DNA from: Lachnospiraceae bacterium
GTDB lineage: Bacteria; Bacillota; Clostridia; Lachnospirales; Lachnospiraceae
Assembly: GCA_017444015.1 (NCBI GenBank)
Contig: JAFSXN010000028.1
Coordinates: 1-58,774, forward strand
Length of the DNA stretch: 58,774 bases
Reading direction: 5' to 3'
Part shown: positions 1 through 58,774 of the stretch, piece by piece
Numbering within the stretch: the first letter of the stretch is position 1
How the letters are laid out: the number at the start of each line of letters is the position of its first letter
Notes under the pieces: generated by a model
Told to the model about the DNA's origin: nothing
The model's database searches: none
Seen by the model: the letters and a program-made list of their open reading frames with translations, nothing else
Translations under genes and position numbers: made by a program

Positions 1-3000
1 GAAGCCTTTAACGGGCGGCCGGTGAGCTTTGATACCCTGAGGGAATATGATACGCCTGCTCTGCTTGCCTCTTATCTTTCAGAGGAGGGAGATCAGAAGG
101 ATTATGAAATAAGGGAACGCTATCCGCTGACAAAGACTCAGGAGGGCATCTATGTGGAATGCCTCTCCCATCCGGGGACGACGATCTATAACATCCCGGC
201 TCTTTTAAGGCTCGGAAGGAATGTAGATCCTGACAGGCTGGAAGGAGCGATATCCGCTGCCATTGATGCGCATCCGGGGCTTAAGGCAAGGCTTGTGACA
301 GAAGACGGAGAGGCCTTTCTTCTCAGAAATGACGAAGAGCTTCCCGTTATCGAGCGGATCCGGCTTGATACTTTGCCTGCGGCAGAGGAGCTTGTTCTGC
401 CCTATGAACTGGATGGCGGAAGGCTCTATCAGGCAAGGATCTATGAAACGCAGGCGGGAAGCTTCCTGTTCCTGGATCTGCATCATATCATCGCGGACGG
501 AGCCTCGAGACAGATTATTAAAAGGGATATCGAACGAGCCTACGCGGGTGAGACCCTTCAAAGGGAGAGCTTTACCGGCTTTGAGGCTGCCCTTGCGGAA
601 GAGGAGGAAAGAAAGGGGAAACGGTATACCGAAGCAAAGGAGTGGTATGATTCGGTATTTACGGGCTGCGAAGAAAAACTGCCGCCCCCTGACCCGGACC
701 TTTCGGGGAACCGGACGGGACGCGAAGCAGAGACGGGAGCAGGTACGCTTACCTTCCCCACAAAGCTCTCCAAGGAGTCCGTACTTCGGTTCTGCGAAGA
801 GTCCGCCATCACGCCGAATATCTTCTTTAACGGGGTATTTGCCGTTACCCTTGCCTGTTTTTCCGATTCCGGGGAGGCTGTTTTTACAACGATCTATAAC
901 GGGAGAAGGGACAGCCGGTACAGAAACATGGCAGCGATGCTTGTAAAGACGCTTCCGGTCAGGTTCTTCGCGGATCCGAAGCAGACCGTAAAGGAAAGTC
1001 TTACGAGGCTAAAAGATCAGCTCGAAGGCGCCATGGAGCACGATCTATACTCCTTCGCGGAAGCGGCGAGAGCGTACCATATTGACGCGGAGGCTATGTT
1101 TGCCTGGCAGGAGGAGAGCTTTACGAAGCTTGGCGGAGCTTTCTCCATGCGCTCTGACGAGGCCCGGAACCGTAACGAAAACTCGGACGCTTCTTACAGC
1201 CTTGACTGGGCAGATACCGGTTTTCACCCGACCCTTTCCGCCGCGAAATCAGCGCTTTCGGTAGAAGCTTTTTTCCGGGGAGAGAAAATCACCTTCCTTG
1301 CGGAATACCGGCCGGCTACCTATGGAGAGGGCTTTGTAAGCTCCTTCCTAAAGACCATGGAGCAGATCGCGTCGGAGATGCTTAAGGGGAGCGGGAGGAA
1401 GCTTTCAGAGCTTCGTCCTGTATCAGAGGAGACGGAGAAGGAGCTCTTTGAGCTGTACGATACCGATCAGGAGATAGAGAAAAGACCCGCGTACCGTCTG
1501 CTTCAGGACAGCACGAAGAAGTATCCCGACAGAGTCGCCGTAGTAACAAGCGGCGAAAGCCTTACCTATCAGGAACTGAACAGAGCGGCAAATCGCTTGG
1601 GGTGGATCCTCAGAGACCTGGCGCTGTTTGTCGGGGATCTCTGTGCCGTTATGCTTCGCAGGGGTCCCGAGGTCTATATCGCGAGACAGGGGATCCTAAA
1701 AGCGGGAGGCGCTTTTTTACCCATCGATCCGGATTACCCAAACGAACGGATCTCCTATATTCTTAAGGATTCCGGCGCGACACACATCATCACCTCAAAG
1801 GAGCTGTATCTGGAGAGAAAGGAGCTGCTTGATACTTTCGAGATAGAGATTATCTTTGCGGAGAATGCCGGAGAAGAGGAAGGAATTTTTTCCTCAGAGG
1901 ACCTGAACCTTGAGATCCCGGAAGATTCCCTGGCCTACTGTATTTATACCTCGGGCTCTACGGGAAAGCCCAAGGGCGTGCTTCTGACCCAGAAGAATCT
2001 CGTCAATTTCGTAGACGCGAATCCCAAAAATCAGGAGGTCCTCGGCTATACGGAGAGGGGAAGGGTGTCTTTGGCTTTTGCTGCCATGACCTTTGATGTG
2101 TCCGTTATGGAGGAATTTATCCCCTTAAGCCACGGGCTGACGATCTGCCTGGCAAACGACGAAGAAAGACATGATTATGCGGCTCTGGGAAAGCTTTGCG
2201 AGGAGAAGCATGTGGATATTCTGACCTGCACGCCGTCGTTTCTTGCAAATATTCTGGAATCCGGGGAAATGCTGCCTGTGCTTCAGGCTCTTAAGTCCAT
2301 CGACATAGGAGCGGAGGCATTTCCGGCTTCCTTATACAAAAAGATCCGGGCGGTAAACCCCGAGGTCTATATCATGAACGGCTACGGGCCGACGGAGGCT
2401 ACGATCAGCTGTACCATGGCCGTTATGCAGGGGCAGAGCCTTATTACCATCGGTAAGCCCAGTGCCAATATGAAGGTCGCCATCATGGACCGGACGGACC
2501 GTCCTGTTCCGAAGGGAGCGCTTGGGGAAATGGTGATCGTCGGCGCCGGAGTAGGAAAGGGCTATATAAACCTGCCGGAGCAGACAAAGAAGAGTTTTAT
2601 TACCTTATGGGACCGCCCCGCCTACAGGAGCGGCGATCTGGCGCGGATCCTTCATAATAATGAGATCGAATTCCGCGGGAGAATGGATAATCAGGTTAAG
2701 CTCAGAGGGCTGCGCGTAGAGCTGGATGAAATAGAAAATGTCCTGAGCGGTTTTCCCGGGATCGGATCGGCTGTGGTCGTTGTAAGAAACAATACCGGCG
2801 AAGATTATCTTGCGGGCTTTTATACCGCGAAAGGACAGATCTCCGATACAGAGGTCAGGGATTATTTAAAGAGCAGGCTGTCTGATTATATGGTTCCCGA
2901 CGTGCTTGCGAGGCTTGAGGAAATGCCGCTTACGGCAAACGGAAAGATCGATAAAAAGCGGCTGCCTGAGGTAACACAGGGAGAAAGACAGGAATACGCC

Positions 3001-4491
3001 GCGCCTGAGAATGAGGTCGAGGAGGCGTTCTGCAGGGCGTTTGAGGAGATTCTTAAGCTTGACAGGGCAGGAGCAAACGATGATTTCTTCGCCCTCGGCG
3101 GGACCTCTCTGTCCGCTATGCGGGTCGTATCCTTCGCGCTGAAAAGAGATTGGGATATCGTATATAAGAATGTCTTCGACTATCCTACGCCAAGAAAGCT
3201 TTCCAGGCTGATCCTTGGACAAAGGAAGCCCTCTGCGGACGCGGCACCTGACGGCGATATGGACGGACAAAAGCCCCACACAGTTATAAAGCAATCGGCG
3301 GAAAATAGTGAGACACAGCCGGAAGATGAGCTATATTCCGTACTATCCCATAACCGCGCGGAATATTTGAGCGAGATAAGAGCGGGGGAGACGGGGACTG
3401 TTTTTCTTACGGGAGCGACCGGGTTCCTCGGGATCCACGTTCTGTACGAACTGTTAAAGGAAAAGGATCGAAGGATCATCTGCCTTGCCAGAAACGGAAG
3501 GACCCTGTCCGGAGAAAAGCGGTTGAAGGCCTTATCGGTCTACTATTTTGACGACAGCTTTGATGAGGACTTTCAGACAAGGATCCGTGTCGTTAACGCG
3601 GAGATCACAGATGAAAAGCTTGCGGAGGTTCTTTCTGACGAGAAGATCGATACGATCATAAACTGCGCGGCGGTCGTAAAGCATTTTTCGGCGGATGACA
3701 GTATAAACAGGATCAACGTAGACGGGGTAAAGAGGTTAGTAGAGCTTGCGCTTTTAAAGGGAGCAAGGCTTGTACAGGTATCGACAGAGAGCGTCGCCGG
3801 GCAGTCGGTGGACGGAAGTGTTCCCGAAAACGTTGTTCTGACGGAGGATTCGTATCAGATCGGGCAGTCCTTCGGAACGAAGTACGCGCTTTCGAAGTTT
3901 CAGGCGGAGGGAGAGATCCTTCGCGCCGTAAAGTATCGGGGCCTTCGGGCAAAGATCGTTCGGGTGGGAAACCTGATGGGGAGGCGTGACGACGGAGAAT
4001 TTCAGATCAATTTCCGGACAAACGGCTTTATGAACCGCCTGAGAGCCTATGAGACGTTAGGGTGCTTTCCTGTGGATGAGCTGGACAGCCCGGTGGAGTT
4101 TTCGCCGGTGGATATGACTGCGAAGGCCCTTGTACTCCTTGGCGCGACTCCCGATCCCTTTACGGTTTTTCACGCGGATAACTGCCACTGTATCCACATG
4201 GCGAATGTTTTCGAGGTCTTTGAGAGCTGCGGCTTTACCGTCGATATCGTTGAGACGGAGGAATACGAAAGGCGCCTTAAGAAAGCCCTTGCGGACGAGA
4301 AAAAGGGGCTGATCGTTTCCAGTCTGATCTCCTATCGGAACAACGAGGGGGAAAACCGGAGATATATCGGCTGTAACAGTTCCTTTACGGTAAAAGCACT
4401 GTACCGGCTTGGCTTTTCATGGCCGGTCGTCACGCCGGAGTATGTGAAAAAGGCTATTCTGGCGCTTACAACCATGGGGTTGTTTGAATAG
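1..4491 (+). CDS. Nonribosomal peptide synthetase, 3' part: (T)-C-A-T-reductase
   Basis: The frame is open from the first base, so the N-terminus lies upstream; the first 25 or so residues look like the tail of a carrier domain. Then come a condensation domain (about residues 40-470, HHIIADG near 161), an adenylation domain (about 490-1000; TSGSTGKPKG, NGYGPTEAT, YRSGDLAR, NGKID), a carrier domain (about 1005-1080; LGGTSLS with the phosphopantetheine serine) and a C-terminal NAD(P)H thioester reductase (from about 1133; TGATGFLG, YALSK near 1294). A reductase in place of a thioesterase releases the chain as an aldehyde or alcohol; such enzymes from gut Clostridia are known to make dipeptide aldehydes and pyrazinones. 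The Asp in FDVSVME at the amine-binding position suggests an alpha-amino acid substrate, which I cannot name. The exporter gene starts 45 bp later, probably in the same operon. Confidence 0.95.
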   Translation, partial: EAFNGRPVSFDTLREYDTPALLASYLSEEGDQKDYEIRERYPLTKTQEGIYVECLSHPGTTIYNIPALLRLGRNVDPDRLEGAISAAIDAHPGLKARLVTEDGEAFLLRNDEELPVIERIRLDTLPAAEELVLPYELDGGRLYQARIYETQAGSFLFLDLHHIIADGASRQIIKRDIERAYAGETLQRESFTGFEAALAEEEERKGKRYTEAKEWYDSVFTGCEEKLPPPDPDLSGNRTGREAETGAGTLTFPTKLSKESVLRFCEESAITPNIFFNGVFAVTLACFSDSGEAVFTTIYNGRRDSRYRNMAAMLVKTLPVRFFADPKQTVKESLTRLKDQLEGAMEHDLYSFAEAARAYHIDAEAMFAWQEESFTKLGGAFSMRSDEARNRNENSDASYSLDWADTGFHPTLSAAKSALSVEAFFRGEKITFLAEYRPATYGEGFVSSFLKTMEQIASEMLKGSGRKLSELRPVSEETEKELFELYDTDQEIEKRPAYRLLQDSTKKYPDRVAVVTSGESLTYQELNRAANRLGWILRDLALFVGDLCAVMLRRGPEVYIARQGILKAGGAFLPIDPDYPNERISYILKDSGATHIITSKELYLERKELLDTFEIEIIFAENAGEEEGIFSSEDLNLEIPEDSLAYCIYTSGSTGKPKGVLLTQKNLVNFVDANPKNQEVLGYTERGRVSLAFAAMTFDVSVMEEFIPLSHGLTICLANDEERHDYAALGKLCEEKHVDILTCTPSFLANILESGEMLPVLQALKSIDIGAEAFPASLYKKIRAVNPEVYIMNGYGPTEATISCTMAVMQGQSLITIGKPSANMKVAIMDRTDRPVPKGALGEMVIVGAGVGKGYINLPEQTKKSFITLWDRPAYRSGDLARILHNNEIEFRGRMDNQVKLRGLRVELDEIENVLSGFPGIGSAVVVVRNNTGEDYLAGFYTAKGQISDTEVRDYLKSRLSDYMVPDVLARLEEMPLTANGKIDKKRLPEVTQGERQEYAAPENEVEEAFCRAFEEILKLDRAGANDDFFALGGTSLSAMRVVSFALKRDWDIVYKNVFDYPTPRKLSRLILGQRKPSADAAPDGDMDGQKPHTVIKQSAENSETQPEDELYSVLSHNRAEYLSEIRAGETGTVFLTGATGFLGIHVLYELLKEKDRRIICLARNGRTLSGEKRLKALSVYYFDDSFDEDFQTRIRVVNAEITDEKLAEVLSDEKIDTIINCAAVVKHFSADDSINRINVDGVKRLVELALLKGARLVQVSTESVAGQSVDGSVPENVVLTEDSYQIGQSFGTKYALSKFQAEGEILRAVKYRGLRAKIVRVGNLMGRRDDGEFQINFRTNGFMNRLRAYETLGCFPVDELDSPVEFSPVDMTAKALVLLGATPDPFTVFHADNCHCIHMANVFEVFESCGFTVDIVETEEYERRLKKALADEKKGLIVSSLISYRNNEGENRRYIGCNSSFTVKALYRLGFSWPVVTPEYVKKAILALTTMGLFE

Positions 4492-4536
4492 ATAATTGGA
4501 TCCGGCCGGAAGCAGACCGGCGAGGGAGGAAGTCAA

Positions 4537-6300
4537 ATGAGTCTGAAAAGAAACAGCAGCCTTGTAAGGAAAAAATATCTGGAATATCTGGCATCTACGC
4601 TGGCCTTTACCCTGTCCATCTATATCGCCTCCATCGTGGACGGGATCATGGTGAGCCGGCTGATCAGTCCCCTCAGTCTGACAGCCATCAATCTGACCTT
4701 TCCCGTTCTCTATATGAAGAACATTGTTTTCTGCCTTTTTATAAGCGGCGGCTGTACCCTTGCCGCGCAGGCCATGGGCTTTCGGGATCAGGATAAGTGC
4801 AACCGTGCCTATACCGTTTCCGTTGTTTGCGGGATCATCGCTTCCGGCACTCTCGCCGCAGCGGGTGTCATATTTGCCTCTCCTCTGGCGGAGCTTCTGA
4901 CGAAGGGAGGGAGTCTTAAGCAGGAGGTGCTTGCGTATCTGATACCGCTTTGGATCGTTGGCCCGATCGTTGTTTTGACGAACGGCTCTGCAGCCTATAT
5001 GCGCCTTGAGGGGAAGCACCGTCTCGCGATAGCCGTTCCGGTAGTGGCGAACGTGATCAATCTGCTCTGCGATTATGTCTATATTAAGCTGTTCGGCCTT
5101 GGGATCGCGGGAGCGGGATGGGCTACGGTGACGGGCTATGCCTGCTCGGCGCTTTTGCTGATCCCGTATTCTAAGGATGCGAGCCGGACGCTGCATTTCA
5201 CCCGCCTGAAACGAGGGGATCTCAAGCTCCTTAAGGAGTGCCTTGCCACCGGGCTTCCCATCAGCCTGGTGGACGGCTGCGATATGCTCAGGCACTATAC
5301 GGTCAACGCGATGATGCTAAGACTCTTAGGGGATACCGGCGGTGAGCTGATCTCTGTCTGCAATGCGGCAATGCTGTATGCCTTAATGTTCTCCGACGGC
5401 GCCAGTTGTGCCATGACGAGCGTGACCGGCGCACTGTACGGAGAGGGGGACGCAAGGGGGATGCGGGGAGTTTTAAAAAGCGCCATGACTGTAACGGGAG
5501 GGCTGTGCCTCTGTATCTTCCTGATACTTGAGTGCTTTCCGGGGTATTTCGCGGGGATCTACGGGGTAAGGGATCCGGAGGTCCTCTCTGTCCTGATCCC
5601 CTATCTGCGCATATACTGTCTTGCTGTTCCGATCGTTGCGCCCCTGTACGTTCTTCGCTGCTTTTATCAGTCTACAAAGCAGGAAAAGGCAGCGACCGCC
5701 ATGTCCGTGCTGGAGGGGGCGCTTATTATGATCCCGGTTTTTCTGCTGCTCTCAGGGATCGGTATCCGGGCGATGGCCGCCTCCTACGCGATATCCGTTT
5801 TCCTGACGCTCCTTGTGGTCTGTATGTATATGCAGAAAAAGGCAGGAAAAAACGGGCTGACCGGTTTTCTTATGCTCCCGCCGTTTAAGGAGAGCGAAAC
5901 CTTTGAGGCAAGCATTGACTGTACCCTGGAGGCCTCGGAAAAAGCGTCCGAGGAGGTGATCCTGTTCTGCAAAGAAAACGGGGTTCCTGCTGTCATTGGG
6001 AACGCGGCAGGAGTTGCTACAGAGGAGCTCTGTACGAACATAGCGAAATGGTCCGGGCAGGGACCGAAGGATCAGATCGACCTGTTCCTCAGGATTTCAG
6101 AGGATCACCTCATTCTGAAAACACGGGACGGGGGAACAATCTTTAACCCGACGGAGTTTATCGAGGAAGGAGAGTGGATCACGGGGCTGTCCCTTTTGCG
6201 TTCTCTTTCCGCCCGGATCGAATACGACAGGATTCTGGGCTTTAATACGGTGATCGTAACGATGCATAAGGCGGAAGAAAAGCGATATTTATATCATTAA
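4537..6300 (+). CDS. MATE-family exporter fused to an anti-sigma-type ATPase domain
   Basis: Residues 1 to about 445 are a polytopic MATE-type multidrug/metabolite exporter with about 12 hydrophobic segments. Residues about 460-587 are soluble and look like a GHKL ATPase of the RsbW/SpoIIAB class: an N-box-like ATEELCTNIAKW near 495, then TRDGG and FNP, and an ITGLSLLRSL helix. The start ATG follows a strong GGGAGGAAG site. It sits directly after the peptide synthetase, so export of that product, or protection from it, is the simplest inference. The ATPase domain may couple transport to a partner-switch signal. The two halves are in one continuous frame with no sign of a sequencing frameshift. 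The MATE assignment is firm; the role of the C-terminal domain is inferred. Confidence 0.85.
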   Translation: MSLKRNSSLVRKKYLEYLASTLAFTLSIYIASIVDGIMVSRLISPLSLTAINLTFPVLYMKNIVFCLFISGGCTLAAQAMGFRDQDKCNRAYTVSVVCGIIASGTLAAAGVIFASPLAELLTKGGSLKQEVLAYLIPLWIVGPIVVLTNGSAAYMRLEGKHRLAIAVPVVANVINLLCDYVYIKLFGLGIAGAGWATVTGYACSALLLIPYSKDASRTLHFTRLKRGDLKLLKECLATGLPISLVDGCDMLRHYTVNAMMLRLLGDTGGELISVCNAAMLYALMFSDGASCAMTSVTGALYGEGDARGMRGVLKSAMTVTGGLCLCIFLILECFPGYFAGIYGVRDPEVLSVLIPYLRIYCLAVPIVAPLYVLRCFYQSTKQEKAATAMSVLEGALIMIPVFLLLSGIGIRAMAASYAISVFLTLLVVCMYMQKKAGKNGLTGFLMLPPFKESETFEASIDCTLEASEKASEEVILFCKENGVPAVIGNAAGVATEELCTNIAKWSGQGPKDQIDLFLRISEDHLILKTRDGGTIFNPTEFIEEGEWITGLSLLRSLSARIEYDRILGFNTVIVTMHKAEEKRYLYH

Positions 6301-6374
6301 CGGAGGGGGCGATACGTTTCGCTTCCGGCATTATTACCGAATGCGCAGAAAAAACGACCGGATATGCGGAATCG

Positions 6375-6404
6375 CTGACATAGGATCGGATATGTCCGTA
6401 TAAT
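6375..6404 (+). promoter_or_regulatory. SigA-type promoter of the double-glycine leader gene unit
   Basis: CTGACA and TATAAT are separated by 18 bases in the 150-base gap after the exporter gene. This suggests the small-protein unit is transcribed independently of the peptide synthetase operon, with a leader of about 40 bases before the first start codon. Confidence 0.55.
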
Positions 6405-6450
6405 AAGGCAAAGAACAAAACACAGCTTCAAAAAACAACAGGAGGACAGG

Positions 6451-6735
6451 ATGATGGCTGAAAACAAGAATATGGAACTGAACGATGAGATGATGGCAAA
6501 GGCTTCCGGCGGAATGGACGGCGCAGCGGGGCAACCCAAATATAAGGTCGGTGACCGGGTGCACTACGAACTGACAAATCCCGCAAATGGAGAAACCATG
6601 GCAGTCAACGGAACGATCACGGCGATGGAATTTGTTAATGAGGCAAATAAGTGGAGATATACGGTTCAAATGGATCCGAATGCCTATAACTGCACAGAGG
6701 TACAGGCTACGGAAGACCACCTGAGTTATCTGTAA
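6451..6735 (+). CDS. Small protein with double-glycine leader and SH3-like cargo
   Basis: A 94-residue protein with an AGGAGGACAGG ribosome binding site; ATGATG allows a start one codon later. The N-terminus reads as a double-glycine secretion leader (LNDEMMAKASGG, Gly-Gly at 20-21), the type normally cleaved by C39-peptidase ABC exporters during bacteriocin/RiPP export. The remaining ~73 residues are not a typical short core peptide: KYKVGDRVHYEL, NGTITAMEF and RYTVQMD resemble the strands of a small SH3/Tudor-like barrel. There is a single Cys and no lanthipeptide-like Ser/Thr/Cys pattern. The leader is 15/20 identical to that of the small protein 1.5 kb downstream, while the cargo is unrelated. 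I do not know the function; no C39 exporter is in the window. Confidence 0.75.
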   Translation: MMAENKNMELNDEMMAKASGGMDGAAGQPKYKVGDRVHYELTNPANGETMAVNGTITAMEFVNEANKWRYTVQMDPNAYNCTEVQATEDHLSYL

Positions 6736-6769
6736 AAAAATAAAAACGGGAGTAGAGAGGAGGTACATC

Positions 6770-8011
6770 ATGAGAAGAATATGTATAGTCGTGCTAAGTT
6801 TAATGGTTTTAACGGCAGGCTGCGGAAAGAAGGAAGCAGAGGTTCCCGTGCAGGCACAAACGGAAGAACAGACCGAAGGACTTGCAAATCCGTGGAAATT
6901 CGATGTATCGGCAGAAGAGGCCGAGGCGCTCAGCGGCACAAAGTTTACCCTTCCGGAGGGGGCCTTTGACGTAGCGTATAATATCATGGAATCCGAAAAG
7001 ATGGCGGAGATGACCTTTTCGATGGAGGATGGAACCAGGGTCGATGTCAGGGTAAAGCCGGCAGCAGCCTTCGAGGATATCTCGGGGATCTTTTACGAGT
7101 GGGATACGGAAATTACTGATAAGATCGGCAGTGCCGATGCCACGATCCGTATCTTTTCCGGGCAGGATATCAACAGCGTTCTGTGGCATGACGGAGAGAG
7201 AATGTATGCGCTTTATACGGAGGTTCCGGGCGGGGATGGAGCAGAGGCGCTCCGGGTAGCAAGGATCGTTTACGGCGCGCAGGATGCAGATGAAGCCCAG
7301 GCTGCAGTTGAGTACGATATGTATGGATATGTCGTGGATAAGCTTCCCGAGGATCAGTATTACAACCATTATAACGTCAAGGGCGACAATGATGAGATCT
7401 TTATCGCCAATTACAACGGAACCGATGAGCTTGCCGAGGGAACCTATGTCGGCCTGTGGCAGATCGGCGACGGCTGGACCTTAGAGGTAATCGGGGATGA
7501 TGGAAGCGGATCGGGCGACAGCGCGGTCATAACAGACGAAAACGGCATTACGGTCACGGATATGCAGCTTACGATCAATACACCGGAGACCTGCATGTTT
7601 GAATTTACCCTGAACAATCCGTCCGGTTCGGACGTTTCCTTTGACCAGAACAGGATCCGCCTTGAAAATTATGATGGAACAGAGCTTGACCCCTTTGCGG
7701 ATCAGAAGGAGCCGATTGATGCCTCAGCCCAGGTAAAGAGCCATTCCTTTACCATGGACATCGGAAACATCAAAAACGGAGATGAGGTATCGGTATACTT
7801 TGACGGAAGCTACGTGACCAGCCTTTTTGTTACAGGTGGCCCGAAGACCTCGGATGAGGAGGATCTGTCCGAGCTGAAGGATTTCTTTGAGACCATCGAT
7901 ATGGATGAATATACGAAGATGATCCTGGCACAGGCGAAGGAGGGGGAGAAGCAGTTCCCGGTAAACAAAGTCAAAAGGAGGACAAAGAAATGGCAGACAC
8001 AAAAAACATGA
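6770..8011 (+). CDS. Multi-domain lipoprotein carrying a copy of the downstream leader-protein cargo
   Basis: A 413-residue protein with a lipoprotein signal (LTAGC, lipidated Cys18), so probably anchored on the outer face of the membrane. Residues about 30-175 form an unassigned domain. Residues about 181-245 (EYDMYGYVVDKLPEDQY, NHYNVKGDNDEIFI) match the cargo of the next gene, with 28 of 32 residues identical over the best stretch. Residues about 255-355 look like a DUF4352/Ig-like beta domain (LTINTPETCMFEFTLNN, SVYFDGSYV). The C-terminal 50 residues are charged. The last 22 bases overlap the next gene, suggesting translational coupling. Sharing a domain with a putatively secreted partner suggests a receptor, decoy or immunity role, but that is inference. 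Confidence 0.8.
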   Translation: MRRICIVVLSLMVLTAGCGKKEAEVPVQAQTEEQTEGLANPWKFDVSAEEAEALSGTKFTLPEGAFDVAYNIMESEKMAEMTFSMEDGTRVDVRVKPAAAFEDISGIFYEWDTEITDKIGSADATIRIFSGQDINSVLWHDGERMYALYTEVPGGDGAEALRVARIVYGAQDADEAQAAVEYDMYGYVVDKLPEDQYYNHYNVKGDNDEIFIANYNGTDELAEGTYVGLWQIGDGWTLEVIGDDGSGSGDSAVITDENGITVTDMQLTINTPETCMFEFTLNNPSGSDVSFDQNRIRLENYDGTELDPFADQKEPIDASAQVKSHSFTMDIGNIKNGDEVSVYFDGSYVTSLFVTGGPKTSDEEDLSELKDFFETIDMDEYTKMILAQAKEGEKQFPVNKVKRRTKKWQTQKT

Positions 8012-8265
8012 AGCTGAACGATGAGGCAATGGCAAAGGCAGCAGGCGGAGCAGGCAGATCGGATGAATACGATATGTATGGCTTTGTAGTCGACAAGCTC
8101 CCTGCGGAACAGTACGCAAATCACTACAATGTGAAGGGCGATAACGATGAGATCTTCATCTGCTGGTACGCCGGCGATGATATCCTTGGAGCGGGAACAG
8201 AGGTCGGAATGACCCATATTCCGCAGGATAACGGATGGAAAATCGAGCCGATCATGCACATCTAA
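7990..8265 (+). CDS. Small protein with double-glycine leader; cargo duplicated in the upstream lipoprotein
   Basis: A 91-residue protein starting inside the end of the lipoprotein gene, with AAGGAGG seven bases before ATG. Residues 1-20 are a double-glycine leader (MKLNDEAMAKAAGG). Residues 26-91 (EYDMYGFVVDKLPAEQY, NHYNVKGDNDEIFICWY) are a near copy of residues 181-245 of the lipoprotein. The matching DNA differs at many synonymous positions, so the duplication is not recent and the protein sequence has been held by selection. It has a single Cys and several acidic and aromatic residues. If the leader is cleaved, a 71-residue acidic domain would be released outside the cell. Family unknown to me. 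Confidence 0.75.
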   Translation: MADTKNMKLNDEAMAKAAGGAGRSDEYDMYGFVVDKLPAEQYANHYNVKGDNDEIFICWYAGDDILGAGTEVGMTHIPQDNGWKIEPIMHI

Positions 8266-8359
8266 AGTGATCCGTAAGTGGTAACAAAAATAAACCGGTC
8301 TGAACAACAGAACGGTACACAAACCGGCTGCTGAAACCGGATAACGAAAGCAAGCGGAA

Positions 8360-8381
8360 GAGAGAAGAGGATTCTTCTCTC
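8360..8381 (+). terminator. Hairpin after the leader-protein unit, possible weak terminator
   Basis: GAGAGAAGA and TCTTCTCTC form a perfect 9-bp stem around the loop GGAT, about 95 bases after the last stop codon. No proper T-run follows, so termination here is uncertain. Between the stop codon and this hairpin, AAACCGG occurs three times, which I cannot explain. Confidence 0.35.
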
Positions 8382-8539
8382 TCCTTGCGATTTTACGAAG
8401 TATTTCTCTCTCGTTTTTGGCTTATTTTCTGTTTGGGAGACCATAGAGGATATGAATGCAGCAATCGTTAAAAGAATGTTCCGGGGTATTTTGGATGAAA
8501 AAGGGTACGCGTCGTGCTTGTCGTAATGTAAGAAATACC

Positions 8540-8567
8540 TTGCTTTTGGGGATAATTTTTGTATAAT
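8540..8567 (+). promoter_or_regulatory. Promoter of the 36-base repeat RNA
   Basis: TTGCTT and TATAAT with a 16-base spacer, a good vegetative promoter. Initiation would fall near 8574, 14 bases before the first 36-base repeat, as expected for a type III antitoxin RNA. Confidence 0.65.
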
Positions 8568-8573
8568 ATAGGT

Positions 8574-8735
8574 GAACAAGGGATTTGTTCGATTAAAGAG
8601 CCCTGTTACTTTGAGTACAGACCTTTAATTTAAGAGCTTCACTACTTTAAGTGTGGACCTTTAATTTAAGAGCTTCGCTGCTTAGAGTGCGAATCGTTAA
8701 TTCAGGGAGATAAGAGGATTATCTCCCTGTTTCAG
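8574..8735 (+). ncRNA. Candidate type III antitoxin RNA (three 36-base tandem repeats)
   Basis: Three adjacent units of exactly 36 bases lie at 8588-8623, 8624-8659 and 8660-8695, plus the first bases of a fourth. Each has the same internal stem at unit positions 15-19 and 30-34, and the paired bases covary: CTGT/ACAG in the first, TTCAC/GTGGA in the second, TTCGC/GCGAA in the third. A promoter precedes and an intrinsic terminator follows, and then comes a ribosome binding site with a ToxN-like start. This is the layout of ToxIN/AbiQ-type loci, where short pseudoknot repeats (about 34-45 bases) bind and neutralise the endoribonuclease toxin. The transcript ends are inferred. Confidence 0.65.
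8703..8729 (+). terminator. Terminator between antitoxin repeats and toxin start
   Basis: CAGGGAGATAA pairs perfectly with TTATCTCCCTG (11 bp, loop GAGGA), followed by TTTCAGTT. In type III toxin-antitoxin loci a leaky terminator at this place sets the excess of antitoxin RNA over toxin mRNA. Confidence 0.65.
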
Positions 8736-8748
8736 TTATGGAGGAATT

Positions 8749-8793
8749 ATGGATTTTTATAGAATTGATGCGGGGTATAACAATTATCCTTAG
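8749..8793 (+). pseudogene. Remnant of a ToxN/AbiQ-type toxin start (14 codons)
   Basis: GGAGG stands just upstream of ATG, then the frame reads MDFYRIDAGYNNYP and stops with TAG. The pattern FY-I-x3-Y-x2-Y matches how ToxN-family endoribonucleases begin (as I remember it, Pectobacterium ToxN begins MKFYTISSKYIEYL). The stop codon lies inside the perfect inverted repeat that begins at 8783, and no continuation of a toxin is visible beyond it in any frame. So the toxin seems to have been deleted or replaced, leaving the antitoxin RNA. The match is short; position after the repeat array and terminator is the stronger argument. Confidence 0.5.
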
Positions 8794-8849
8794 TTCCCGA
8801 GATATTTTGTGCCATGTAGACACAAAATATCTCGGGAACTAAGGATAAT
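8783..8849. repeat. Perfect 29-bp inverted repeat with 9-base loop
   Basis: The arms (8783-8811 and 8821-8849, beginning ATTATCCTTAG and ending CTAAGGATAAT) are perfectly complementary around the loop CCATGTAGA. ACA flanks both ends and could be a 3-bp target duplication. The element cuts off the toxin-like start. It lacks a T-run, so a terminator is not the obvious reading; a tiny hairpin transposon (MITE) or a deletion scar would also fit. Confidence 0.8.
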
Positions 8850-9044
8850 ACAACGAAGGGAAAGGGAAGAATCCTTGTCACGGCCAGCAATTCATCCGAT
8901 AAGGCTGTAGGGAGTAAAGCGTGCGACTTTACGATCCGGTCGAGGGGGCTTGCCGGTCTGATAGAGTGGATCAGGAAGTGATCACGGGAGGAGATATAAA
9001 AAGTCGCTTTGCGGCCCGCCAATCGGGGAGGGATCAAAAGCGCC
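8850..9044. other. Stretch without a recognised gene
   Basis: No intact gene is recognised. One + frame from about 8852 reads GRILVTASNSSDKAVGSKAC and on to a stop near 8980, which has coding-like composition but no start of its own, because the inverted repeat precedes it. It could be a gene fragment left by the same event that removed the toxin. Confidence 0.3.
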
Positions 9045-9073
9045 TTGAAAAGAAAATAGCCACAGACTATAAT
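9045..9073 (+). promoter_or_regulatory. Promoter of the YitT-family gene
   Basis: TTGAAA, a 17-base spacer and TATAAT, an excellent SigA-type promoter. It places the YitT-family gene in its own transcription unit with a leader of about 70 bases. Confidence 0.7.
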
Positions 9074-9150
9074 GAAGCGGACTCGGAAGAAATAAACATG
9101 ATATTATGTAAACTAGAATCGGATTTCAATCAGATACAGGCTGCGACGAT

Positions 9151-10068
9151 ATGAAAGAAAAGAAAAATGAACAGATGAAGGCTGCCATGAACCGAGGAGG
9201 CAGCCTTGATGAATTGAAAGATAACAACGTTATATTCAGGGTCCTGATGATCATCGCGGCGTCCGCGCTGTTTGCGCTGAATATCAACACCTTCGTGCAT
9301 ACCGGCGGTCTGCTGCCAGGCGGAGCCACAGGGCTTACGCTTCTTTTGCAGGAGATTTTCCAACGCTTCTTTTCGGTCCAGATCCCCTATACGGTGATCA
9401 ACCTTCTGATCAATTCAATCCCGGTTTATATCGGCTTTCGATTTATCGGGAAGCGTTTTACGTTACTTTCCTGCCTGGTGATCGTATTGTCCGGCGTGTT
9501 TACCGATCTTTTTCCGGTGACAATTCTTACCCAGGACATCCTGCTGATCTCGGTCTTCGGAGGTCTGATCAACGGAGCCGTTGTCAGTCTCTGCCTGTTG
9601 ATGAACGCTACCAGCGGAGGAACGGATTTTATCGCGATCTATCTGTCTGAAAAACGGGGGATCGACTCGTTTAATATCTCACTGTTTATCAATGTGGCGA
9701 TCATTTCTGTCGGAGGTCTTTTGTTTGGCTGGGACCGGGCGCTGTATTCCATCATCTTCCAGTACGTTTCCATCACCGTGATCCACGCTCTGTATCGGAA
9801 ATACCAGCAGGCGACGCTGTTTATCGTTACTATGTATCCCAGCGAAATCAGCTCGATCATATACAAGCTCAGCGGTCATGGCGCGACGGTCATTGAGGGC
9901 GTCGGCGCGTATGAACACAAGGAGCGCAGCATCGTCTATTCCATCGTCTCCAGCGCCGAGGCCAGAAGGGTTGTTGGCGCAGTGAAGGAGAGGGATCCGG
10001 CGGCCTTTGTCAATATTGTGAAGACGGAGCGGGTCATCGGGAGATTTTATCGGCGGCCGGAGGATTAG
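9151..10068 (+). CDS. YitT family membrane protein (DUF161/DUF2179)
   Basis: A 305-residue protein. After a charged N-terminus it has five or six hydrophobic segments (residues about 27-215) with the family signatures HTGGLLPGGATGL and NATSGGTDFIAIYLS. A soluble C-terminal DUF2179 domain follows (VTMYPSEISSIIYKLSGHGAT, VGAYEHKERSIVYSIVSSAE). The length is normal. YitT proteins are widespread in Firmicutes; their transport substrate, if any, is unknown. The ribosome binding site before the first ATG is weak, and translation may begin at an ATG 18 or 30 bases further in. It is probably monocistronic: a new promoter follows the stop codon. Confidence 0.9.
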   Translation: MKEKKNEQMKAAMNRGGSLDELKDNNVIFRVLMIIAASALFALNINTFVHTGGLLPGGATGLTLLLQEIFQRFFSVQIPYTVINLLINSIPVYIGFRFIGKRFTLLSCLVIVLSGVFTDLFPVTILTQDILLISVFGGLINGAVVSLCLLMNATSGGTDFIAIYLSEKRGIDSFNISLFINVAIISVGGLLFGWDRALYSIIFQYVSITVIHALYRKYQQATLFIVTMYPSEISSIIYKLSGHGATVIEGVGAYEHKERSIVYSIVSSAEARRVVGAVKERDPAAFVNIVKTERVIGRFYRRPED

Positions 10069-10072
10069 GCAA

Positions 10073-10101
10073 TGGACTTTTTGTCCCGGGCAGGGTATAA
10101 T
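10073..10101 (+). promoter_or_regulatory. Promoter of the GGDEF/EAL gene
   Basis: TGGACT, a 17-base spacer and TATAAT just after the YitT gene; ATG of the next gene is about 50 bases downstream. Confidence 0.6.
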
Positions 10102-10149
10102 GTTACCTTAAAGCGGAAAAGGGATTCTTTCGTGTTTTAAGGAGATGGT

Positions 10150-13100
10150 ATGCATAAGCTGAGTGAGGAACTCTTTAAGAATGTGATGGATCTGAGCGAT
10201 ACGATCGTCTTCCAGTATGATCAGGACAATGATACGATCAGCTTTTCAAAAAATGTTGAAAAATATATTCCAACTGCCCTGAACGTGAACGATTTTACTG
10301 CCGATATCGAGATCCGCGGCAGAGTTTTCCCGCAGGACGCGGAAAAAGCGATCGCTTTCTTTACGATCCCCCCGGAAGGGGACAAGGTCAAGATGGACTA
10401 TCTGCGTTTCCTTGGGTTCAGTGGAGAATACTTCTGGTATCAGCTTAAGGGCAGGGAAGAAAAAGGGGAAAACGGAGAACGGATCTTTTACGGAACGCTT
10501 GTATACATTGATGACGAGAAGAAGCGGCAGCTTGACGCGGAGGGCTCCAAGGATCCGCTGACCGGCCTCTGTAACCAGAACGCGGTCATGGAGCAGGTCG
10601 GAGAGTATCTGGACAACGTCCCGGAGAATGTGCTGCCGGCGCTGCTTGTAATTGATATCGACGATTTTGAGGAATGGATCGAGCTGAAGGGCGATATCAG
10701 CGCGGATGGCGTTCTTTTAGAGATCGCAAGGATCTTGAAGCGGACCTTCCGCGGCTCCGATATCATCGGAAGGATGGAGCGGGACCGGTTCGTCGTGTTT
10801 ATGAAGGGTGTTCGCTATACGGGGATCCTGGTGGAACGCTCGCTCCATGTTCTGAAATCGGTCCAGGAGGTCTGGGATGATTTTTCGGAAAGCTCAAAGC
10901 TGACCGTTTCTATCGGAGTTGTTTATTTAAAGGACGGCAGTATTACGCCGGAGGGGCTGTATAAACGAAGCCTTGAGGCTTTAAGCAACGCAAAGAGCGA
11001 GGGAAAGAACCGGTTCGCTCTCTATAATGAGCTGATGGAAAAAGTGGAAAAGCTGCCGGATCCGATCTTAAGTACCCGGGAGATGGAGCTGATTATGAAT
11101 ATCCTCGACCCTATGAGCGTTTATGCTTATGCGGTGGATGAGGAGTTCAATATTATATACCAGAATGACAAATTGGATGAACGATTTGGAGAACGCGCCG
11201 GAGAATGCTGCTATCGGACCTACAAGAATTATGAGGAGCAGTGTCCGGATTGCCCGCTTCTTCAGATGTCAAGCAGTCTGGGAACGGTGGACGGCGACGT
11301 TTACTCTCCGGGACTTCGTACGGTCTGCCCGCAGCGTTCTACGAAGATCACGCTTCGGAACGGAAAAAATATCTACGTGAATTCCTCGATCAGAGAGGAT
11401 GTGGAAAAGCAGGATGTGGCGCTTAAAGAGAGCGAGGAGCGGATTCAGAATGCCATGATCTATATGCTGGATCTGATCTGGGACGTGGATCTGACGAGAA
11501 ATACCTGTATCCGGATGAAGGAGAAGAATCTGAAGAGCGTAATGAATATGCGCATTTCAAATTACAAGAATCTCCGGGAATATTTTTCGCTGAATGTGGT
11601 CCACCCCGAAGACAGAGAGGCTTTTTCTGAGTCAACGGATCCGAGGTATCTCCGCCAGAGCAGAAAGCAGGGGATTACCCTTTTAACAAGGGAGGTCCGC
11701 TTTAAGACGGTGGAGGACGACTACCGCTGGTATAATGTCTATTCTGTTTTCTTAGACGAAACTACCCAGCGGACGATCATCATCTGCCTCGATGTAAATG
11801 AGTATAAAAAGCATCGTCTCGAGGAGATGGAAACCCGGGTCAAGCACGAGATCATGCAGCAGAAGAGCGAGTTTGTCAAGGAGATCGCTCTGGCCAACGA
11901 GCGGCATGAAAATGTGAATGAAATGGTCGGGATCCTGGTCTATGAATACAACGTGCCGGAGGGCAGCTACTATCTGAACACAATGTTCGACGAGGTCTTC
12001 CCTGTCACTAAGGCGGATCTTTCGGACAGGTGGTCGCTGCTTGAGAGCCTTAGGTGTCACGAGGATGACCGGACGGTCTTTGAGCAGTTCAAAACGGATG
12101 TGAAGGAAAAGGGGCAGACCCAGAAGGTAACGGTCCGCCTGATCAATAAATACGACAAGCCGATCTGGTATACGATCATCATCCAGACGCTGCTGGGGGC
12201 GGACGGGCTGCCGATGCGGTTCCTTGGGACGCTTCAGAACGTAGATACCGAGATGCGGATCAAGCGGGAGATGGAATACCGCGCGGAGTATGATTCCCTG
12301 ACCGGTCTTTTCAACAGTGAGACCTTCTATTCCCGTGTGGAGGAGCTGATCTATCTCTGGGAGAACGCCCATACCGCCATTATTTCCATAGATATCGACC
12401 GCTTCCGACTGGTCAACGACCGCTACGGGATCGAAGCAGGGAACCGGTGCATCCAGAGGGTCGGGGCGGCGATCCGAAAATGCCTGCCCAAAGACTGTAT
12501 CGGAAAGCGGTATCAGGCGGATATGTTCAGCGTTTTGTATCGCTATGAGGAGGACAAGGACCTGCTTGATTTTATGACCCAGCTTACGGGAATGGTCCGG
12601 GACGATGATACGCTTCCGACCTCGGTTTCGTTGGTGTACGGGATCTATAAGATCACGGATAAGAGCGTGCCGGTGCGGCTGATGTGCGACAGGGCGCGGG
12701 CGGTCAAGAAGCAGATCAAGGGCTCCATGGTTTCGAATTTCGCGGTCTACGACGATGAGCTTCGATTAAAGCTCCGCGAGAAGCAGGAGATCGAGAATGA
12801 GATGCAGCTGGCTCTTACGAACCATGAATTTGTCATGTTTTTACAGCCGCAGATCAATATCACGGACGGCTCGTTCTACGGAGCGGAGGCTCTGGTGCGC
12901 TGGGATCACCCGACCAAGGGGATTATGGTGCCGGGGCGCTTTATCCCGCTGTTTGAGGACAACGGCTTTATTACGAAGCTGGATCATTATATGTGGGAGG
13001 AAGCCTGCCGATATATCAGGGTGTTAATGAACCGGGGAATTCAGGTTCCGATCTCTGTCAATGTTTCCCGCCTGAATATCGGATCGGTGAATATCCCGCA

Positions 13101-13554
13101 GACTCTGGACGATCTGGTGGAGAAATATCAGATCGAAAAGAGGCTTTTGGAGGTGGAGATCACCGAAAATCTCTTTATGGATGACGCGCAGGGTCTCTTC
13201 GGACAGATGGAGGAGCTTAAGAGCAGAGGCTATACGGTTCTGATGGACGATTTCGGCTCGGGGTACTCGTCCTTAAATATGCTCAGGAAAGCACCGGTGG
13301 ATGTCATAAAGATCGACCGTTTCTTCCTCGACGAGATTATGGCTACTGACCGCGGAAAGATCATCGTGGAATCCTCTGTCCGGATGGCAAAGCAGTTAGG
13401 ACTTCAGGTCATCGCGGAGGGAGTTGAGACAAAGGAGCAGCTGGACTTCTTAAAGGGGATCCACTGTGATATCGCTCAGGGCTTCTATTACGCGAAGCCG
13501 ATGCCCATCAATGATTTTGAGGAATTTATCAGAAATGTCCGGTTCGCGAGATAG
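10150..13554 (+). CDS. Multi-domain PAS / degenerate GGDEF x2 / EAL c-di-GMP phosphodiesterase
   Basis: A 1134-residue signalling protein with an AAGGAG site before ATG. A PAS-like N-terminus is followed by a GGDEF-type domain (about 130-300; DPLTGLCNQNAV) whose signature is replaced by RMERDRF. Further PAS-like regions follow, one with paired cysteines (ECCYRTYKNYEEQCPDCPL). A second GGDEF-type domain (about 735-890; DSLTGLFNSETF) carries RYQADMF instead of the signature. A C-terminal EAL domain (about 895-1130) keeps its catalytic residues: EALVRW, SVNVSR, VEITEN, MDDFGSGYSS, KIDR and IAEGVET. So this is probably an active c-di-GMP phosphodiesterase regulated by dead cyclase and PAS domains. 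No signal peptide or membrane segment is visible. A PilZ receptor in the flagellar cluster could read its output. Confidence 0.92.
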   Translation: MHKLSEELFKNVMDLSDTIVFQYDQDNDTISFSKNVEKYIPTALNVNDFTADIEIRGRVFPQDAEKAIAFFTIPPEGDKVKMDYLRFLGFSGEYFWYQLKGREEKGENGERIFYGTLVYIDDEKKRQLDAEGSKDPLTGLCNQNAVMEQVGEYLDNVPENVLPALLVIDIDDFEEWIELKGDISADGVLLEIARILKRTFRGSDIIGRMERDRFVVFMKGVRYTGILVERSLHVLKSVQEVWDDFSESSKLTVSIGVVYLKDGSITPEGLYKRSLEALSNAKSEGKNRFALYNELMEKVEKLPDPILSTREMELIMNILDPMSVYAYAVDEEFNIIYQNDKLDERFGERAGECCYRTYKNYEEQCPDCPLLQMSSSLGTVDGDVYSPGLRTVCPQRSTKITLRNGKNIYVNSSIREDVEKQDVALKESEERIQNAMIYMLDLIWDVDLTRNTCIRMKEKNLKSVMNMRISNYKNLREYFSLNVVHPEDREAFSESTDPRYLRQSRKQGITLLTREVRFKTVEDDYRWYNVYSVFLDETTQRTIIICLDVNEYKKHRLEEMETRVKHEIMQQKSEFVKEIALANERHENVNEMVGILVYEYNVPEGSYYLNTMFDEVFPVTKADLSDRWSLLESLRCHEDDRTVFEQFKTDVKEKGQTQKVTVRLINKYDKPIWYTIIIQTLLGADGLPMRFLGTLQNVDTEMRIKREMEYRAEYDSLTGLFNSETFYSRVEELIYLWENAHTAIISIDIDRFRLVNDRYGIEAGNRCIQRVGAAIRKCLPKDCIGKRYQADMFSVLYRYEEDKDLLDFMTQLTGMVRDDDTLPTSVSLVYGIYKITDKSVPVRLMCDRARAVKKQIKGSMVSNFAVYDDELRLKLREKQEIENEMQLALTNHEFVMFLQPQINITDGSFYGAEALVRWDHPTKGIMVPGRFIPLFEDNGFITKLDHYMWEEACRYIRVLMNRGIQVPISVNVSRLNIGSVNIPQTLDDLVEKYQIEKRLLEVEITENLFMDDAQGLFGQMEELKSRGYTVLMDDFGSGYSSLNMLRKAPVDVIKIDRFFLDEIMATDRGKIIVESSVRMAKQLGLQVIAEGVETKEQLDFLKGIHCDIAQGFYYAKPMPINDFEEFIRNVRFAR

Positions 13555-13574
13555 AACGCGATACGTATATAATA

Positions 13575-13609
13575 AAGCAAACGTACTGGAATTGCGTTTG
13601 CGAGTCCGG
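13575..13609 (-). repeat. Dispersed 35-base repeat, copy 1
   Basis: Read on the minus strand, CCGGACTCGCAAACGCAATT and the following 15 bases match 29526-29560 at 33 of 35 positions. It lies 20 bases after the stop codon of the EAL gene. The other copy lies between fliK and flgD in the opposite orientation. Confidence 0.75.
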
Positions 13610-13660
13610 CTGGTCATCAGTAAAAACATTAAAATTAGAATAATTGTAACTGCCCAGTCA

Positions 13661-13779
13661 GCCGCTCGCAGACTTGCGAGTGGCGTACCAATAAAGTAGC
13701 AGAGCCAGGCAGCCGGGACACTTCAAATGCGCAGGCTGCCCCGGCTGCCGTATCTGCCCAGGGTAACTGGGCAGATACG
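13661..13779. other. Three consecutive strong hairpins in the 583-base gap
   Basis: GCCGCTCGCA/TGCGAGTGGC (13661-13684, one G-T pair), GGCAGCCGGG/CCCGGCTGCC (13708-13749) and CGTATCTGCCCAG/CTGGGCAGATACG (13749-13779, 13 bp perfect, loop GGTAA) lie almost end to end. No coding frame of note is present on either strand. This may be a structured 3' untranslated region, a small RNA or nested terminators. Confidence 0.6.
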
Positions 13780-13865
13780 AATAATTAAGGATATTTAAGT
13801 ATGCGTCGGATGTATTTGCTGCTAAAAAAATAAAATAACAGGTGTCTAAAAAGTTGTACAAAATT

Positions 13866-13890
13866 TCCGGCTTTCATGGCCGGATTTTTT
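13866..13890 (+). terminator. Intrinsic terminator upstream of comM
   Basis: TCCGGC/GCCGGA (6 bp, loop TTTCATG) followed by six T. It closes the upstream transcription unit about 310 bases after the EAL gene. Confidence 0.7.
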
Positions 13891-13985
13891 GGTTCCGACA
13901 GGGGGTTGACAGCCAAAGTTTCGGGGCTGCCGGCTCCCTTTTTTTATGCAAATGTACGAAAATGATAATTTGTGTCAAATTTTAC

Positions 13986-14014
13986 TTGCAATCCCTGAGT
14001 CACCTGCCTATAAT
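13986..14014 (+). promoter_or_regulatory. Promoter of comM-dprA
   Basis: TTGCAA, a 17-base spacer and TATAAT. Initiation near 14021 gives a leader of about 117 bases before comM. Confidence 0.7.
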
Positions 14015-14028
14015 CCGGGGTACTAAGG

Positions 14029-14043
14029 AACTGTCTGAAAATA
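14029..14043 (+). promoter_or_regulatory. Possible CodY box in the comM leader
   Basis: AACTGTCTGAAAATA matches the CodY consensus AATTTTCWGAAAATT at 12 of 15 positions, just downstream of the predicted start of transcription, where binding would block elongation or initiation. codY itself lies downstream in the same gene neighbourhood. Three mismatches are within the accepted range but can arise by chance. Confidence 0.3.
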
Positions 14044-14082
14044 ACTTCATAATTTTCTTCCGGTTCCTGAAGGTTGAAGCGA

Positions 14083-14120
14083 GGATAGCTGTTCAAAACC
14101 GGAGGTTAGAACAGTTATCC
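14083..14120 (+). promoter_or_regulatory. Leader hairpin directly before the comM ribosome binding site
   Basis: GGATAGCTGTTC and GAACAGTTATCC form a 12-bp stem (one G-T pair) with a 14-base loop, ending six bases before the GGGAGGAG site of comM. It may affect ribosome access or RNA stability. There is no T-run, so it is not a terminator. Confidence 0.45.
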
Positions 14121-14137
14121 GTGAGGGAGGAGAAGGC

Positions 14138-15652
14138 ATGGTCAGCTGCGTACTTTCCGGAGGGGTCCGGGGGATCGAGAGCTTTATCATACAGGTGGAG
14201 GCGGATCTTTCCGAAGGAATGCCCATGTTTGAGCTGGTGGGTTACCTGGGAAGCGAGGTAAAGGAAGCCAGGGAGCGGGTAAGGACGGCACTGAAAAACT
14301 CCGGAAAGCATCTTCCGCCCAAGCATCTTACCGTTAATCTGGCTCCGGCCGATATCCGAAAGTCCGGAACGGGCTACGATATGCCGATGGCGGTCGCGAT
14401 CCTTGAGGTTTTAGGGGAAGTTCCTGTTGAAAGCATCGAAAATACGCTCTTTGCGGGGGAGCTGATGCTTTCGGGAGAATTCGCCGCGATCGAGGGGATC
14501 CTTCCGATCGTATTAAAGGCAAAGAGCGAGGGAATAACGCGCTGTATCGTTCCGGAGGGAAACAGGGAGGAGGCAGCCTTAGCGGATGGGGTTAAGGTCT
14601 TTGGAGTAAGGGATTTGAAAATGCTTACGGCTTTTCTGAACGGGGAGCTCTGCCTTGAGCCAGTGCTGCAAGGGGAGGACGAGGACGAAAATGAGGAGGA
14701 AGCGGATCTGAAATACGTCAATGGCCAGAGGCTTGTCCGAAGAGGGATCGAGATTGCGGCAGCGGGCATGCATAATGTTTTGATGGTCGGTCCGCCGGGC
14801 TCCGGAAAGTCTATGATCGCTAAATGTATCCCGACCATCCTTCCGCCCCTTTCCAGAGAAGAGAGTCTGGAAGTGACCTCGATCTACAGTGTGGCAGGGA
14901 CCTTAAACGGCGGCGGTGGACTGATAAAAAAGCGCCCCTTTGTTTCGCCGCATCATACCGTTACCGAGATCGGAATGACCGGCGGAGGGATCAGTATGCG
15001 GCCAGGCTGTATTTCCCTTGCTCACAGGGGGATCCTGTTTCTGGATGAAATGCCGGAGTTTTCAAGGAGCGCCCTGGAGACCCTGCGCCAGCCTCTGGAG
15101 GATGGGAAGGTTACGATCACGAGATACCGGGGCAGCTATACCTACCCTGCGGAGATGATGTTAGTCGGGGCTATGAATCCCTGCCCCTGCGGCGCCTATC
15201 CGGACCTGACGAAATGCTCCTGCTCGAAGAGCGCGATCCGACGCTATACGGACCGGCTGTCAAAGCCTCTGATCGACCGGATCGATATCTGTATGACCGT
15301 GGAGAAGTTAGATTATAAGGAAATGTTCGGCGTAAAGGAAAATGAGAGCTCCGCTGTCGTTAAGGCGAGGGTCGTCAGGGCGCAGCAAATCCAGAGGGAG
15401 CGCTTTGAAAAAAGACCGGGGCTCTTTTATAATTCCCGGATGACCGCAAAGGATATCCAGGCCTTCTGCACCTTAAAAAAGGAGGATGAGCGCTGGCTTG
15501 TTACAATGGCGGAGGGCTTGAATATCTCCGCGAGATCGTATCATAAGATCTTAAAGGTAGCAAGGACGATAGCGGATCTTTTGGGGGAGGCGGATATCTC
15601 AAGGGAGTGTCTCGTGGAGGCGATCCACTATAATCGGATGTATGAGGTGTAA
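14138..15652 (+). CDS. comM: ComM/YifB family AAA+ ATPase
   Basis: A 504-residue protein with the N-terminal ChlI-like domain (GMPMFELVGYLGSEVKEARER, then NLAPADIRKSGTGYDMPMA), a Walker A motif GPPGSGKSMIAK near 218, Walker B ILFLDEMPEF, the AMNPCPCG cysteine motif and a C-terminal Mg-chelatase-like domain. ComM is a hexameric helicase that promotes branch migration during natural transformation. It has its own promoter and a strong GGGAGGAG site. dprA overlaps or abuts its end, so the two competence-type genes are cotranscribed. Confidence 0.95.
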   Translation: MVSCVLSGGVRGIESFIIQVEADLSEGMPMFELVGYLGSEVKEARERVRTALKNSGKHLPPKHLTVNLAPADIRKSGTGYDMPMAVAILEVLGEVPVESIENTLFAGELMLSGEFAAIEGILPIVLKAKSEGITRCIVPEGNREEAALADGVKVFGVRDLKMLTAFLNGELCLEPVLQGEDEDENEEEADLKYVNGQRLVRRGIEIAAAGMHNVLMVGPPGSGKSMIAKCIPTILPPLSREESLEVTSIYSVAGTLNGGGGLIKKRPFVSPHHTVTEIGMTGGGISMRPGCISLAHRGILFLDEMPEFSRSALETLRQPLEDGKVTITRYRGSYTYPAEMMLVGAMNPCPCGAYPDLTKCSCSKSAIRRYTDRLSKPLIDRIDICMTVEKLDYKEMFGVKENESSAVVKARVVRAQQIQRERFEKRPGLFYNSRMTAKDIQAFCTLKKEDERWLVTMAEGLNISARSYHKILKVARTIADLLGEADISRECLVEAIHYNRMYEV

Positions 15653-15659
15653 CGGTGCT

Positions 15660-16877
15660 ATGAGGACGGATGATATCGTTTATGATTTCTGGTGGGCGAG
15701 CTTTGAGAGAAACTACAGCGCTCCGCTGTTTCGGATCGCTGCGGAGGCCGGAGGAGCCAGAAGACTCTATGAAATGGATAAAAAAGCGCTGTTATCTATC
15801 AAGGGGATCAGCGAGGGCTATGCGGAGGAGATCCTGAAATACCGGAGGCTGTCGGATCCCTTTGAGGAATATGAGCGCTGTAACAAACTCGGGATCCGCT
15901 TTATTCCCTATTATTCCAGAGAATATCCCGAGAGACTGCGAAAGACGCCGTATCATCCCTTCGCGATCTTTGTAAAGGGACAGGTCCCGGATGACGACAG
16001 AAAAAGCGTTGCGCTGATCGGAGCGAGAAGCTGCTCGGAGTACGGAAAAAAGGTCGCCGAAGGCTTTGGAAGGGAGCTGGCTTTGGCCGGAGTTTCCGTC
16101 GTCAGCGGGATGGCCTACGGGATCGATGGGATATCGCAGTATTCCTGCCTTCGGGCGGGAGGCGATTCCTACGGGATCTTAGGGTGCGGTGTGAATATCT
16201 GCTATCCGGAGGCAAACCGCAGGCTTTATGAGCTGTTAGAAGAAAAGGGAGGACTGATCTCGGAATACGGATTGGATACGAAACCGAAGGCTTGTCTGTT
16301 TCCGGCAAGAAACCGGATCATTTCCGCTCTCTGTGATCTGGTGGTGGTGATCGAGGCAAAGGAGCGCTCCGGGACCAGTATTACGGTGGATATGGCACTG
16401 GAGCAGGGAAAGGACGTGGCGATCGTACCCGGGAGGATCTATGACCCTTTAAGTACCGGCTGCCTTTCTCTATGGAAGCAGGGAGCTTTTCCTGTCTGCG
16501 GCGTCGAAGATATCCTTGCGATCCTTTCGCAGACAGCTCCGGTTAGAGAGGGAGGACGTTCTGAGAAAGAGAAAGCCGGAGCCAGGAATTATGAAACAAG
16601 CGAAGGGAAGCGGAAAAAAGAGGAGGGCGAAGGAGCGAGAAAGAGAGAAGAAAAAAAGAGAGAAGAGAAAAGCAGGGAAAGAGATACGCTTATTCATAAA
16701 CTTTCCAGTAAGGAGCAGAGAATGCTGAATGCTTTGGATACGAATCCCAGGGGGATCGAAGGCCTTTGCGATGAGACCGGGCTTTCGTTACTTGAAGCCA
16801 TGGACGCGTTAATGGAGCTCAAGGTAAAGAAGCTGGCAAAGGAGCTTGGAAAGGACAGCTTCGTGCGCGTCCTGTAA
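15660..16877 (+). CDS. dprA: DNA-processing protein DprA
   Basis: DprA loads RecA on incoming single-stranded DNA. An N-terminal helix-hairpin-helix-like part (LLSIKGISEGYAEEIL) precedes the Rossmann-type DprA core (VALIGARSCSEYGKKVAEGF, SGMAYGIDGISQ, FPARNRIISALC, SGTSITVDMALEQG). A winged-helix tail closes the protein (residues about 345-405). Between core and tail is a stretch of about 50 residues made almost wholly of Lys, Arg and Glu, which is unusual. I prefer the ATG at 15660, placed 10 bases after GAGGTG; an in-frame ATG at 15642 would overlap comM by 11 bases. Confidence 0.93.
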   Translation: MRTDDIVYDFWWASFERNYSAPLFRIAAEAGGARRLYEMDKKALLSIKGISEGYAEEILKYRRLSDPFEEYERCNKLGIRFIPYYSREYPERLRKTPYHPFAIFVKGQVPDDDRKSVALIGARSCSEYGKKVAEGFGRELALAGVSVVSGMAYGIDGISQYSCLRAGGDSYGILGCGVNICYPEANRRLYELLEEKGGLISEYGLDTKPKACLFPARNRIISALCDLVVVIEAKERSGTSITVDMALEQGKDVAIVPGRIYDPLSTGCLSLWKQGAFPVCGVEDILAILSQTAPVREGGRSEKEKAGARNYETSEGKRKKEEGEGARKREEKKREEKSRERDTLIHKLSSKEQRMLNALDTNPRGIEGLCDETGLSLLEAMDALMELKVKKLAKELGKDSFVRVL

Positions 16878-16926
16878 AGGTTTTCACTGCGTAAAGAGCG
16901 CCGGCAGTCTCCGATTTTTTGAACGC

Positions 16927-16956
16927 TTGACTTTGAACTGGAGTTTGGTGTATATT
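16927..16956 (+). promoter_or_regulatory. Promoter of topA
   Basis: TTGACT, an 18-base spacer and TATATT in the 117-base gap after dprA, about 40 bases before the topA start. Confidence 0.55.
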
Positions 16957-16994
16957 GATTCTCGATTTTTGAGGCAGTGGGAGGAGAGTATGCC

Positions 16995-19094
16995 ATGGCA
17001 AAGAATCTGGTTATCGTAGAGTCGCCTGCGAAGGTCAAGACGATCAAGAAGTTTTTAGGCTCCAATTATGAGGTAATGGCAAGCAACGGCCACGTAAGAG
17101 ACCTTCCCAAGAGCCAGCTGGGGTTTGACGCAGAGCATAATTACGAACCGAAATATATAACGATCCGGGGAAAGGGAGAGCTTTTAGCCGCTCTTCGGAA
17201 AGCCGCGAAAAAGGCGGATAAGATCTATCTGGCGACTGACCCGGACCGGGAGGGAGAAGCGATCTCCTGGCATCTTCTGAAGGCCCTGAATTTAGATAAT
17301 AACGATAAGAAGGTAAAACGGATCACCTTTAATGAGATAACGAAGAACGCGGTTCGGGAATCGCTTAAGAACGCCAGAGATATCGACATGGATCTGGTGG
17401 ATGCCCAGCAGGCCAGAAGGATGCTTGACCGGATGGTGGGCTATCGGATCTCTCCGGTCCTCTGGGCTAAGGTCAAGAGAGGCTTAAGCGCCGGAAGAGT
17501 CCAGTCGGCCGCTTTGAAGCTGATCTGTGACAGAGAGGCGGAGATCGATGCCTTTCTGCCGCAGGAGTACTGGACGTTGGATGCGGTATTAAAGGTCAGG
17601 GGAGAAAAGAAGCCTTTAATCGCTCACTATTACGGAAAGAAGGATAAGAAGGCAGAGATCGGCTCCGTAGAGGAGATCGAAGCGATTAAGAAGGAGCTTT
17701 CGGATACCGCCTTTTCGGTGGAGGACGTAAAGAAAGGCGAAAAGAAGAAAAAGCCGCCGCTTCCCTTTACGACCTCTACGCTTCAGCAGGAGGCCAGTAA
17801 AACCCTGAACTTTTCGACGCAGAAGACCATGCGGATCGCCCAGCAGCTTTACGAGGGCGTGGATATCAAAGGCGAGGGGACCGTCGGTGTCATTACCTAT
17901 CTTCGTACGGATTCCACCAGAGTCGCGAAGGAAGCGGAGGTCTCCGCCGCGGAATATATCCGGGAGAACTACGGAGAGGATTACGTCGGCTCCGAGACAA
18001 AGCCCTCCGCGGCCAAGGAAGCAAAGAAGATCCAGGATGCGCACGAAGCGATCCGTCCGACGGATATCGCCAGAACGCCGGTGTTGATAAAGGAATCCCT
18101 TTCCAGGGATCAGCTCAGACTCTATACGCTGATCTGGAGGCGGTTTGCTGCAAGCCAAATGGCCTCCGCCCGCTACGATACGACGCAGGTAAAGATCGAT
18201 GCCGGAGAGCATCGTTTCAACGTCTCCGCATCAAAACTCGTATTTGACGGATTTATGAGTGTTTATATGACGGACGAGGATGAGAAGGGCGACGGAAATG
18301 TTCTGCTTAATGATCTGTCCACTGCTTCGGTCCTGACCCTTGATTCCTTTGACGCAAAGCAGCACTTTACACAGCCTCCCGCCCACTTTACGGAGGCCTC
18401 GCTGGTACGTACGCTGGAGGAGCTTGGGATCGGAAGACCCAGTACCTACGCTCCGACTATTACGACGCTGCTTGGACGGAGATATATCGCAAAGGAAAAT
18501 AAAAATATCTTTGTGACGGAGCTGGGAGAGGCGGTCAACAAGATCATGAAAAGCTCCTTCTCCAGTATCATCGACAAGGACTTTACGGCAAATATGGAGA
18601 TTCTACTGGACAATGTCGAGGAGGGAAGCGTCAACTGGAGAACGATCATTGAGAATTTCTATCCGGATCTGGAGGAAGCGGTAAAGATCGCGGAAAAGGA
18701 GCTGGAAAAGATCGAGGTTCGGGACGAGGAGAGCGATGTCGTCTGCGAGGAATGCGGACGGAAGATGGTGATCAAATACGGGCCCCATGGAAAGTTTCTC
18801 GCCTGCCCAGGCTTCCCGGAGTGTCGGAATACAAAGCCGTATCTTGAAAAGATCGGGGTGACCTGTCCGAAATGCGGCGGGGAACTGGTGATCCGAAAGA
18901 CCAAGAAGGGTAGACGCTTCTACGGCTGTGAGAACGGGCCGGAGTGCGACTTTATGACCTGGCAGAGACCGACGACTGTGAAATGTGAAAAGTGCGGCGG
19001 CCTGATGTTAGAGAAGGGCAATAAGCTCCAGTGCATGGATCCGGAATGCGGAAATATCATAGAGAAACCGGAGAAGATAGCGGAAGCGGGGTAA
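16995..19094 (+). CDS. topA: DNA topoisomerase I (type IA)
   Basis: A 699-residue enzyme that relaxes negative supercoils. The TOPRIM domain (residues 1 to about 115: NLVIVESPAKVKTIKKFLG, ATDPDREGEAISWHL) is followed by the four-part core with the active-site Tyr at about 302 (VGVITYLRTDSTR) and GIGRPSTYAPTI. Three C-terminal four-cysteine zinc ribbons follow (CEECGRKM, CPKCGGEL, CEKCGGLM). The start chosen is the ATG in GCCATGGCAAAG, nine bases after GGGAGGAG; the upstream in-frame GTG would lie before that site. Full length and intact. Confidence 0.97.
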   Translation: MAKNLVIVESPAKVKTIKKFLGSNYEVMASNGHVRDLPKSQLGFDAEHNYEPKYITIRGKGELLAALRKAAKKADKIYLATDPDREGEAISWHLLKALNLDNNDKKVKRITFNEITKNAVRESLKNARDIDMDLVDAQQARRMLDRMVGYRISPVLWAKVKRGLSAGRVQSAALKLICDREAEIDAFLPQEYWTLDAVLKVRGEKKPLIAHYYGKKDKKAEIGSVEEIEAIKKELSDTAFSVEDVKKGEKKKKPPLPFTTSTLQQEASKTLNFSTQKTMRIAQQLYEGVDIKGEGTVGVITYLRTDSTRVAKEAEVSAAEYIRENYGEDYVGSETKPSAAKEAKKIQDAHEAIRPTDIARTPVLIKESLSRDQLRLYTLIWRRFAASQMASARYDTTQVKIDAGEHRFNVSASKLVFDGFMSVYMTDEDEKGDGNVLLNDLSTASVLTLDSFDAKQHFTQPPAHFTEASLVRTLEELGIGRPSTYAPTITTLLGRRYIAKENKNIFVTELGEAVNKIMKSSFSSIIDKDFTANMEILLDNVEEGSVNWRTIIENFYPDLEEAVKIAEKELEKIEVRDEESDVVCEECGRKMVIKYGPHGKFLACPGFPECRNTKPYLEKIGVTCPKCGGELVIRKTKKGRRFYGCENGPECDFMTWQRPTTVKCEKCGGLMLEKGNKLQCMDPECGNIIEKPEKIAEAG

Positions 19095-19162
19095 GGCTGT
19101 TTCATTTGTCATAGTTGTTTGACAATTCGGGATTTTTCGGGATTTTTCCTGCTGATAACTGT

Positions 19163-19199
19163 AAATTCTGTTGAATTTTTTGACTATTAAAGGTATAAT
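19163..19199 (+). promoter_or_regulatory. codY promoter with overlapping palindrome
   Basis: TTGAAT (19171), a 17-base spacer and TATAAT (19194). AAATTC-TGTT-GAATTT, a perfect inverted repeat at 19163-19178, overlaps the -35 element and could be an operator. It is not a good CodY consensus box. Confidence 0.6.
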
Positions 19200-19272
19200 T
19201 AGTCTGTTAGGCTGCGTATGACCGGGCAGAGACGAAAGACAGGGGTTTGCGCGCCGGGAAGAAGTGTATGAT

Positions 19273-20058
19273 ATGAGCAGCCTGCAGCTACTTGATAAAA
19301 CGCGGAAGCTGAATAAACTCCTGCATAATAATAATTCCAGCAAGTTCGTGTTTAATGATATCTGCGGGGTGCTGAAGGATATCCTTCGTTCAAACGTTCT
19401 TGTGATCAGCAGGAAGGGAAAGCTGTTAGGACTCGGTGTACGCAGTGATGTGGAGCAGCTTTCCGATCTGTTAAAATACAGGATCGGTGAGTTTATCAAC
19501 GAGGATCTGAACGGGCGGCTGCTTGGGATCCTTTCGACAAAGGAAAACGTCAATCTGATCACGCTTGGCTTTGCCAGAGAGGAATCGGAACGGTTTCAGG
19601 CTCTGATCACTCCGATCGATATCGCCGGAGAACGGCTCGGAACTCTGCTTTTTTATAATGAGGATATTAAGAATCCTTACGATATTGACGATATAATATT
19701 ATGTGAATATGGTTCTACGGTCGTAGGCCTTGAGATGATCCGGGCGGTAACGGACGAGAACGCGGAGGAGCTGCGAAGGCTCAAGGATGTTCAGGCGGCT
19801 CTCGGAACGATGAGTCAGACCGAGGAGGAGGCGATCTGCCATATCTTTGATGAGTTAAACGGTATGGAGGGGATCTTAGTTGCCAGTAAGATCGCCGACC
19901 GTGTCGGGATAACGAGATCTGTGATCGTGAACGCTCTGAGGAAGTTCGAGAGCGCGGGCGTGATAGAGTCCCGCTCCTCGGGGATGAAGGGGACCTATAT
20001 CAAGGTCCTGAATCCGGTCGTATTCGAGGAGATCGAGCGGATCAAACGAAAAAAATAG
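19273..20058 (+). CDS. codY: GTP-sensing global transcriptional regulator CodY
   Basis: A 261-residue protein. The N-terminal GAF domain binds branched-chain amino acids; it begins LLDKTRKLNKLLHNNNSSK, close to other CodY proteins. The C-terminal winged helix-turn-helix (SKIADRVGITRSVIVNALRK, ESRSSGMKGTYIKV) binds DNA. CodY represses or activates nutrient-limitation genes and, in many Firmicutes, motility. Start: ATG at 19273, after GGGAAGAAG; an in-frame GTG nine bases upstream is less likely given the family's usual N-terminus. It ends in its own terminator, so the flagellar cluster that follows is not simply read through from codY. Confidence 0.96.
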   Translation: MSSLQLLDKTRKLNKLLHNNNSSKFVFNDICGVLKDILRSNVLVISRKGKLLGLGVRSDVEQLSDLLKYRIGEFINEDLNGRLLGILSTKENVNLITLGFAREESERFQALITPIDIAGERLGTLLFYNEDIKNPYDIDDIILCEYGSTVVGLEMIRAVTDENAEELRRLKDVQAALGTMSQTEEEAICHIFDELNGMEGILVASKIADRVGITRSVIVNALRKFESAGVIESRSSGMKGTYIKVLNPVVFEEIERIKRKK

Positions 20059-20100
20059 GATAGAACACCTTATGAACGGAATTATAAGGCGCGATGAAAC

Positions 20101-20137
20101 GGATTTTTGGAGCGGTAACGAAAAAGTCCTTTTTTTT
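20101..20137 (+). terminator. codY terminator
   Basis: GGATTTTT pairs with AAAAAGTCC (one bulged base), followed directly by eight T. It separates codY from the flagellar cluster. Confidence 0.65.
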
Positions 20138-20158
20138 ATGTAAACTATGAAAATAACC

Positions 20159-20186
20159 TTGTTTTTTAACCCAAATTCATTATAAT
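20159..20186 (+). promoter_or_regulatory. Main promoter of the fla/che cluster
   Basis: TTGTTT, a 16-base spacer and TATAAT, a vegetative-type promoter. Transcription would begin near 20193, leaving a very short leader of about 14 bases before the flgB ATG. Confidence 0.7.
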
Positions 20187-20206
20187 AGAGAAGGGTGGTG
20201 AGTAAA

Positions 20207-20608
20207 ATGATTAATTCTGATGTATATAATTACATCAACGTGCTTGATAAGGCTGCGGATGGGGCGTGGCTGCGCAATCAGGCGATCGCGCATAATATCG
20301 CCAATGCCGATACGCCGGGGTATAAGCGTCAGGATGTCTCCTTTGAGGAGGAGCTGAAGCATGCTCTGAAGGCCAGCAGGTACGTGTCTTTGGATACGAA
20401 AGTAGATAACATCAATAAGGATGGTCTGTCTAAAATCAATCCCAGAACCTATTCGGACTACAGAGGTTATTCGTACCGTATTGACGGCAATAATGTAGAT
20501 ATTGATACCGAAAATGTGGAGCTTGCCTCCAATCAGATCACGTATAACGCGATCACCCAGAGTATTAATAATCAGTTCTCCAATATCAAGGCTGTATTGG
20601 GTAAATAG
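20207..20608 (+). CDS. flgB: Flagellar basal-body rod protein FlgB
   Basis: A 133-residue rod protein of the proximal flagellar axis. The N-terminal axial helix contains the family motif HNIANADTPGYKRQDVSFEE, and the C-terminus (NQITYNAITQSINNQFSNI) forms the matching helix. It is first in the cluster, exported by the flagellar type III system. Start: ATG 20207 after GGTGGTGAG; the in-frame GTG at 20195 would sit almost at the 5' end of the transcript. Confidence 0.95.
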   Translation: MINSDVYNYINVLDKAADGAWLRNQAIAHNIANADTPGYKRQDVSFEEELKHALKASRYVSLDTKVDNINKDGLSKINPRTYSDYRGYSYRIDGNNVDIDTENVELASNQITYNAITQSINNQFSNIKAVLGK

Positions 20609-20705
20609 TAAGATATTGTACAGGGAACGAATTTATTTGTTTACGCAGGCTAACTGATGAGATACAGGAATCGGTTTCAGCCTTTTTCGGCGGAAAGGAT
20701 GGACT

Positions 20706-21152
20706 ATGAGTATTTTTAAGACCTTTGGGGTAAACGCTTCGGGAATGACCGCGCAGCGTTACCGTATGGATATTATTTCACAGAATGTGGCGAATGCCAA
20801 TACGACCAGAACAGAGGACGGAGACCCCTACGTGCGAAAGGTCGTACGGTTTACCGAAAAGACGACGGATCCGACGAGCTTCGGAACGATTTTTCGAAAA
20901 ACCAGAGGAATGGATGTTGGGGATGGCGTTAAGGTGACCGGTGTTTACGATGATCAGGTCAACGAAATGAAGCGGGTTTACGATCCTTCGCACCCGGATG
21001 CCGATGAGGACGGCTATGTCTGGTATCCGAATGTCAATATCGTTACGGAAATGACGGATCTGATCGACGCGACGAGAGGCTATCAGGCAAATGCTACGGC
21101 CTTTAACGCTTCGAAGTCCATCGCGACAACGGGTCTTTCGATCGGAAGATAA
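20706..21152 (+). CDS. flgC: Flagellar basal-body rod protein FlgC
   Basis: A 148-residue rod protein. The N-terminal motif is SQNVANANTTRTEDGDPYVRK, and the C-terminus NIVTEMTDLIDATRGYQANA forms the axial coiled coil. It has a GGAAAGGAT site. The 97-base gap from flgB holds no gene. Confidence 0.96.
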   Translation: MSIFKTFGVNASGMTAQRYRMDIISQNVANANTTRTEDGDPYVRKVVRFTEKTTDPTSFGTIFRKTRGMDVGDGVKVTGVYDDQVNEMKRVYDPSHPDADEDGYVWYPNVNIVTEMTDLIDATRGYQANATAFNASKSIATTGLSIGR

Positions 21153-21193
21153 GCGTAAGGAAGCGTAAACTGTAAAAAGAAACCGGTGAACGA

Positions 21194-21242
21194 AAACGGT
21201 AAACGGAAAACGGAAAACGGAAAACGGAAAACGGTAAACGGG
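21194..21242 (+). repeat. Seven-copy heptanucleotide repeat before fliE
   Basis: Seven tandem units of AAACGGA (the first and sixth end in T, the last in G) fill the flgC-fliE gap and end 11 bases before the fliE ATG. The copy number could change by slippage. Confidence 0.9.
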
Positions 21243-21253
21243 GGATATAAGGT

Positions 21254-21568
21254 ATGGAGATTTCCAATTTTTTAAATATCAGCTCGCCGGTCATCGCGAA
21301 TGCGGCGGCGAATTCTTCTACGGCAAAGCCCGTGGCGGATGAGGGCTTTTCTTCGATGTTAAAGACCGCTATGAGCAATTTACAGGATACCAACGCGCTG
21401 TTACACGACGAAGAGCAGGAGGAGATCAAATTCGCTCTCGGCATATCGGAGAATACCCACGATCTTTCGATTGCTGCCGCCAAGGCTTCTACGGCGTTAA
21501 GCTATACGGTCGCGCTCAGGGATCGCTTCATCGAGGCGTATAAGGAGATCCTCCAGATCCAGGTATAG
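21254..21568 (+). CDS. fliE: Flagellar hook-basal body complex protein FliE
   Basis: A 104-residue protein that joins the MS ring to the rod. The C-terminal half carries the family pattern (DTNALLHDEEQEEIKFALG, LSIAAAKASTALSYTVALRD). It lies between flgC and fliF as usual. The ribosome binding site (GGGGGATATAAGG) abuts a heptanucleotide repeat, which is odd. Confidence 0.95.
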   Translation: MEISNFLNISSPVIANAAANSSTAKPVADEGFSSMLKTAMSNLQDTNALLHDEEQEEIKFALGISENTHDLSIAAAKASTALSYTVALRDRFIEAYKEILQIQV

Positions 21569-21648
21569 TATCGCAGACGACGAAGTAACTGGTCAGATAA
21601 TAGAGCTCTGGACAGTTACGCTTGTGGTTCGATCAAAGGAGATAAGAA

Positions 21649-23265
21649 TTGGCTGACAGAATCAGAGAGATACCACAGCGGATTCTTGCGTGGTGGAATA
21701 AATTTACATCGAAGCAGAAGACGGCGATCATCAGCGTGACGTTAGGTGTGATCCTTGCGCTTGTGATCCTCGGAACGATCCTTACGAGACCGCAGTATGT
21801 GACACTTGTTACCTGCGAATCCACCAAGGACGCGTCGGAGATCATCGATCTTCTGACAGAGAATGCCATCGAATATCAGGTCACGGATGACGGACTGATC
21901 ATTTCCGTCCGGAAAGAAAGCCTTTCTACGGCGACTCTGCTCCTGGGAGCAAACGGAATCCCGGCCGACAGCTATTCTCTGGAAACGGCTCTGTCCGGAG
22001 GCTTTTCCACGACGGAATCGGATAAGCAGAAGACCTACAAGCTGTACCGGGAGAAGCGGTTAGAGGAGATCATGAAATCGGTTCCCGCCGTGGAGGCTGC
22101 CTATGTAACGCTCTCGATCCCGGATGACGATGGAACTTTGCTTGCCCAGAAGGAGGAGAGCTACGCCAGCGTCGTACTCGATCTGAACGAAGAGCTTGGA
22201 AACGGCGTAGCGGAGAATTTCGCGAAAAATATCGCGACCGCCCTGGGAAATAAGACGACGGAAAATATCACGATCATCGATTCCAACGGAAATCTGCTGT
22301 TTTCGGGAGCGGATGCCGTAAGCTCCAATAATACGATAAACGCGACGACCCAGATCCAGTTAAAGACGGAGGCGGAACGGGTCTTAAAGCAGGAGGTCAT
22401 TCAGGTACTGCTTGGCTCCAATCTCTATGAGGATGTCAAGGTAGCGACAAATCTGAGTATGGATTTCTCGTCCAGGAAGGAGACCTCCCATACCTATACA
22501 CAGGCGGATGAGAACGGAACGAACGTCGTATCCCATACCAGCTCCTACGAAGCGGAGGGCGAGGGAGATGTCAGCGGCGTTCCCGGCACCTATACGAATA
22601 CGCAGAATAATTTGGATACCTACGTGATCGAAAACGGCGGCGGCTCGTCGTATTCCGTAGCGGAAGAGACCAGCGACTATCTGCCGGGAGAAAAGATCGT
22701 GGACAAAGATACGCCCCCCGGAGTCATTGATTACGGCGCTTCCTCGATTGCCGTTACCGCCTCGCATTATGTGATCTACAAGGAAAATGAGCTGAAAAAT
22801 CAAGGCTTGCTTGACGGGATAACCTTCGACGAGTTCATAGCGGAAAATTCGGAAATGGTCCGAAAGACGGTGGATGAGGATATGGTAACGCTTGTGGCGA
22901 ACGCCACCGGGATCCCGACCGCGAATATTTCGATCATTGCCTATGATGTGCCGATCTTCCAGGCCTCGGAGGGGTTAGCCGTGGATGCCGCGGATATAGC
23001 TCAGATCATTCTGATCATCCTGATCCTTGCGCTGCTTGGCTTCGTTGTATTTACAAGCCTTAGGAGAGAGAAGGAAGAGGTCGAGGAGGAAGAGGAGCTT
23101 TCCGTTGAGGAAATGCTGGAATCTACTGAAGAAAATATGAATATCGAGGATATCGAGGTAGAGACGAAATCCGAGGTACGTTTGATGGTAGAAAAATTTG
23201 TAGACGACAATCCCGACGCGGCGGCGGCGCTGCTGCGGAATTGGCTGAACGAGGAGTGGGGGTAG
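21649..23265 (+). CDS. fliF: Flagellar MS-ring protein FliF
   Basis: A 538-residue inner-membrane ring protein. One membrane helix near residues 25-45 and a second near 440-465 flank ring-building motifs (YKLYREKRLEEIMKSVPAV, APVEAAYVTLSIP-type region). The C-terminal tail (PDAAAALLRNWLNEEW) is the FliG-binding helix. It starts with TTG, supported by AAAGGAG nine bases upstream and by the usual N-terminal length. Confidence 0.97.
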   Translation: MADRIREIPQRILAWWNKFTSKQKTAIISVTLGVILALVILGTILTRPQYVTLVTCESTKDASEIIDLLTENAIEYQVTDDGLIISVRKESLSTATLLLGANGIPADSYSLETALSGGFSTTESDKQKTYKLYREKRLEEIMKSVPAVEAAYVTLSIPDDDGTLLAQKEESYASVVLDLNEELGNGVAENFAKNIATALGNKTTENITIIDSNGNLLFSGADAVSSNNTINATTQIQLKTEAERVLKQEVIQVLLGSNLYEDVKVATNLSMDFSSRKETSHTYTQADENGTNVVSHTSSYEAEGEGDVSGVPGTYTNTQNNLDTYVIENGGGSSYSVAEETSDYLPGEKIVDKDTPPGVIDYGASSIAVTASHYVIYKENELKNQGLLDGITFDEFIAENSEMVRKTVDEDMVTLVANATGIPTANISIIAYDVPIFQASEGLAVDAADIAQIILIILILALLGFVVFTSLRREKEEVEEEEELSVEEMLESTEENMNIEDIEVETKSEVRLMVEKFVDDNPDAAAALLRNWLNEEWG

Positions 23266-23273
23266 GATAAAAA

Positions 23274-24302
23274 ATGCCTATGCAACCGCCGCAGCAGGCA
23301 AATGACATGATTTCCGGTCTTCAGAAAAGCGCGATCTTACTCATTGCGCTGGGACCGGAGAGATCCGCTATGATCTTTAAATACCTCAAGGAAGAGGAGA
23401 TCGAAGAGCTGACGCTTGAGATCGCAAATACAAGGAGTATAACGCCCCAGGTCAAGGAGCAGGTCATTGAGGAATTCTATCAGGTCTGCCTGGCTCAGCA
23501 GTATATCGCTGAGGGCGGTATCGGATACGCAAAGGAGCTTCTGGAAAAGGCCTTAGGGGCTGAGAAGGCTCTGGATGTCATCGGTAAGCTGACAGCCTCC
23601 TTACAGGTCAAGCCCTTTGAATTCATTCGAAAAACAGAAGCGTCTCAGGTGCTCAACTTTATACAGGATGAGCATCCGCAGACGATTGCGCTTATTTTGT
23701 CCTATTTGAATCCGTCCCAGGCGGCACTCATCATTTCCGCGCTTCCGCCGGACAGACAGTCGGATGTCGCGAAGCGTATCGCGATGATGGACCGGACCTC
23801 GCCGGATGTTATCAAGGATGTGGAGAAGATCCTGGAGACCAAGCTCTCCAGCCTCGTGAATCAGGATTATACGATTATCGGCGGCGTCGATTCCGTTGTC
23901 GAAATCTTAAATACCGTCGACCGGAGTACAGAAAAGCATATCATGGAGACCCTCGAGATTGACGAGCCGGAGCTTGCGGACGAGATCCGGAAGAAGATGT
24001 TCGTATTCGAGGATATTCTGCTGCTTGATGACAGATCGATCCAGAGAGTACTGAGAGAGGTCGACAACAGTGATCTGGCGGTTGCGCTGAAGGGCGCTAA
24101 CGAGCAGGTACAGTCCGCGATCTTTAATAACCTTTCCAAGCGTCTCGCCGTGATGATCAAGGAGGATATGGAATTTATGGGTCCTGTCCGTATGAAGGAT
24201 GTAGAAGAGGCGCAGCAGAAGATCGTTAATATCATCCGGAGACTTGAGGATTCGTCTGAGATCGTTATATCCCGAGGCGGAGGTGACGAGATCGTTGTCT
24301 AG
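23274..24302 (+). CDS. fliG: Flagellar motor switch protein FliG
   Basis: A 342-residue rotor protein that contacts the stator and transmits switching. N-terminal FliF-binding part (QKSAILLIALGPERSAMIFK), middle EHPQTIALILSYLNPSQAA motif and C-terminal torque domain with the charged ridge (VFEDILLLDDRSIQRVLREV). Standard length; starts eight bases after fliF. Confidence 0.97.
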   Translation: MPMQPPQQANDMISGLQKSAILLIALGPERSAMIFKYLKEEEIEELTLEIANTRSITPQVKEQVIEEFYQVCLAQQYIAEGGIGYAKELLEKALGAEKALDVIGKLTASLQVKPFEFIRKTEASQVLNFIQDEHPQTIALILSYLNPSQAALIISALPPDRQSDVAKRIAMMDRTSPDVIKDVEKILETKLSSLVNQDYTIIGGVDSVVEILNTVDRSTEKHIMETLEIDEPELADEIRKKMFVFEDILLLDDRSIQRVLREVDNSDLAVALKGANEQVQSAIFNNLSKRLAVMIKEDMEFMGPVRMKDVEEAQQKIVNIIRRLEDSSEIVISRGGGDEIVV

Positions 24303-25173
24303 CGGAAATCTCTTTAAGTCCAGCCACTATACGGTAAAACAAGAAGAAACCCGGGTGATCGATTCCAATGAACTGATCGCCGACCGCATGCGCCTGCTTT
24401 CGGAACTCATGGAGATGGACGGAAACAAGGACTTCGCGGATGATTTTTCCGTAGGGCTTGACGCGGAGCAGGTCGAAGCTCTGTTAGGTGATACGGAGGA
24501 GGAAGAAGAGGGCGAAAGCGGTAATGTGATCCATCCTGCGCAGCCCGAGGTCGATATCGAGGCAATTACGGCGGAAGCCAGAGCAGAGGCGGAGCGGATC
24601 TTAGATGAGGCCGGAGCGGAGGCCCGGAGACTGGTCGATGAGGCAAACGGCGAAGCGGAGTCGATCCGACAGAGCGCCAGAGAACAGGGTTGGCAGGAGG
24701 GCTTTGAGGCAGGAACGAAACAGGCCGAGGAAGAATACGCCGTAAAAGAACAGGAGCTTCTGCAAAAAGAAAAAGCCCTGGAAGAGGAATATCAGAAAAA
24801 ATACGAGGAGATGGAGCAGCAGCTGGTTTCGGAGCTGACCGAGGTCTATGAGCATGTCCTTGGGATCAATCTGTCGGAACAGAGTGATGTCGTCCTGCAT
24901 CTGATGAAGGAAGCGATCAGCAGTATCGAGGGCGGCAGAAACTTTTTTGTTCACGTATCCGCGCAGGACTATGCCTATGTCAGCGCTTACCGGGAAGATA
25001 TTGTCGGCAGTGTCGGCAGCGTAGATTCGGTAGAGATCATTGAGGATATGACATTAAAAGCCTCGGACTGCTTTATCGAATGCGAAAGCGGAATATATGA
25101 ATGCGGACTGGGCACGGAGCTTTCTTTACTGAAGAAAGAGCTGCGCCTTTTATCATATACGAAAAGCCAGTGA
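24295..25173 (+). CDS. fliH: Flagellar export apparatus ATPase regulator FliH
   Basis: About 292 residues. The middle (about 95-180) is a long Ala/Glu/Gln-rich coiled coil and the C-terminal FliH/VATPase-E-like domain binds FliI. I place the start at the TTG at 24295, nine bases after GGAGGTG and overlapping the end of fliG by eight bases; GTG at 24283 sits directly on that site. It holds the export ATPase FliI at the base of the motor. Confidence 0.88.
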   Translation: MSSGNLFKSSHYTVKQEETRVIDSNELIADRMRLLSELMEMDGNKDFADDFSVGLDAEQVEALLGDTEEEEEGESGNVIHPAQPEVDIEAITAEARAEAERILDEAGAEARRLVDEANGEAESIRQSAREQGWQEGFEAGTKQAEEEYAVKEQELLQKEKALEEEYQKKYEEMEQQLVSELTEVYEHVLGINLSEQSDVVLHLMKEAISSIEGGRNFFVHVSAQDYAYVSAYREDIVGSVGSVDSVEIIEDMTLKASDCFIECESGIYECGLGTELSLLKKELRLLSYTKSQ

Positions 25174-25267
25174 TTGGGCAAAAGTACCCGGTCCGCTGCT
25201 TACAGAAGCGCGAGCGGCGGGTTAGATAAAGCCGCGGCAGGGCAGCAATAAAAACGAAGGATAAAGC

Positions 25268-26572
25268 GTGAATACGAACAGTAAATACCGTCATGCGTTA
25301 AATAAAACCTATTTTAAACGTCTGGGCAAGGTAGTGAACGTCGTGGGTCTGACGGTGGAATCGGTCGGCCCGGACGCGAAGCTCAATGACATGTGCCGGA
25401 TCATCATCGATCCGTTAAGCGGGAAATATATCTACGCCGAGGTGGTCGGCTTTCGGAACAACCGGACCCTTTTAATGCCCTATGATGTCACGGAGGGGAT
25501 CGGCTACGGCTGCCTTGTCGAGAATACCGGAGAGCCTCTTTCCGTTAACGTCGGCGAGGGGATGCTGGGGCTTACTCTCGACGGTCTGGGGCGGATGTCT
25601 GACGGAACGTATTTTAACGCGCCGAGGAAATATCCTCTGGACGCTCCTCCGCCGGATCCTATGGCAAGAGAGATAATAAAAGATCCGCTTCCGCTTGGAG
25701 TCAAGGCGGTGGACGGGATTTTGACGGTCGGGAAGGGGCAGCGTATCGGGGTCTTTGCGGGCTCCGGTGTCGGGAAGAGTACGCTGCTTGGGATGTTTGC
25801 GAGAAATACCAAGGCGGATATCAACGTCATCGCTCTGATCGGAGAGAGGGGAAGAGAGGTCCGGGAGTTTATCGAACGGGATATGGGCGAGGAGGGAATG
25901 AAGCGCTCGATCGTCGTCTGCGCGACCTCTGACAAGCCCGCTTTAGTCCGTAAAAAGGCCCCTATGACTGCCACCGCGATCGCTGAGTATTTCAGGGATC
26001 AGGGAAAGGATGTGCTCTTAATGATGGATTCGCTGACTCGTTTTTCTATGGCCCAGCGGGAGATCGGTCTGGCCAGCGGCGAGCCTCCGGTAACCAGGGG
26101 GTATCCGCCGAGTGTCTACGCGGAAATGCCAAAGCTCTTAGAGCGGGCCGGAAATTCGGACAAGGGTTCCATTACCGGTCTGTATACCGTTCTGGTGGAC
26201 GGCGACGATATGAATGAGCCCATCGCGGATCTGGTTCGCGGGATTTTAGACGGGCATATTGTTTTAAACCGGAAGTTAGCGCATAAAAACCACTATCCGG
26301 CCATTGATATTTTACAGAGCATATCGAGGTGTATGAGCCAGGTAGCGACCAGGGAGCATAAGGCGGCTGCCGGAAGGCTGAAAAACGTCTTGGCGACCTA
26401 TAACGAGGCGGAGGATTTGATCAATATTGGCGCCTACAAGGCCGGTTCGAACCCGAATATTGATTTTGCGATCGAAAAGATCGACAAGGTAAACGATTAT
26501 CTCTGTCAGGATGTGGATACAAAATATACGTTTGATAACGAGGTCGAGCTTTTATCAGGGATCTTTGACTGA
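25268..26572 (+). CDS. fliI: Flagellum-specific ATPase FliI
   Basis: A 434-residue homologue of the F1 beta subunit that powers flagellar export. Walker A GSGVGKST near 163-170, ALIGERGREVREFIERD, Walker B VLLMMDSLTRFSMAQREI, and GEPPVTRGYPPSVYAE. Starts with GTG after GAAGGA. The 94-base gap from fliH holds only short GC-rich inverted repeats. Confidence 0.97.
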   Translation: MNTNSKYRHALNKTYFKRLGKVVNVVGLTVESVGPDAKLNDMCRIIIDPLSGKYIYAEVVGFRNNRTLLMPYDVTEGIGYGCLVENTGEPLSVNVGEGMLGLTLDGLGRMSDGTYFNAPRKYPLDAPPPDPMAREIIKDPLPLGVKAVDGILTVGKGQRIGVFAGSGVGKSTLLGMFARNTKADINVIALIGERGREVREFIERDMGEEGMKRSIVVCATSDKPALVRKKAPMTATAIAEYFRDQGKDVLLMMDSLTRFSMAQREIGLASGEPPVTRGYPPSVYAEMPKLLERAGNSDKGSITGLYTVLVDGDDMNEPIADLVRGILDGHIVLNRKLAHKNHYPAIDILQSISRCMSQVATREHKAAAGRLKNVLATYNEAEDLINIGAYKAGSNPNIDFAIEKIDKVNDYLCQDVDTKYTFDNEVELLSGIFD

Positions 26573-26587
26573 GCGGTTAAAATACCT

Positions 26588-27046
26588 ATGGCGAAATTTA
26601 TCTATCGGATGCAGAACATCCTGGAATTGAAAATGAAATTGGAGACGCAGGCGGAGAACGCTTTTGCGGCGGCCAATGCGGAGCTCTTTGAGGAGGAAAA
26701 GCGCTTGGAGGCTCTGATGGAAAGGCAGGCCGGGTACGAAACCCATCTGGAGGAGCTGTACGCCGGACTGATCAACGTTCTTAAGGTAAAGGAAACGCAG
26801 GACGCTATCGAGATTATGAAGCTGCAGATTGATGCCCAGAGGCTTTTGGTCGAACAGGCGCAGCACCGTGTCGATATCGCCAGACAAAAGCTCCAGAAGG
26901 CTATCCAGGAACGAAAGACTCACGAAAAGCTCAGAGAAAATGCCTTCGAAGTCTTTTTAGAAGAGGAGAAGGCGGAGGAGAGTAAAATGATCGATGAGCT
27001 GGTCAGCTATCGTTTCGGACAGGGCAAGAACTCAGGGGACAGCTAA
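26588..27046 (+). CDS. fliJ: Flagellar export protein FliJ
   Basis: A 152-residue, almost wholly helical coiled-coil protein (YRMQNILELKMKLETQAENA at the start, DIARQKLQKAIQERKTHEKL later), the usual build of FliJ, which escorts export chaperones and contacts FliI and FlhA. The ribosome binding site is weak, so translation may depend on fliI ending 15 bases before. Confidence 0.9.
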   Translation: MAKFIYRMQNILELKMKLETQAENAFAAANAELFEEEKRLEALMERQAGYETHLEELYAGLINVLKVKETQDAIEIMKLQIDAQRLLVEQAQHRVDIARQKLQKAIQERKTHEKLRENAFEVFLEEEKAEESKMIDELVSYRFGQGKNSGDS

Positions 27047-27076
27047 GAAGGTGAGCCGGATACAGAGGAGTAATCT

Positions 27077-27934
27077 ATGGCAAAGGAAGAGGAAGAGCTT
27101 TTAGAGGAAGAGGATTCCGGGAAAAAGAAAAAGAAGAAAAAGGAAAAGAAGGATAAAGCGGCAGGTGGCAGCTTTGACGCCTCTGTCTCCGACGAGGGGG
27201 CGACCCTGTATACGGACGCGGAGGAAGGCGGATCTCTTTCTGTTATTCTGATCGTTCTTCTGATCATCATCATATGGCTGGCCATTCTGGCGCTTCTGAT
27301 CAAGTTAGATGTGGGGGGCTTCGGTTCGAATGTCATGTACCCGATCTTCAAGAATGTTCCGGTAATTAACAAGATCCTTCCGGATGTCGAGTTTTCCAGT
27401 TACGATCTGGAGCCGGAAGAGGAGTTTACGAGCCTTGAGGACGCGGTCCGCGAGATCGAAAACCTGCGCAGGGAGAATGAAGACCTGAAAAAGACGGTGA
27501 GCCTTGCGACGAATGATGAGCAGGTCGCAACACTCAGAGAGGAGATCAAAAGGCTTCAGACCTTTGAGGACAGCCAGGTCGAGTTCCAGAAGCTCAAGAC
27601 TGAGTTCTATGAGGAGGTCATTTTCTCAGAGGAGGCTCCGGATATCGAGGAGTACAAGAAGTATTACGAAAGCATTGATCCGGAAAACGCGGAATATCTC
27701 TACAAGCAGGTCGTAGCTCAGATCGAGGAGGATGAGGAGCTTGCGGAGTACGTCAAGGCCTACAGCGAGATGAAGCCAAAGAGCGCGGCGGCGGTCTTTG
27801 AAGAAATGGGAGATAACCTGAAGCTGGTCGTAAAGATCATGAGCGCCATGGAGCCGACGACCCGCGCGAAGATACTGAATGTTATGAATCCGGATTTTGC
27901 CGCCCGGGTAACAAAACTGATGGACCCGGATTAA
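27077..27934 (+). CDS. MotE/YlxF-like flagellar membrane protein (MgtE-N-like domain)
   Basis: A 285-residue protein. A Lys/Glu-rich cytoplasmic start (residues 1-35) precedes one membrane helix (about 55-77, LSVILIVLLIIIIWLAILAL), then a coiled coil (about 125-165). The C-terminus (EMKPKSAAAVFEEMGDN, VVKIMSAMEPTTRAKILNVM) is like the MgtE N-terminal domain of MotE. Its place between fliJ and fliK is that of B. subtilis ylxF. MotE-type proteins act as chaperones for the MotA/MotB stator; here the role is inferred from family and position. Confidence 0.85.
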   Translation: MAKEEEELLEEEDSGKKKKKKKEKKDKAAGGSFDASVSDEGATLYTDAEEGGSLSVILIVLLIIIIWLAILALLIKLDVGGFGSNVMYPIFKNVPVINKILPDVEFSSYDLEPEEEFTSLEDAVREIENLRRENEDLKKTVSLATNDEQVATLREEIKRLQTFEDSQVEFQKLKTEFYEEVIFSEEAPDIEEYKKYYESIDPENAEYLYKQVVAQIEEDEELAEYVKAYSEMKPKSAAAVFEEMGDNLKLVVKIMSAMEPTTRAKILNVMNPDFAARVTKLMDPD

Positions 27935-27939
27935 AGGGC

Positions 27940-27967
27940 TAAAGAAAAAACGCTTCTCTGCCGATAT
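27940..27967 (+). promoter_or_regulatory. SigD (sigma-28) promoter upstream of fliK
   Basis: TAAA, a 16-base spacer and GCCGATAT, almost exactly the Bacillus SigD consensus, in the intercistronic gap before fliK. Transcripts would begin near 27974. It is the only site of this quality I found in the window. Confidence 0.7.
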
Positions 27968-28030
27968 CCTATATGATATTGGTGGACGGTCCAAAGCCAC
28001 CGTATCAAATCTGAAGAAAGGAGAGACCGA

Positions 28031-29491
28031 ATGACAGGAACGTCAATTAATGATCTGAAGTCTTATTTTTCTCAGACGGACGGACAGATCGGCTTACCTA
28101 AGGCCCCAAAGGACGGCGAGGATTCCTTTACGATGGTGATGGCGCATGCGCAGGGAAAGAACCTGAGCGCTATGGGCGCTTCGCCGGAAATGAAGGCTCC
28201 TGCCCAGGATTTTTCGAAAGCTGCTAAGCAGCCGGATGAGAGCTCCAATCCGGGCGCCAGGGTAAACAAGAACGAAAATCTCCGCCGTGACCTGGAGGAC
28301 AAAAAGGTCTCCGGGGACAGGACGGACGATAAGACTATTGACGAAGAGATCTCCGAGAAGGTCGATCAGGTAAAGAAGCAGATCAAGGATGAGCTTGGGA
28401 TCAGCGATGAACAGCTTCTTGCCGCCATGGAGGCACTGAATCTGACCGATGGGGATCTTCTTAACGTGGACAGCGTCAAGGACCTGATGATGGAGCTTTC
28501 GGGTACGGAAAACGCCATTGATCTGCTGACGAATGAGGATCTGCTTGCCAGCATCAATACGGTTACGGATCTGGTAAACGAGAGCGTTTCCGAGCTGAAG
28601 GAGGAGTTTTCCGCGGATGATGAGATGTTTGCGGGGATCCTTGAGCGCTTTGATGAGCGCAGGGCGGAAGGAATTCCGATCGGAGAGATGGAGCCGTCCG
28701 AGGAGCCTGTGGAGCTTGATCCTTCGCTTATGGAAAAGCTTTCCGGGGACCGTCCGGCAAAGGACATTACAGCAGAGGAACAGCCCGAAGAAGTGAGGAA
28801 AGCGGCGGACGATCTGACAGGAGTCGAGAGGCCGGAAGCGTTCGGAGGACAGGAAGCAGCCCAGAAGGTTACGAAAAATCAGAATTCGTCTGAAACCCGA
28901 AACGAGTCGGAGAATGAAAAGCCGAATGAGCAGCTTGCGATGCCGCAGACCATCGTTGAAACCGAAGTGACAAGTACCGGCGAGGTCGTCCAGACGGTCA
29001 GAGAGTATTCGAGCTACGCGGAGAATGCTGAGATCGTAAATCAGGTCACGGAGCAGATCAAAGTCAATATCAGCTCGGAGAGTACGTCGATGGAGATGAT
29101 GCTGCATCCCGCTTCTCTGGGAGCCGTCAATATCCAGGTCAGCCAGCAGGGAGATATCCTGCACGCTCAGATCTTAGTTCAGAATGAAGCGGTCAAGGAT
29201 GCTCTTTCCGGGCAGCTTGAGCAGCTGTTAAAGACCTTTGCCGAGCAGGGGCAGAAGGTGACTGAGGTCGAGGTAAGCGTCGCAAACTACAATCTCGAGA
29301 GAGGTCTGGATCAGGGACAGGGTCAGAACGATCAGAATTCCCGGGGCGGAGGAAATAGCGGCCGTCGGATCAGAAGAGCCTTTGATCTGAATGCCTTAAG
29401 CGATGAAGAACTTTCGGAGCTTAATGACGAAGAAAAGCTGAACGCGGAAGTAATGAGCATGAGCGGGGCAAGCGTGGAGTATCACGCGTAG
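28031..29491 (+). CDS. fliK: Flagellar hook-length control protein FliK
   Basis: A 486-residue exported ruler protein. The first 320 residues are low-complexity, acidic and rich in Glu, Asp and Ser, as in other FliK proteins. The C-terminal domain (about 340-430) has the conserved core MMLHPASLGAVNIQVSQQGD and the helix LSGQLEQLLKTFAEQGQKV that interacts with FlhB to switch substrate specificity. AAAGGAGAG ribosome binding site. The SigD promoter 60 bases upstream may give it extra expression at the hook stage. Confidence 0.93.
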   Translation: MTGTSINDLKSYFSQTDGQIGLPKAPKDGEDSFTMVMAHAQGKNLSAMGASPEMKAPAQDFSKAAKQPDESSNPGARVNKNENLRRDLEDKKVSGDRTDDKTIDEEISEKVDQVKKQIKDELGISDEQLLAAMEALNLTDGDLLNVDSVKDLMMELSGTENAIDLLTNEDLLASINTVTDLVNESVSELKEEFSADDEMFAGILERFDERRAEGIPIGEMEPSEEPVELDPSLMEKLSGDRPAKDITAEEQPEEVRKAADDLTGVERPEAFGGQEAAQKVTKNQNSSETRNESENEKPNEQLAMPQTIVETEVTSTGEVVQTVREYSSYAENAEIVNQVTEQIKVNISSESTSMEMMLHPASLGAVNIQVSQQGDILHAQILVQNEAVKDALSGQLEQLLKTFAEQGQKVTEVEVSVANYNLERGLDQGQGQNDQNSRGGGNSGRRIRRAFDLNALSDEELSELNDEEKLNAEVMSMSGASVEYHA

Positions 29492-29525
29492 GTTATACTT
29501 GTTAACGATTTTCGTTGCCGATAAA

Positions 29526-29560
29526 CCGGACTCGCAAACGCAATTTCAGTACATTTGCTT
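29526..29560 (+). repeat. Dispersed 35-base repeat, copy 2
   Basis: 33 of 35 bases match the minus-strand copy at 13575-13609. It supplies the 5' arm of the hairpin that precedes flgD. Confidence 0.75.
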
Positions 29561-29604
29561 AGTCGTAATCGGCAGCTGATTGCGTTCGCGAGTATAAAAC
29601 AATT
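29530..29604 (+). promoter_or_regulatory. Intercistronic hairpin element before flgD
   Basis: ACTCGCAAACGCAAT (29530-29544) pairs with ATTGCGTTCGCGAGT (29579-29593) at 14 of 15 positions. The 3' arm runs into CGAGTATAAAACAATT, a 16-base string found again before motA. There is no T-run. GCCGATAA at 29517 resembles a SigD -10 but lacks a matching -35. Confidence 0.6.
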
Positions 29605-29628
29605 TTTTAAGGAAAGGAGAGTGAAAGA

Positions 29629-30402
29629 ATGTCATTAGTAGCACCGGTAGTAGATGGAGCCGTAGCCGATACCTCTACAATAACATCCGCGAGTGAAAAG
29701 AAGACCACCGGGAATTCGTCGCTTGACAAGGAGTCTTTCTTAAAGCTCCTGGTTGCCCAGATGCAGTATCAGGATCCCCTGGAGCCGACGGAGAACACGG
29801 AGTATATTTCCCAGTTCGCCCAGTTCTCCGAGTTGGAGCAGATGCAGAATCTGAGCAGCTCTATGGATCTTCAGAGAGCCTCGAACCTGGTAGGACAGTA
29901 TGTGTATCTGGAGCATATCAATGAGTCGACGGGCGCGAGTACCTCAGTGGAGGGAAGAGTGGACTATGTCAGCTATGAGAACAACAAGGCCTATGTCAGT
30001 GTGAACGGCGAGCGCTATTCGATCGACGATGTGATCAATGTCATTGATGCCGAATACGCGCAGACGACGGAGCTGATCTCAAAATTTACGGAGCTTATGG
30101 ATCAGCTGCCTCAGCCGGAATTTCTGACGATAGCGGATAAGGACAGCGTTGCGGCGCTTCAGGCCGCCTACAACAATATGTCGGCTTATCAGCAGGGCTT
30201 TATTTCGGAGGATCAGGTGAACAGCCTGACCGAGTATGTTTCGAGGATGGCAGGACTCGTGGCGGCAGCCGAGAAAGCGGCGGAGGAATCCGAAGGAACA
30301 GAGGAAGCGGCGGCGAATTCCGAGAACGGGGAAACCCTTACGGATGACGAAATCGCAAAGACAGCCTCCGAAAGCGGCCTGACAGAAACTGAGGAGGCAT
30401 AA
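29629..30402 (+). CDS. flgD: Flagellar hook-capping protein FlgD
   Basis: A 257-residue scaffold on which hook subunits assemble. The N-terminal FlgD signature is clear (KESFLKLLVAQMQYQDPLEP, YISQFAQFSELEQMQNL). A short middle beta region is followed by a Glu/Ala-rich tail (residues about 210-257) in place of the usual FlgD Ig-like domain, so the C-terminal half departs from the family. AAGGAAAGGAG site; sits between fliK and the TIGR02530-type gene, as in Bacillus and Clostridium clusters. Confidence 0.93.
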   Translation: MSLVAPVVDGAVADTSTITSASEKKTTGNSSLDKESFLKLLVAQMQYQDPLEPTENTEYISQFAQFSELEQMQNLSSSMDLQRASNLVGQYVYLEHINESTGASTSVEGRVDYVSYENNKAYVSVNGERYSIDDVINVIDAEYAQTTELISKFTELMDQLPQPEFLTIADKDSVAALQAAYNNMSAYQQGFISEDQVNSLTEYVSRMAGLVAAAEKAAEESEGTEEAAANSENGETLTDDEIAKTASESGLTETEEA

Positions 30403-30439
30403 GGTCACAGGCCAAGGGAGCTTGAAAGGAGTTGTTTTT

Positions 30440-30838
30440 ATGAAGATCATAAACGGACAATTCCCTTCGATTGAACAACTCTCCGGGCAGTTTCGAAAGC
30501 CTCCGGTATCGGCGCAGGGAGAGGAAAAGGAAGGAAATTCCTTTGCGGATATTCTTTCCGCAAAGCAGAAGACTACTGTTGACGAAGCGATCAGGTTTTC
30601 AAAGCACGCTTCAGGCAGACTTTCCGACAGGAATATAGAGCTTTCGGACAGTCAGCTTGACAGACTTGCGGCAGGGACGCGGAAGGCAGGCGAGAAGGGA
30701 ATCAACGAGTCTTTAGTACTGATGGACCAGCTGGCATTTATCGTAAATGTCAAAAACAATACGGTGATCACCGCTATGGATCAGAGCGAGGCGGATGAAA
30801 ACGTCTTTACCAACATCGACGGAGCAGTCATCGTATAA
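30440..30838 (+). CDS. Flagellar operon protein, TIGR02530 family
   Basis: A 132-residue protein of the small family found between flgD and flgE in Firmicutes. The conserved core is HASGRLSDRNIELSDSQL followed by LVLMDQLAFIVNVKNNTVIT. The function is not established; position suggests hook assembly. Start: ATG 30440, seven bases after AAAGGAG; an in-frame TTG at 30422 has no site. Confidence 0.88.
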   Translation: MKIINGQFPSIEQLSGQFRKPPVSAQGEEKEGNSFADILSAKQKTTVDEAIRFSKHASGRLSDRNIELSDSQLDRLAAGTRKAGEKGINESLVLMDQLAFIVNVKNNTVITAMDQSEADENVFTNIDGAVIV

Positions 30839-30973
30839 GGAAGCATCGAACAATATATACGGTTGGACTTATTGTAAGAGAACCGTGGGGCTCCTGACTG
30901 ACAGAGGGAGCTCGTTTCAGCCGCGGGCCGTAAAGCGGCGCGGCAGCCAAACGAAAACGGAGGATACAAAACT

Positions 30974-32518
30974 ATGATGAGATCACTTTTCTCTGGTGTT
31001 GCAGGTCTCAGAACGCACCAGACCAAGATGGACGTTATCGGTAACAATATCGCGAACGTAAATACAGTAGGCTATAAATCAAACAATGTAACCTTTCAGG
31101 ATCTGATCTATCAGACGAGCAGCAACGCTTCCGGCGCGAACAATGAAACCGGCCGCGGCGGTATCAACGCCAAGCAGATCGGTCTCGGCGTTTCCATGGG
31201 CGCGATCAATACGGCGATCACGACCCCCGGCTCGTCCCAGACGACCAACAACCCCTTTGATATCCAGATCGGCGGCGACAGCTTCTTCATCGTCAACGGC
31301 GGCGGCGAGAACTTCTTTACCAGAGCGGGCGCTTTCTACGTTGACGGAGCCGGAAACCTGGCTATGACCTCAAATGGTTTTCTGGTACAGGGATGGCAGG
31401 CGGATCCGACGACCCAGGAGATCCGCAAGGATACGGTTTCCCCGCTTCGGGTTATGTCTCCGGAAAATACCAATGCGGATCCGGAAGCGACGAAGGAATC
31501 CTATCTGAAGGGGATCGTGGATAAAAACTCCACGCAGCTCTCCTCGGAATCCGGCCTCGTTTCTTCGGTATCCTTTTATGATGAAAAGGGTTACAATTAT
31601 GTGAACAAGCTTTCCCTGACAAACTATGAAAAGACTTATGATACCAACGGGAAGGCGACAAAGGGGAACAATCTCCCCCAGGGAGTTTTTCGGCTGGAGA
31701 TCTCCGATGTCGTTGATTCCGCTACGAATGAGTCCCTGGTGCTGGGTGAGGACGGCAAGCCCAACCGGAATGCCATCGACAGCTTTTTCAAATTCGCGAA
31801 TGGAGATACGACAGCGACCTCTCAGGGACAAAATGCCGTTTATCTGGTTTATGATACGGACAGCGGAGATTATCTCGGCTGGTCTACGACACCGCCGACT
31901 ACCCCTCAGAAGGCCGACGCGAACGGGAACCCTCCGGCGGGGCTTAATACGGATAAGCTCCAGTTTAATGTACAGGGAGGCGGGGCGACCGTATACGATA
32001 AGGATGGCAACCAGAAGACTGCGACGACCAATGTCGACGGCTTTGTAAATTTCAATCTCGCCGTGGATACCACAAAGATGTGGGATAACAACAAGACCTC
32101 TACTCTGTCCGGCAAGGCCGGCGACTACGACGGCAACTACGCCGGCCGTAAGGTTGGTAAGATGTCAGGACTTTCCGTAGACCAGAGCGGTAAGATCTAT
32201 GCCTCCTACGATAACGGTACGCAGAGGATCCTCGGTCAGATCGCGGTAGCGACCTTTGAGAATCCCTCCGGTCTTGAGAAGATCGGTGACAATATGTACA
32301 AGGAGACCATGAACTCCGGAGCCTTCGACGGGATCGGAATGGACGTAACCTCGGACGGTGTCGGAAAGTTTACCACCGGAGTCCTTGAAATGAGTAACGT
32401 TGACCTCTCCGCGGAGTTTACCGATATGATCACGACCCAGAGAGGCTTCCAGGCCAACAGCCGGATCATAACGGTTTCCGACTCCATGCTGGAAGAACTG
32501 ACGAACCTGAAGAGATAA
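30974..32518 (+). CDS. flgE: Flagellar hook protein FlgE
   Basis: A 514-residue hook subunit. N-terminal axial helix (MRSLFSGVAGLRTHQTKMD, GNNIANVNTVGYKS), a central body with many Asn, Gly and Thr residues, and the C-terminal helix (LSAEFTDMITTQRGFQANSR). It ends close to a strong hairpin. GGAGG site; ATGATG gives two possible adjacent starts. Confidence 0.96.
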   Translation: MMRSLFSGVAGLRTHQTKMDVIGNNIANVNTVGYKSNNVTFQDLIYQTSSNASGANNETGRGGINAKQIGLGVSMGAINTAITTPGSSQTTNNPFDIQIGGDSFFIVNGGGENFFTRAGAFYVDGAGNLAMTSNGFLVQGWQADPTTQEIRKDTVSPLRVMSPENTNADPEATKESYLKGIVDKNSTQLSSESGLVSSVSFYDEKGYNYVNKLSLTNYEKTYDTNGKATKGNNLPQGVFRLEISDVVDSATNESLVLGEDGKPNRNAIDSFFKFANGDTTATSQGQNAVYLVYDTDSGDYLGWSTTPPTTPQKADANGNPPAGLNTDKLQFNVQGGGATVYDKDGNQKTATTNVDGFVNFNLAVDTTKMWDNNKTSTLSGKAGDYDGNYAGRKVGKMSGLSVDQSGKIYASYDNGTQRILGQIAVATFENPSGLEKIGDNMYKETMNSGAFDGIGMDVTSDGVGKFTTGVLEMSNVDLSAEFTDMITTQRGFQANSRIITVSDSMLEELTNLKR

Positions 32519-32548
32519 CGATAACCTGAAATAGCGGGATGCCGGACA

Positions 32549-32578
32549 CAGGGCAGCAGAAAAAACACTGCTGCCCTG
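32549..32578 (+). promoter_or_regulatory. Hairpin between flgE and flbD
   Basis: CAGGGCAGCAG pairs perfectly with CTGCTGCCCTG (11 bp, 8-base A-rich loop). No T-run follows. It may stabilise the 3' end of processed flgE mRNA or limit read-through into flbD. Confidence 0.6.
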
Positions 32579-32592
32579 CGTTGCAGAGAAAA

Positions 32593-32778
32593 ATGATCGA
32601 AGTGACCAAGCTGAACGGAGTCAAGATCTTAGTAAACGAGGATCTGATCGAGACGGTGGAAGAGACGCCGGATACGGTCCTGACTCTGACGAACGGCAAA
32701 AAAATTCTTGTAAAAGAACGTAGACAAGAAGTGAAAAATCTAGTAAAATCTTTTAAACGGGATATTTTCAACCCGTAG
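32593..32778 (+). CDS. flbD: FlbD/SwrD family flagellar protein
   Basis: A 61-residue protein matching the short FlbD/SwrD family (MIEVTKLNGVKILVNEDLIE, ETPDTVLTLTNGKKILVKE). In B. subtilis SwrD raises stator torque, which fits its position just before motA and motB. The start is the ATG at 32593, as in homologues; a longer frame from 32539 runs through the preceding hairpin. The ribosome binding site is weak. Confidence 0.88.
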   Translation: MIEVTKLNGVKILVNEDLIETVEETPDTVLTLTNGKKILVKERRQEVKNLVKSFKRDIFNP

Positions 32779-32803
32779 TTTTGTATGCGCAAACGTATAT
32801 ATA

Positions 32804-32956
32804 CTCAATTCCTGATTTATCTGGAATTGAGCGCGCCGGATTTTGGGCGACGAAGGAGCCATCTTCCTCACAAAATCCGTGCGCATCATGTTATACTCGT
32901 CGGATAAGGATCTGACCAGTTTTCCATTTATTTGATCCGACGAGTATAAAACAATT
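32804..32956 (+). promoter_or_regulatory. Three tandem hairpins between flbD and motA
   Basis: CTCAATTCC/GGAATTGAG (32804-32831), CGGATTTTG/CAAAATCCG inside a GCGC/GCGC pair (32831-32884) and TTATACTCGTCGGAT/ATCCGACGAGTATAA (32891-32949, 15 bp perfect) fill the 200-base gap. The last arm continues as CGAGTATAAAACAATT, the same string as before flgD. None has a T-run. Confidence 0.65.
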
Positions 32957-32978
32957 CTCTTGAGGGGGGAGTAGAGTT

Positions 32979-33773
32979 TTGGATATTGCGACAATAATCG
33001 GACTTGGCCTGTGCTTTGTTTTTATGATCCTGTCCATTGCGCTTGGACAGGACGGCCTGGCAGGTATAACGTACTTCCTTGACCCGCCGAGTGCCATGAT
33101 TACGTTTGGCGGGGCGTTTATGTCTATTTTGGCCGGCTATCAGATCCCTGATTTCGTAAACGGTCTGAAGAGCTTTTCCAATGTATTGAAGCAGCCTGCC
33201 TCGAATACCGGCTCTATTATCCAGAAGATCATCGAGCTGTCGAACGTGGCCAGAAAAGAGGGACTGCTCTCTTTAGAGGAGGCCGCGGGAGAACTGGATG
33301 ACGCGTTCTTGCAAAAGGGGATCATGCTGATCGTTGACGGTACCGATCCGGAGCTTGTAAGAGGCATCATGGAGACGGAGCTTGTCAATATCGAGGGACG
33401 GCATAAAGGAAATATCGGATTCTGGGATAATCTCGGAGCGATGGGACCTGCCTGGGGTATGATCGGTACTCTGCTAGGTCTCGTTATGATGTTGTATCAT
33501 ATGGACGATGTATCCGCTCTCGGCCCGAATATGGCGGTTGCTCTTATTACGACCTTCTACGGTTCAGTTCTGGCAAACTGGGTCTGTACGCCGGTTTCGA
33601 CGAAGCTGAAGGCGATCAATGACGTAGAAATGCAGGTCAAGGAGATCGTTATTGAGGGTCTGCTGTCGATCCAGGCCGGTGAAAACCCCCGGGTGATCGA
33701 GGAGAAGCTGAAGTCCTTCTTAGCTCCGAGCGCCCGCACAGAGATCGGTTCCGACGCAGGGGGTGACGAGTAA
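32979..33773 (+). CDS. motA: Flagellar motor stator protein MotA
   Basis: A 264-residue stator channel protein with four membrane helices (near residues 5-25, 33-50, 150-170 and 185-205) and the cytoplasmic loop with charged residues that push on FliG. AWGMIGTLLGLVMML and AVALITTFYGSVLAN are family motifs. It starts with TTG after a GGGGGGAG site. Its TAA overlaps the motB ATG by one base, so the pair is translationally coupled. Confidence 0.95.
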   Translation: MDIATIIGLGLCFVFMILSIALGQDGLAGITYFLDPPSAMITFGGAFMSILAGYQIPDFVNGLKSFSNVLKQPASNTGSIIQKIIELSNVARKEGLLSLEEAAGELDDAFLQKGIMLIVDGTDPELVRGIMETELVNIEGRHKGNIGFWDNLGAMGPAWGMIGTLLGLVMMLYHMDDVSALGPNMAVALITTFYGSVLANWVCTPVSTKLKAINDVEMQVKEIVIEGLLSIQAGENPRVIEEKLKSFLAPSARTEIGSDAGGDE

Positions 33774-34567
33774 TGGCGAAGCGCAAGGAAGACGAGCCCC
33801 CGAAAGGCGCGCCGGCGTGGCAAAGTACCTTCGCGGATCTGATGAATCTGCTGCTGTGTTTCTTCGTTATGCTGTTCGCCATGTCGACGGTAGATGCCCA
33901 GAAGTTTGAGCAGTTGGCAGCTTCCTTTAATGAGGCCTATAGTATCTTCAGCGGCGGGGCCCAGTCCATCGGAGACGGGATCCTTATCAGTAACGGCGTA
34001 AGCCAGCTGAATGAGCTGGATGACTATATGTACCAGATGGGAAAGAGTGCCGACAGCGAGTCTACGAGCGATGCGCTTCAGAAGTTAGAGGAAGAGCAGC
34101 TCAAGGAGTCGGAAAGTCTGGCGGAGATCATAGAGGAAATCTTAGAGGAGGAGTCCTTAGCGGCGCAGGTCGATGTGGACTTTACTTCCCAGTATGTGTC
34201 GCTGACCTTAAACGGAGCGATCCTGTTTGACTCCGGCTCGGCGGTTTTAAAGACGGACGCGCTTCCGGTACTTGACAAGATCGGAGCGATCCTTAAAAAA
34301 TACGGAAAGAGTATTATTGAAATAGAGGGGCATACCGATAACGTGCCGATCAATACGGCGCAGTTCAAGAGTAACAACGAGCTGTCAAGTGCCAGAGCGC
34401 TTGCGGTTTTTGAGTATCTGCTGGATAATTCGGGACTCGATCCTGCCATGGTCAAGCATTCCGGGCGCGGGGAATATGTTCCGATCGCTGATAACTCAAC
34501 GCCGGAGGGCAGGGCACAGAACAGAAGAGTAGAGATCAAGCTTTACCATACCCTCAGTACATATTAA
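33773..34567 (+). CDS. motB: Flagellar motor stator protein MotB
   Basis: A 264-residue stator protein. The single membrane helix (FADLMNLLLCFFVMLFAMS) carries the ion-binding Asp at residue 22. An extended linker leads to the OmpA-like peptidoglycan-binding domain (about 145-260; IEIEGHTDNVPI, SSARALAVFEYLL, GRAQNRRVEIKL). It forms the ion channel with MotA. Whether protons or sodium are used cannot be told from this alone. Confidence 0.95.
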   Translation: MAKRKEDEPPKGAPAWQSTFADLMNLLLCFFVMLFAMSTVDAQKFEQLAASFNEAYSIFSGGAQSIGDGILISNGVSQLNELDDYMYQMGKSADSESTSDALQKLEEEQLKESESLAEIIEEILEEESLAAQVDVDFTSQYVSLTLNGAILFDSGSAVLKTDALPVLDKIGAILKKYGKSIIEIEGHTDNVPINTAQFKSNNELSSARALAVFEYLLDNSGLDPAMVKHSGRGEYVPIADNSTPEGRAQNRRVEIKLYHTLSTY

Positions 34568-34621
34568 AAAAATCGGGGCGCGGGAAACGAGAAGTTCCTG
34601 TACCCGGGAAGCAGGAAATTT

Positions 34622-35134
34622 ATGAAACGAAATCTGATATTGGTCATTATCTGCGCGCTGTGCCTTGTGAATGTGGCGCTGAACGCCGTTATGTTGATTT
34701 CAACGATGTCGGCGAATAAGAAGACGGTAGCGCTGATCAATGATATATCCGCGGTTCTGGATCTGGAATTGAATCCGGAGGCCATGGTAGCAGGTGCCGG
34801 ACCCTCGCTTATGGATACGGAGACCTATAATATCGAGGATGAGATGGTGGTCGCTCTTGCCCAGGGAGAGGACGGGCAGGATCATTACGCCATGGTATCG
34901 GTTTCCTTCTCCATTGATAAGACGTCGGACGACTATGCGGAAATGCGGCCGCTTCTGGATGAAAATGTCAGTAAGATCCGAAGCGAGATTATGAATATTA
35001 TCGGCGGATATACCAAGGAAGAAGCCCGGGCAAACCAGAAGGGGCTGGAGGACGCGATCCTGGAGCAGATCCAGTCGATGTTCGGATCGAGGTTTGTCTA
35101 TGAGGTCTATTTCAGAGACTTTAAGGTTCAGTAA
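34622..35134 (+). CDS. fliL: Flagellar basal body-associated protein FliL
   Basis: A 170-residue protein with one N-terminal membrane helix (ILVIICALCLVNVALNAVML) and a periplasm-side FliL domain ending in FVYEVYFRDFKVQ, the usual C-terminus. FliL surrounds the stator and supports torque. It sits between motB and fliM. Confidence 0.92.
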   Translation: MKRNLILVIICALCLVNVALNAVMLISTMSANKKTVALINDISAVLDLELNPEAMVAGAGPSLMDTETYNIEDEMVVALAQGEDGQDHYAMVSVSFSIDKTSDDYAEMRPLLDENVSKIRSEIMNIIGGYTKEEARANQKGLEDAILEQIQSMFGSRFVYEVYFRDFKVQ

Positions 35135-35204
35135 CGGATATGGAAAGCGGGGACCTTTGCGTCTTATAAATCGGAAACGAAAACTTTCGGGGTATAAATA
35201 ATTC

Positions 35205-36185
35205 ATGGCTGATGTTCTCTCGCAAAATGAAATAGACAGTCTGCTTGCGGCTTTGAGCTCCGGTGAGCTGGATGCGCAAGATTTGGCGGATTCTGAGGAA
35301 AAGATCGCCAAGAATTATGACTTTAAACGCCCGGCGAAGTTTTCAAAGGAGCATTTAAGGACTCTGGAGATCATCTTTGAGCATTACGGGAGATTGCTGT
35401 CCACGAATCTTCCGGTGTACCTGAGAAAGAATATTCAGGTCAGCGTTATGAACTCTGAGGCCTGTACCTTTTCGGAGTTTTCAAACGCTCTGGCAAACCC
35501 GGCCCTGCTTGCCATCGTGGATTTTAATCCGCTTGGCGGAAATATCATCATCGAGCTGGCGGCCAATCTGGGCTTTGCCATGATCGACCGGATGCTCGGA
35601 GGCCAGGGCGATGCTCTCGAAAAGACCAGGGATTTTTCGGAGATCGAGCGTTCGATCATCGACAAGCTGATGGTGGTCTGCGTCCAGCTCCTCAGAGAGC
35701 CATGGCTGAATGTGGTGGAGATCGCGCCGGTTCTTGAGCGGATCGAGACGAACCCGCAGTTTGCCCAGATCATCGCGCCCAGCGAAATGATCTCGATCGT
35801 GACATTAACGATAAAGATCGGCGACGTAGAAGGGTTAATGAATATCTGTCTGCCGTATTTTACGCTGGAAACCGTTATGGACAGGCTGAATACGAAGTTC
35901 TGGTACGCTTCCTTAAAGGAAAACAGCGACGAGTCCTATAACGAAAATATCGAGAATATCATCCGTCGTGTGTCGATGCCGATCAAGGCGGTGTTAGGGA
36001 AGAGTTCGATCACCGTCAATGATTTTGTAAATCTTCAGGTAGGTGATATCATCAAGCTGAATTCCAAGATCGACACCGAAATGGATGTTTACGTGGGGAA
36101 TATAAAGAAGTTTAAATCTCTGCCGGGAACTAGCAAGGATGGGTATGCGGTCCGGGTTACGACGGTGCTGAGAGAGGAGGGGTAA
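35205..36185 (+). CDS. fliM: Flagellar motor switch protein FliM
   Basis: A 326-residue C-ring protein. The N-terminus has the CheY-P-binding motif (LSQNEIDSLLAALSSGEL), then the CheC-like middle domain (GGNIIIELAANLGFAMIDRM) and a C-terminal FliN-like domain (NDFVNLQVGDIIKLNS). Intact and of normal length. fliY follows after three bases. Confidence 0.96.
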   Translation: MADVLSQNEIDSLLAALSSGELDAQDLADSEEKIAKNYDFKRPAKFSKEHLRTLEIIFEHYGRLLSTNLPVYLRKNIQVSVMNSEACTFSEFSNALANPALLAIVDFNPLGGNIIIELAANLGFAMIDRMLGGQGDALEKTRDFSEIERSIIDKLMVVCVQLLREPWLNVVEIAPVLERIETNPQFAQIIAPSEMISIVTLTIKIGDVEGLMNICLPYFTLETVMDRLNTKFWYASLKENSDESYNENIENIIRRVSMPIKAVLGKSSITVNDFVNLQVGDIIKLNSKIDTEMDVYVGNIKKFKSLPGTSKDGYAVRVTTVLREEG

Positions 36186-36188
36186 CAG

Positions 36189-37493
36189 ATGGATAGCGGT
36201 ATGATGTCTCAGGAGGAGATCAATGCTCTGCTTAACGGTATGAGTACGGTAGAAGGCGGAGACGACACAGCATCCGATACCTCTTCTTCGGACCCGAGTG
36301 GTTCCGGTCCCGATCAGTCCCTGCTTACCGACGAGGAAAAGGACGCGGTAGGCGAGGTCGCCAATATCAGCATGGGAACTTCGGCGACGACGCTGTATTC
36401 CCTGGTCAATCAGAAGGTCAATATCACAACGCCGGTCGTGACGCTCGCCACCTGGGAGCAGATCGTCGAGGATTACGAGCGGCCGTGTGTATTTATTCGT
36501 ATAAAATATACCGTTGGCTTAGAGGGTACGAATATCCTCGTTCTGAAAGAGGACGACGTCAAGATCATTACCGACCTGATGATGGGCGGAGATGGAACGA
36601 ATACCGACGGAGAGCTGGGAGAACTTCATCTTTCCGCGATCTCCGAGGCCATGAACCAGATGATGGGTTCCTCGGCCACCTCCCTTTCCTCGATGCTCGG
36701 AAGAATGATCGATATCTCCCCGCCGGAGGCGACAAGAGTCGAGATCGAGAACCTCGATGTCGGGGATGTGGACAGCTTCCTTAATAGTACTTTCGTAAAG
36801 ATAACCTTCCGTATGCAGATCGGAGAGCTGATCGACAGTAAGATCATGCAGCTCTATCCGGTGGACTTCGCGAAGGATCTCTATAATTATTTTGTCAGCA
36901 ATCAGGAGCCCGCCGCCACGGAGCCCGCACCGGCTCCCGCCCCGGAACCTGCGCCTGCTCCCACTCCCGCCCCGATGGGTCAGGGAATGGGTATGGACCC
37001 GTCCATGCAGCAGGGCATGGGAATGGGCATGGGCCAGCCTATGATGCAGCCCCAGATGGACCCGTCCATGCAGCAGGGCATGGGGATGGGTATGAACATG
37101 GGAATGGGAATGGGCATGGGCATGAATATGGGGATGGGTATGGGAATGGGCCAGCCCATGATGCAGCAGCCTATGATGCAGCAGGCCCCCACCCAGAACC
37201 TGAATATCCAGCCGGCTTCCTTTACCGCTTTTTCGCCCGATGTCGGAGCGATGCAGAGCCAGGAGAATATTTCCCTGATCAAGGATGTGCCGCTTGAGGT
37301 TACGGTGGAGCTTGGCCGGACCAGCAAGTCGATCAGCGATATCCTGGATTTCGCGCCGGGTACGATCATCGAGCTGGACCGTATCGCCGGAGAACCGGTA
37401 GATGTCCTTGTTAACGGCAAGATGGTGGCCAGAGGAGAGGTTGTGGTCATCGAGGAAAACTTCGGTGTCCGTGTTACCGAAATCATTAATTAG
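36189..37493 (+). CDS. fliY: Flagellar motor switch phosphatase FliY, with Met-rich linker
   Basis: A 434-residue C-ring protein. The N-terminus (MMSQEEINALLNGM) is a CheY-P-binding motif. A CheC-like phosphatase domain follows (VGEVANISMGTSATTLYSL near 55, and ISEAMNQMMGSSATSLSSM). The C-terminal FliN domain (about 350-434) is VPLEVTVELGRTSKSISDI onward. Between them is a Pro/Ala stretch and then, at about 263-333, a linker built almost only of Met, Gly, Gln and Pro in GMGM and DPSMQQ repeats. The domains are standard; the linker composition is not. Confidence 0.94.
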   Translation: MDSGMMSQEEINALLNGMSTVEGGDDTASDTSSSDPSGSGPDQSLLTDEEKDAVGEVANISMGTSATTLYSLVNQKVNITTPVVTLATWEQIVEDYERPCVFIRIKYTVGLEGTNILVLKEDDVKIITDLMMGGDGTNTDGELGELHLSAISEAMNQMMGSSATSLSSMLGRMIDISPPEATRVEIENLDVGDVDSFLNSTFVKITFRMQIGELIDSKIMQLYPVDFAKDLYNYFVSNQEPAATEPAPAPAPEPAPAPTPAPMGQGMGMDPSMQQGMGMGMGQPMMQPQMDPSMQQGMGMGMNMGMGMGMGMNMGMGMGMGQPMMQQPMMQQAPTQNLNIQPASFTAFSPDVGAMQSQENISLIKDVPLEVTVELGRTSKSISDILDFAPGTIIELDRIAGEPVDVLVNGKMVARGEVVVIEENFGVRVTEIIN

Positions 37494-37618
37494 ATATAAG
37501 AGGATGTTCCTTTTATATAGATAGTCAAGCGTTGCGAAAGCGTCCGGGAAGGGATGCTTTTGCCCCAAAAATTTTTTGGAAAACGAAAAAAATTTTTGTA
37601 AAAAACAGGAGAGAAAAA

Positions 37619-37981
37619 ATGGCAAAAAACATTTTAATCAGCGACGATGCAGCTTTCATGAGAATGATGATCAAGGATATTCTCACAAAGAACGGGTACA
37701 ATGTTGTCGGTGAGGCAGAGAATGGAGCAAAGGCTGTTGAAAAGTACAACGAGCTGAAGCCCGATCTGGTACTGATGGACATCACCATGCCGGAGATGGA
37801 CGGGATCCAGGCTCTGAAGAAGATCAAGGAAGGAGATCCGGGCGCTCTGGTTATTATGTGCTCTGCTATGGGCCAGCAGGCTATGGTTATCGAATCGATC
37901 CAGGCGGGGGCGAAGGACTTCATCGTTAAGCCGTTCCAGGCGGACCGTGTTATAGAAGCTGTCAAGAAGGTCGTAGGGTAA
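37619..37981 (+). CDS. cheY: Chemotaxis response regulator CheY
   Basis: A 120-residue single receiver domain with the acidic pair D9/D10, phospho-acceptor D54 (VLMDITMPEMDG) and the conserved Lys in FIVKPF. CheA phosphorylates it and it then binds FliM and FliY; FliY and CheC remove the phosphate. Start: ATG at 37619 after ACAGGAGAG. Confidence 0.96.
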   Translation: MAKNILISDDAAFMRMMIKDILTKNGYNVVGEAENGAKAVEKYNELKPDLVLMDITMPEMDGIQALKKIKEGDPGALVIMCSAMGQQAMVIESIQAGAKDFIVKPFQADRVIEAVKKVVG

Positions 37982-37985
37982 TCCT

Positions 37986-38375
37986 GTGTCTGCACTGTTG
38001 ACGATGACATCGCGGATAGACAGTGCAGCGCAATTTGTGACTGTACTGTTCGCGTTTGTTTTCGTGCTGGCGATTACTCTTTTGGGGACGAGGCTCGTCG
38101 GCAATTATCAGAAGAGGCAGTCATATTCCAGGAATTTTGAATCGATCGAGGCTTACGGGCTTTCCAACAACAAGTACCTCCAGTTAGTACGGATCGGTCA
38201 GAAGTATTTTGTTCTCGCGGTATGCAAGGACTCGGTATCCGTTGTGACAGAGGTAAAGGAAGAAGAGCTTGAGCTTTCGGAGGAAGGGACCTCCGGGAAG
38301 GGCTTTGGCAGGCTTCTGTCGCAGGCGAAGGACAAGTTAGAAGACGTAAGCAGAGGCAATAAGTCGGATGAGTGA
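37986..38375 (+). CDS. fliO: Flagellar biosynthetic protein FliO
   Basis: A 129-residue protein with one N-terminal membrane helix (FVTVLFAFVFVLAITLLGTRL) and the FliO/FliZ-type cytoplasmic part (SIEAYGLSNNKYLQLVRIGQ, YFVLAVCKDSVSVVTEV). FliO helps assemble the FliP ring. GTG start four bases after cheY; an ATG 18 bases later is an alternative. Its end overlaps fliP by eight bases. Confidence 0.88.
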   Translation: MSALLTMTSRIDSAAQFVTVLFAFVFVLAITLLGTRLVGNYQKRQSYSRNFESIEAYGLSNNKYLQLVRIGQKYFVLAVCKDSVSVVTEVKEEELELSEEGTSGKGFGRLLSQAKDKLEDVSRGNKSDE

Positions 38376-39249
38376 GAGTATAGGAATCAGGGGCGGGGTC
38401 AGGAAGCTATTATTCGTTCTTGTGTTTTTGTGCTGTTTTTGTCTGAGAACAGCGAGCGTTTCGGCTACAGAAAACTATAACGATATCGGAATTGTAGACG
38501 AAGATGATATAAATGAAAATAATACGGTAATCAACCGGCCCGGCTCGGCGGAGGATGCCGCCGATCTTCGGGAGCTGAACGTATCCAACGATCTGACCGT
38601 GACGTATCGGGACGGACAGGGGAATCTTTCGGGGACCCTGAGGATCCTGATTACGCTGACCCTCATCGCTCTTGCGCCGACCATCGTCATCATGATGACG
38701 TCGTTCTCGAGAATACTGATCGTGATGCATTTTGTCAGAACGGCGTTAGGCACACAGACGGCACCGCCCAACCAGGTGCTTGTGGGCTTGTCTCTGTTTC
38801 TGACTTTTTTTATTATGAATCCGGTCATTACGCAGATCAACGAAACGGCGATCGAACCTTTTGAGGCAGGCGAGATGGAGCAGGACGAGTTTCTTGAGAC
38901 GGCTCTTGAGCCGCTTCGGACGTTTATGTACGGTCAGACTCAGACGAAGGATGTCAGGGTCTTTCTTGATATTGCGGGGATCGAGGCGGTGGAGCGGGTC
39001 GAGGATATCCCGACAAGCGTTCTGGTGCCGGCCTTTATGATCAGCGAACTTCGGACCGCTTTCATCATAGGTTTTTTGATTTATATTCCGTTTATTGTAA
39101 TAGATATGGTGGTGGCGTCGACTCTGATGTCTATGGGTATGATGATGCTGCCGCCGACGACGATCTCCATGCCGTTTAAGATCCTTTTGTTTGTTTTGGC
39201 GGACGGCTGGAATCTCGTGATCGTCAATCTGGTAAGGACCTTCTACTAG
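38368..39249 (+). CDS. fliP: Flagellar export gate protein FliP
   Basis: A 293-residue export gate subunit. N-terminal signal peptide (residues about 12-35), then three or four further membrane helices and the FliP signatures ILIVMHFVRTALGTQTAPPNQ and LVPAFMISELRTAFIIGF. A long acidic luminal stretch at about 40-75 follows the signal. Overlaps fliO. Confidence 0.95.
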   Translation: MSESIGIRGGVRKLLFVLVFLCCFCLRTASVSATENYNDIGIVDEDDINENNTVINRPGSAEDAADLRELNVSNDLTVTYRDGQGNLSGTLRILITLTLIALAPTIVIMMTSFSRILIVMHFVRTALGTQTAPPNQVLVGLSLFLTFFIMNPVITQINETAIEPFEAGEMEQDEFLETALEPLRTFMYGQTQTKDVRVFLDIAGIEAVERVEDIPTSVLVPAFMISELRTAFIIGFLIYIPFIVIDMVVASTLMSMGMMMLPPTTISMPFKILLFVLADGWNLVIVNLVRTFY

Positions 39250-39289
39250 CGGGGAAAAAGGGCTTTTACGGCAATAAGGGGGAAGCTTT

Positions 39290-39553
39290 ATGACAACGGA
39301 AACAGTAATAGAGATCGTGCGGCAGGCCTTATATACGGTGATCCTGTGCGCGGGTCCCATGCTTTTGGTATCTCTGGTCTTGGGGCTGATCGTGAGTATT
39401 TTTCAGACCGTGACTTCGATCCAGGAGCAGACGCTGACCTTTGTTCCGAAGTTTATCGGAATCTTTCTGATTATTATGATGCTTGGACAGTGGATCGCGA
39501 ATAATATTACGGACTTTATGGAGCAGCTTTGGAATTTCTCGACCTTTGTCTGA
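39290..39553 (+). CDS. fliQ: Flagellar export gate protein FliQ
   Basis: An 87-residue protein with two membrane helices (ALYTVILCAGPMLLVSLVLG and KFIGIFLIIMMLGQWI) and the motif SIFQTVTSIQEQTLTFVPK. It packs around FliP in the export gate. Normal length. Confidence 0.95.
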   Translation: MTTETVIEIVRQALYTVILCAGPMLLVSLVLGLIVSIFQTVTSIQEQTLTFVPKFIGIFLIIMMLGQWIANNITDFMEQLWNFSTFV

Positions 39554-39559
39554 TGAGCC

Positions 39560-40348
39560 ATGTTTAACTATTCGTTTTCGTATGAAGATCTGGAGCTGTT
39601 TCTTCTGGTATTTGTCCGTATGGCCTCCTTTATCGTTACGGCTCCGTTCTTTTCGATCAACAACGTACCTAGAAGGTTCAAGGCTGGCTTTTCGCTTTTT
39701 GTGGCGTATATTATCTACAAGGTGATGCCCTCCCACGAGCCGCTTTCCTACAGTACCGTCTACGGCTACGCGGCGCTTGTTCTCAGGGAGGCAATCACAG
39801 GCCTTTTGATCGGGATCGCGGCGAACCTGATCGAATCCGTGATCCACTTTGCGGGGAAGCTTGCGGATATGGAGATCGGACTCTCCATGGTCCAGCTGAT
39901 GGATCCGACGACCAGAGAAATGACGGGCTTTACAGGTACGATGTACTCCTATATCGTAAGCCTGACCATGGTCCTTACGGGAATGCATTATTATTTCTTA
40001 CGAGCCCTTGCAGAGACCTATACCCTGATCCCGATCGGGAAGGCGGTCTTTCATTCCGACGAGATTATGAATGTGATCATACGTTTTCTCGGGGATTATA
40101 TGAGCATCGCGTTCAGACTCTGTCTCCCGGTGGTCGTTGCGATCATGATCACAAACGTCGTTCTGGGGATCTTAGCCAAGGCAGCGCCGCAGATCAATAT
40201 GTTTTCTGTGGGAGTACAGATCAAGATCGTGGCGGGACTTGCGATCATGTTTTTTACCGCCTCAACGCTTCCGTCGATCACGGACTATATCTTTCGGGAA
40301 ATGAGAGAGATGATGACTGTTTTCGCGGAGAGCATGGCGCACGGATAG
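39560..40348 (+). CDS. fliR: Flagellar export gate protein FliR
   Basis: A 262-residue gate subunit with about six membrane helices and the signatures VPRRFKAGFSLFVAYIIY and NMFSVGVQIKIVAGLAIMFF. Follows fliQ by six bases, completing fliO-P-Q-R. Confidence 0.94.
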   Translation: MFNYSFSYEDLELFLLVFVRMASFIVTAPFFSINNVPRRFKAGFSLFVAYIIYKVMPSHEPLSYSTVYGYAALVLREAITGLLIGIAANLIESVIHFAGKLADMEIGLSMVQLMDPTTREMTGFTGTMYSYIVSLTMVLTGMHYYFLRALAETYTLIPIGKAVFHSDEIMNVIIRFLGDYMSIAFRLCLPVVVAIMITNVVLGILAKAAPQINMFSVGVQIKIVAGLAIMFFTASTLPSITDYIFREMREMMTVFAESMAHG

Positions 40349-40357
40349 ATTTCGGGG

Positions 40358-41509
40358 ATGTATATGGCGGAGGAGTACAGGGGCGACAAACTGAATAACC
40401 GTCTGTTTGAACTGGACCTTCAGTATTTCGCGAAGGAGGGTCCCGGCGGAGAGAAGACCGAGGAGGCGACCCAGAAGAAAAAGGACGATACCCGTAAGGA
40501 AGGCCAGGTCGCGAAGAGCAGGGAGCTCAATACCGCGATCAGCCTGTTGGCGGGGTTCTTAACGCTCCGAATTTATTCCGGGACTCTGGGATTTCATTTT
40601 ATCGAGACCTTTTCTTCGGTCTATTCCCAGATGAGCGACTATTCGACCTTTGTGGAGGGAGAGATCCCGAAGCTAACGTATCGCAGACTGTTTATTTCTT
40701 CGCTCCTCAATGTTCTGCTGTACGTTCTTCCGTTTTTGCTGGTCGCTTTCGTTGTTGCTTTTGTTCTGGATCTGATACAGGTCAAATGGAAGCCGACGAC
40801 AAAGCCCTTAAAGCCTAAATTCAGCAAAATGAATCCGATCAGCGGCTTTAAGAAGATCTTTTCGAAGGATAAGCTGTTTGAGCTGCTGAAATCCGCCCTG
40901 AAGTTAGCGATCATCGGAGGAATGGCGTACGCGACCTTAAAGGATCAGCTTGCGGCGATCTTTCTGCTGTATGATGTGACGATCGCGGAGGCCATCTCGA
41001 CCTTCGGGACCATCGTGATCGATCTCGGCATCAAGATCAGCGTTCTGTATATGATCCTCGGCTTTGGAGACTATGCTTACCAGAAGCATAAGTTCAGAGA
41101 AGATATCAAGATGACCAAGCAGGAGGTCAAGGACGAGTTTAAGAACGCCGAAGGAGATCCGCAGATCAAGGGCAAGCAGAAACAGCGGATGATGGAGGCC
41201 TCAAGACGCCGTATGATGCAGGCGATCCCGCAGGCGGATGTCGTTATTACGAACCCGACGCATTTTGCGGTAGCGTTGAAATATGATCCTGAGGAATTTC
41301 CGGCTCCCTACGTTATCGCCAAGGGAGAGGATTTCCTGGCAAGGAGGCTCAAGGAGGAAGCGCAGGCATATAATATTGATATTGTTGAAAACAAGCCGTT
41401 AGCAAGGATGCTATATTACAATGTTGAACTGGGCGCCATGATCCCTGCCGAGCTGTATCAGGCGGTGGCGGATATCCTGGCGGTGATCTATAACAGGAAG
41501 TCCGCGTGA
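40358..41509 (+). CDS. flhB: Flagellar export switch protein FlhB
   Basis: A 383-residue protein. The cytoplasmic start (EKTEEATQKKKDDTRKEGQV) is the family signature; four membrane helices lie at about 50-225. The C-terminal domain has the self-cleavage site NPTH near 299, and cleavage lets export switch from hook to filament substrates with FliK. GGGG at 40354 is better spaced for the ATG at 40364 than for the ATG at 40358, so the start may be two codons in. Confidence 0.95.
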   Translation: MYMAEEYRGDKLNNRLFELDLQYFAKEGPGGEKTEEATQKKKDDTRKEGQVAKSRELNTAISLLAGFLTLRIYSGTLGFHFIETFSSVYSQMSDYSTFVEGEIPKLTYRRLFISSLLNVLLYVLPFLLVAFVVAFVLDLIQVKWKPTTKPLKPKFSKMNPISGFKKIFSKDKLFELLKSALKLAIIGGMAYATLKDQLAAIFLLYDVTIAEAISTFGTIVIDLGIKISVLYMILGFGDYAYQKHKFREDIKMTKQEVKDEFKNAEGDPQIKGKQKQRMMEASRRRMMQAIPQADVVITNPTHFAVALKYDPEEFPAPYVIAKGEDFLARRLKEEAQAYNIDIVENKPLARMLYYNVELGAMIPAELYQAVADILAVIYNRKSA

Positions 41510-41541
41510 CGGGATCCGATGTAGGAAAACGGTAAAGCTGT

Positions 41542-43596
41542 ATGAATATAGCAGGAATGAAAATAGGAAAAGCCGATATAGGGATTGCGCTCTATCTGTT
41601 AGCAGCGTTTATCTTCTTAATCATTCCGATGAGTCCGACGTTACTGGATATATGTCTGACCGTCGATATGGCGATTTCCTTCTCAATTTTATTTAATTCG
41701 ATGTTCTGTAAGGAAGTTCTCGATATGAACAACTTCCCTACTATGCTGTTGTTTTCTACGATTTTCCGTATCTCCTTAAACGTCTCTTCGACGAGACTGA
41801 TCCTTACGACAGGAGATGCCGGAAACGTTGTAGATACCTTCGGAAACTTCGTCGGAGGCGGCGATCTGATCATCGGCGCGATCATTTATATTATCCTTCT
41901 GATCGTGCAGTTTATGGTTATCAATAAAGGTACCGAGCGTATCGCCGAGGTTACGGCCAGATTTACCCTGGACGCTATGCCCGGTAAACAGATGGCGATC
42001 GACGCGGACTTAAATACCGGAGCCATCGACGACGCGGAGGCCAAACGGCGAAGAGACAAGATCCAGGACGAGTCCAGCTTCTTCGGGGCTATGGACGGTG
42101 CTACGAAGTACGTAAAGGGAGACTCGACGGCGGGTCTTGTTATTACCGCAATCAACGTTATCGGAGGCATTGCTACCGGCGTTTTGAACCGGGGAATGGA
42201 TATCGGGGCCGCGGTCCAGCGGTATACGATCCTTACCATCGGTGACGGCCTGATCAGCCAGATCCCTTCGCTTCTGATCTCGCTCTCGACAGGTATTCTG
42301 ATTACGAAGGGCAGTATGAAGATGGAACTGGGGCACGCTATCGTAAGCCAGCTGTTCAGTCTTCCGAAGGTGCTGTATTTTACCGGCGCCGTGATCTGCT
42401 TCTTAGGGATCGCAACGCCCTTAAATGTGATCATCTTTTTGTCCATCGGTATTATCTTTATTATTGCCGGCAGATATGTATCTGGACTTAAGGAGGAAAT
42501 CCAGGTCGAAGAGAAGGTGGACGAGACCGAGGCGGCGGCCGAGGAGGTCCGAAAACCGGAGAATGTTACCTCCTTACTGCAGGTTGACCCGATCGAGTTA
42601 GAGTTTGGCTACGGGATCATTCCTCTTGCGGATGTCAATCAGGGCGGCGACCTCTTAGACCGTGTCGTTATGATAAGAAGACAGATCGCTCTGGAGCTTG
42701 GTACCGTTGTACCGATCATCCGTCTTCGGGATAATATACAGCTGAATCCGAATCAGTATATCATAAAGATCAAGGGAATCCAGGTCAGTGAGGGCGAGAT
42801 CCTCTTTGATCATTATATGGCGATGAATCCGGGCTTTGTCGAGGAGCAGATCACCGGAATCGAGACCTTTGAACCGAGCTTCCATCTGCCGGCCATCTGG
42901 ATTACGGAGTCCCAGAGGGAGCGGGCGGAAAGCCTGGGTTATACGGTAGTCGATCCGCCGAGCATCATCGCGACCCATCTGACGGAGATCATAAGACAGC
43001 ATATCGCTGAGCTTTTGTCCCGTCAGGATGTACAGAATCTGATCAATAACGTCAGAGAGAACAATCCTTCCGTTGTGGATGAGCTGACGCCGAAGCTCTT
43101 AGGAGTCGGCGAGATCCAGAAGGTTTTACAGAATCTCTTAAAGGAGGGTATTTCCATACGAGACCTGCTTACGATCTTTGAAACCCTTGCGGATCATGCG
43201 GTCGTAACCAGGGATTCCGATGTTCTGACGGAATATGTCAGACAGGCTCTGAAACGGGCGATCTCCGCGAAGTTCTTCCCTGCGGGAGAAACGACGAGCG
43301 TGGTGACGTTAGATCCCAAGATCGAGCAGGAGATCATGGGAAGTGTCAAGCAGACGGAGCAGGGCGCTTATCTGACGCTTGACCCGGAGAGGACCAGAGC
43401 GATCATGAAATCCGTAGAGGGCGAGGTGGCCAAGCTTGAGAATCTCGGAAAGAATCCGATCATTATCTCTTCGCCCATTGTCAGGATGTACTTCAAACGG
43501 CTGACGGAGGACTATTTCAAGGATCTGATTGTCGTCTCCTATAATGAGGTCGACAGCAATATAGAGCTTCAATCGGTAGGAATGGTAACTGCATAA
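41542..43596 (+). CDS. flhA: Flagellar export protein FlhA
   Basis: A 684-residue protein. Seven or eight membrane helices (about 15-310) with the FHIPEP-type motifs (MNNFPTMLLFSTIFRISLNV, then ARFTLDAMPGKQMAIDADLN) precede the cytoplasmic domain (about 345-684) that docks substrates and chaperones. Largest part of the export gate; normal length. Confidence 0.96.
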   Translation: MNIAGMKIGKADIGIALYLLAAFIFLIIPMSPTLLDICLTVDMAISFSILFNSMFCKEVLDMNNFPTMLLFSTIFRISLNVSSTRLILTTGDAGNVVDTFGNFVGGGDLIIGAIIYIILLIVQFMVINKGTERIAEVTARFTLDAMPGKQMAIDADLNTGAIDDAEAKRRRDKIQDESSFFGAMDGATKYVKGDSTAGLVITAINVIGGIATGVLNRGMDIGAAVQRYTILTIGDGLISQIPSLLISLSTGILITKGSMKMELGHAIVSQLFSLPKVLYFTGAVICFLGIATPLNVIIFLSIGIIFIIAGRYVSGLKEEIQVEEKVDETEAAAEEVRKPENVTSLLQVDPIELEFGYGIIPLADVNQGGDLLDRVVMIRRQIALELGTVVPIIRLRDNIQLNPNQYIIKIKGIQVSEGEILFDHYMAMNPGFVEEQITGIETFEPSFHLPAIWITESQRERAESLGYTVVDPPSIIATHLTEIIRQHIAELLSRQDVQNLINNVRENNPSVVDELTPKLLGVGEIQKVLQNLLKEGISIRDLLTIFETLADHAVVTRDSDVLTEYVRQALKRAISAKFFPAGETTSVVTLDPKIEQEIMGSVKQTEQGAYLTLDPERTRAIMKSVEGEVAKLENLGKNPIIISSPIVRMYFKRLTEDYFKDLIVVSYNEVDSNIELQSVGMVTA

Positions 43597-43602
43597 TATA
43601 CT

Positions 43603-44868
43603 ATGATCATTAAGAAATTTCAGGGAAAAACCGAGGACGAGGCGGTAGCCCAGGCTAAGAAGGAGCTGGGAAACGGCATCGTCATAATGAATGTCCGAAA
43701 TGCCAAGAAAAAGGGCTTTCTGAGCGTATTTAAGAAATCCCTGGTCGAAGTGACGGTTGCTCTGGAGGAGGAGCAGGAAAAGCCCCAGCCAAAGCCCCTT
43801 CCTAAGCCCCAGGCGGCAAGGCCCGTACAGAGCCCGCGTCAGGGACAGCAGACGTATCAGGCAAGAGCAGGGGCCGCTCCTTTAGCCCCGGGGGCAAATC
43901 CGGATATCCTTAGCGAGTCGGAGAAAAAGCAGGCGGAGGATGCCTTAAAGGAGCGGTTTAGCGGCAAGGACAGGCTGCTTGAGGAGAAGCTCGACAGTCT
44001 CCAGATGTTTATCGAAAAGCAGCTGACAAAGGAAGCCGAAGAGAGCAGACTTTCGGCAGAGACGGATATCAAGGAGCAGCTTCCGGTGCTGAAGCTGATC
44101 TATAATACGCTGATCGAAAACGAGGTCACGGAAAAGTACGCAAACGATATCATAGGCGAGGTCGGGAAGGTCGTAGATCCCTCTTCTTCGATTGATTTTG
44201 TTCTGGCTAACGTCTATCAGAAGATGGTCCTGCAGTTCGGGCAGCCAAAGACGATACTGCCTGCCAGGCAGGGGGTCAAGGTCGTTTTTTTCATCGGCCC
44301 TACAGGGGTCGGCAAGACGACGACCATTGCAAAGATCGCTTCTATATTAACGGTAGTGGACAAGAAAAAGATCGCCCTGCTCACCGCGGATACCTACCGG
44401 GTCGGAGCGGCGGAGCAGCTTCGGACCTACGCGGGGATTTTAGAGGTTCCGTTTCGGGTGATCTATACCGCCGATGAGATGGAGACGGCAGTGAGAGATT
44501 TTAAAAGCCTGGATTATATTCTGGTGGATACGGCCGGGCACTCTCATAACAATGATGAGCTGAAGAGCGGGATGAGCCAGTTTTTCAAGGTCCTTCCGGA
44601 ATCCGTCGAGAAGGATCTCTATCTGGTGCTTTCCGCTACGACAAAATACAGGGATCTGCTGAGCATAGCGGATGCCTATTCCGATTTTAAGGGCTACAAG
44701 CTGATATTTACAAAGCTGGACGAGACGTTATCCTATGGGAATCTCTTTAATCTGAAGCTAAAGACCGGAGCGGATATGTCCTATATCACCTGCGGACAGC
44801 GCGTACCGGACGATATCGCGCCCTTTTCTCCACAGACAATAGTAAAGCAGCTTCTGGGCGGAGGGTGA
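43603..44868 (+). CDS. flhF: Flagellar SRP-family GTPase FlhF
   Basis: A 421-residue protein. N-terminal B domain (IIKKFQGKTEDEAVAQAKKE), a Pro/Gln-rich linker at about 65-105, and the NG GTPase domain with G1 GPTGVGKTTTIAKIA near 233, TADTYRVGAAEQLRTYA, ILVDTAGHS and FTKLDET. FlhF sets the site and number of flagella together with FlhG. Confidence 0.95.
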   Translation: MIIKKFQGKTEDEAVAQAKKELGNGIVIMNVRNAKKKGFLSVFKKSLVEVTVALEEEQEKPQPKPLPKPQAARPVQSPRQGQQTYQARAGAAPLAPGANPDILSESEKKQAEDALKERFSGKDRLLEEKLDSLQMFIEKQLTKEAEESRLSAETDIKEQLPVLKLIYNTLIENEVTEKYANDIIGEVGKVVDPSSSIDFVLANVYQKMVLQFGQPKTILPARQGVKVVFFIGPTGVGKTTTIAKIASILTVVDKKKIALLTADTYRVGAAEQLRTYAGILEVPFRVIYTADEMETAVRDFKSLDYILVDTAGHSHNNDELKSGMSQFFKVLPESVEKDLYLVLSATTKYRDLLSIADAYSDFKGYKLIFTKLDETLSYGNLFNLKLKTGADMSYITCGQRVPDDIAPFSPQTIVKQLLGGG

Positions 44869-44869
44869 T

Positions 44870-45751
44870 ATGGATCAGGCGCAACAGTTAAGAAATATCA
44901 TAAAGAAGAGTGATCAGCCGAGACCTGTCGCCCGGGTAATCACGGTGACCAGCGGCAAGGGAGGCGTAGGGAAGAGCAACGTATCCATCAATCTCGCGGT
45001 TCAGCTCAAGAGACTGGGGAAGCGGGTGATCATCTTTGACGCGGACTTCGGTCTTGCCAATATCGAGGTGATGTTCGGGGCGGTCCCCAGGCATAACCTG
45101 AGCGATCTGATCTATCAGGGCAAGAGTATCCGTGAGATCATCACCATGGGGCCGATGGATATCGGGTTTATCTCCGGCGGTTCCGGGATTGCGGGACTTT
45201 CGAATCTCGGCAGGGATCATATCAACTATCTGGTTCAGAATCTGGCGGAACTGGATTCCCTGGCGGACGTGATCATTATAGACACGGGTGCAGGAATTGC
45301 CGACGCGGTGCTGGAGTTTTTAGTGGCAAGCGGCGAGGTACTGCTTGTTATGACACCGGAGCCGACCTCTCTTACGGATTCCTACTCGCTTTTAAAGGCG
45401 TTAAACAGACATCCGCGATACAGCAGAGAGATGACCCTGATCAAGGTGATCTCCAATAAGGTTTCCGGTCCGGAGGACGGCAGACAGCTGTTCGGAAAGC
45501 TCAACGCGGTGGTGAGCAGATATCTGAAGATCCCGATCCAGTATCTGGGCTACGTTCCGGAGGATCCGCAGCTGTTGAAGGCGATCATGCAGCAGACCCC
45601 GATCTCGATCGAAAATCCCAGGGCGAGGTCGTCGATGGCTTTTGAGGCTCTGGCACAGACGCTTACGGGAGGGGATCCGGTGGCTGCCTATCAGAAGCAC
45701 GGAATGGCCGGGTTCTTTGCCAATATGGTTCGCGGAAAAAAGTTCTCGTAA
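44870..45751 (+). CDS. flhG: MinD-like ATPase FlhG (YlxH)
   Basis: A 293-residue ParA/MinD-family ATPase with the deviant Walker A TSGKGGVGKSNVSINLA, ADFGLANIEVMFG and DVIIIDTGAGIADAV. The N-terminus (MDQAQQLRNIIKK) is the activator helix that stimulates FlhF GTPase. It starts one base after the flhF stop codon. Confidence 0.94.
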   Translation: MDQAQQLRNIIKKSDQPRPVARVITVTSGKGGVGKSNVSINLAVQLKRLGKRVIIFDADFGLANIEVMFGAVPRHNLSDLIYQGKSIREIITMGPMDIGFISGGSGIAGLSNLGRDHINYLVQNLAELDSLADVIIIDTGAGIADAVLEFLVASGEVLLVMTPEPTSLTDSYSLLKALNRHPRYSREMTLIKVISNKVSGPEDGRQLFGKLNAVVSRYLKIPIQYLGYVPEDPQLLKAIMQQTPISIENPRARSSMAFEALAQTLTGGDPVAAYQKHGMAGFFANMVRGKKFS

Positions 45752-45773
45752 AGATTTTTGAAGGGAGAAATGG

Positions 45774-46493
45774 ATGCTTTCAAAATATATCAGGGTTGGG
45801 GACAAGCTGGATATCGAAACGGTTTTACGGGCTACGAAGAGCGATTCTGAGAAGCGGCAGTACCGCAGCATGGTACAGGATATCGTTTCGGAGGATCAGT
45901 TAAAGATCTCGATGCCTATGGAGCAGGGAAAGGTCGTGCTGCTTCCCATCGACGGCGAGTATAATCTCTGTTTCTATACGAAAAACGGCTTGTACCAGTG
46001 CCTTTCGAGGGTCGTCGACCGGTTCAAGTCCGACAATATGTTCATGCTGCTTATGGAACTGACGACGGATCTTTCCAAGTACCAGAGAAGAGAGTACTAT
46101 CGTCTGAACTGCGTACTTGAGATGAAGGCCAGCAAGGTCGCCGACGAGGTCGATATGTCGCAGAATGTGGAGCAGGTCGAGATCATTGATACCGATATTA
46201 CCTTTGATAACGGGATCATGACGGATATCTCCGGCGGGGGCGCGAGGTTTATCTCAAGGACCCAGTATCCGGTAGGCTCGGAGGTGCTGTTTAAGTTCAG
46301 CCTGTTCGTCAGCGGCAAGATGAACGAGTATACGCTTCACGGAAGAGTGCTGTTCTCGCAGGAGATGCGCAACAATCCCGGAGCCTATGAGCATCGGATG
46401 CAGTTCATCCATATGATGAATGACGACCGGGAAAGCATTATCCGTTATATCTTTGAGGAAGAAAGAAAAATCAGACGCAGGGAAAAGGGTTAA
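45774..46493 (+). CDS. YcgR-like PilZ domain flagellar brake protein
   Basis: A 239-residue protein with an N-terminal YcgR-N-like domain (about 1-95) and a C-terminal PilZ domain. The c-di-GMP-binding motifs are intact: RREYYR near 104 and DISGGGARF near 151. Homologues (B. subtilis YpfA/DgrA, E. coli YcgR) slow the motor when c-di-GMP is high. The location between flhG and cheB puts c-di-GMP control into the flagellar transcript and connects in principle to the EAL protein upstream. Confidence 0.9.
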   Translation: MLSKYIRVGDKLDIETVLRATKSDSEKRQYRSMVQDIVSEDQLKISMPMEQGKVVLLPIDGEYNLCFYTKNGLYQCLSRVVDRFKSDNMFMLLMELTTDLSKYQRREYYRLNCVLEMKASKVADEVDMSQNVEQVEIIDTDITFDNGIMTDISGGGARFISRTQYPVGSEVLFKFSLFVSGKMNEYTLHGRVLFSQEMRNNPGAYEHRMQFIHMMNDDRESIIRYIFEEERKIRRREKG

Positions 46494-46499
46494 CAGAAG

Positions 46500-47705
46500 A
46501 TGAAGAAAAAAATACTGATAGTCGATGACTCTACACTCATGAGAAGAGTGTTATGTGATATAATCAATTCCGACACAAGATTCGAAGTCACGGATATGGC
46601 AAAGGACGGGCAGGAGGGTTTTAAGCTGCTGACCGCTCACAAGTACGACGCTGTCGTGCTGGATGTCTATATGCCAAAGATGACCGGACTTGAGATGCTT
46701 CGCGAGATGCAGAAGAGCAAGGTCTACGCCAACGTCCTGATGGCCAGTACGACTACGGGAGAGGGCGCAAGAGAGACCATAGAGGCTCTGGATCTCGGAG
46801 CGGTGGACTTCATCAAGAAGCCGGAGAACGTCGCGAACGCGAGAAATCAGGACTTTACGGCGCATTTTCTGGAAACGCTGTATGCGGTGACCCTTGCAAG
46901 ACCATGGCATATGCAGATGGCGGAAAGGTCCGCTGCAAAGCCTGCTACTCCGACGACGAGAACGACACCCAGACAGCACGCGAGTACCAGCTCGATCGTA
47001 AACAATACGAGAGATGCCATCGCGACCGCCCAGAACGCCAGGAAGACGGTTTCGACCTTTACGCATCAGAGAGGCGGAAGCGAGGATATCGGAAAGCTCG
47101 TGCATGATATCCCGCCGAGAGCCGGTAAGAAGATCGTAGCCATCGCAAGCTCTACCGGAGGGCCGAGAGCGCTTCAGTCGGTCATCCCGAAGCTCCCGAA
47201 GAACTTAAACGCGCCGGTGCTTCTTGTACAGCATATGCCCAAAGGCTTTACGAAGTCCCTCGCAGAGAGGCTGACAGCCCTCGGTCAGATCCCGGTCACC
47301 GAGGCGGTGGAGGGAGAGACTATCCAGAACGGTCACGTCTATATCGCCCAGGGCGGGCTGCATATGAACGCCGATCTCAAGGGCGGCGGACATTATGTGA
47401 TCCGGTATTCGGACGAACCCAGCAGAGAGGGTGTGAAGCCGTGTGCCAACTATATGTATGAGTCGCTTGCGAATTCGAAGTTCGACGAGATCGTCTGCGT
47501 CGTTCTGACCGGAATGGGAAGCGACGGTACTGCCGGGATCTTGAATCTGAAGAAAAAGAAGAATGTACGTGTGATCGCTCAGGACGAGGAGACCAGTACG
47601 GTTTACGGAATGCCGAAGGCCATAGCGCTCAGCGGCGCCGCAAACGAGGTGGTGCCTCTTGAGTCGATCGCGGAACATATTATTAAGAACGTGGGGGTTT
47701 ACTAG
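46500..47705 (+). CDS. cheB: Chemotaxis protein-glutamate methylesterase CheB
   Basis: A 401-residue protein. N-terminal receiver domain (D9/D10, phospho-acceptor D55, VLDVYMPKMTG), a Ser/Thr/Ala-rich linker (about 140-200) and the methylesterase domain with the catalytic triad motifs IASSTGGPRAL, LVQHMPKGFT and LTGMGSDGTAGI. It removes methyl groups from, and deamidates, chemoreceptors. The partner methyltransferase cheR is not in this window. Confidence 0.95.
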   Translation: MKKKILIVDDSTLMRRVLCDIINSDTRFEVTDMAKDGQEGFKLLTAHKYDAVVLDVYMPKMTGLEMLREMQKSKVYANVLMASTTTGEGARETIEALDLGAVDFIKKPENVANARNQDFTAHFLETLYAVTLARPWHMQMAERSAAKPATPTTRTTPRQHASTSSIVNNTRDAIATAQNARKTVSTFTHQRGGSEDIGKLVHDIPPRAGKKIVAIASSTGGPRALQSVIPKLPKNLNAPVLLVQHMPKGFTKSLAERLTALGQIPVTEAVEGETIQNGHVYIAQGGLHMNADLKGGGHYVIRYSDEPSREGVKPCANYMYESLANSKFDEIVCVVLTGMGSDGTAGILNLKKKKNVRVIAQDEETSTVYGMPKAIALSGAANEVVPLESIAEHIIKNVGVY

Positions 47706-47706
47706 C

Positions 47707-49863
47707 ATGGATGTTAACCAGTATTTGGAAATCTTTCTCGATGAAACAGCGGAGCATTTACAGAACCTGAGCGATCAGCTGATGATCCTTGAGAATGAGC
47801 CGGAAAACGAAGATACGATCAACGAGATCTTCCGTGCCGCTCACTCCCTGAAGGGTATGGCCGGAACCATGGGCTATAAGCGGATGCAGAACGTGACGCA
47901 CGATATGGAGAACGTCTTTACCGAGATCCGTAACGGTAAGATGAAGGTTACCTCCCGTCTGATCGATGTTCTGTTCCAGGCGCTTGACGCTCTGGAGGAA
48001 TATAAGGAAACCATCCAGGAAACCTCCGACGAAGGAACCAACGACAACCTGGCTATTATAAAGGAGCTGCAGACGATCTTAGACGAAGGCCTGGGGAAAG
48101 CGCCCGCAAAGGAAGAGGCTTCGGAGGAAGCAGCGCCCGCGGAGGGCGGAGAAAAGAGCGAAGAGGCTCCTGCCGGTGATAAGAAATGGCTTGACATCAA
48201 GCTCGGCGAAGAAGAGAAGAAGGCCTTAAGCGATGCGGACGAAAAGGGCGAATATATCTACGGCTTTACCGTATTTATCCAGGAATCCTGCGTATTGAAG
48301 GCGGCGAGAGCATTCCTTGTTTTCAAGGCTATCGAGGATATGGGCGAGATCGTAATCTCCCAGCCTACGTCCCAGGACATCGAGGATGAGAAGTTTGATT
48401 TTGATTTCAGTCTCCTGGTTACCAGCGGCGAACCCTATGAGAAGTTAGAGGAGGCGATCTTAAGCGTATCGGAGATCGACCGGGCTGTCGGCGAGAAATT
48501 GGATCTGAATACCGCTCTTTCCGCGGGTACCGGCGCGGATAAGGAGAGCGCGAAGGAAACAAAGGAAGAGGAAGCTAAGAAAGAAGAAAAGAAAGAGGAG
48601 AAGTCCGAAGAGACCAAGCCTGCGGTATCCGCCGCGCCAGCCGCTCCCGCTGCCCCTGCGGCCGGAGCTCAGCAGAACGCCAAGAAGCCCGCGGCGGCGA
48701 AGCCCGTGGTCAATCGGACCGTCCGTGTCGATATCGAAAAGCTGGATGTTCTGATGAATCTGGTCAGCGAGCTGATTATCGCGAAGAACAGTATCGTTTC
48801 CGCGGCAGGCGGCGACAACTCCGACAACGCGGCCTTAAACGAGCAGATCGGATATCTGGAGAACGTTACGACCAATCTTCACGAATCGGTTATGAAGGTT
48901 CGAATGGTCCCGATCGAGACCGTCGTCAACCGGTTCCCGAAGATGATCCGGGATCTCTCCAAGAAGTTAAATAAGAAGATCAACCTGTATATGTCCGGTG
49001 AGGATACGGAGTTAGACCGTACCGTTGTGGACGAGTTGGGCGATCCTCTGATGCATATGTTAAGAAACTCCGCGGACCACGGTCTGGAATCCGCCGAGAT
49101 CCGTGCGGAGCGCGGAAAGCCCGAGGCAGGCTCCATTTTCCTCGACGCGTATCAGGAGGGCAATAACGTTCATATCGACATCAGAGACGACGGTAACGGA
49201 ATCGATGTTGAGCGCGTCCGTCAGAAGGCGGTAGAGAGAGGCCAGATGACGCAGGAGCAGGCGGATCAGCTGACCGAGAAGGAGGTTATCGATCTCCTCT
49301 TCCAGCCCAGCTTCTCTACGGCGAAGGTGGTTACGGATGTTTCCGGAAGGGGCGTAGGACTGGATGTCGTAAAGTCAAAGATCGAGGCTCTGGGCGGCGA
49401 TGTTTCCGTTAAGACAAAGCTCGGCGAGGGTTCTACCTTCTCCGTAAGACTTCCGCTTACGCTTGCCATTATCCAGGCCCTGATGGTCGTCGTCGGCGAC
49501 GAGAAGTACGCGATCGCTCTTGGCTCGATCGATACGATCGAGAGCGTTGCGGTCAGCGATATCAAGTACGTCGAGGCCAAAGAGGTCATTACGCTGCGTG
49601 AAAATGTTATCCCGATCGTCAGACTCCGCCCGATCTTAGGCATCGAAGAGAACAAGGGCGAAAAGGATACGCTGATCGTAGTTATTATAAAGAAGGGCGA
49701 TCAGCTCGCGGGTCTTGTGGTAGATGATCTGGTAGGTCAGCTCGAGGTCGTTATCAAGTCGCTTGGCAAATATATCAACTGTTCGAGCCGGATCATTTCG
49801 GGCGCTACGATCCTTGGCGACGGCGAGGTTGCGCTGATTCTGGACGCGAATGTCTTAATATAG
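47707..49863 (+). CDS. cheA: Chemotaxis histidine kinase CheA
   Basis: A 718-residue kinase. HPt domain with phosphorylated His46 (RAAHSLKGMAG), an Ala/Glu-rich linker, P2 domain (about 175-275), a second Lys/Glu/Ala-Pro linker, dimerisation P3 (KLDVLMNLVSELIIAKNSI), ATPase P4 (MHMLRNSADHGLES, DDGNGIDVERV, SGRGVGLDVVK) and CheW-like P5. Start: ATG 47707, one base after the cheB stop codon; an upstream in-frame start would lie inside cheB. Confidence 0.96.
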   Translation: MDVNQYLEIFLDETAEHLQNLSDQLMILENEPENEDTINEIFRAAHSLKGMAGTMGYKRMQNVTHDMENVFTEIRNGKMKVTSRLIDVLFQALDALEEYKETIQETSDEGTNDNLAIIKELQTILDEGLGKAPAKEEASEEAAPAEGGEKSEEAPAGDKKWLDIKLGEEEKKALSDADEKGEYIYGFTVFIQESCVLKAARAFLVFKAIEDMGEIVISQPTSQDIEDEKFDFDFSLLVTSGEPYEKLEEAILSVSEIDRAVGEKLDLNTALSAGTGADKESAKETKEEEAKKEEKKEEKSEETKPAVSAAPAAPAAPAAGAQQNAKKPAAAKPVVNRTVRVDIEKLDVLMNLVSELIIAKNSIVSAAGGDNSDNAALNEQIGYLENVTTNLHESVMKVRMVPIETVVNRFPKMIRDLSKKLNKKINLYMSGEDTELDRTVVDELGDPLMHMLRNSADHGLESAEIRAERGKPEAGSIFLDAYQEGNNVHIDIRDDGNGIDVERVRQKAVERGQMTQEQADQLTEKEVIDLLFQPSFSTAKVVTDVSGRGVGLDVVKSKIEALGGDVSVKTKLGEGSTFSVRLPLTLAIIQALMVVVGDEKYAIALGSIDTIESVAVSDIKYVEAKEVITLRENVIPIVRLRPILGIEENKGEKDTLIVVIIKKGDQLAGLVVDDLVGQLEVVIKSLGKYINCSSRIISGATILGDGEVALILDANVLI

Positions 49864-49876
49864 GAGGAGATGGACC

Positions 49877-50353
49877 ATGGAAGATTTAATGTTAGCTGAT
49901 GGCAGCGAAAGAGCGGTAGAAACGATCCAATTTATTGTAATTAATATAGGAGACGAGCAGTACGGGATCGACATCAAATATGTCGACAACATCATCCGGA
50001 TGACGAAGATCCGGAGGGTTCCCGATGTACAGCATTATTTTGAAGGAGTGATCAATCTCCGCGGTGAGGTCGTTCCCGTTATGAGCCTTCGGAGAAAGTG
50101 CGATCTGCCTGAGGTTGAGCTTACGGACGACAGCCGGATCATCATCATCAAGTTGGAGAACAATGCTCCGGTAGGGATCATTGTAGACGCGGTTAAGGAG
50201 GTAGTGACTCTGCCGGTAGACTGCATCGGATCCCCCAATGCCAATTCTCAGAAGACACAGATCACGTATTTAAGCGGTATCGGAAAGTTTGAAAACCGGC
50301 TGATCTCACTGCTGAATCTGAACGCCGTTATCGCGGATCAGGAAGCAGTATAA
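49877..50353 (+). CDS. cheW: Chemotaxis coupling protein CheW
   Basis: A 158-residue adaptor that links chemoreceptors with CheA. A single CheW domain: VINIGDEQYGIDIKYVDNII, RVPDVQHYFEGVINLRGEVV and GIIVDAVKEVVTL are typical. A 12-residue extension precedes it. Starts 13 bases after cheA. Confidence 0.95.
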   Translation: MEDLMLADGSERAVETIQFIVINIGDEQYGIDIKYVDNIIRMTKIRRVPDVQHYFEGVINLRGEVVPVMSLRRKCDLPEVELTDDSRIIIIKLENNAPVGIIVDAVKEVVTLPVDCIGSPNANSQKTQITYLSGIGKFENRLISLLNLNAVIADQEAV

Positions 50354-50390
50354 ACAAACCCTTATTTATGCGGAAAGAGGAAAGACAGAA

Positions 50391-51002
50391 ATGGCAAAAA
50401 TAGATTTAAACAATATGGACGACACCTATTTTGACGTTCTGAAGGAAATCGGAAACATCGGCGCAGGAAATGCTACGACGGCGCTGGCGCAGGTCCTTTC
50501 CATGAAGATCGATATGAAGGTTCCCAAGGCGGAGCTTTTGGAGTTCTCCGAGGTCGGAGAGGCCATGGGCGGTGAGGATCAGGTCATGGCAGGAATCGAT
50601 CTTCTGATCGAGGGCGATGTGGAAGGGAGTATTATGTTCCTTTTGGAACTGAATTCCGCGAAGGTTCTGGTGTCTAAAGCCCTGGGAACGCCGATCCATG
50701 ACGGGGAATTCGATGAAATGGAGACCTCGACGCTTATGGAAATGGGCAATATCATTACCGGTGCCTATCTCTCGAGTCTCTCGATGCTGACCAATTTAAA
50801 GATCATTTCCTCGCCGCCGGCGATCTGCGTGGATATGGCGGGGTCGATCCTTTCCGTACCTGCCATCCAGTTCGGCGAGCTGGGAGACAAGATGCTTCTG
50901 ATCGATACGAAATTTTCAGACGATGTGCAGCTAAACGGATACTTTATCCTAGTTCCGACATTGGAATCATATGAGAAAATACTTACTTCGTTGGGGATGT
51001 AG
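50391..51002 (+). CDS. cheC: CheY-P phosphatase CheC
   Basis: A 203-residue protein with both CheC phosphatase motifs: LKEIGNIGAGNATTAL near 20 and MEMGNIITGAYLSSLS near 117, each with the catalytic acidic residue and Asn. It dephosphorylates CheY-P and is stimulated by CheD, encoded seven bases on. Confidence 0.95.
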   Translation: MAKIDLNNMDDTYFDVLKEIGNIGAGNATTALAQVLSMKIDMKVPKAELLEFSEVGEAMGGEDQVMAGIDLLIEGDVEGSIMFLLELNSAKVLVSKALGTPIHDGEFDEMETSTLMEMGNIITGAYLSSLSMLTNLKIISSPPAICVDMAGSILSVPAIQFGELGDKMLLIDTKFSDDVQLNGYFILVPTLESYEKILTSLGM

Positions 51003-51008
51003 TTACAC

Positions 51009-51494
51009 ATGGGACAGATGATAAAAGTGGGCATGGCGGATCTCAAGCTCTGTAAAGCCCCCGATAAGATCACGACCCTGGGCCTTGGCTCCTGTGTAGG
51101 GATAGCGATCCGAGATCCGCAGACAAAGGTGGGTGGTCTGGCGCATATCATGCTGCCGGACAGTACCCAGATAGCAAGTAATTCCGTCAAGGCAAAGTTT
51201 GCCGATACGGGTGTAAAAGAGCTGGTAGATCTGATGTCAAGAAACGGCGCTCTGCGTTCCCGTATGGTTGCCAAGATCGCGGGCGGCGCGAAGATGTTTG
51301 CCTTTAACAGCAAGAATGAGGCCATGGCGGTCGGAGAGAGGAACGTCGAGGCGGTAAAGAAGATCCTTGCGCAGATGAAGATACCGATTCTCGCGCAGGA
51401 TACCGGCGACAGCTACGGTCGTACCGTAGAATTCGATCCGGCGACCGGCGAATTTCTGATCAAGGCGGTAGGCAGAGGCCAGAAGGTTATCTGA
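51009..51494 (+). CDS. cheD: Chemoreceptor glutamine deamidase CheD
   Basis: A 161-residue enzyme with the catalytic Cys in TLGLGSCVGIAI and His in GGLAHIMLPD. It deamidates receptor glutamines and forms a complex with CheC. The cheC-cheD pair is typical of Firmicutes chemotaxis. Confidence 0.95.
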   Translation: MGQMIKVGMADLKLCKAPDKITTLGLGSCVGIAIRDPQTKVGGLAHIMLPDSTQIASNSVKAKFADTGVKELVDLMSRNGALRSRMVAKIAGGAKMFAFNSKNEAMAVGERNVEAVKKILAQMKIPILAQDTGDSYGRTVEFDPATGEFLIKAVGRGQKVI

Positions 51495-51498
51495 GACT

Positions 51499-51813
51499 AT
51501 GGACACACGTAAGATACCTCTGACCGTTATGCTCCTCGGAGCGCTGGTAGCCTGCGTCTTTACATTTATATACGATTATACCCTGAGTGAAATGTTAGTA
51601 GCGCTATTCATTTCACTTGTTGTATTTTTGATAATCGGCTGTATCGTCAGTGCTGTACTGCACAAGTTCGCTCCGCTTGCGGATCCGGACGGAGAGGTCA
51701 TAGAGAAGGAATCGGAGGGAGAAGAAGGCGGGAAAGGCTCTGAGGGCGACGATGAAGACGAAGGGGTCGTAGAACGGGTCGAAAACGGGGAAGCTGAAAA
51801 CATAGAGGTTTAG
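51499..51813 (+). CDS. Small two-helix membrane protein between cheD and fliA
   Basis: A 104-residue protein with two membrane helices (residues about 7-24, TVMLLGALVACVFTFIYDY, and 31-52, MLVALFISLVVFLIIGCIV) and a strongly acidic C-terminal half made mainly of Glu, Gly and Asp. It starts four bases after cheD and precedes fliA, the place where B. subtilis has ylxL, but I see no clear sequence likeness. Function unknown. Confidence 0.8.
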   Translation: MDTRKIPLTVMLLGALVACVFTFIYDYTLSEMLVALFISLVVFLIIGCIVSAVLHKFAPLADPDGEVIEKESEGEEGGKGSEGDDEDEGVVERVENGEAENIEV

Positions 51814-51862
51814 TTTCCGGGGAAAGAGGCCTTGAGATTCCGATTGAGGGAGTATTGAACGG

Positions 51863-52642
51863 ATGGATGATTCCGAAAGACAAAAGCTCTGGAGCGATTA
51901 TGCAAAGAATCCGACGAAGGAGCTGAGAGAAAATATCATATTGGAATACGCCCCGCTTGTGAAGGTCGTTGCCGGAAGACTCGCCATGTATCTGGGTTAT
52001 AACGTCGAGTATGACGATCTGGTAAGCTACGGGATCTTTGGGCTGATCGATGCCATTGATAAGTTTGATGCCGGAAAGGATGTCAAGTTTGAGACCTATG
52101 CAAGTCTTCGGATCCGGGGCTCGATCCTCGATCAGATCCGGAAGATGGACTGGATCCCGAGGACGGTCCGAAAGAAGCAGCGGGATATCGCTCAGGCGGT
52201 AAAGGAGATCGAGGCAAAGACCGGGCGGACGGCCAGTGATGAGGAGATCGCAAAGCATTTGGGGATCTCGGGAGATGAATTTGACAGCTGGCAGTCGCAG
52301 ATGAAGGTGACCAACCTTATCTCCCTCGACGAGTTTATCGATCAGGGCGGCGGTGACGCTGGCCTGAACGAGGGACCGGAGCTGTCCTCCAAATATGATA
52401 TGCCGGAGGAAGCGGTAGAGCGGGAGGAACTGAAGAAAGTGCTGACTGAGGCTCTGACGCTTTTAACGGAGAAGGAGCAGCGGGTCATTCAGCTGTATTA
52501 CTATGAGGACCTTACCTTAAAGGAGATCAGCAATATCCTCGAGGTTTCCGAATCCAGGATATCCCAGCTGCATACCAAGGCTCTTCAGAAGATGAGGGGC
52601 AAGATGGGCGCGTACATGGGGATCATTGCTGGAGCTATGTGA
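51863..52642 (+). CDS. fliA: RNA polymerase sigma factor for flagellar genes (SigD/FliA)
   Basis: A 259-residue sigma-28 factor. Region 2 (YAPLVKVVAGRLAMYLG, then YDDLVSYGIFGLIDAIDKFD and FETYASLRIRGSILDQIRK), region 3 (TGRTASDEEIAKHLGIS) and region 4 helix-turn-helix (LTLKEISNILEVSESRISQ). It drives late flagellar genes. The SigD-type promoter before fliK lies in the same cluster, so positive feedback is likely. No flgM anti-sigma gene is present here. Confidence 0.96.
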   Translation: MDDSERQKLWSDYAKNPTKELRENIILEYAPLVKVVAGRLAMYLGYNVEYDDLVSYGIFGLIDAIDKFDAGKDVKFETYASLRIRGSILDQIRKMDWIPRTVRKKQRDIAQAVKEIEAKTGRTASDEEIAKHLGISGDEFDSWQSQMKVTNLISLDEFIDQGGGDAGLNEGPELSSKYDMPEEAVEREELKKVLTEALTLLTEKEQRVIQLYYYEDLTLKEISNILEVSESRISQLHTKALQKMRGKMGAYMGIIAGAM

Positions 52643-52657
52643 TCAGGGAGGTTTGTT

Positions 52658-54268
52658 ATGGCGAGAAACGGTTATTTCAGGATCAAGATCACGCCCGGCG
52701 GAAGATTTGTTGAAATATTCCCTCCGGTGGACGGAGGCGAGCCCCTGGATGTCAAGGAGCTTCAGGAATATCTCGTGGACCGCAATTACCCTGCGGATGT
52801 CGTCAAGCTGAAAAGCACGATTGACAGCGCGAAGGATGAGCCTAAGATCGCGAAGTTAGATACAGACAAGGGTTTTTTGGAGGGAGAGTCCTATCAGCTG
52901 ACGGTCGCGGAGGATGAGATGAGCGCTTCCGCGAGGTTTTACGCCGGCTCCGAGGGCGGAAATACGCTTACTAAGGAGGAAATCCTTGACGATCTGAAGT
53001 ATCGCGGGATCGTCTTCGGGATCGATGAAGAGACGATTGACTCTTTCTTAAATGACAGGGATTACTGCAAGACCTATGTTCTTGCGAAAGGCAAGGAGGT
53101 TACGCAGGGCTCTGACGGAGCGATCGAATATCTGTTTAATACCAATCCGGATACCAGGCCGAAGGTCAACGAAGACGGATCCGTGGATTTCTTTAATCTG
53201 AACATCATCAATTCCTGCGGGGAGGGAGATGTTTTAGCGAGGCTTATTCCGGCGATCCCGGGGCAGGACGGGACAGATATCTTCGGGAAATTCGTACTTC
53301 CGAGGGAGGTTTATACTCCGAGCTTTAAGGCGGGAGGAGCCCATATTGAGCTTAGTGAGGACGGGACGGAGCTTCGTTCTGCCGTAAACGGCAATGTATC
53401 GCTGATTAACGATACGATTTTTGTAAAGGATGTCTATGAGGTAAAGGACGTAGATACCGCTACGGGCAATATCGACTATAAGGGCGATGTTCTGGTCGCG
53501 GGAAACGTTCTGGGAGGCTTTTCCGTTAAGGCGACCGGGACCGTTGAGGTCAAGGGTGTCGTAGAGGGCGCAAAGATCGAAGCCGGCGAGGATATCATCA
53601 TTGGCCGCGGTATGAACGGCATGGGAAAGGGAGAACTGAAGGCGGGGAGGAATATCGTCGCCAAGTTCTTTGAAAACGCAAAGATCACTGCGGGCGGCTA
53701 TATCCGTTCCGATGCGATTATAAACAGTGAGGTTTCCGCGGGGACCGATATCGAGGTCAACGGAAAAAAAGGCAATATTACCGGCGGAGGGGCGATCGCG
53801 GGAGGTATCATCGCAGCAAAGACCTTAGGTTCGGAAATGGGGATCGAAACCAGGATCGAGGTGGGAAGCGATCCCTCGTTAAAGGCGCAGGTCATATCCT
53901 TAGAGGGCGATATCGCAAAGCTCAATAAGGCGATCGAACAGATCAATCCGGTGCTTGTTGCCTATACACAGAGGTTAAAGAGAGGCGAAAAGCTGACGGA
54001 GGAGCAGCTTACCCAGATGAAGCAGATGAGCGCGAAATTCAAGGCTCTTTCCGGAGCTCTTGAAAAGGAGAACGTCATCTATGAGTCTCTGAATAAAAAG
54101 CTCAAGGAATCGAGCAGCGCGGAGAAGATCGCGATCAAGGTTTCGGGTGTCGCGTATCCGGGGACGGTGATCGTTATACAGAACGCCACAAAGGAGCTTC
54201 ATACGGAAACCCAGCATTCACGATTTGTCAGAGAGGGAGCCGATGTCAGGATCAAGGCACTGTACTGA
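52658..54268 (+). CDS. FapA family protein (DUF342)
   Basis: A 536-residue protein of the FapA/DUF342 family. An N-terminal part (about 1-185) is followed by a right-handed beta-helix of repeated turns (about 190-400: NIDYKGDVLVAGNVLGGFSV, GTVEVKGVVEGAKIEAGEDI) and a coiled coil (about 405-480). Family members are polymer-forming cytoskeletal-like proteins often placed with sigma and chemotaxis genes; FapA was named as flagellar assembly protein A. Strong AGGAGG site, 15 bases after fliA. Role in flagellar assembly is inferred from context. Confidence 0.85.
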   Translation: MARNGYFRIKITPGGRFVEIFPPVDGGEPLDVKELQEYLVDRNYPADVVKLKSTIDSAKDEPKIAKLDTDKGFLEGESYQLTVAEDEMSASARFYAGSEGGNTLTKEEILDDLKYRGIVFGIDEETIDSFLNDRDYCKTYVLAKGKEVTQGSDGAIEYLFNTNPDTRPKVNEDGSVDFFNLNIINSCGEGDVLARLIPAIPGQDGTDIFGKFVLPREVYTPSFKAGGAHIELSEDGTELRSAVNGNVSLINDTIFVKDVYEVKDVDTATGNIDYKGDVLVAGNVLGGFSVKATGTVEVKGVVEGAKIEAGEDIIIGRGMNGMGKGELKAGRNIVAKFFENAKITAGGYIRSDAIINSEVSAGTDIEVNGKKGNITGGGAIAGGIIAAKTLGSEMGIETRIEVGSDPSLKAQVISLEGDIAKLNKAIEQINPVLVAYTQRLKRGEKLTEEQLTQMKQMSAKFKALSGALEKENVIYESLNKKLKESSSAEKIAIKVSGVAYPGTVIVIQNATKELHTETQHSRFVREGADVRIKALY

Positions 54269-54318
54269 GGGGACTGCTTTCTTGTTTTTTGTAATATCTG
54301 GTTTAAAGGAGAATCAAT

Positions 54319-55290
54319 ATGACCCCAATGGAAATAACACTCCTTATTATAGGAGTGATTATTTTTGCCGCTAGCTTTTTTATAAAGGACAAATCCCCCG
54401 TAAAATCGGAAAAGGATATAGAAAATGAACAGAAGGAGATCCGCCAGATCATGGAGCGGGAGTTGGATGGAATGAAGCTCCGGGTCAATGATATGACGGA
54501 TGAGACCGTGGAATACGCCATGGAAAAGGCCGAAAGGTCTCTCGAGAAGGTAAGTAACGAGAAGATCATGGCCGTCAGCGACTATTCCAATATGGTCCTT
54601 GAGGAGATCGACAAGAGCCATAAAGAGGTCATGTTCCTTTACGATATGCTGTCGGATAAACAGGCGGACGTCAAGAATTCCGTCCGTAAGGCGGAGGCGA
54701 CCGTTAAGGAGGTGGAGGATCTCTCTACCGCTGCGCAGACCAGCTCGGAGGAATTCAAACGGGATCTGGACGACTACTCGACGCAGAAGCTCAATGAGGT
54801 CAGACAGGCGGCGGATCAGAGCATTACCCCGTTTATTCCGGAGGTTGTATACAGGCAGGAGTCTGCTCCTGTGCCCATGCCTGAGGCGGAGCCTGTGCCG
54901 GAGCGTCCGATGACGGCCATTGAAATGCTTAGGGCCAGACAGAACGAAGCGGAGCTGCATCCTGTATTCAATGCCCTGAACTCCGACAGCTTTGCGTCGG
55001 TGGATGTCGCGGACGTCAAGCTGGTGGATCCCGCGGATGTTTTAAAGCCTTTAACCGCGCCTGCTCCGGCAGAAAATACCGCTCCACAGAAAGCGCCTTC
55101 CCGTCCGGAAAAGCAGCCTGAACAAAAAAAGCCTGCCAGCAGCTTTATGCGGGGCTTTGGCGGCGGAAAGACCAATAATAATCAGAAGATCATAGAGCTC
55201 TATGAGCAAGGCTTATCGACGGTAGAGATCGCCAGGGACCTGAATCTCGGCGTAGGTGAGGTGAAGCTGGTGATCGACCTGCTTAAATGA
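54319..55290 (+). CDS. DUF6115-type membrane-anchored coiled-coil protein
   Basis: A 323-residue protein: an N-terminal membrane helix (ITLLIIGVIIFAASFFI), a long coiled coil (about 30-160), a Pro/Ala/Glu-rich linker, and a C-terminal helix-turn-helix-like segment (IIELYEQGLSTVEIARDLNL, ending in VKLVIDLLK). This build is common next to fliA/FapA genes in Clostridia. Function unknown; the tail may bind protein rather than DNA. Confidence 0.75.
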   Translation: MTPMEITLLIIGVIIFAASFFIKDKSPVKSEKDIENEQKEIRQIMERELDGMKLRVNDMTDETVEYAMEKAERSLEKVSNEKIMAVSDYSNMVLEEIDKSHKEVMFLYDMLSDKQADVKNSVRKAEATVKEVEDLSTAAQTSSEEFKRDLDDYSTQKLNEVRQAADQSITPFIPEVVYRQESAPVPMPEAEPVPERPMTAIEMLRARQNEAELHPVFNALNSDSFASVDVADVKLVDPADVLKPLTAPAPAENTAPQKAPSRPEKQPEQKKPASSFMRGFGGGKTNNNQKIIELYEQGLSTVEIARDLNLGVGEVKLVIDLLK

Positions 55291-55335
55291 CGGAAAGAGG
55301 ATTCAGTTATCTGTTTTCCGATATGAGGTTTTAAG

Positions 55336-56073
55336 ATGAGGCTTAGATTTTACCTGAGAGGGCTGGGACTGGGCATTATCGTTACAGCTCTTCTGATGGG
55401 ATATACCCTTGGCAGCAGAAAACAGCCAATGACGGATGAAGAGATCATCGCCAAAGCGTCGGAGCTTGGGATGGTCGAAGAAGGAAAGAAGCTGGTGCAG
55501 CCTGCTTCCGAAGGGACTGCGGACGAGGAGCCATCGACGATCGAGATCGAGAATCCCTTAGCTGAGGAGGAAGGCGATACGCCGTCCGAGCCGGAAAGCG
55601 ACTCGCCTCCGGATGACTTTGTGTTTGACGGGGATCCTGCGCTTTATGAGGAAGAAGAGCCGGAATCCGACGCTGATCTGACGGCGGAAGAGACCCAGAC
55701 GACGGAGAATACCGATGAGAGCGCAAACGACAACGGCAATCTGATCCCCGAGCTTTCGGTTTCGGGAACGAAGGACGGAGAGAGCAGTATCGAGATCAAG
55801 AGTGACGATGCCAGGATCGATGCGGATAATACGGAAAGCGGCGGGTCTCCTGCGAAGACGGGGACAACAAGCAGGAGTATTACCGTAAGAAACGGAGACG
55901 ATTCCATTGCGGTGGCAAAGCAGTTGGAGAAAGCCGGTGTCGTGGAGAACGCGGAAAAATTCGATGAGTATCTGGTAGGAAGGAAGTTAGACCGCTATAT
56001 CAGCTCGGGTTCCTTTAAGATCCCGCAGGGTGCTTCCGATGCGGAGATCGCAAAAATATTGACCGGCAGATAA
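55336..56073 (+). CDS. Membrane protein with MltG/YceG N-domain-like C-terminus
   Basis: A 245-residue protein with a membrane helix at about 7-24, an acidic low-complexity region (about 55-175) and a C-terminal domain of about 65 residues (SITVRNGDDSIAVAKQLEKA, GSFKIPQGASDAEIAKILTG). The last part resembles the LysM-like subdomain that precedes the catalytic domain in MltG endolytic transglycosylases; no catalytic domain is present. It probably binds the cell wall or a partner at the membrane. Confidence 0.7.
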   Translation: MRLRFYLRGLGLGIIVTALLMGYTLGSRKQPMTDEEIIAKASELGMVEEGKKLVQPASEGTADEEPSTIEIENPLAEEEGDTPSEPESDSPPDDFVFDGDPALYEEEEPESDADLTAEETQTTENTDESANDNGNLIPELSVSGTKDGESSIEIKSDDARIDADNTESGGSPAKTGTTSRSITVRNGDDSIAVAKQLEKAGVVENAEKFDEYLVGRKLDRYISSGSFKIPQGASDAEIAKILTGR

Positions 56074-56099
56074 GAAGGGTATCTAAGAGGTTGGAAAAG

Positions 56100-56987
56100 A
56101 TGGGAGATTATGTAGTCAGCTGCAGCGCGCCAGCGGATCTGACGGCGGAATATATGAAGAAACGGGAGATTTCTTTTGTTCCTTTTCATTTTGAACTGGG
56201 CGGGAAGGAATATCTGGACGATATGGGCCAGAGCATGCCCATGGATGAGTTCTACCGGAAGATGACGGAAGGCGCTATGACCAGGACCTCCCAGGTCAGC
56301 GCCGGAGAATATGAGAGCTATTTTGAGGAGTTTTTAAAGCAGGGACTGGACGTGATCCATCTGACGCTTTCCAGCGGGATCTCCGGGACGATCAATTCGG
56401 CGCTTGTGGCAAAGGAAAGCCTTTTGGAGCGCTATCCCGACCGAAAGCTCTATGTGATCGATTCCCTGGCGGCAAGCGGCGGCTTCGGGCTTTTAGTGGA
56501 TACGGTCGCTACAAAGCGGGATGAGGGCCTATCGGTGGATGAGCTTGCGGAGTGGACCGAGGAAAACAAGTTACGGCTCCATCACTGGTTTTTTACAACG
56601 GACCTGACCTATCTGGTGCGCGGAGGAAGGGTTTCGAAGGTCTCGGGCTTTGTCGGAAATGTCCTGAATATCTGTCCGCTTTTAAATGTGGATTACCAGG
56701 GGAGACTGATCCCCAGATATAAGATCCGGACGAAAAAGAAGGTGATCCAGGCGATGCTTGAGCGGATGAAGGAGCACGCCGAGGGTGGCATTTTCTATAA
56801 TCAGAAGGTTTTTGTAAACGATTCGGACTGCAGAGGAGATTCCGATGAGCTCTGTCGTCTGATCAGGGAAACCTTCCCGAATATCGACGGAGAAATCTTC
56901 CAGAATTCCATCGGAACAACGATCGGAAGCCATACCGGTCCGGGAACGGTAGCCCTGTTCTTCTGGGGAGATAAGAGGGTAGACTGA
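56100..56987 (+). CDS. DegV family fatty-acid-binding protein 1
   Basis: A 295-residue DegV (FakB-like) protein. The lipid-binding fold shows TRTSQVSAGEYESYFEEFL, HLTLSSGISGTINSAL, DSLAASGGFGLLVD, TYLVRGGRVSKVSGFVG and SIGTTIGSHTGPGTVALFFW. Such proteins present fatty acids to the kinase FakA. The ATG at 56100 is nine bases after AAGAGG; the in-frame TTG at 56091 abuts that site. Overlaps the next DegV gene by one base. Confidence 0.9.
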   Translation: MGDYVVSCSAPADLTAEYMKKREISFVPFHFELGGKEYLDDMGQSMPMDEFYRKMTEGAMTRTSQVSAGEYESYFEEFLKQGLDVIHLTLSSGISGTINSALVAKESLLERYPDRKLYVIDSLAASGGFGLLVDTVATKRDEGLSVDELAEWTEENKLRLHHWFFTTDLTYLVRGGRVSKVSGFVGNVLNICPLLNVDYQGRLIPRYKIRTKKKVIQAMLERMKEHAEGGIFYNQKVFVNDSDCRGDSDELCRLIRETFPNIDGEIFQNSIGTTIGSHTGPGTVALFFWGDKRVD

Positions 56988-57859
56988 TGAAAACAGCGAT
57001 CATGACGGATACCAACAGCGGGATCTCCCTGAAGGAAGCAGAAGAGCTTGGGATATTCTGTCTGCCGATGCCTGTGGTCATAGACGGAAAGGACTATTAC
57101 GAGGATAAGGATCTGATGGTTGAGGAGTATTTAAAGGCTCTGACCGGCGGACGGAACGTGACTACCTCACAGCCCTCCCCCTTAAGCGTCACCGAGGAGT
57201 GGGAGAGGATCCTTTCTCTGGGCTATGATCAGGTAGTATATATCCCGATGTCAAGCGGCTTAAGCAGCTCTTGTATGGCGGCGATGGGCTTTGCCGAGGA
57301 CTACGAGGGAAAGGTGTTTGTCGCGGATAACAAGAGGATTTCCATCTCGCTTCGGACCTCTGTTCTTGACGCGAAGGCACTGGCGGACGAAGGAATGGAC
57401 GGCGCTTCGATCAAGCGGATTTTAGAGAAGCACGCGACGGATTACATCATCTATCTCGGCGTCGATACGTTGGAGTATTTCGCAAAGACCGGCCGGGCCA
57501 GCCAGGCGGCGCTCTCCATCGTCAGCAACGTATTGAGCGTCAAACCGCTTCTTAAGACGACGGGCGATAAATTTGAGCCGGTGACGGTGGCCAGAAGCCA
57601 GAAAAAATGCGAAGAGAAGATGCTCGACAATCTGAAGCTGAATCTGACGACCCGCTTTAAAGGGGTCGATAAAAAGGAGCTTCTGGTGGCGGCGGCAACC
57701 AGCTGTGTTGACAGGAAGGATGCCGAAAAATGGTATGAGACCGTTCGGAACGCGGCACCCGGCTATGAAACCTTTTATGTGCCCCTGTCCTGCAGCATTA
57801 CGACCCATACGGGCCCGAATGCCAAGGGGGTCGGGATCATGAAGAGGATCCGGGTCTGA
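56987..57859 (+). CDS. DegV family fatty-acid-binding protein 2
   Basis: A 290-residue DegV protein in ATGA overlap with the first: AIMTDTNSGISLKEAEELGI, TSQPSPLSVTEEWERIL, YIPMSSGLSSSCMAAMGFA, YFAKTGRASQAALSIVSNVL and SITTHTGPNAKGVG. The two differ widely, so they are old paralogues that may bind different fatty acids. Carries no signal peptide. Confidence 0.9.
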   Translation: MKTAIMTDTNSGISLKEAEELGIFCLPMPVVIDGKDYYEDKDLMVEEYLKALTGGRNVTTSQPSPLSVTEEWERILSLGYDQVVYIPMSSGLSSSCMAAMGFAEDYEGKVFVADNKRISISLRTSVLDAKALADEGMDGASIKRILEKHATDYIIYLGVDTLEYFAKTGRASQAALSIVSNVLSVKPLLKTTGDKFEPVTVARSQKKCEEKMLDNLKLNLTTRFKGVDKKELLVAAATSCVDRKDAEKWYETVRNAAPGYETFYVPLSCSITTHTGPNAKGVGIMKRIRV

Positions 57860-58018
57860 CTCGAAAAGGGGGAGTTTGCGGAAACGAAAAATTATTTGAT
57901 ATTTTTTTGATTTTCCTGAACCTTTTTTCTGATCACTTATGTCTTTATTAGTGAAAGAGATAATTGTGAAGATTTTTTCTGAGCATAAAAATATACTTGT
58001 CAAACAGGAGGTAACGGT

Positions 58019-58597
58019 ATGAGTAATAAGAAAACTTTGATAGGGATCATTTCCGGAGTAGTAGTAGTTCCGCTTTTGATCTGCGGGATCGTGATAGGAG
58101 TTCACAGCACGAAGTCAGGGACGATCGAGTCCGAGTCGGCTTTCCGTACCAGCGCTGAGATCGCGGACGCGGATGTCCACTACTTCGACAGCGAGGCGGT
58201 TGCTCTTGCGGATTCTTCGGGAGCTACGGCATCCTTAAGAGGCGAGGCGCTGCGTGCTTATAATCTTGTAAATGAAGTAAGAGAGAATACCGGTCTTCAG
58301 CCCCTCGTTTGGGATTCGAACCTTGAGAGTACCTCGGATGTCCGCGCGAAGGAGATCGAGGCGAAGTTCTCCCATACCCGTCCGAACGGCAGCCCCTGGT
58401 ATACGGTAAACAGTGATATTATGGGCGGCGAGAACCTTGCGTTCGGTTATAATAACGCATCGGACGTAATGGACGGTTGGATGAACAGCCCGACCCATAA
58501 GGAAAACATCCTGTACTCCAGCTTTACCAAGGTTTCGATCTCTGTATACGTAGACGACTCCGGTGTATATCATTGGGCACAGGAATTTGGATACTAA
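58019..58597 (+). CDS. CAP/SCP-like extracellular domain protein
   Basis: A 192-residue protein with an N-terminal membrane anchor or signal (IGIISGVVVVPLLICGIVIG) and a CAP domain at about 75-192 (YNLVNEVRENTGLQPLVWD, KFSHTRPNGSPW, GENLAFGY, MNSPTHKENILYSSFTKV). Bacterial CAP proteins are secreted or surface proteins of mostly unknown function. AGGAGG site. The preceding 160 bases are AT-rich; I see no promoter of clear quality there. Confidence 0.9.
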   Translation: MSNKKTLIGIISGVVVVPLLICGIVIGVHSTKSGTIESESAFRTSAEIADADVHYFDSEAVALADSSGATASLRGEALRAYNLVNEVRENTGLQPLVWDSNLESTSDVRAKEIEAKFSHTRPNGSPWYTVNSDIMGGENLAFGYNNASDVMDGWMNSPTHKENILYSSFTKVSISVYVDDSGVYHWAQEFGY

Positions 58598-58633
58598 AGC
58601 GTTGCGACTGAAAAAATAATAGCAGAAGTAGAG

Positions 58634-58691
58634 CAATAAAACAGAGACCGCCGAGACGTGCTTGCACGGATCGGCGGTTCTTGTTTTATTG
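58634..58691. terminator. Strong bidirectional terminator after the CAP gene
   Basis: CAATAAAACA and ACCGCCGA mirror TCGGCGGT and TGTTTTATTG, with an inner CGTGC/GCACG stem; the two 21-base arms differ at three adjacent positions. The A-rich and T-rich ends allow termination on both strands. Confidence 0.8.
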
Positions 58692-58738
58692 ATCGTAGTT
58701 CCAGCTGTGTTTTTTCAGCCGGAACCTCCCCACCATCG

Positions 58739-58774
58739 GCAGAACAGACCGGCGTTTTTTCCGGTCTGTTCTGC
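58739..58774. terminator. Perfect 14-bp hairpin at the window end
   Basis: GCAGAACAGACCGG pairs with CCGGTCTGTTCTGC around the loop CGTTTTTT. A second hairpin (GTTCCAGCTG/CAGCCGGAAC, loop TGTTTTTT) lies about 40 bases upstream. These may end a gene beyond the window. Any flanking T-run is outside. Confidence 0.5.

What the first reader, a model, noticed from the sequence alone, without database searches (positions are those of the whole stretch)
8540..8793. Relic of a type III toxin-antitoxin locus with an apparently intact antitoxin RNA
Seen directly: a promoter, three tandem units of exactly 36 bases, an 11-bp terminator hairpin, a GGAGG site, and an ORF starting MDFYRIDAGYNNYP. The internal stem of each repeat is kept while its bases change (CTGT/ACAG, TTCAC/GTGGA, TTCGC/GCGAA). 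Established: ToxIN, AbiQ and related type III systems have this exact order, and ToxN proteins start with an FY-I-x3-Y-x2-Y-like pattern. Inference: the toxin was lost, and the remaining RNA could act as a free antitoxin that protects against toxins brought in by phage or plasmids.
Basis: partly seen in the sequence, partly recalled or inferred. Interest (0 to 1): 0.8.

Follow-up and report, generated by a model that had tools for sequence, protein, structure and literature searches.

The report
Orphaned RNA antidote, toxin gene gone
This stretch is the left half of a bacterial toxin-antidote module whose toxin gene has been lost while its RNA antidote still looks largely usable, and a good share of the related loci found in other bacteria have lost the toxin gene too.

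Summary
Window 8540-8793 has a promoter-like site, three tandem 36-base units, an 11-bp terminator hairpin, a GGAGG site and a 14-codon ORF. A covariance model built from ten toxin-bearing loci, window excluded, finds the array at 149 bits, E 5e-26. In those loci the same array directly precedes an intact ToxN-family toxin beginning MDFY, which the stub echoes. So this is an orphaned type III antitoxin.

Of 30 loci found from the RNA side, 14 have an intact toxin frame and 12 have it deleted, interrupted or absent; 4 are doubtful or cut off. Toxin loss is recurrent.

A protective role is not shown. Stem 2 is kept by pair-preserving changes, but every unit has lost the same inner stem-1 pair. 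Several sibling orphan arrays look damaged. A 43% identical toxin sits in a Clostridioides phage and one viral contig carries a single antidote-like unit.

The parts
8540..8567 (+). promoter-like site TTGCTT-16-TATAAT
   Evidence: sequence; a TATAAT-like box at the same place in most toxin-bearing loci; not listed by the consensus scan
8574..8590 (+). leader hairpin GAACAA/TTGTTC; relatives commonly have GAGCAA/TTGCTC here
   Evidence: read by eye; not counted by a tool
8592..8627 (+). antitoxin unit 1; stem 2 CTGT/ACAG where relatives have TTGC/GCAA (two double changes)
8628..8663 (+). antitoxin unit 2; stem 2 TTCAC/GTGGA (one wobble)
8664..8699 (+). antitoxin unit 3; stem 2 TTCGC/GCGAA, as in relatives
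8703..8729 (+). intrinsic terminator hairpin between antitoxin and toxin start
   Evidence: conserved in the alignments
8740..8744 (+). GGAGG ribosome-binding site
   Evidence: same place in the loci
8749..8793 (+). stub of a ToxN-family toxin gene, MDFYRIDAGYNNYP then stop
   Evidence: 9 of 12 residues shared with the best relative; 6.1 bits, E 1.1 in a subfamily profile search, too short to score
8783..8811 (+). left arm of a perfect 29-bp inverted repeat at the break
   Evidence: 24 bases of the arm have no other site in the own genome at up to 3 mismatches
8821..8849 (+). right arm of the inverted repeat
8820..8978 (+). open frame running on from the right arm, possibly a 5'-truncated fragment of an unrelated gene
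   Evidence: frame read; no family above its cut-off (best Spiralin, E 0.045, below cut-off; none); no match in plasmids or viral contigs

Best explanation
A probably horizontally acquired ToxN/AbiQ-family type III toxin-antitoxin locus lost its toxin gene after about codon 12, in an event whose junction now carries a perfect 29-bp palindrome. The antitoxin transcription unit remains: promoter, three 36-nt units, terminator. If transcribed, it would give a short terminated RNA with three H-type pseudoknots. In characterised systems of this family the repeats bind and silence the toxin; here no cognate toxin is found in the assembled genome, so the RNA has no partner and at most is a latent antidote should a cognate toxin enter. 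Shown: the anatomy, the homology, absence of the toxin from this assembly, stem 2 kept. Inferred: transcription, folding, the order of events, any antidote activity. I think it is mainly a recent remnant; lasting selection for protection is possible but less likely.
For: Model without the window: 149.2 bits, E 5e-26. The same array, terminator and GGAGG precede intact PF13958 toxins in other genomes. Named pairs (pseudoknots plus terminator) form in 97.9% of cells over 14 loci, with 9 pairs changed on both sides and 0 of 500 shuffles as high; of these 9, five are in the terminator and two come from the window itself. Ten toxin-bearing loci without the window: 99.5% of cells, 1 of 500 shuffles as high, 3 pairs changed on both sides, two of them in the terminator. 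The five stem-2 changes of the window keep every pair; random placement does so with p 0.002, or 0.009 with transition bias. No convincing array in the 36 other genomes of the genus, which points to acquisition. Own genome: one PF13958 hit, a toxin of another subfamily on another contig. G+C is 0.37-0.40 over 8400-8899 and 0.475 in 8800-8999. The palindrome is perfect, so it looks recent.
Against: All three units lost the inner stem-1 pair (position 8 T to A), seen in all units of no other of 19 loci compared. The counted units of the window have the lowest mean identity to the relatives' consensus among the 28 loci scored. The genome is a fragmented assembly (201 contigs, 94.1% complete, 5.5% contamination), so a junction error or a toxin on a missing contig is not excluded. 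Rfam's ToxI model does not recognise the array. No transcript data.
Confidence: 0.86

Rival explanations
1. Selected orphan antidote: the array is kept because its RNA neutralises ToxN-type toxins brought in by phages or plasmids.
For: The RNA unit is complete and stem 2 is kept by pair-preserving changes. The change at position 8 is the same in all three units, which looks like concerted change rather than random decay (inference). Toxin loss with the array retained is frequent: 12 of 30 loci. A Clostridioides phage carries a 43% identical toxin with a 3-unit array. Phage-borne antitoxin repeats are known to suppress ToxN (passages of PMC3475682).
Against: Sibling orphans show damage by eye: whole or part units missing in L057, L066, L070, L075, L078 and a weakened or lost promoter in L066, L073, L074; two-unit arrays also occur with intact toxins (L060, L072), so a missing unit alone is not proof. 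Three or more well-formed units in 12 of 15 toxin-bearing against 6 of 13 toxin-broken loci, Fisher p 0.11: not significant, in the direction of decay. No close copy of this subfamily's toxin among listed plasmid hits (best 33.5%, 20 of 46 records listed) or phages (best 43%).
Confidence: 0.2
2. Assembly artefact: the real genome has an intact toxin and the contig was wrongly joined at the palindrome.
For: Fragmented assembly with some contamination; a unique perfect palindrome exactly at the break.
Against: A fold-back chimera would continue into the reverse complement of the left side; the sequence beyond the palindrome does not (by eye). Toxin losses of other kinds occur in other assemblies, one of them a record named as a strain (Parablautia, L059). 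No second piece of this toxin found in the own genome.
Confidence: 0.09
3. The toxin acts in trans: the array is the working antitoxin of a toxin elsewhere in the genome.
For: The genome holds another ToxN-family gene on contig C172.
Against: That toxin is of another subfamily and the array model finds nothing at its locus (L001). In the 12 genomes reached from broken loci no intact toxin of this subfamily was found elsewhere (completeness of those genomes not told).
Confidence: 0.04
4. Chance repeats, or an unrelated riboregulator or leader of the downstream gene.
For: Rfam does not name it.
Against: E 5e-26 by an independent model and the same order with intact toxins elsewhere.
Confidence: 0.01

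Closest known systems
ToxN/AbiQ family type III toxin-antitoxin loci (ToxIN, AbiQ; Pfam PF13958, PADLOC AbiQ)
   Same: Order of parts, 36-nt tandem units, terminator between array and toxin, pseudoknot pairing, N-terminal start of the toxin
   Different: No toxin beyond about codon 12; palindrome at the break; stem 1 one pair shorter in each unit; not matched by Rfam's ToxI
pseudo-ToxI of phage PhiTE (PMC3475682, passages seen)
   Same: Toxin-less antitoxin repeats
   Different: Here on a bacterial contig with its own promoter and terminator, and left over from a complete locus rather than a phage mimic
Orphan antitoxins of type II systems (search listing only, e.g. PMC7354431)
   Same: Antitoxin left without its toxin
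   Different: RNA rather than protein antitoxin

Membership tests
Type III toxin-antitoxin system, ToxN/AbiQ family | Tandem array of about 36-nt antitoxin repeats | tested here: met
   three units of 36 nt; 149 bits with an independent model
Type III toxin-antitoxin system, ToxN/AbiQ family | Terminator hairpin between array and toxin | tested here: met
   8703-8729, conserved
Type III toxin-antitoxin system, ToxN/AbiQ family | Each repeat folds as an H-type pseudoknot | tested here: inconclusive
   stem 2 kept in all units; stem 1 one pair short in all units; fold not measured
Type III toxin-antitoxin system, ToxN/AbiQ family | Adjacent ToxN-fold endoribonuclease gene | tested here: not met
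   14-codon stub only; no further toxin piece in the three forward frames over the next 3.3 kb
Type III toxin-antitoxin system, ToxN/AbiQ family | RNA neutralises the cognate toxin | not testable with these tools
   needs an assay
Rfam ToxI (RF02519) | Match to the covariance model | tested here: not met
   no match at gathering score, none up to E 10 over 8500-8860; only own-genome match is elsewhere, E 6
Phage pseudo-ToxI | Carried by a phage | tested here: inconclusive
   no similar DNA in the phage and plasmid collections; near neighbours are an NRPS, a MATE-type and a YitT-type gene; no phage-gene scan of the whole window was made

The most novel reading that the evidence does not exclude
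Toxin-less type III antitoxin arrays are a recurrent class in Lachnospiraceae and neighbours, missed because surveys start from the toxin; some, this one included with its concerted and pair-preserving changes, are kept as standing RNA antidotes against ToxN-type toxins of phages and other mobile elements, and some phages carry single antidote units of the same kind (L122).
Probability: 0.2. Interest if true: 0.75.

Novelty: new variant of a known kind. Interest (0 to 1): 0.5.

Why it matters
A review of type III systems describes surveys that start from ToxN homologues and then ask for repeats upstream (PMC5086642, section 17), so arrays without a toxin would escape them. Searching from the RNA side shows that loss of the toxin with the RNA left behind is common in this group. 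That offers natural knock-outs for asking whether an RNA antitoxin alone is worth keeping, with a graded series from intact locus to a last remaining unit.

Tried and rejected
Palindrome as a repeated element: 24 bases of its arm occur only at this place among 99 genomes at up to 3 mismatches, 21 bases exactly nowhere in viral contigs, and the arm not in other held loci at up to 5 mismatches. Rejected as a known repeat; its origin stays open. Palindrome as an Rfam family: of the 8 matches, seven cover the long hairpin and one is a weak minus-strand hit; all are below gathering scores. Downstream fragment as rest of the toxin: no profile match. Empty site in sister species: DNA 9100-10149 matches in 6 of 37 genomes, own included, at E 1e-10, but the matches begin inside the YitT gene and the upstream text read for two of them (G017, G020) shows nothing like the window by eye, so no empty-site comparison. 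Plasmid and phage DNA searches with the array, the junction region and an intact toxin's DNA: no match (the last in plasmids only). Toxin alignment against viral contigs: no relative confirmed.

Decay test: direction only, p 0.11. Its toxin-bearing set of 15 includes L053 (C-terminal frameshift) and L061 (start codon reads ATA) and leaves out L076 (like L056); its toxin-broken set of 13 is the window plus the 12 loci; the contig-end loci L063 and L064 and the later orphans L090, L114 were not scored; the unit counter undercounts L058 and L072, whose last unit differs in length. Weak model hits G168, G243, G661, G007, G013 show no convincing unit by eye (G243 does keep a family-like promoter and terminator); G224 and G737 keep one degenerate last unit.

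Full report
OBSERVATION. The array is three units of exactly 36 bases; the hairpin is 11 bp; the ORF is 14 codons plus stop, ATG at 8749, TAG ending at 8793. The promoter rests on a good TATAAT box and a weak first hexamer; the scan did not list it. One feature is not in the finding: a perfect 29-bp inverted repeat with a 9-base loop that starts in codon 12 of the stub and is the longest of its kind in the window.

IDENTITY. In 397 genomes sampled from its family, 63 have a PF13958 (ToxN) match at E 0.001. Of 34 toxin starts printed (37 hit rows; the script then failed), four begin MDFYR (L034, L036, L038, L041), and upstream of these four stands the same arrangement as in the window: TATAAT-like box (TATACT in L038, TAAAAT in L041), small leader hairpin, three units, hairpin, ribosome site. 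L034's protein matches PF13958 at 153 bits, PADLOC AbiQ and four solved ToxN or AbiQ sequences (4ato, 2xd0, 7d8o, 4glk). A covariance model from ten toxin-bearing loci, window left out, finds the window at 149.2 bits, E 5e-26. I take the homology as certain. Rfam's own ToxI model does not see the array.

RNA STRUCTURE. The pairing that fits is an H-type pseudoknot per unit: stem 1 AAGU/ACUU interleaved with stem 2 UUCAC/GUGAA (unit 2 as example). With these and the terminator, over 14 loci (window included) 97.9% of cells pair, 9 pairs have changes on both sides, 0 of 500 shuffles reach this, and versions slid by 1-3 columns fall to 23-47%. Of the 9 pairs, five are in the terminator stem, two are the window's own unit-1 changes, and one each lies in stem 1 of unit 1 and stem 2 of unit 3. 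Without the window, ten toxin-bearing loci give 99.5%, 1 of 500 shuffles as high, 3 pairs with changes on both sides, two in the terminator and one in stem 2 of unit 3. So covariation inside the pseudoknots is real but thin; much of the support is that three units with different stem-2 letters all pair. Against the relatives' consensus the window array differs at 15 of 108 positions; the five changes in stem 2 keep every pair, two pairs by double change (p 0.002, or 0.009 with transition bias). But position 8 is A in all three units of the window, while in the other 18 loci compared it is T in all units except one C; this removes the inner stem-1 pair in each unit. L060, with an intact toxin, has A there in unit 1, and the tandem arrays of G503 have AAGAG in their units, so a three-pair stem 1 may still work. 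The sameness of the change in three units suggests concerted change rather than random decay; that is inference.

THE TOXIN IS GONE HERE. The stub shares 9 of 12 residues with its best relative before the palindrome, and no toxin piece follows in the forward frames over the next 3.3 kb. The own genome holds one PF13958 gene, of another subfamily (CptN-like, a name recalled; NCBIfam has no match for it). In the 36 other genomes of the genus no convincing array was found, so the locus was probably acquired. G+C is 0.37-0.40 over 8400-8899 and higher beyond. The palindrome arm is unique in the own genome. The right arm runs on into an open frame of unknown kin; one reading is a deletion whose junction copied 29 bases in reverse. 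I cannot show this.

TOXIN LOSS IS RECURRENT. A pattern for the unit boundary, scanned over the 84,980-species collection, returned 30 loci. By reading and profile search: 14 have an intact toxin frame (L055, L056, L058, L060, L062, L065, L067, L068, L069, L072, L076, L077, L081, L082; L058 and L065 are cut by the end of the fetched stretch and were seen whole as L038 and L034); L061 has a full frame with ATA where the start should be; L053 has a C-terminal frameshift; L063 and L064 are cut by the contig end; 12 are broken: an insertion of about 2.65 kb after codon 11 (L057), deletions within the gene (L059, L070, L078, L079), a short stub (L075), or no toxin at its place (L054, L066, L071, L073, L074, L080; in L066 the contig ends about 0.27 kb on). 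Some are close kin (L059 and L079 have the same deletion; L056 and L076 look alike; L064, L077 and L079 share an upstream region), so 30 is not 30 independent lineages, and many are metagenome assemblies. The model over 397 family genomes gave 11 matches at E 0.01: five with intact toxin (G364, G328, G221, G426, G223), the window, one orphan (G067), one cut near a contig end (G463), three weak. Over 392 order genomes, partly the same ones, 7 matches at E 0.001: the window, G750 (toxin internally deleted), G551 (intact, sister subfamily), G503 (contig end), G737 (one degenerate unit left, no toxin), two weak. In the 12 genomes reached from the broken loci no intact toxin of the same subfamily was found elsewhere; G471 and G479 have a sister-subfamily toxin with its own array.

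KEPT OR DECAYING? An automatic count of well-formed units found three or more in 12 of 15 toxin-bearing and 6 of 13 toxin-broken loci, Fisher p 0.11. The direction is decay, the sample is too small, and the faults of the scoring are told under Tried and rejected. A simple asymmetry also explains orphans without selection: a cell can lose the toxin first, but hardly the antitoxin first (general reasoning). I therefore hold the protective role at 0.2.

LINKS TO MOBILE ELEMENTS. The toxin has relatives on 46 plasmid records, the best listed 33.5% identical (20 of 46 listed), and in two phage records, the best 43% in Clostridioides phage ES-S-0107-01, which has an array spaced 36 and 35 nt whose units show the same two stems by eye. 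Unit patterns found nothing in viral contigs, but two other patterns each gave one and the same contig (L122); a reversed control of the first of these two gave none. L122 carries a single unit in which both stems are complementary by eye, between a tail-fibre gene and an integrase gene, beside a tRNA-like hairpin just below Rfam's gathering score (27.5 against 29 bits; ARAGORN finds no tRNA), with no ToxN match in the 12.6 kb held. Its fold is not better than shuffles (z -1.13, 23 of 200, a nested fold that cannot show a pseudoknot). At 28 of 36 identities to the nearest unit it is probable, not certain. Phage-borne antitoxin repeats are known to defeat ToxIN (PMC3475682, passages), so the idea of a free antidote is sound in principle; the same passages say that a single pseudo-ToxI repeat did not suppress over-expressed ToxN.

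LITERATURE. Seen: passages and section 17 of PMC5086642 and passages of PMC3475682; the word 'orphan' does not occur in the held text of either. Other papers were seen as listings only (capped lists of titles and abstract starts), and no listed title or abstract start reports toxin-less type III antitoxin arrays in bacterial genomes. The library lacks most subscription papers, and the 2012 classification paper was not held, so I do not claim that this is absent from print.

VERDICT. A genuine relic with a largely complete antitoxin RNA. It fails a defining test of a working type III system (no toxin). Its value is the recurrent pattern that it reveals.

Noticed in passing
L122:3718-3753 (IMG/VR contig of 37 kb): Single antitoxin-like unit with both stems complementary, between a tail-fibre gene and an integrase gene and next to a tRNA-like hairpin: possible phage-borne antidote unit near an attachment site.
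   Followed up: partly
L116 (G503) 75-428, reverse strand: Two tandem 3-unit arrays, each with its own promoter-like site and hairpin, no toxin between them; the contig ends just beyond.
   Followed up: partly
L026, about 1230-1494: Two different type III repeat arrays stacked before one toxin gene, the upstream one resembling the repeats of L011, another subfamily (by eye).
   Followed up: no
L090 (G067) 1501-1683: Toxin-less array whose first two units look enlarged by an inner part-duplication of about 18 bases.
   Followed up: no
L001 (G000 contig C172) 412-972, reverse strand: Complete ToxN-family gene of another (CptN-like, recalled) subfamily in the same genome; the same protein sequence is read in G017 (L008).
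   Followed up: partly
L057, about 3010-5680: Insertion of about 2.65 kb after codon 11 of the toxin; the remaining toxin pieces lie beyond it.
   Followed up: no
L054, L080: The ribosome site of the lost toxin now stands before another frame: HicA-like in L054 and methyltransferase-like in L080 (both recalled resemblances, not searched).
   Followed up: no
window 22-6300: Non-ribosomal peptide synthetase with a terminal thioester reductase domain (22-4491), followed by a MATE-type transporter gene (4537-6300).
   Followed up: no
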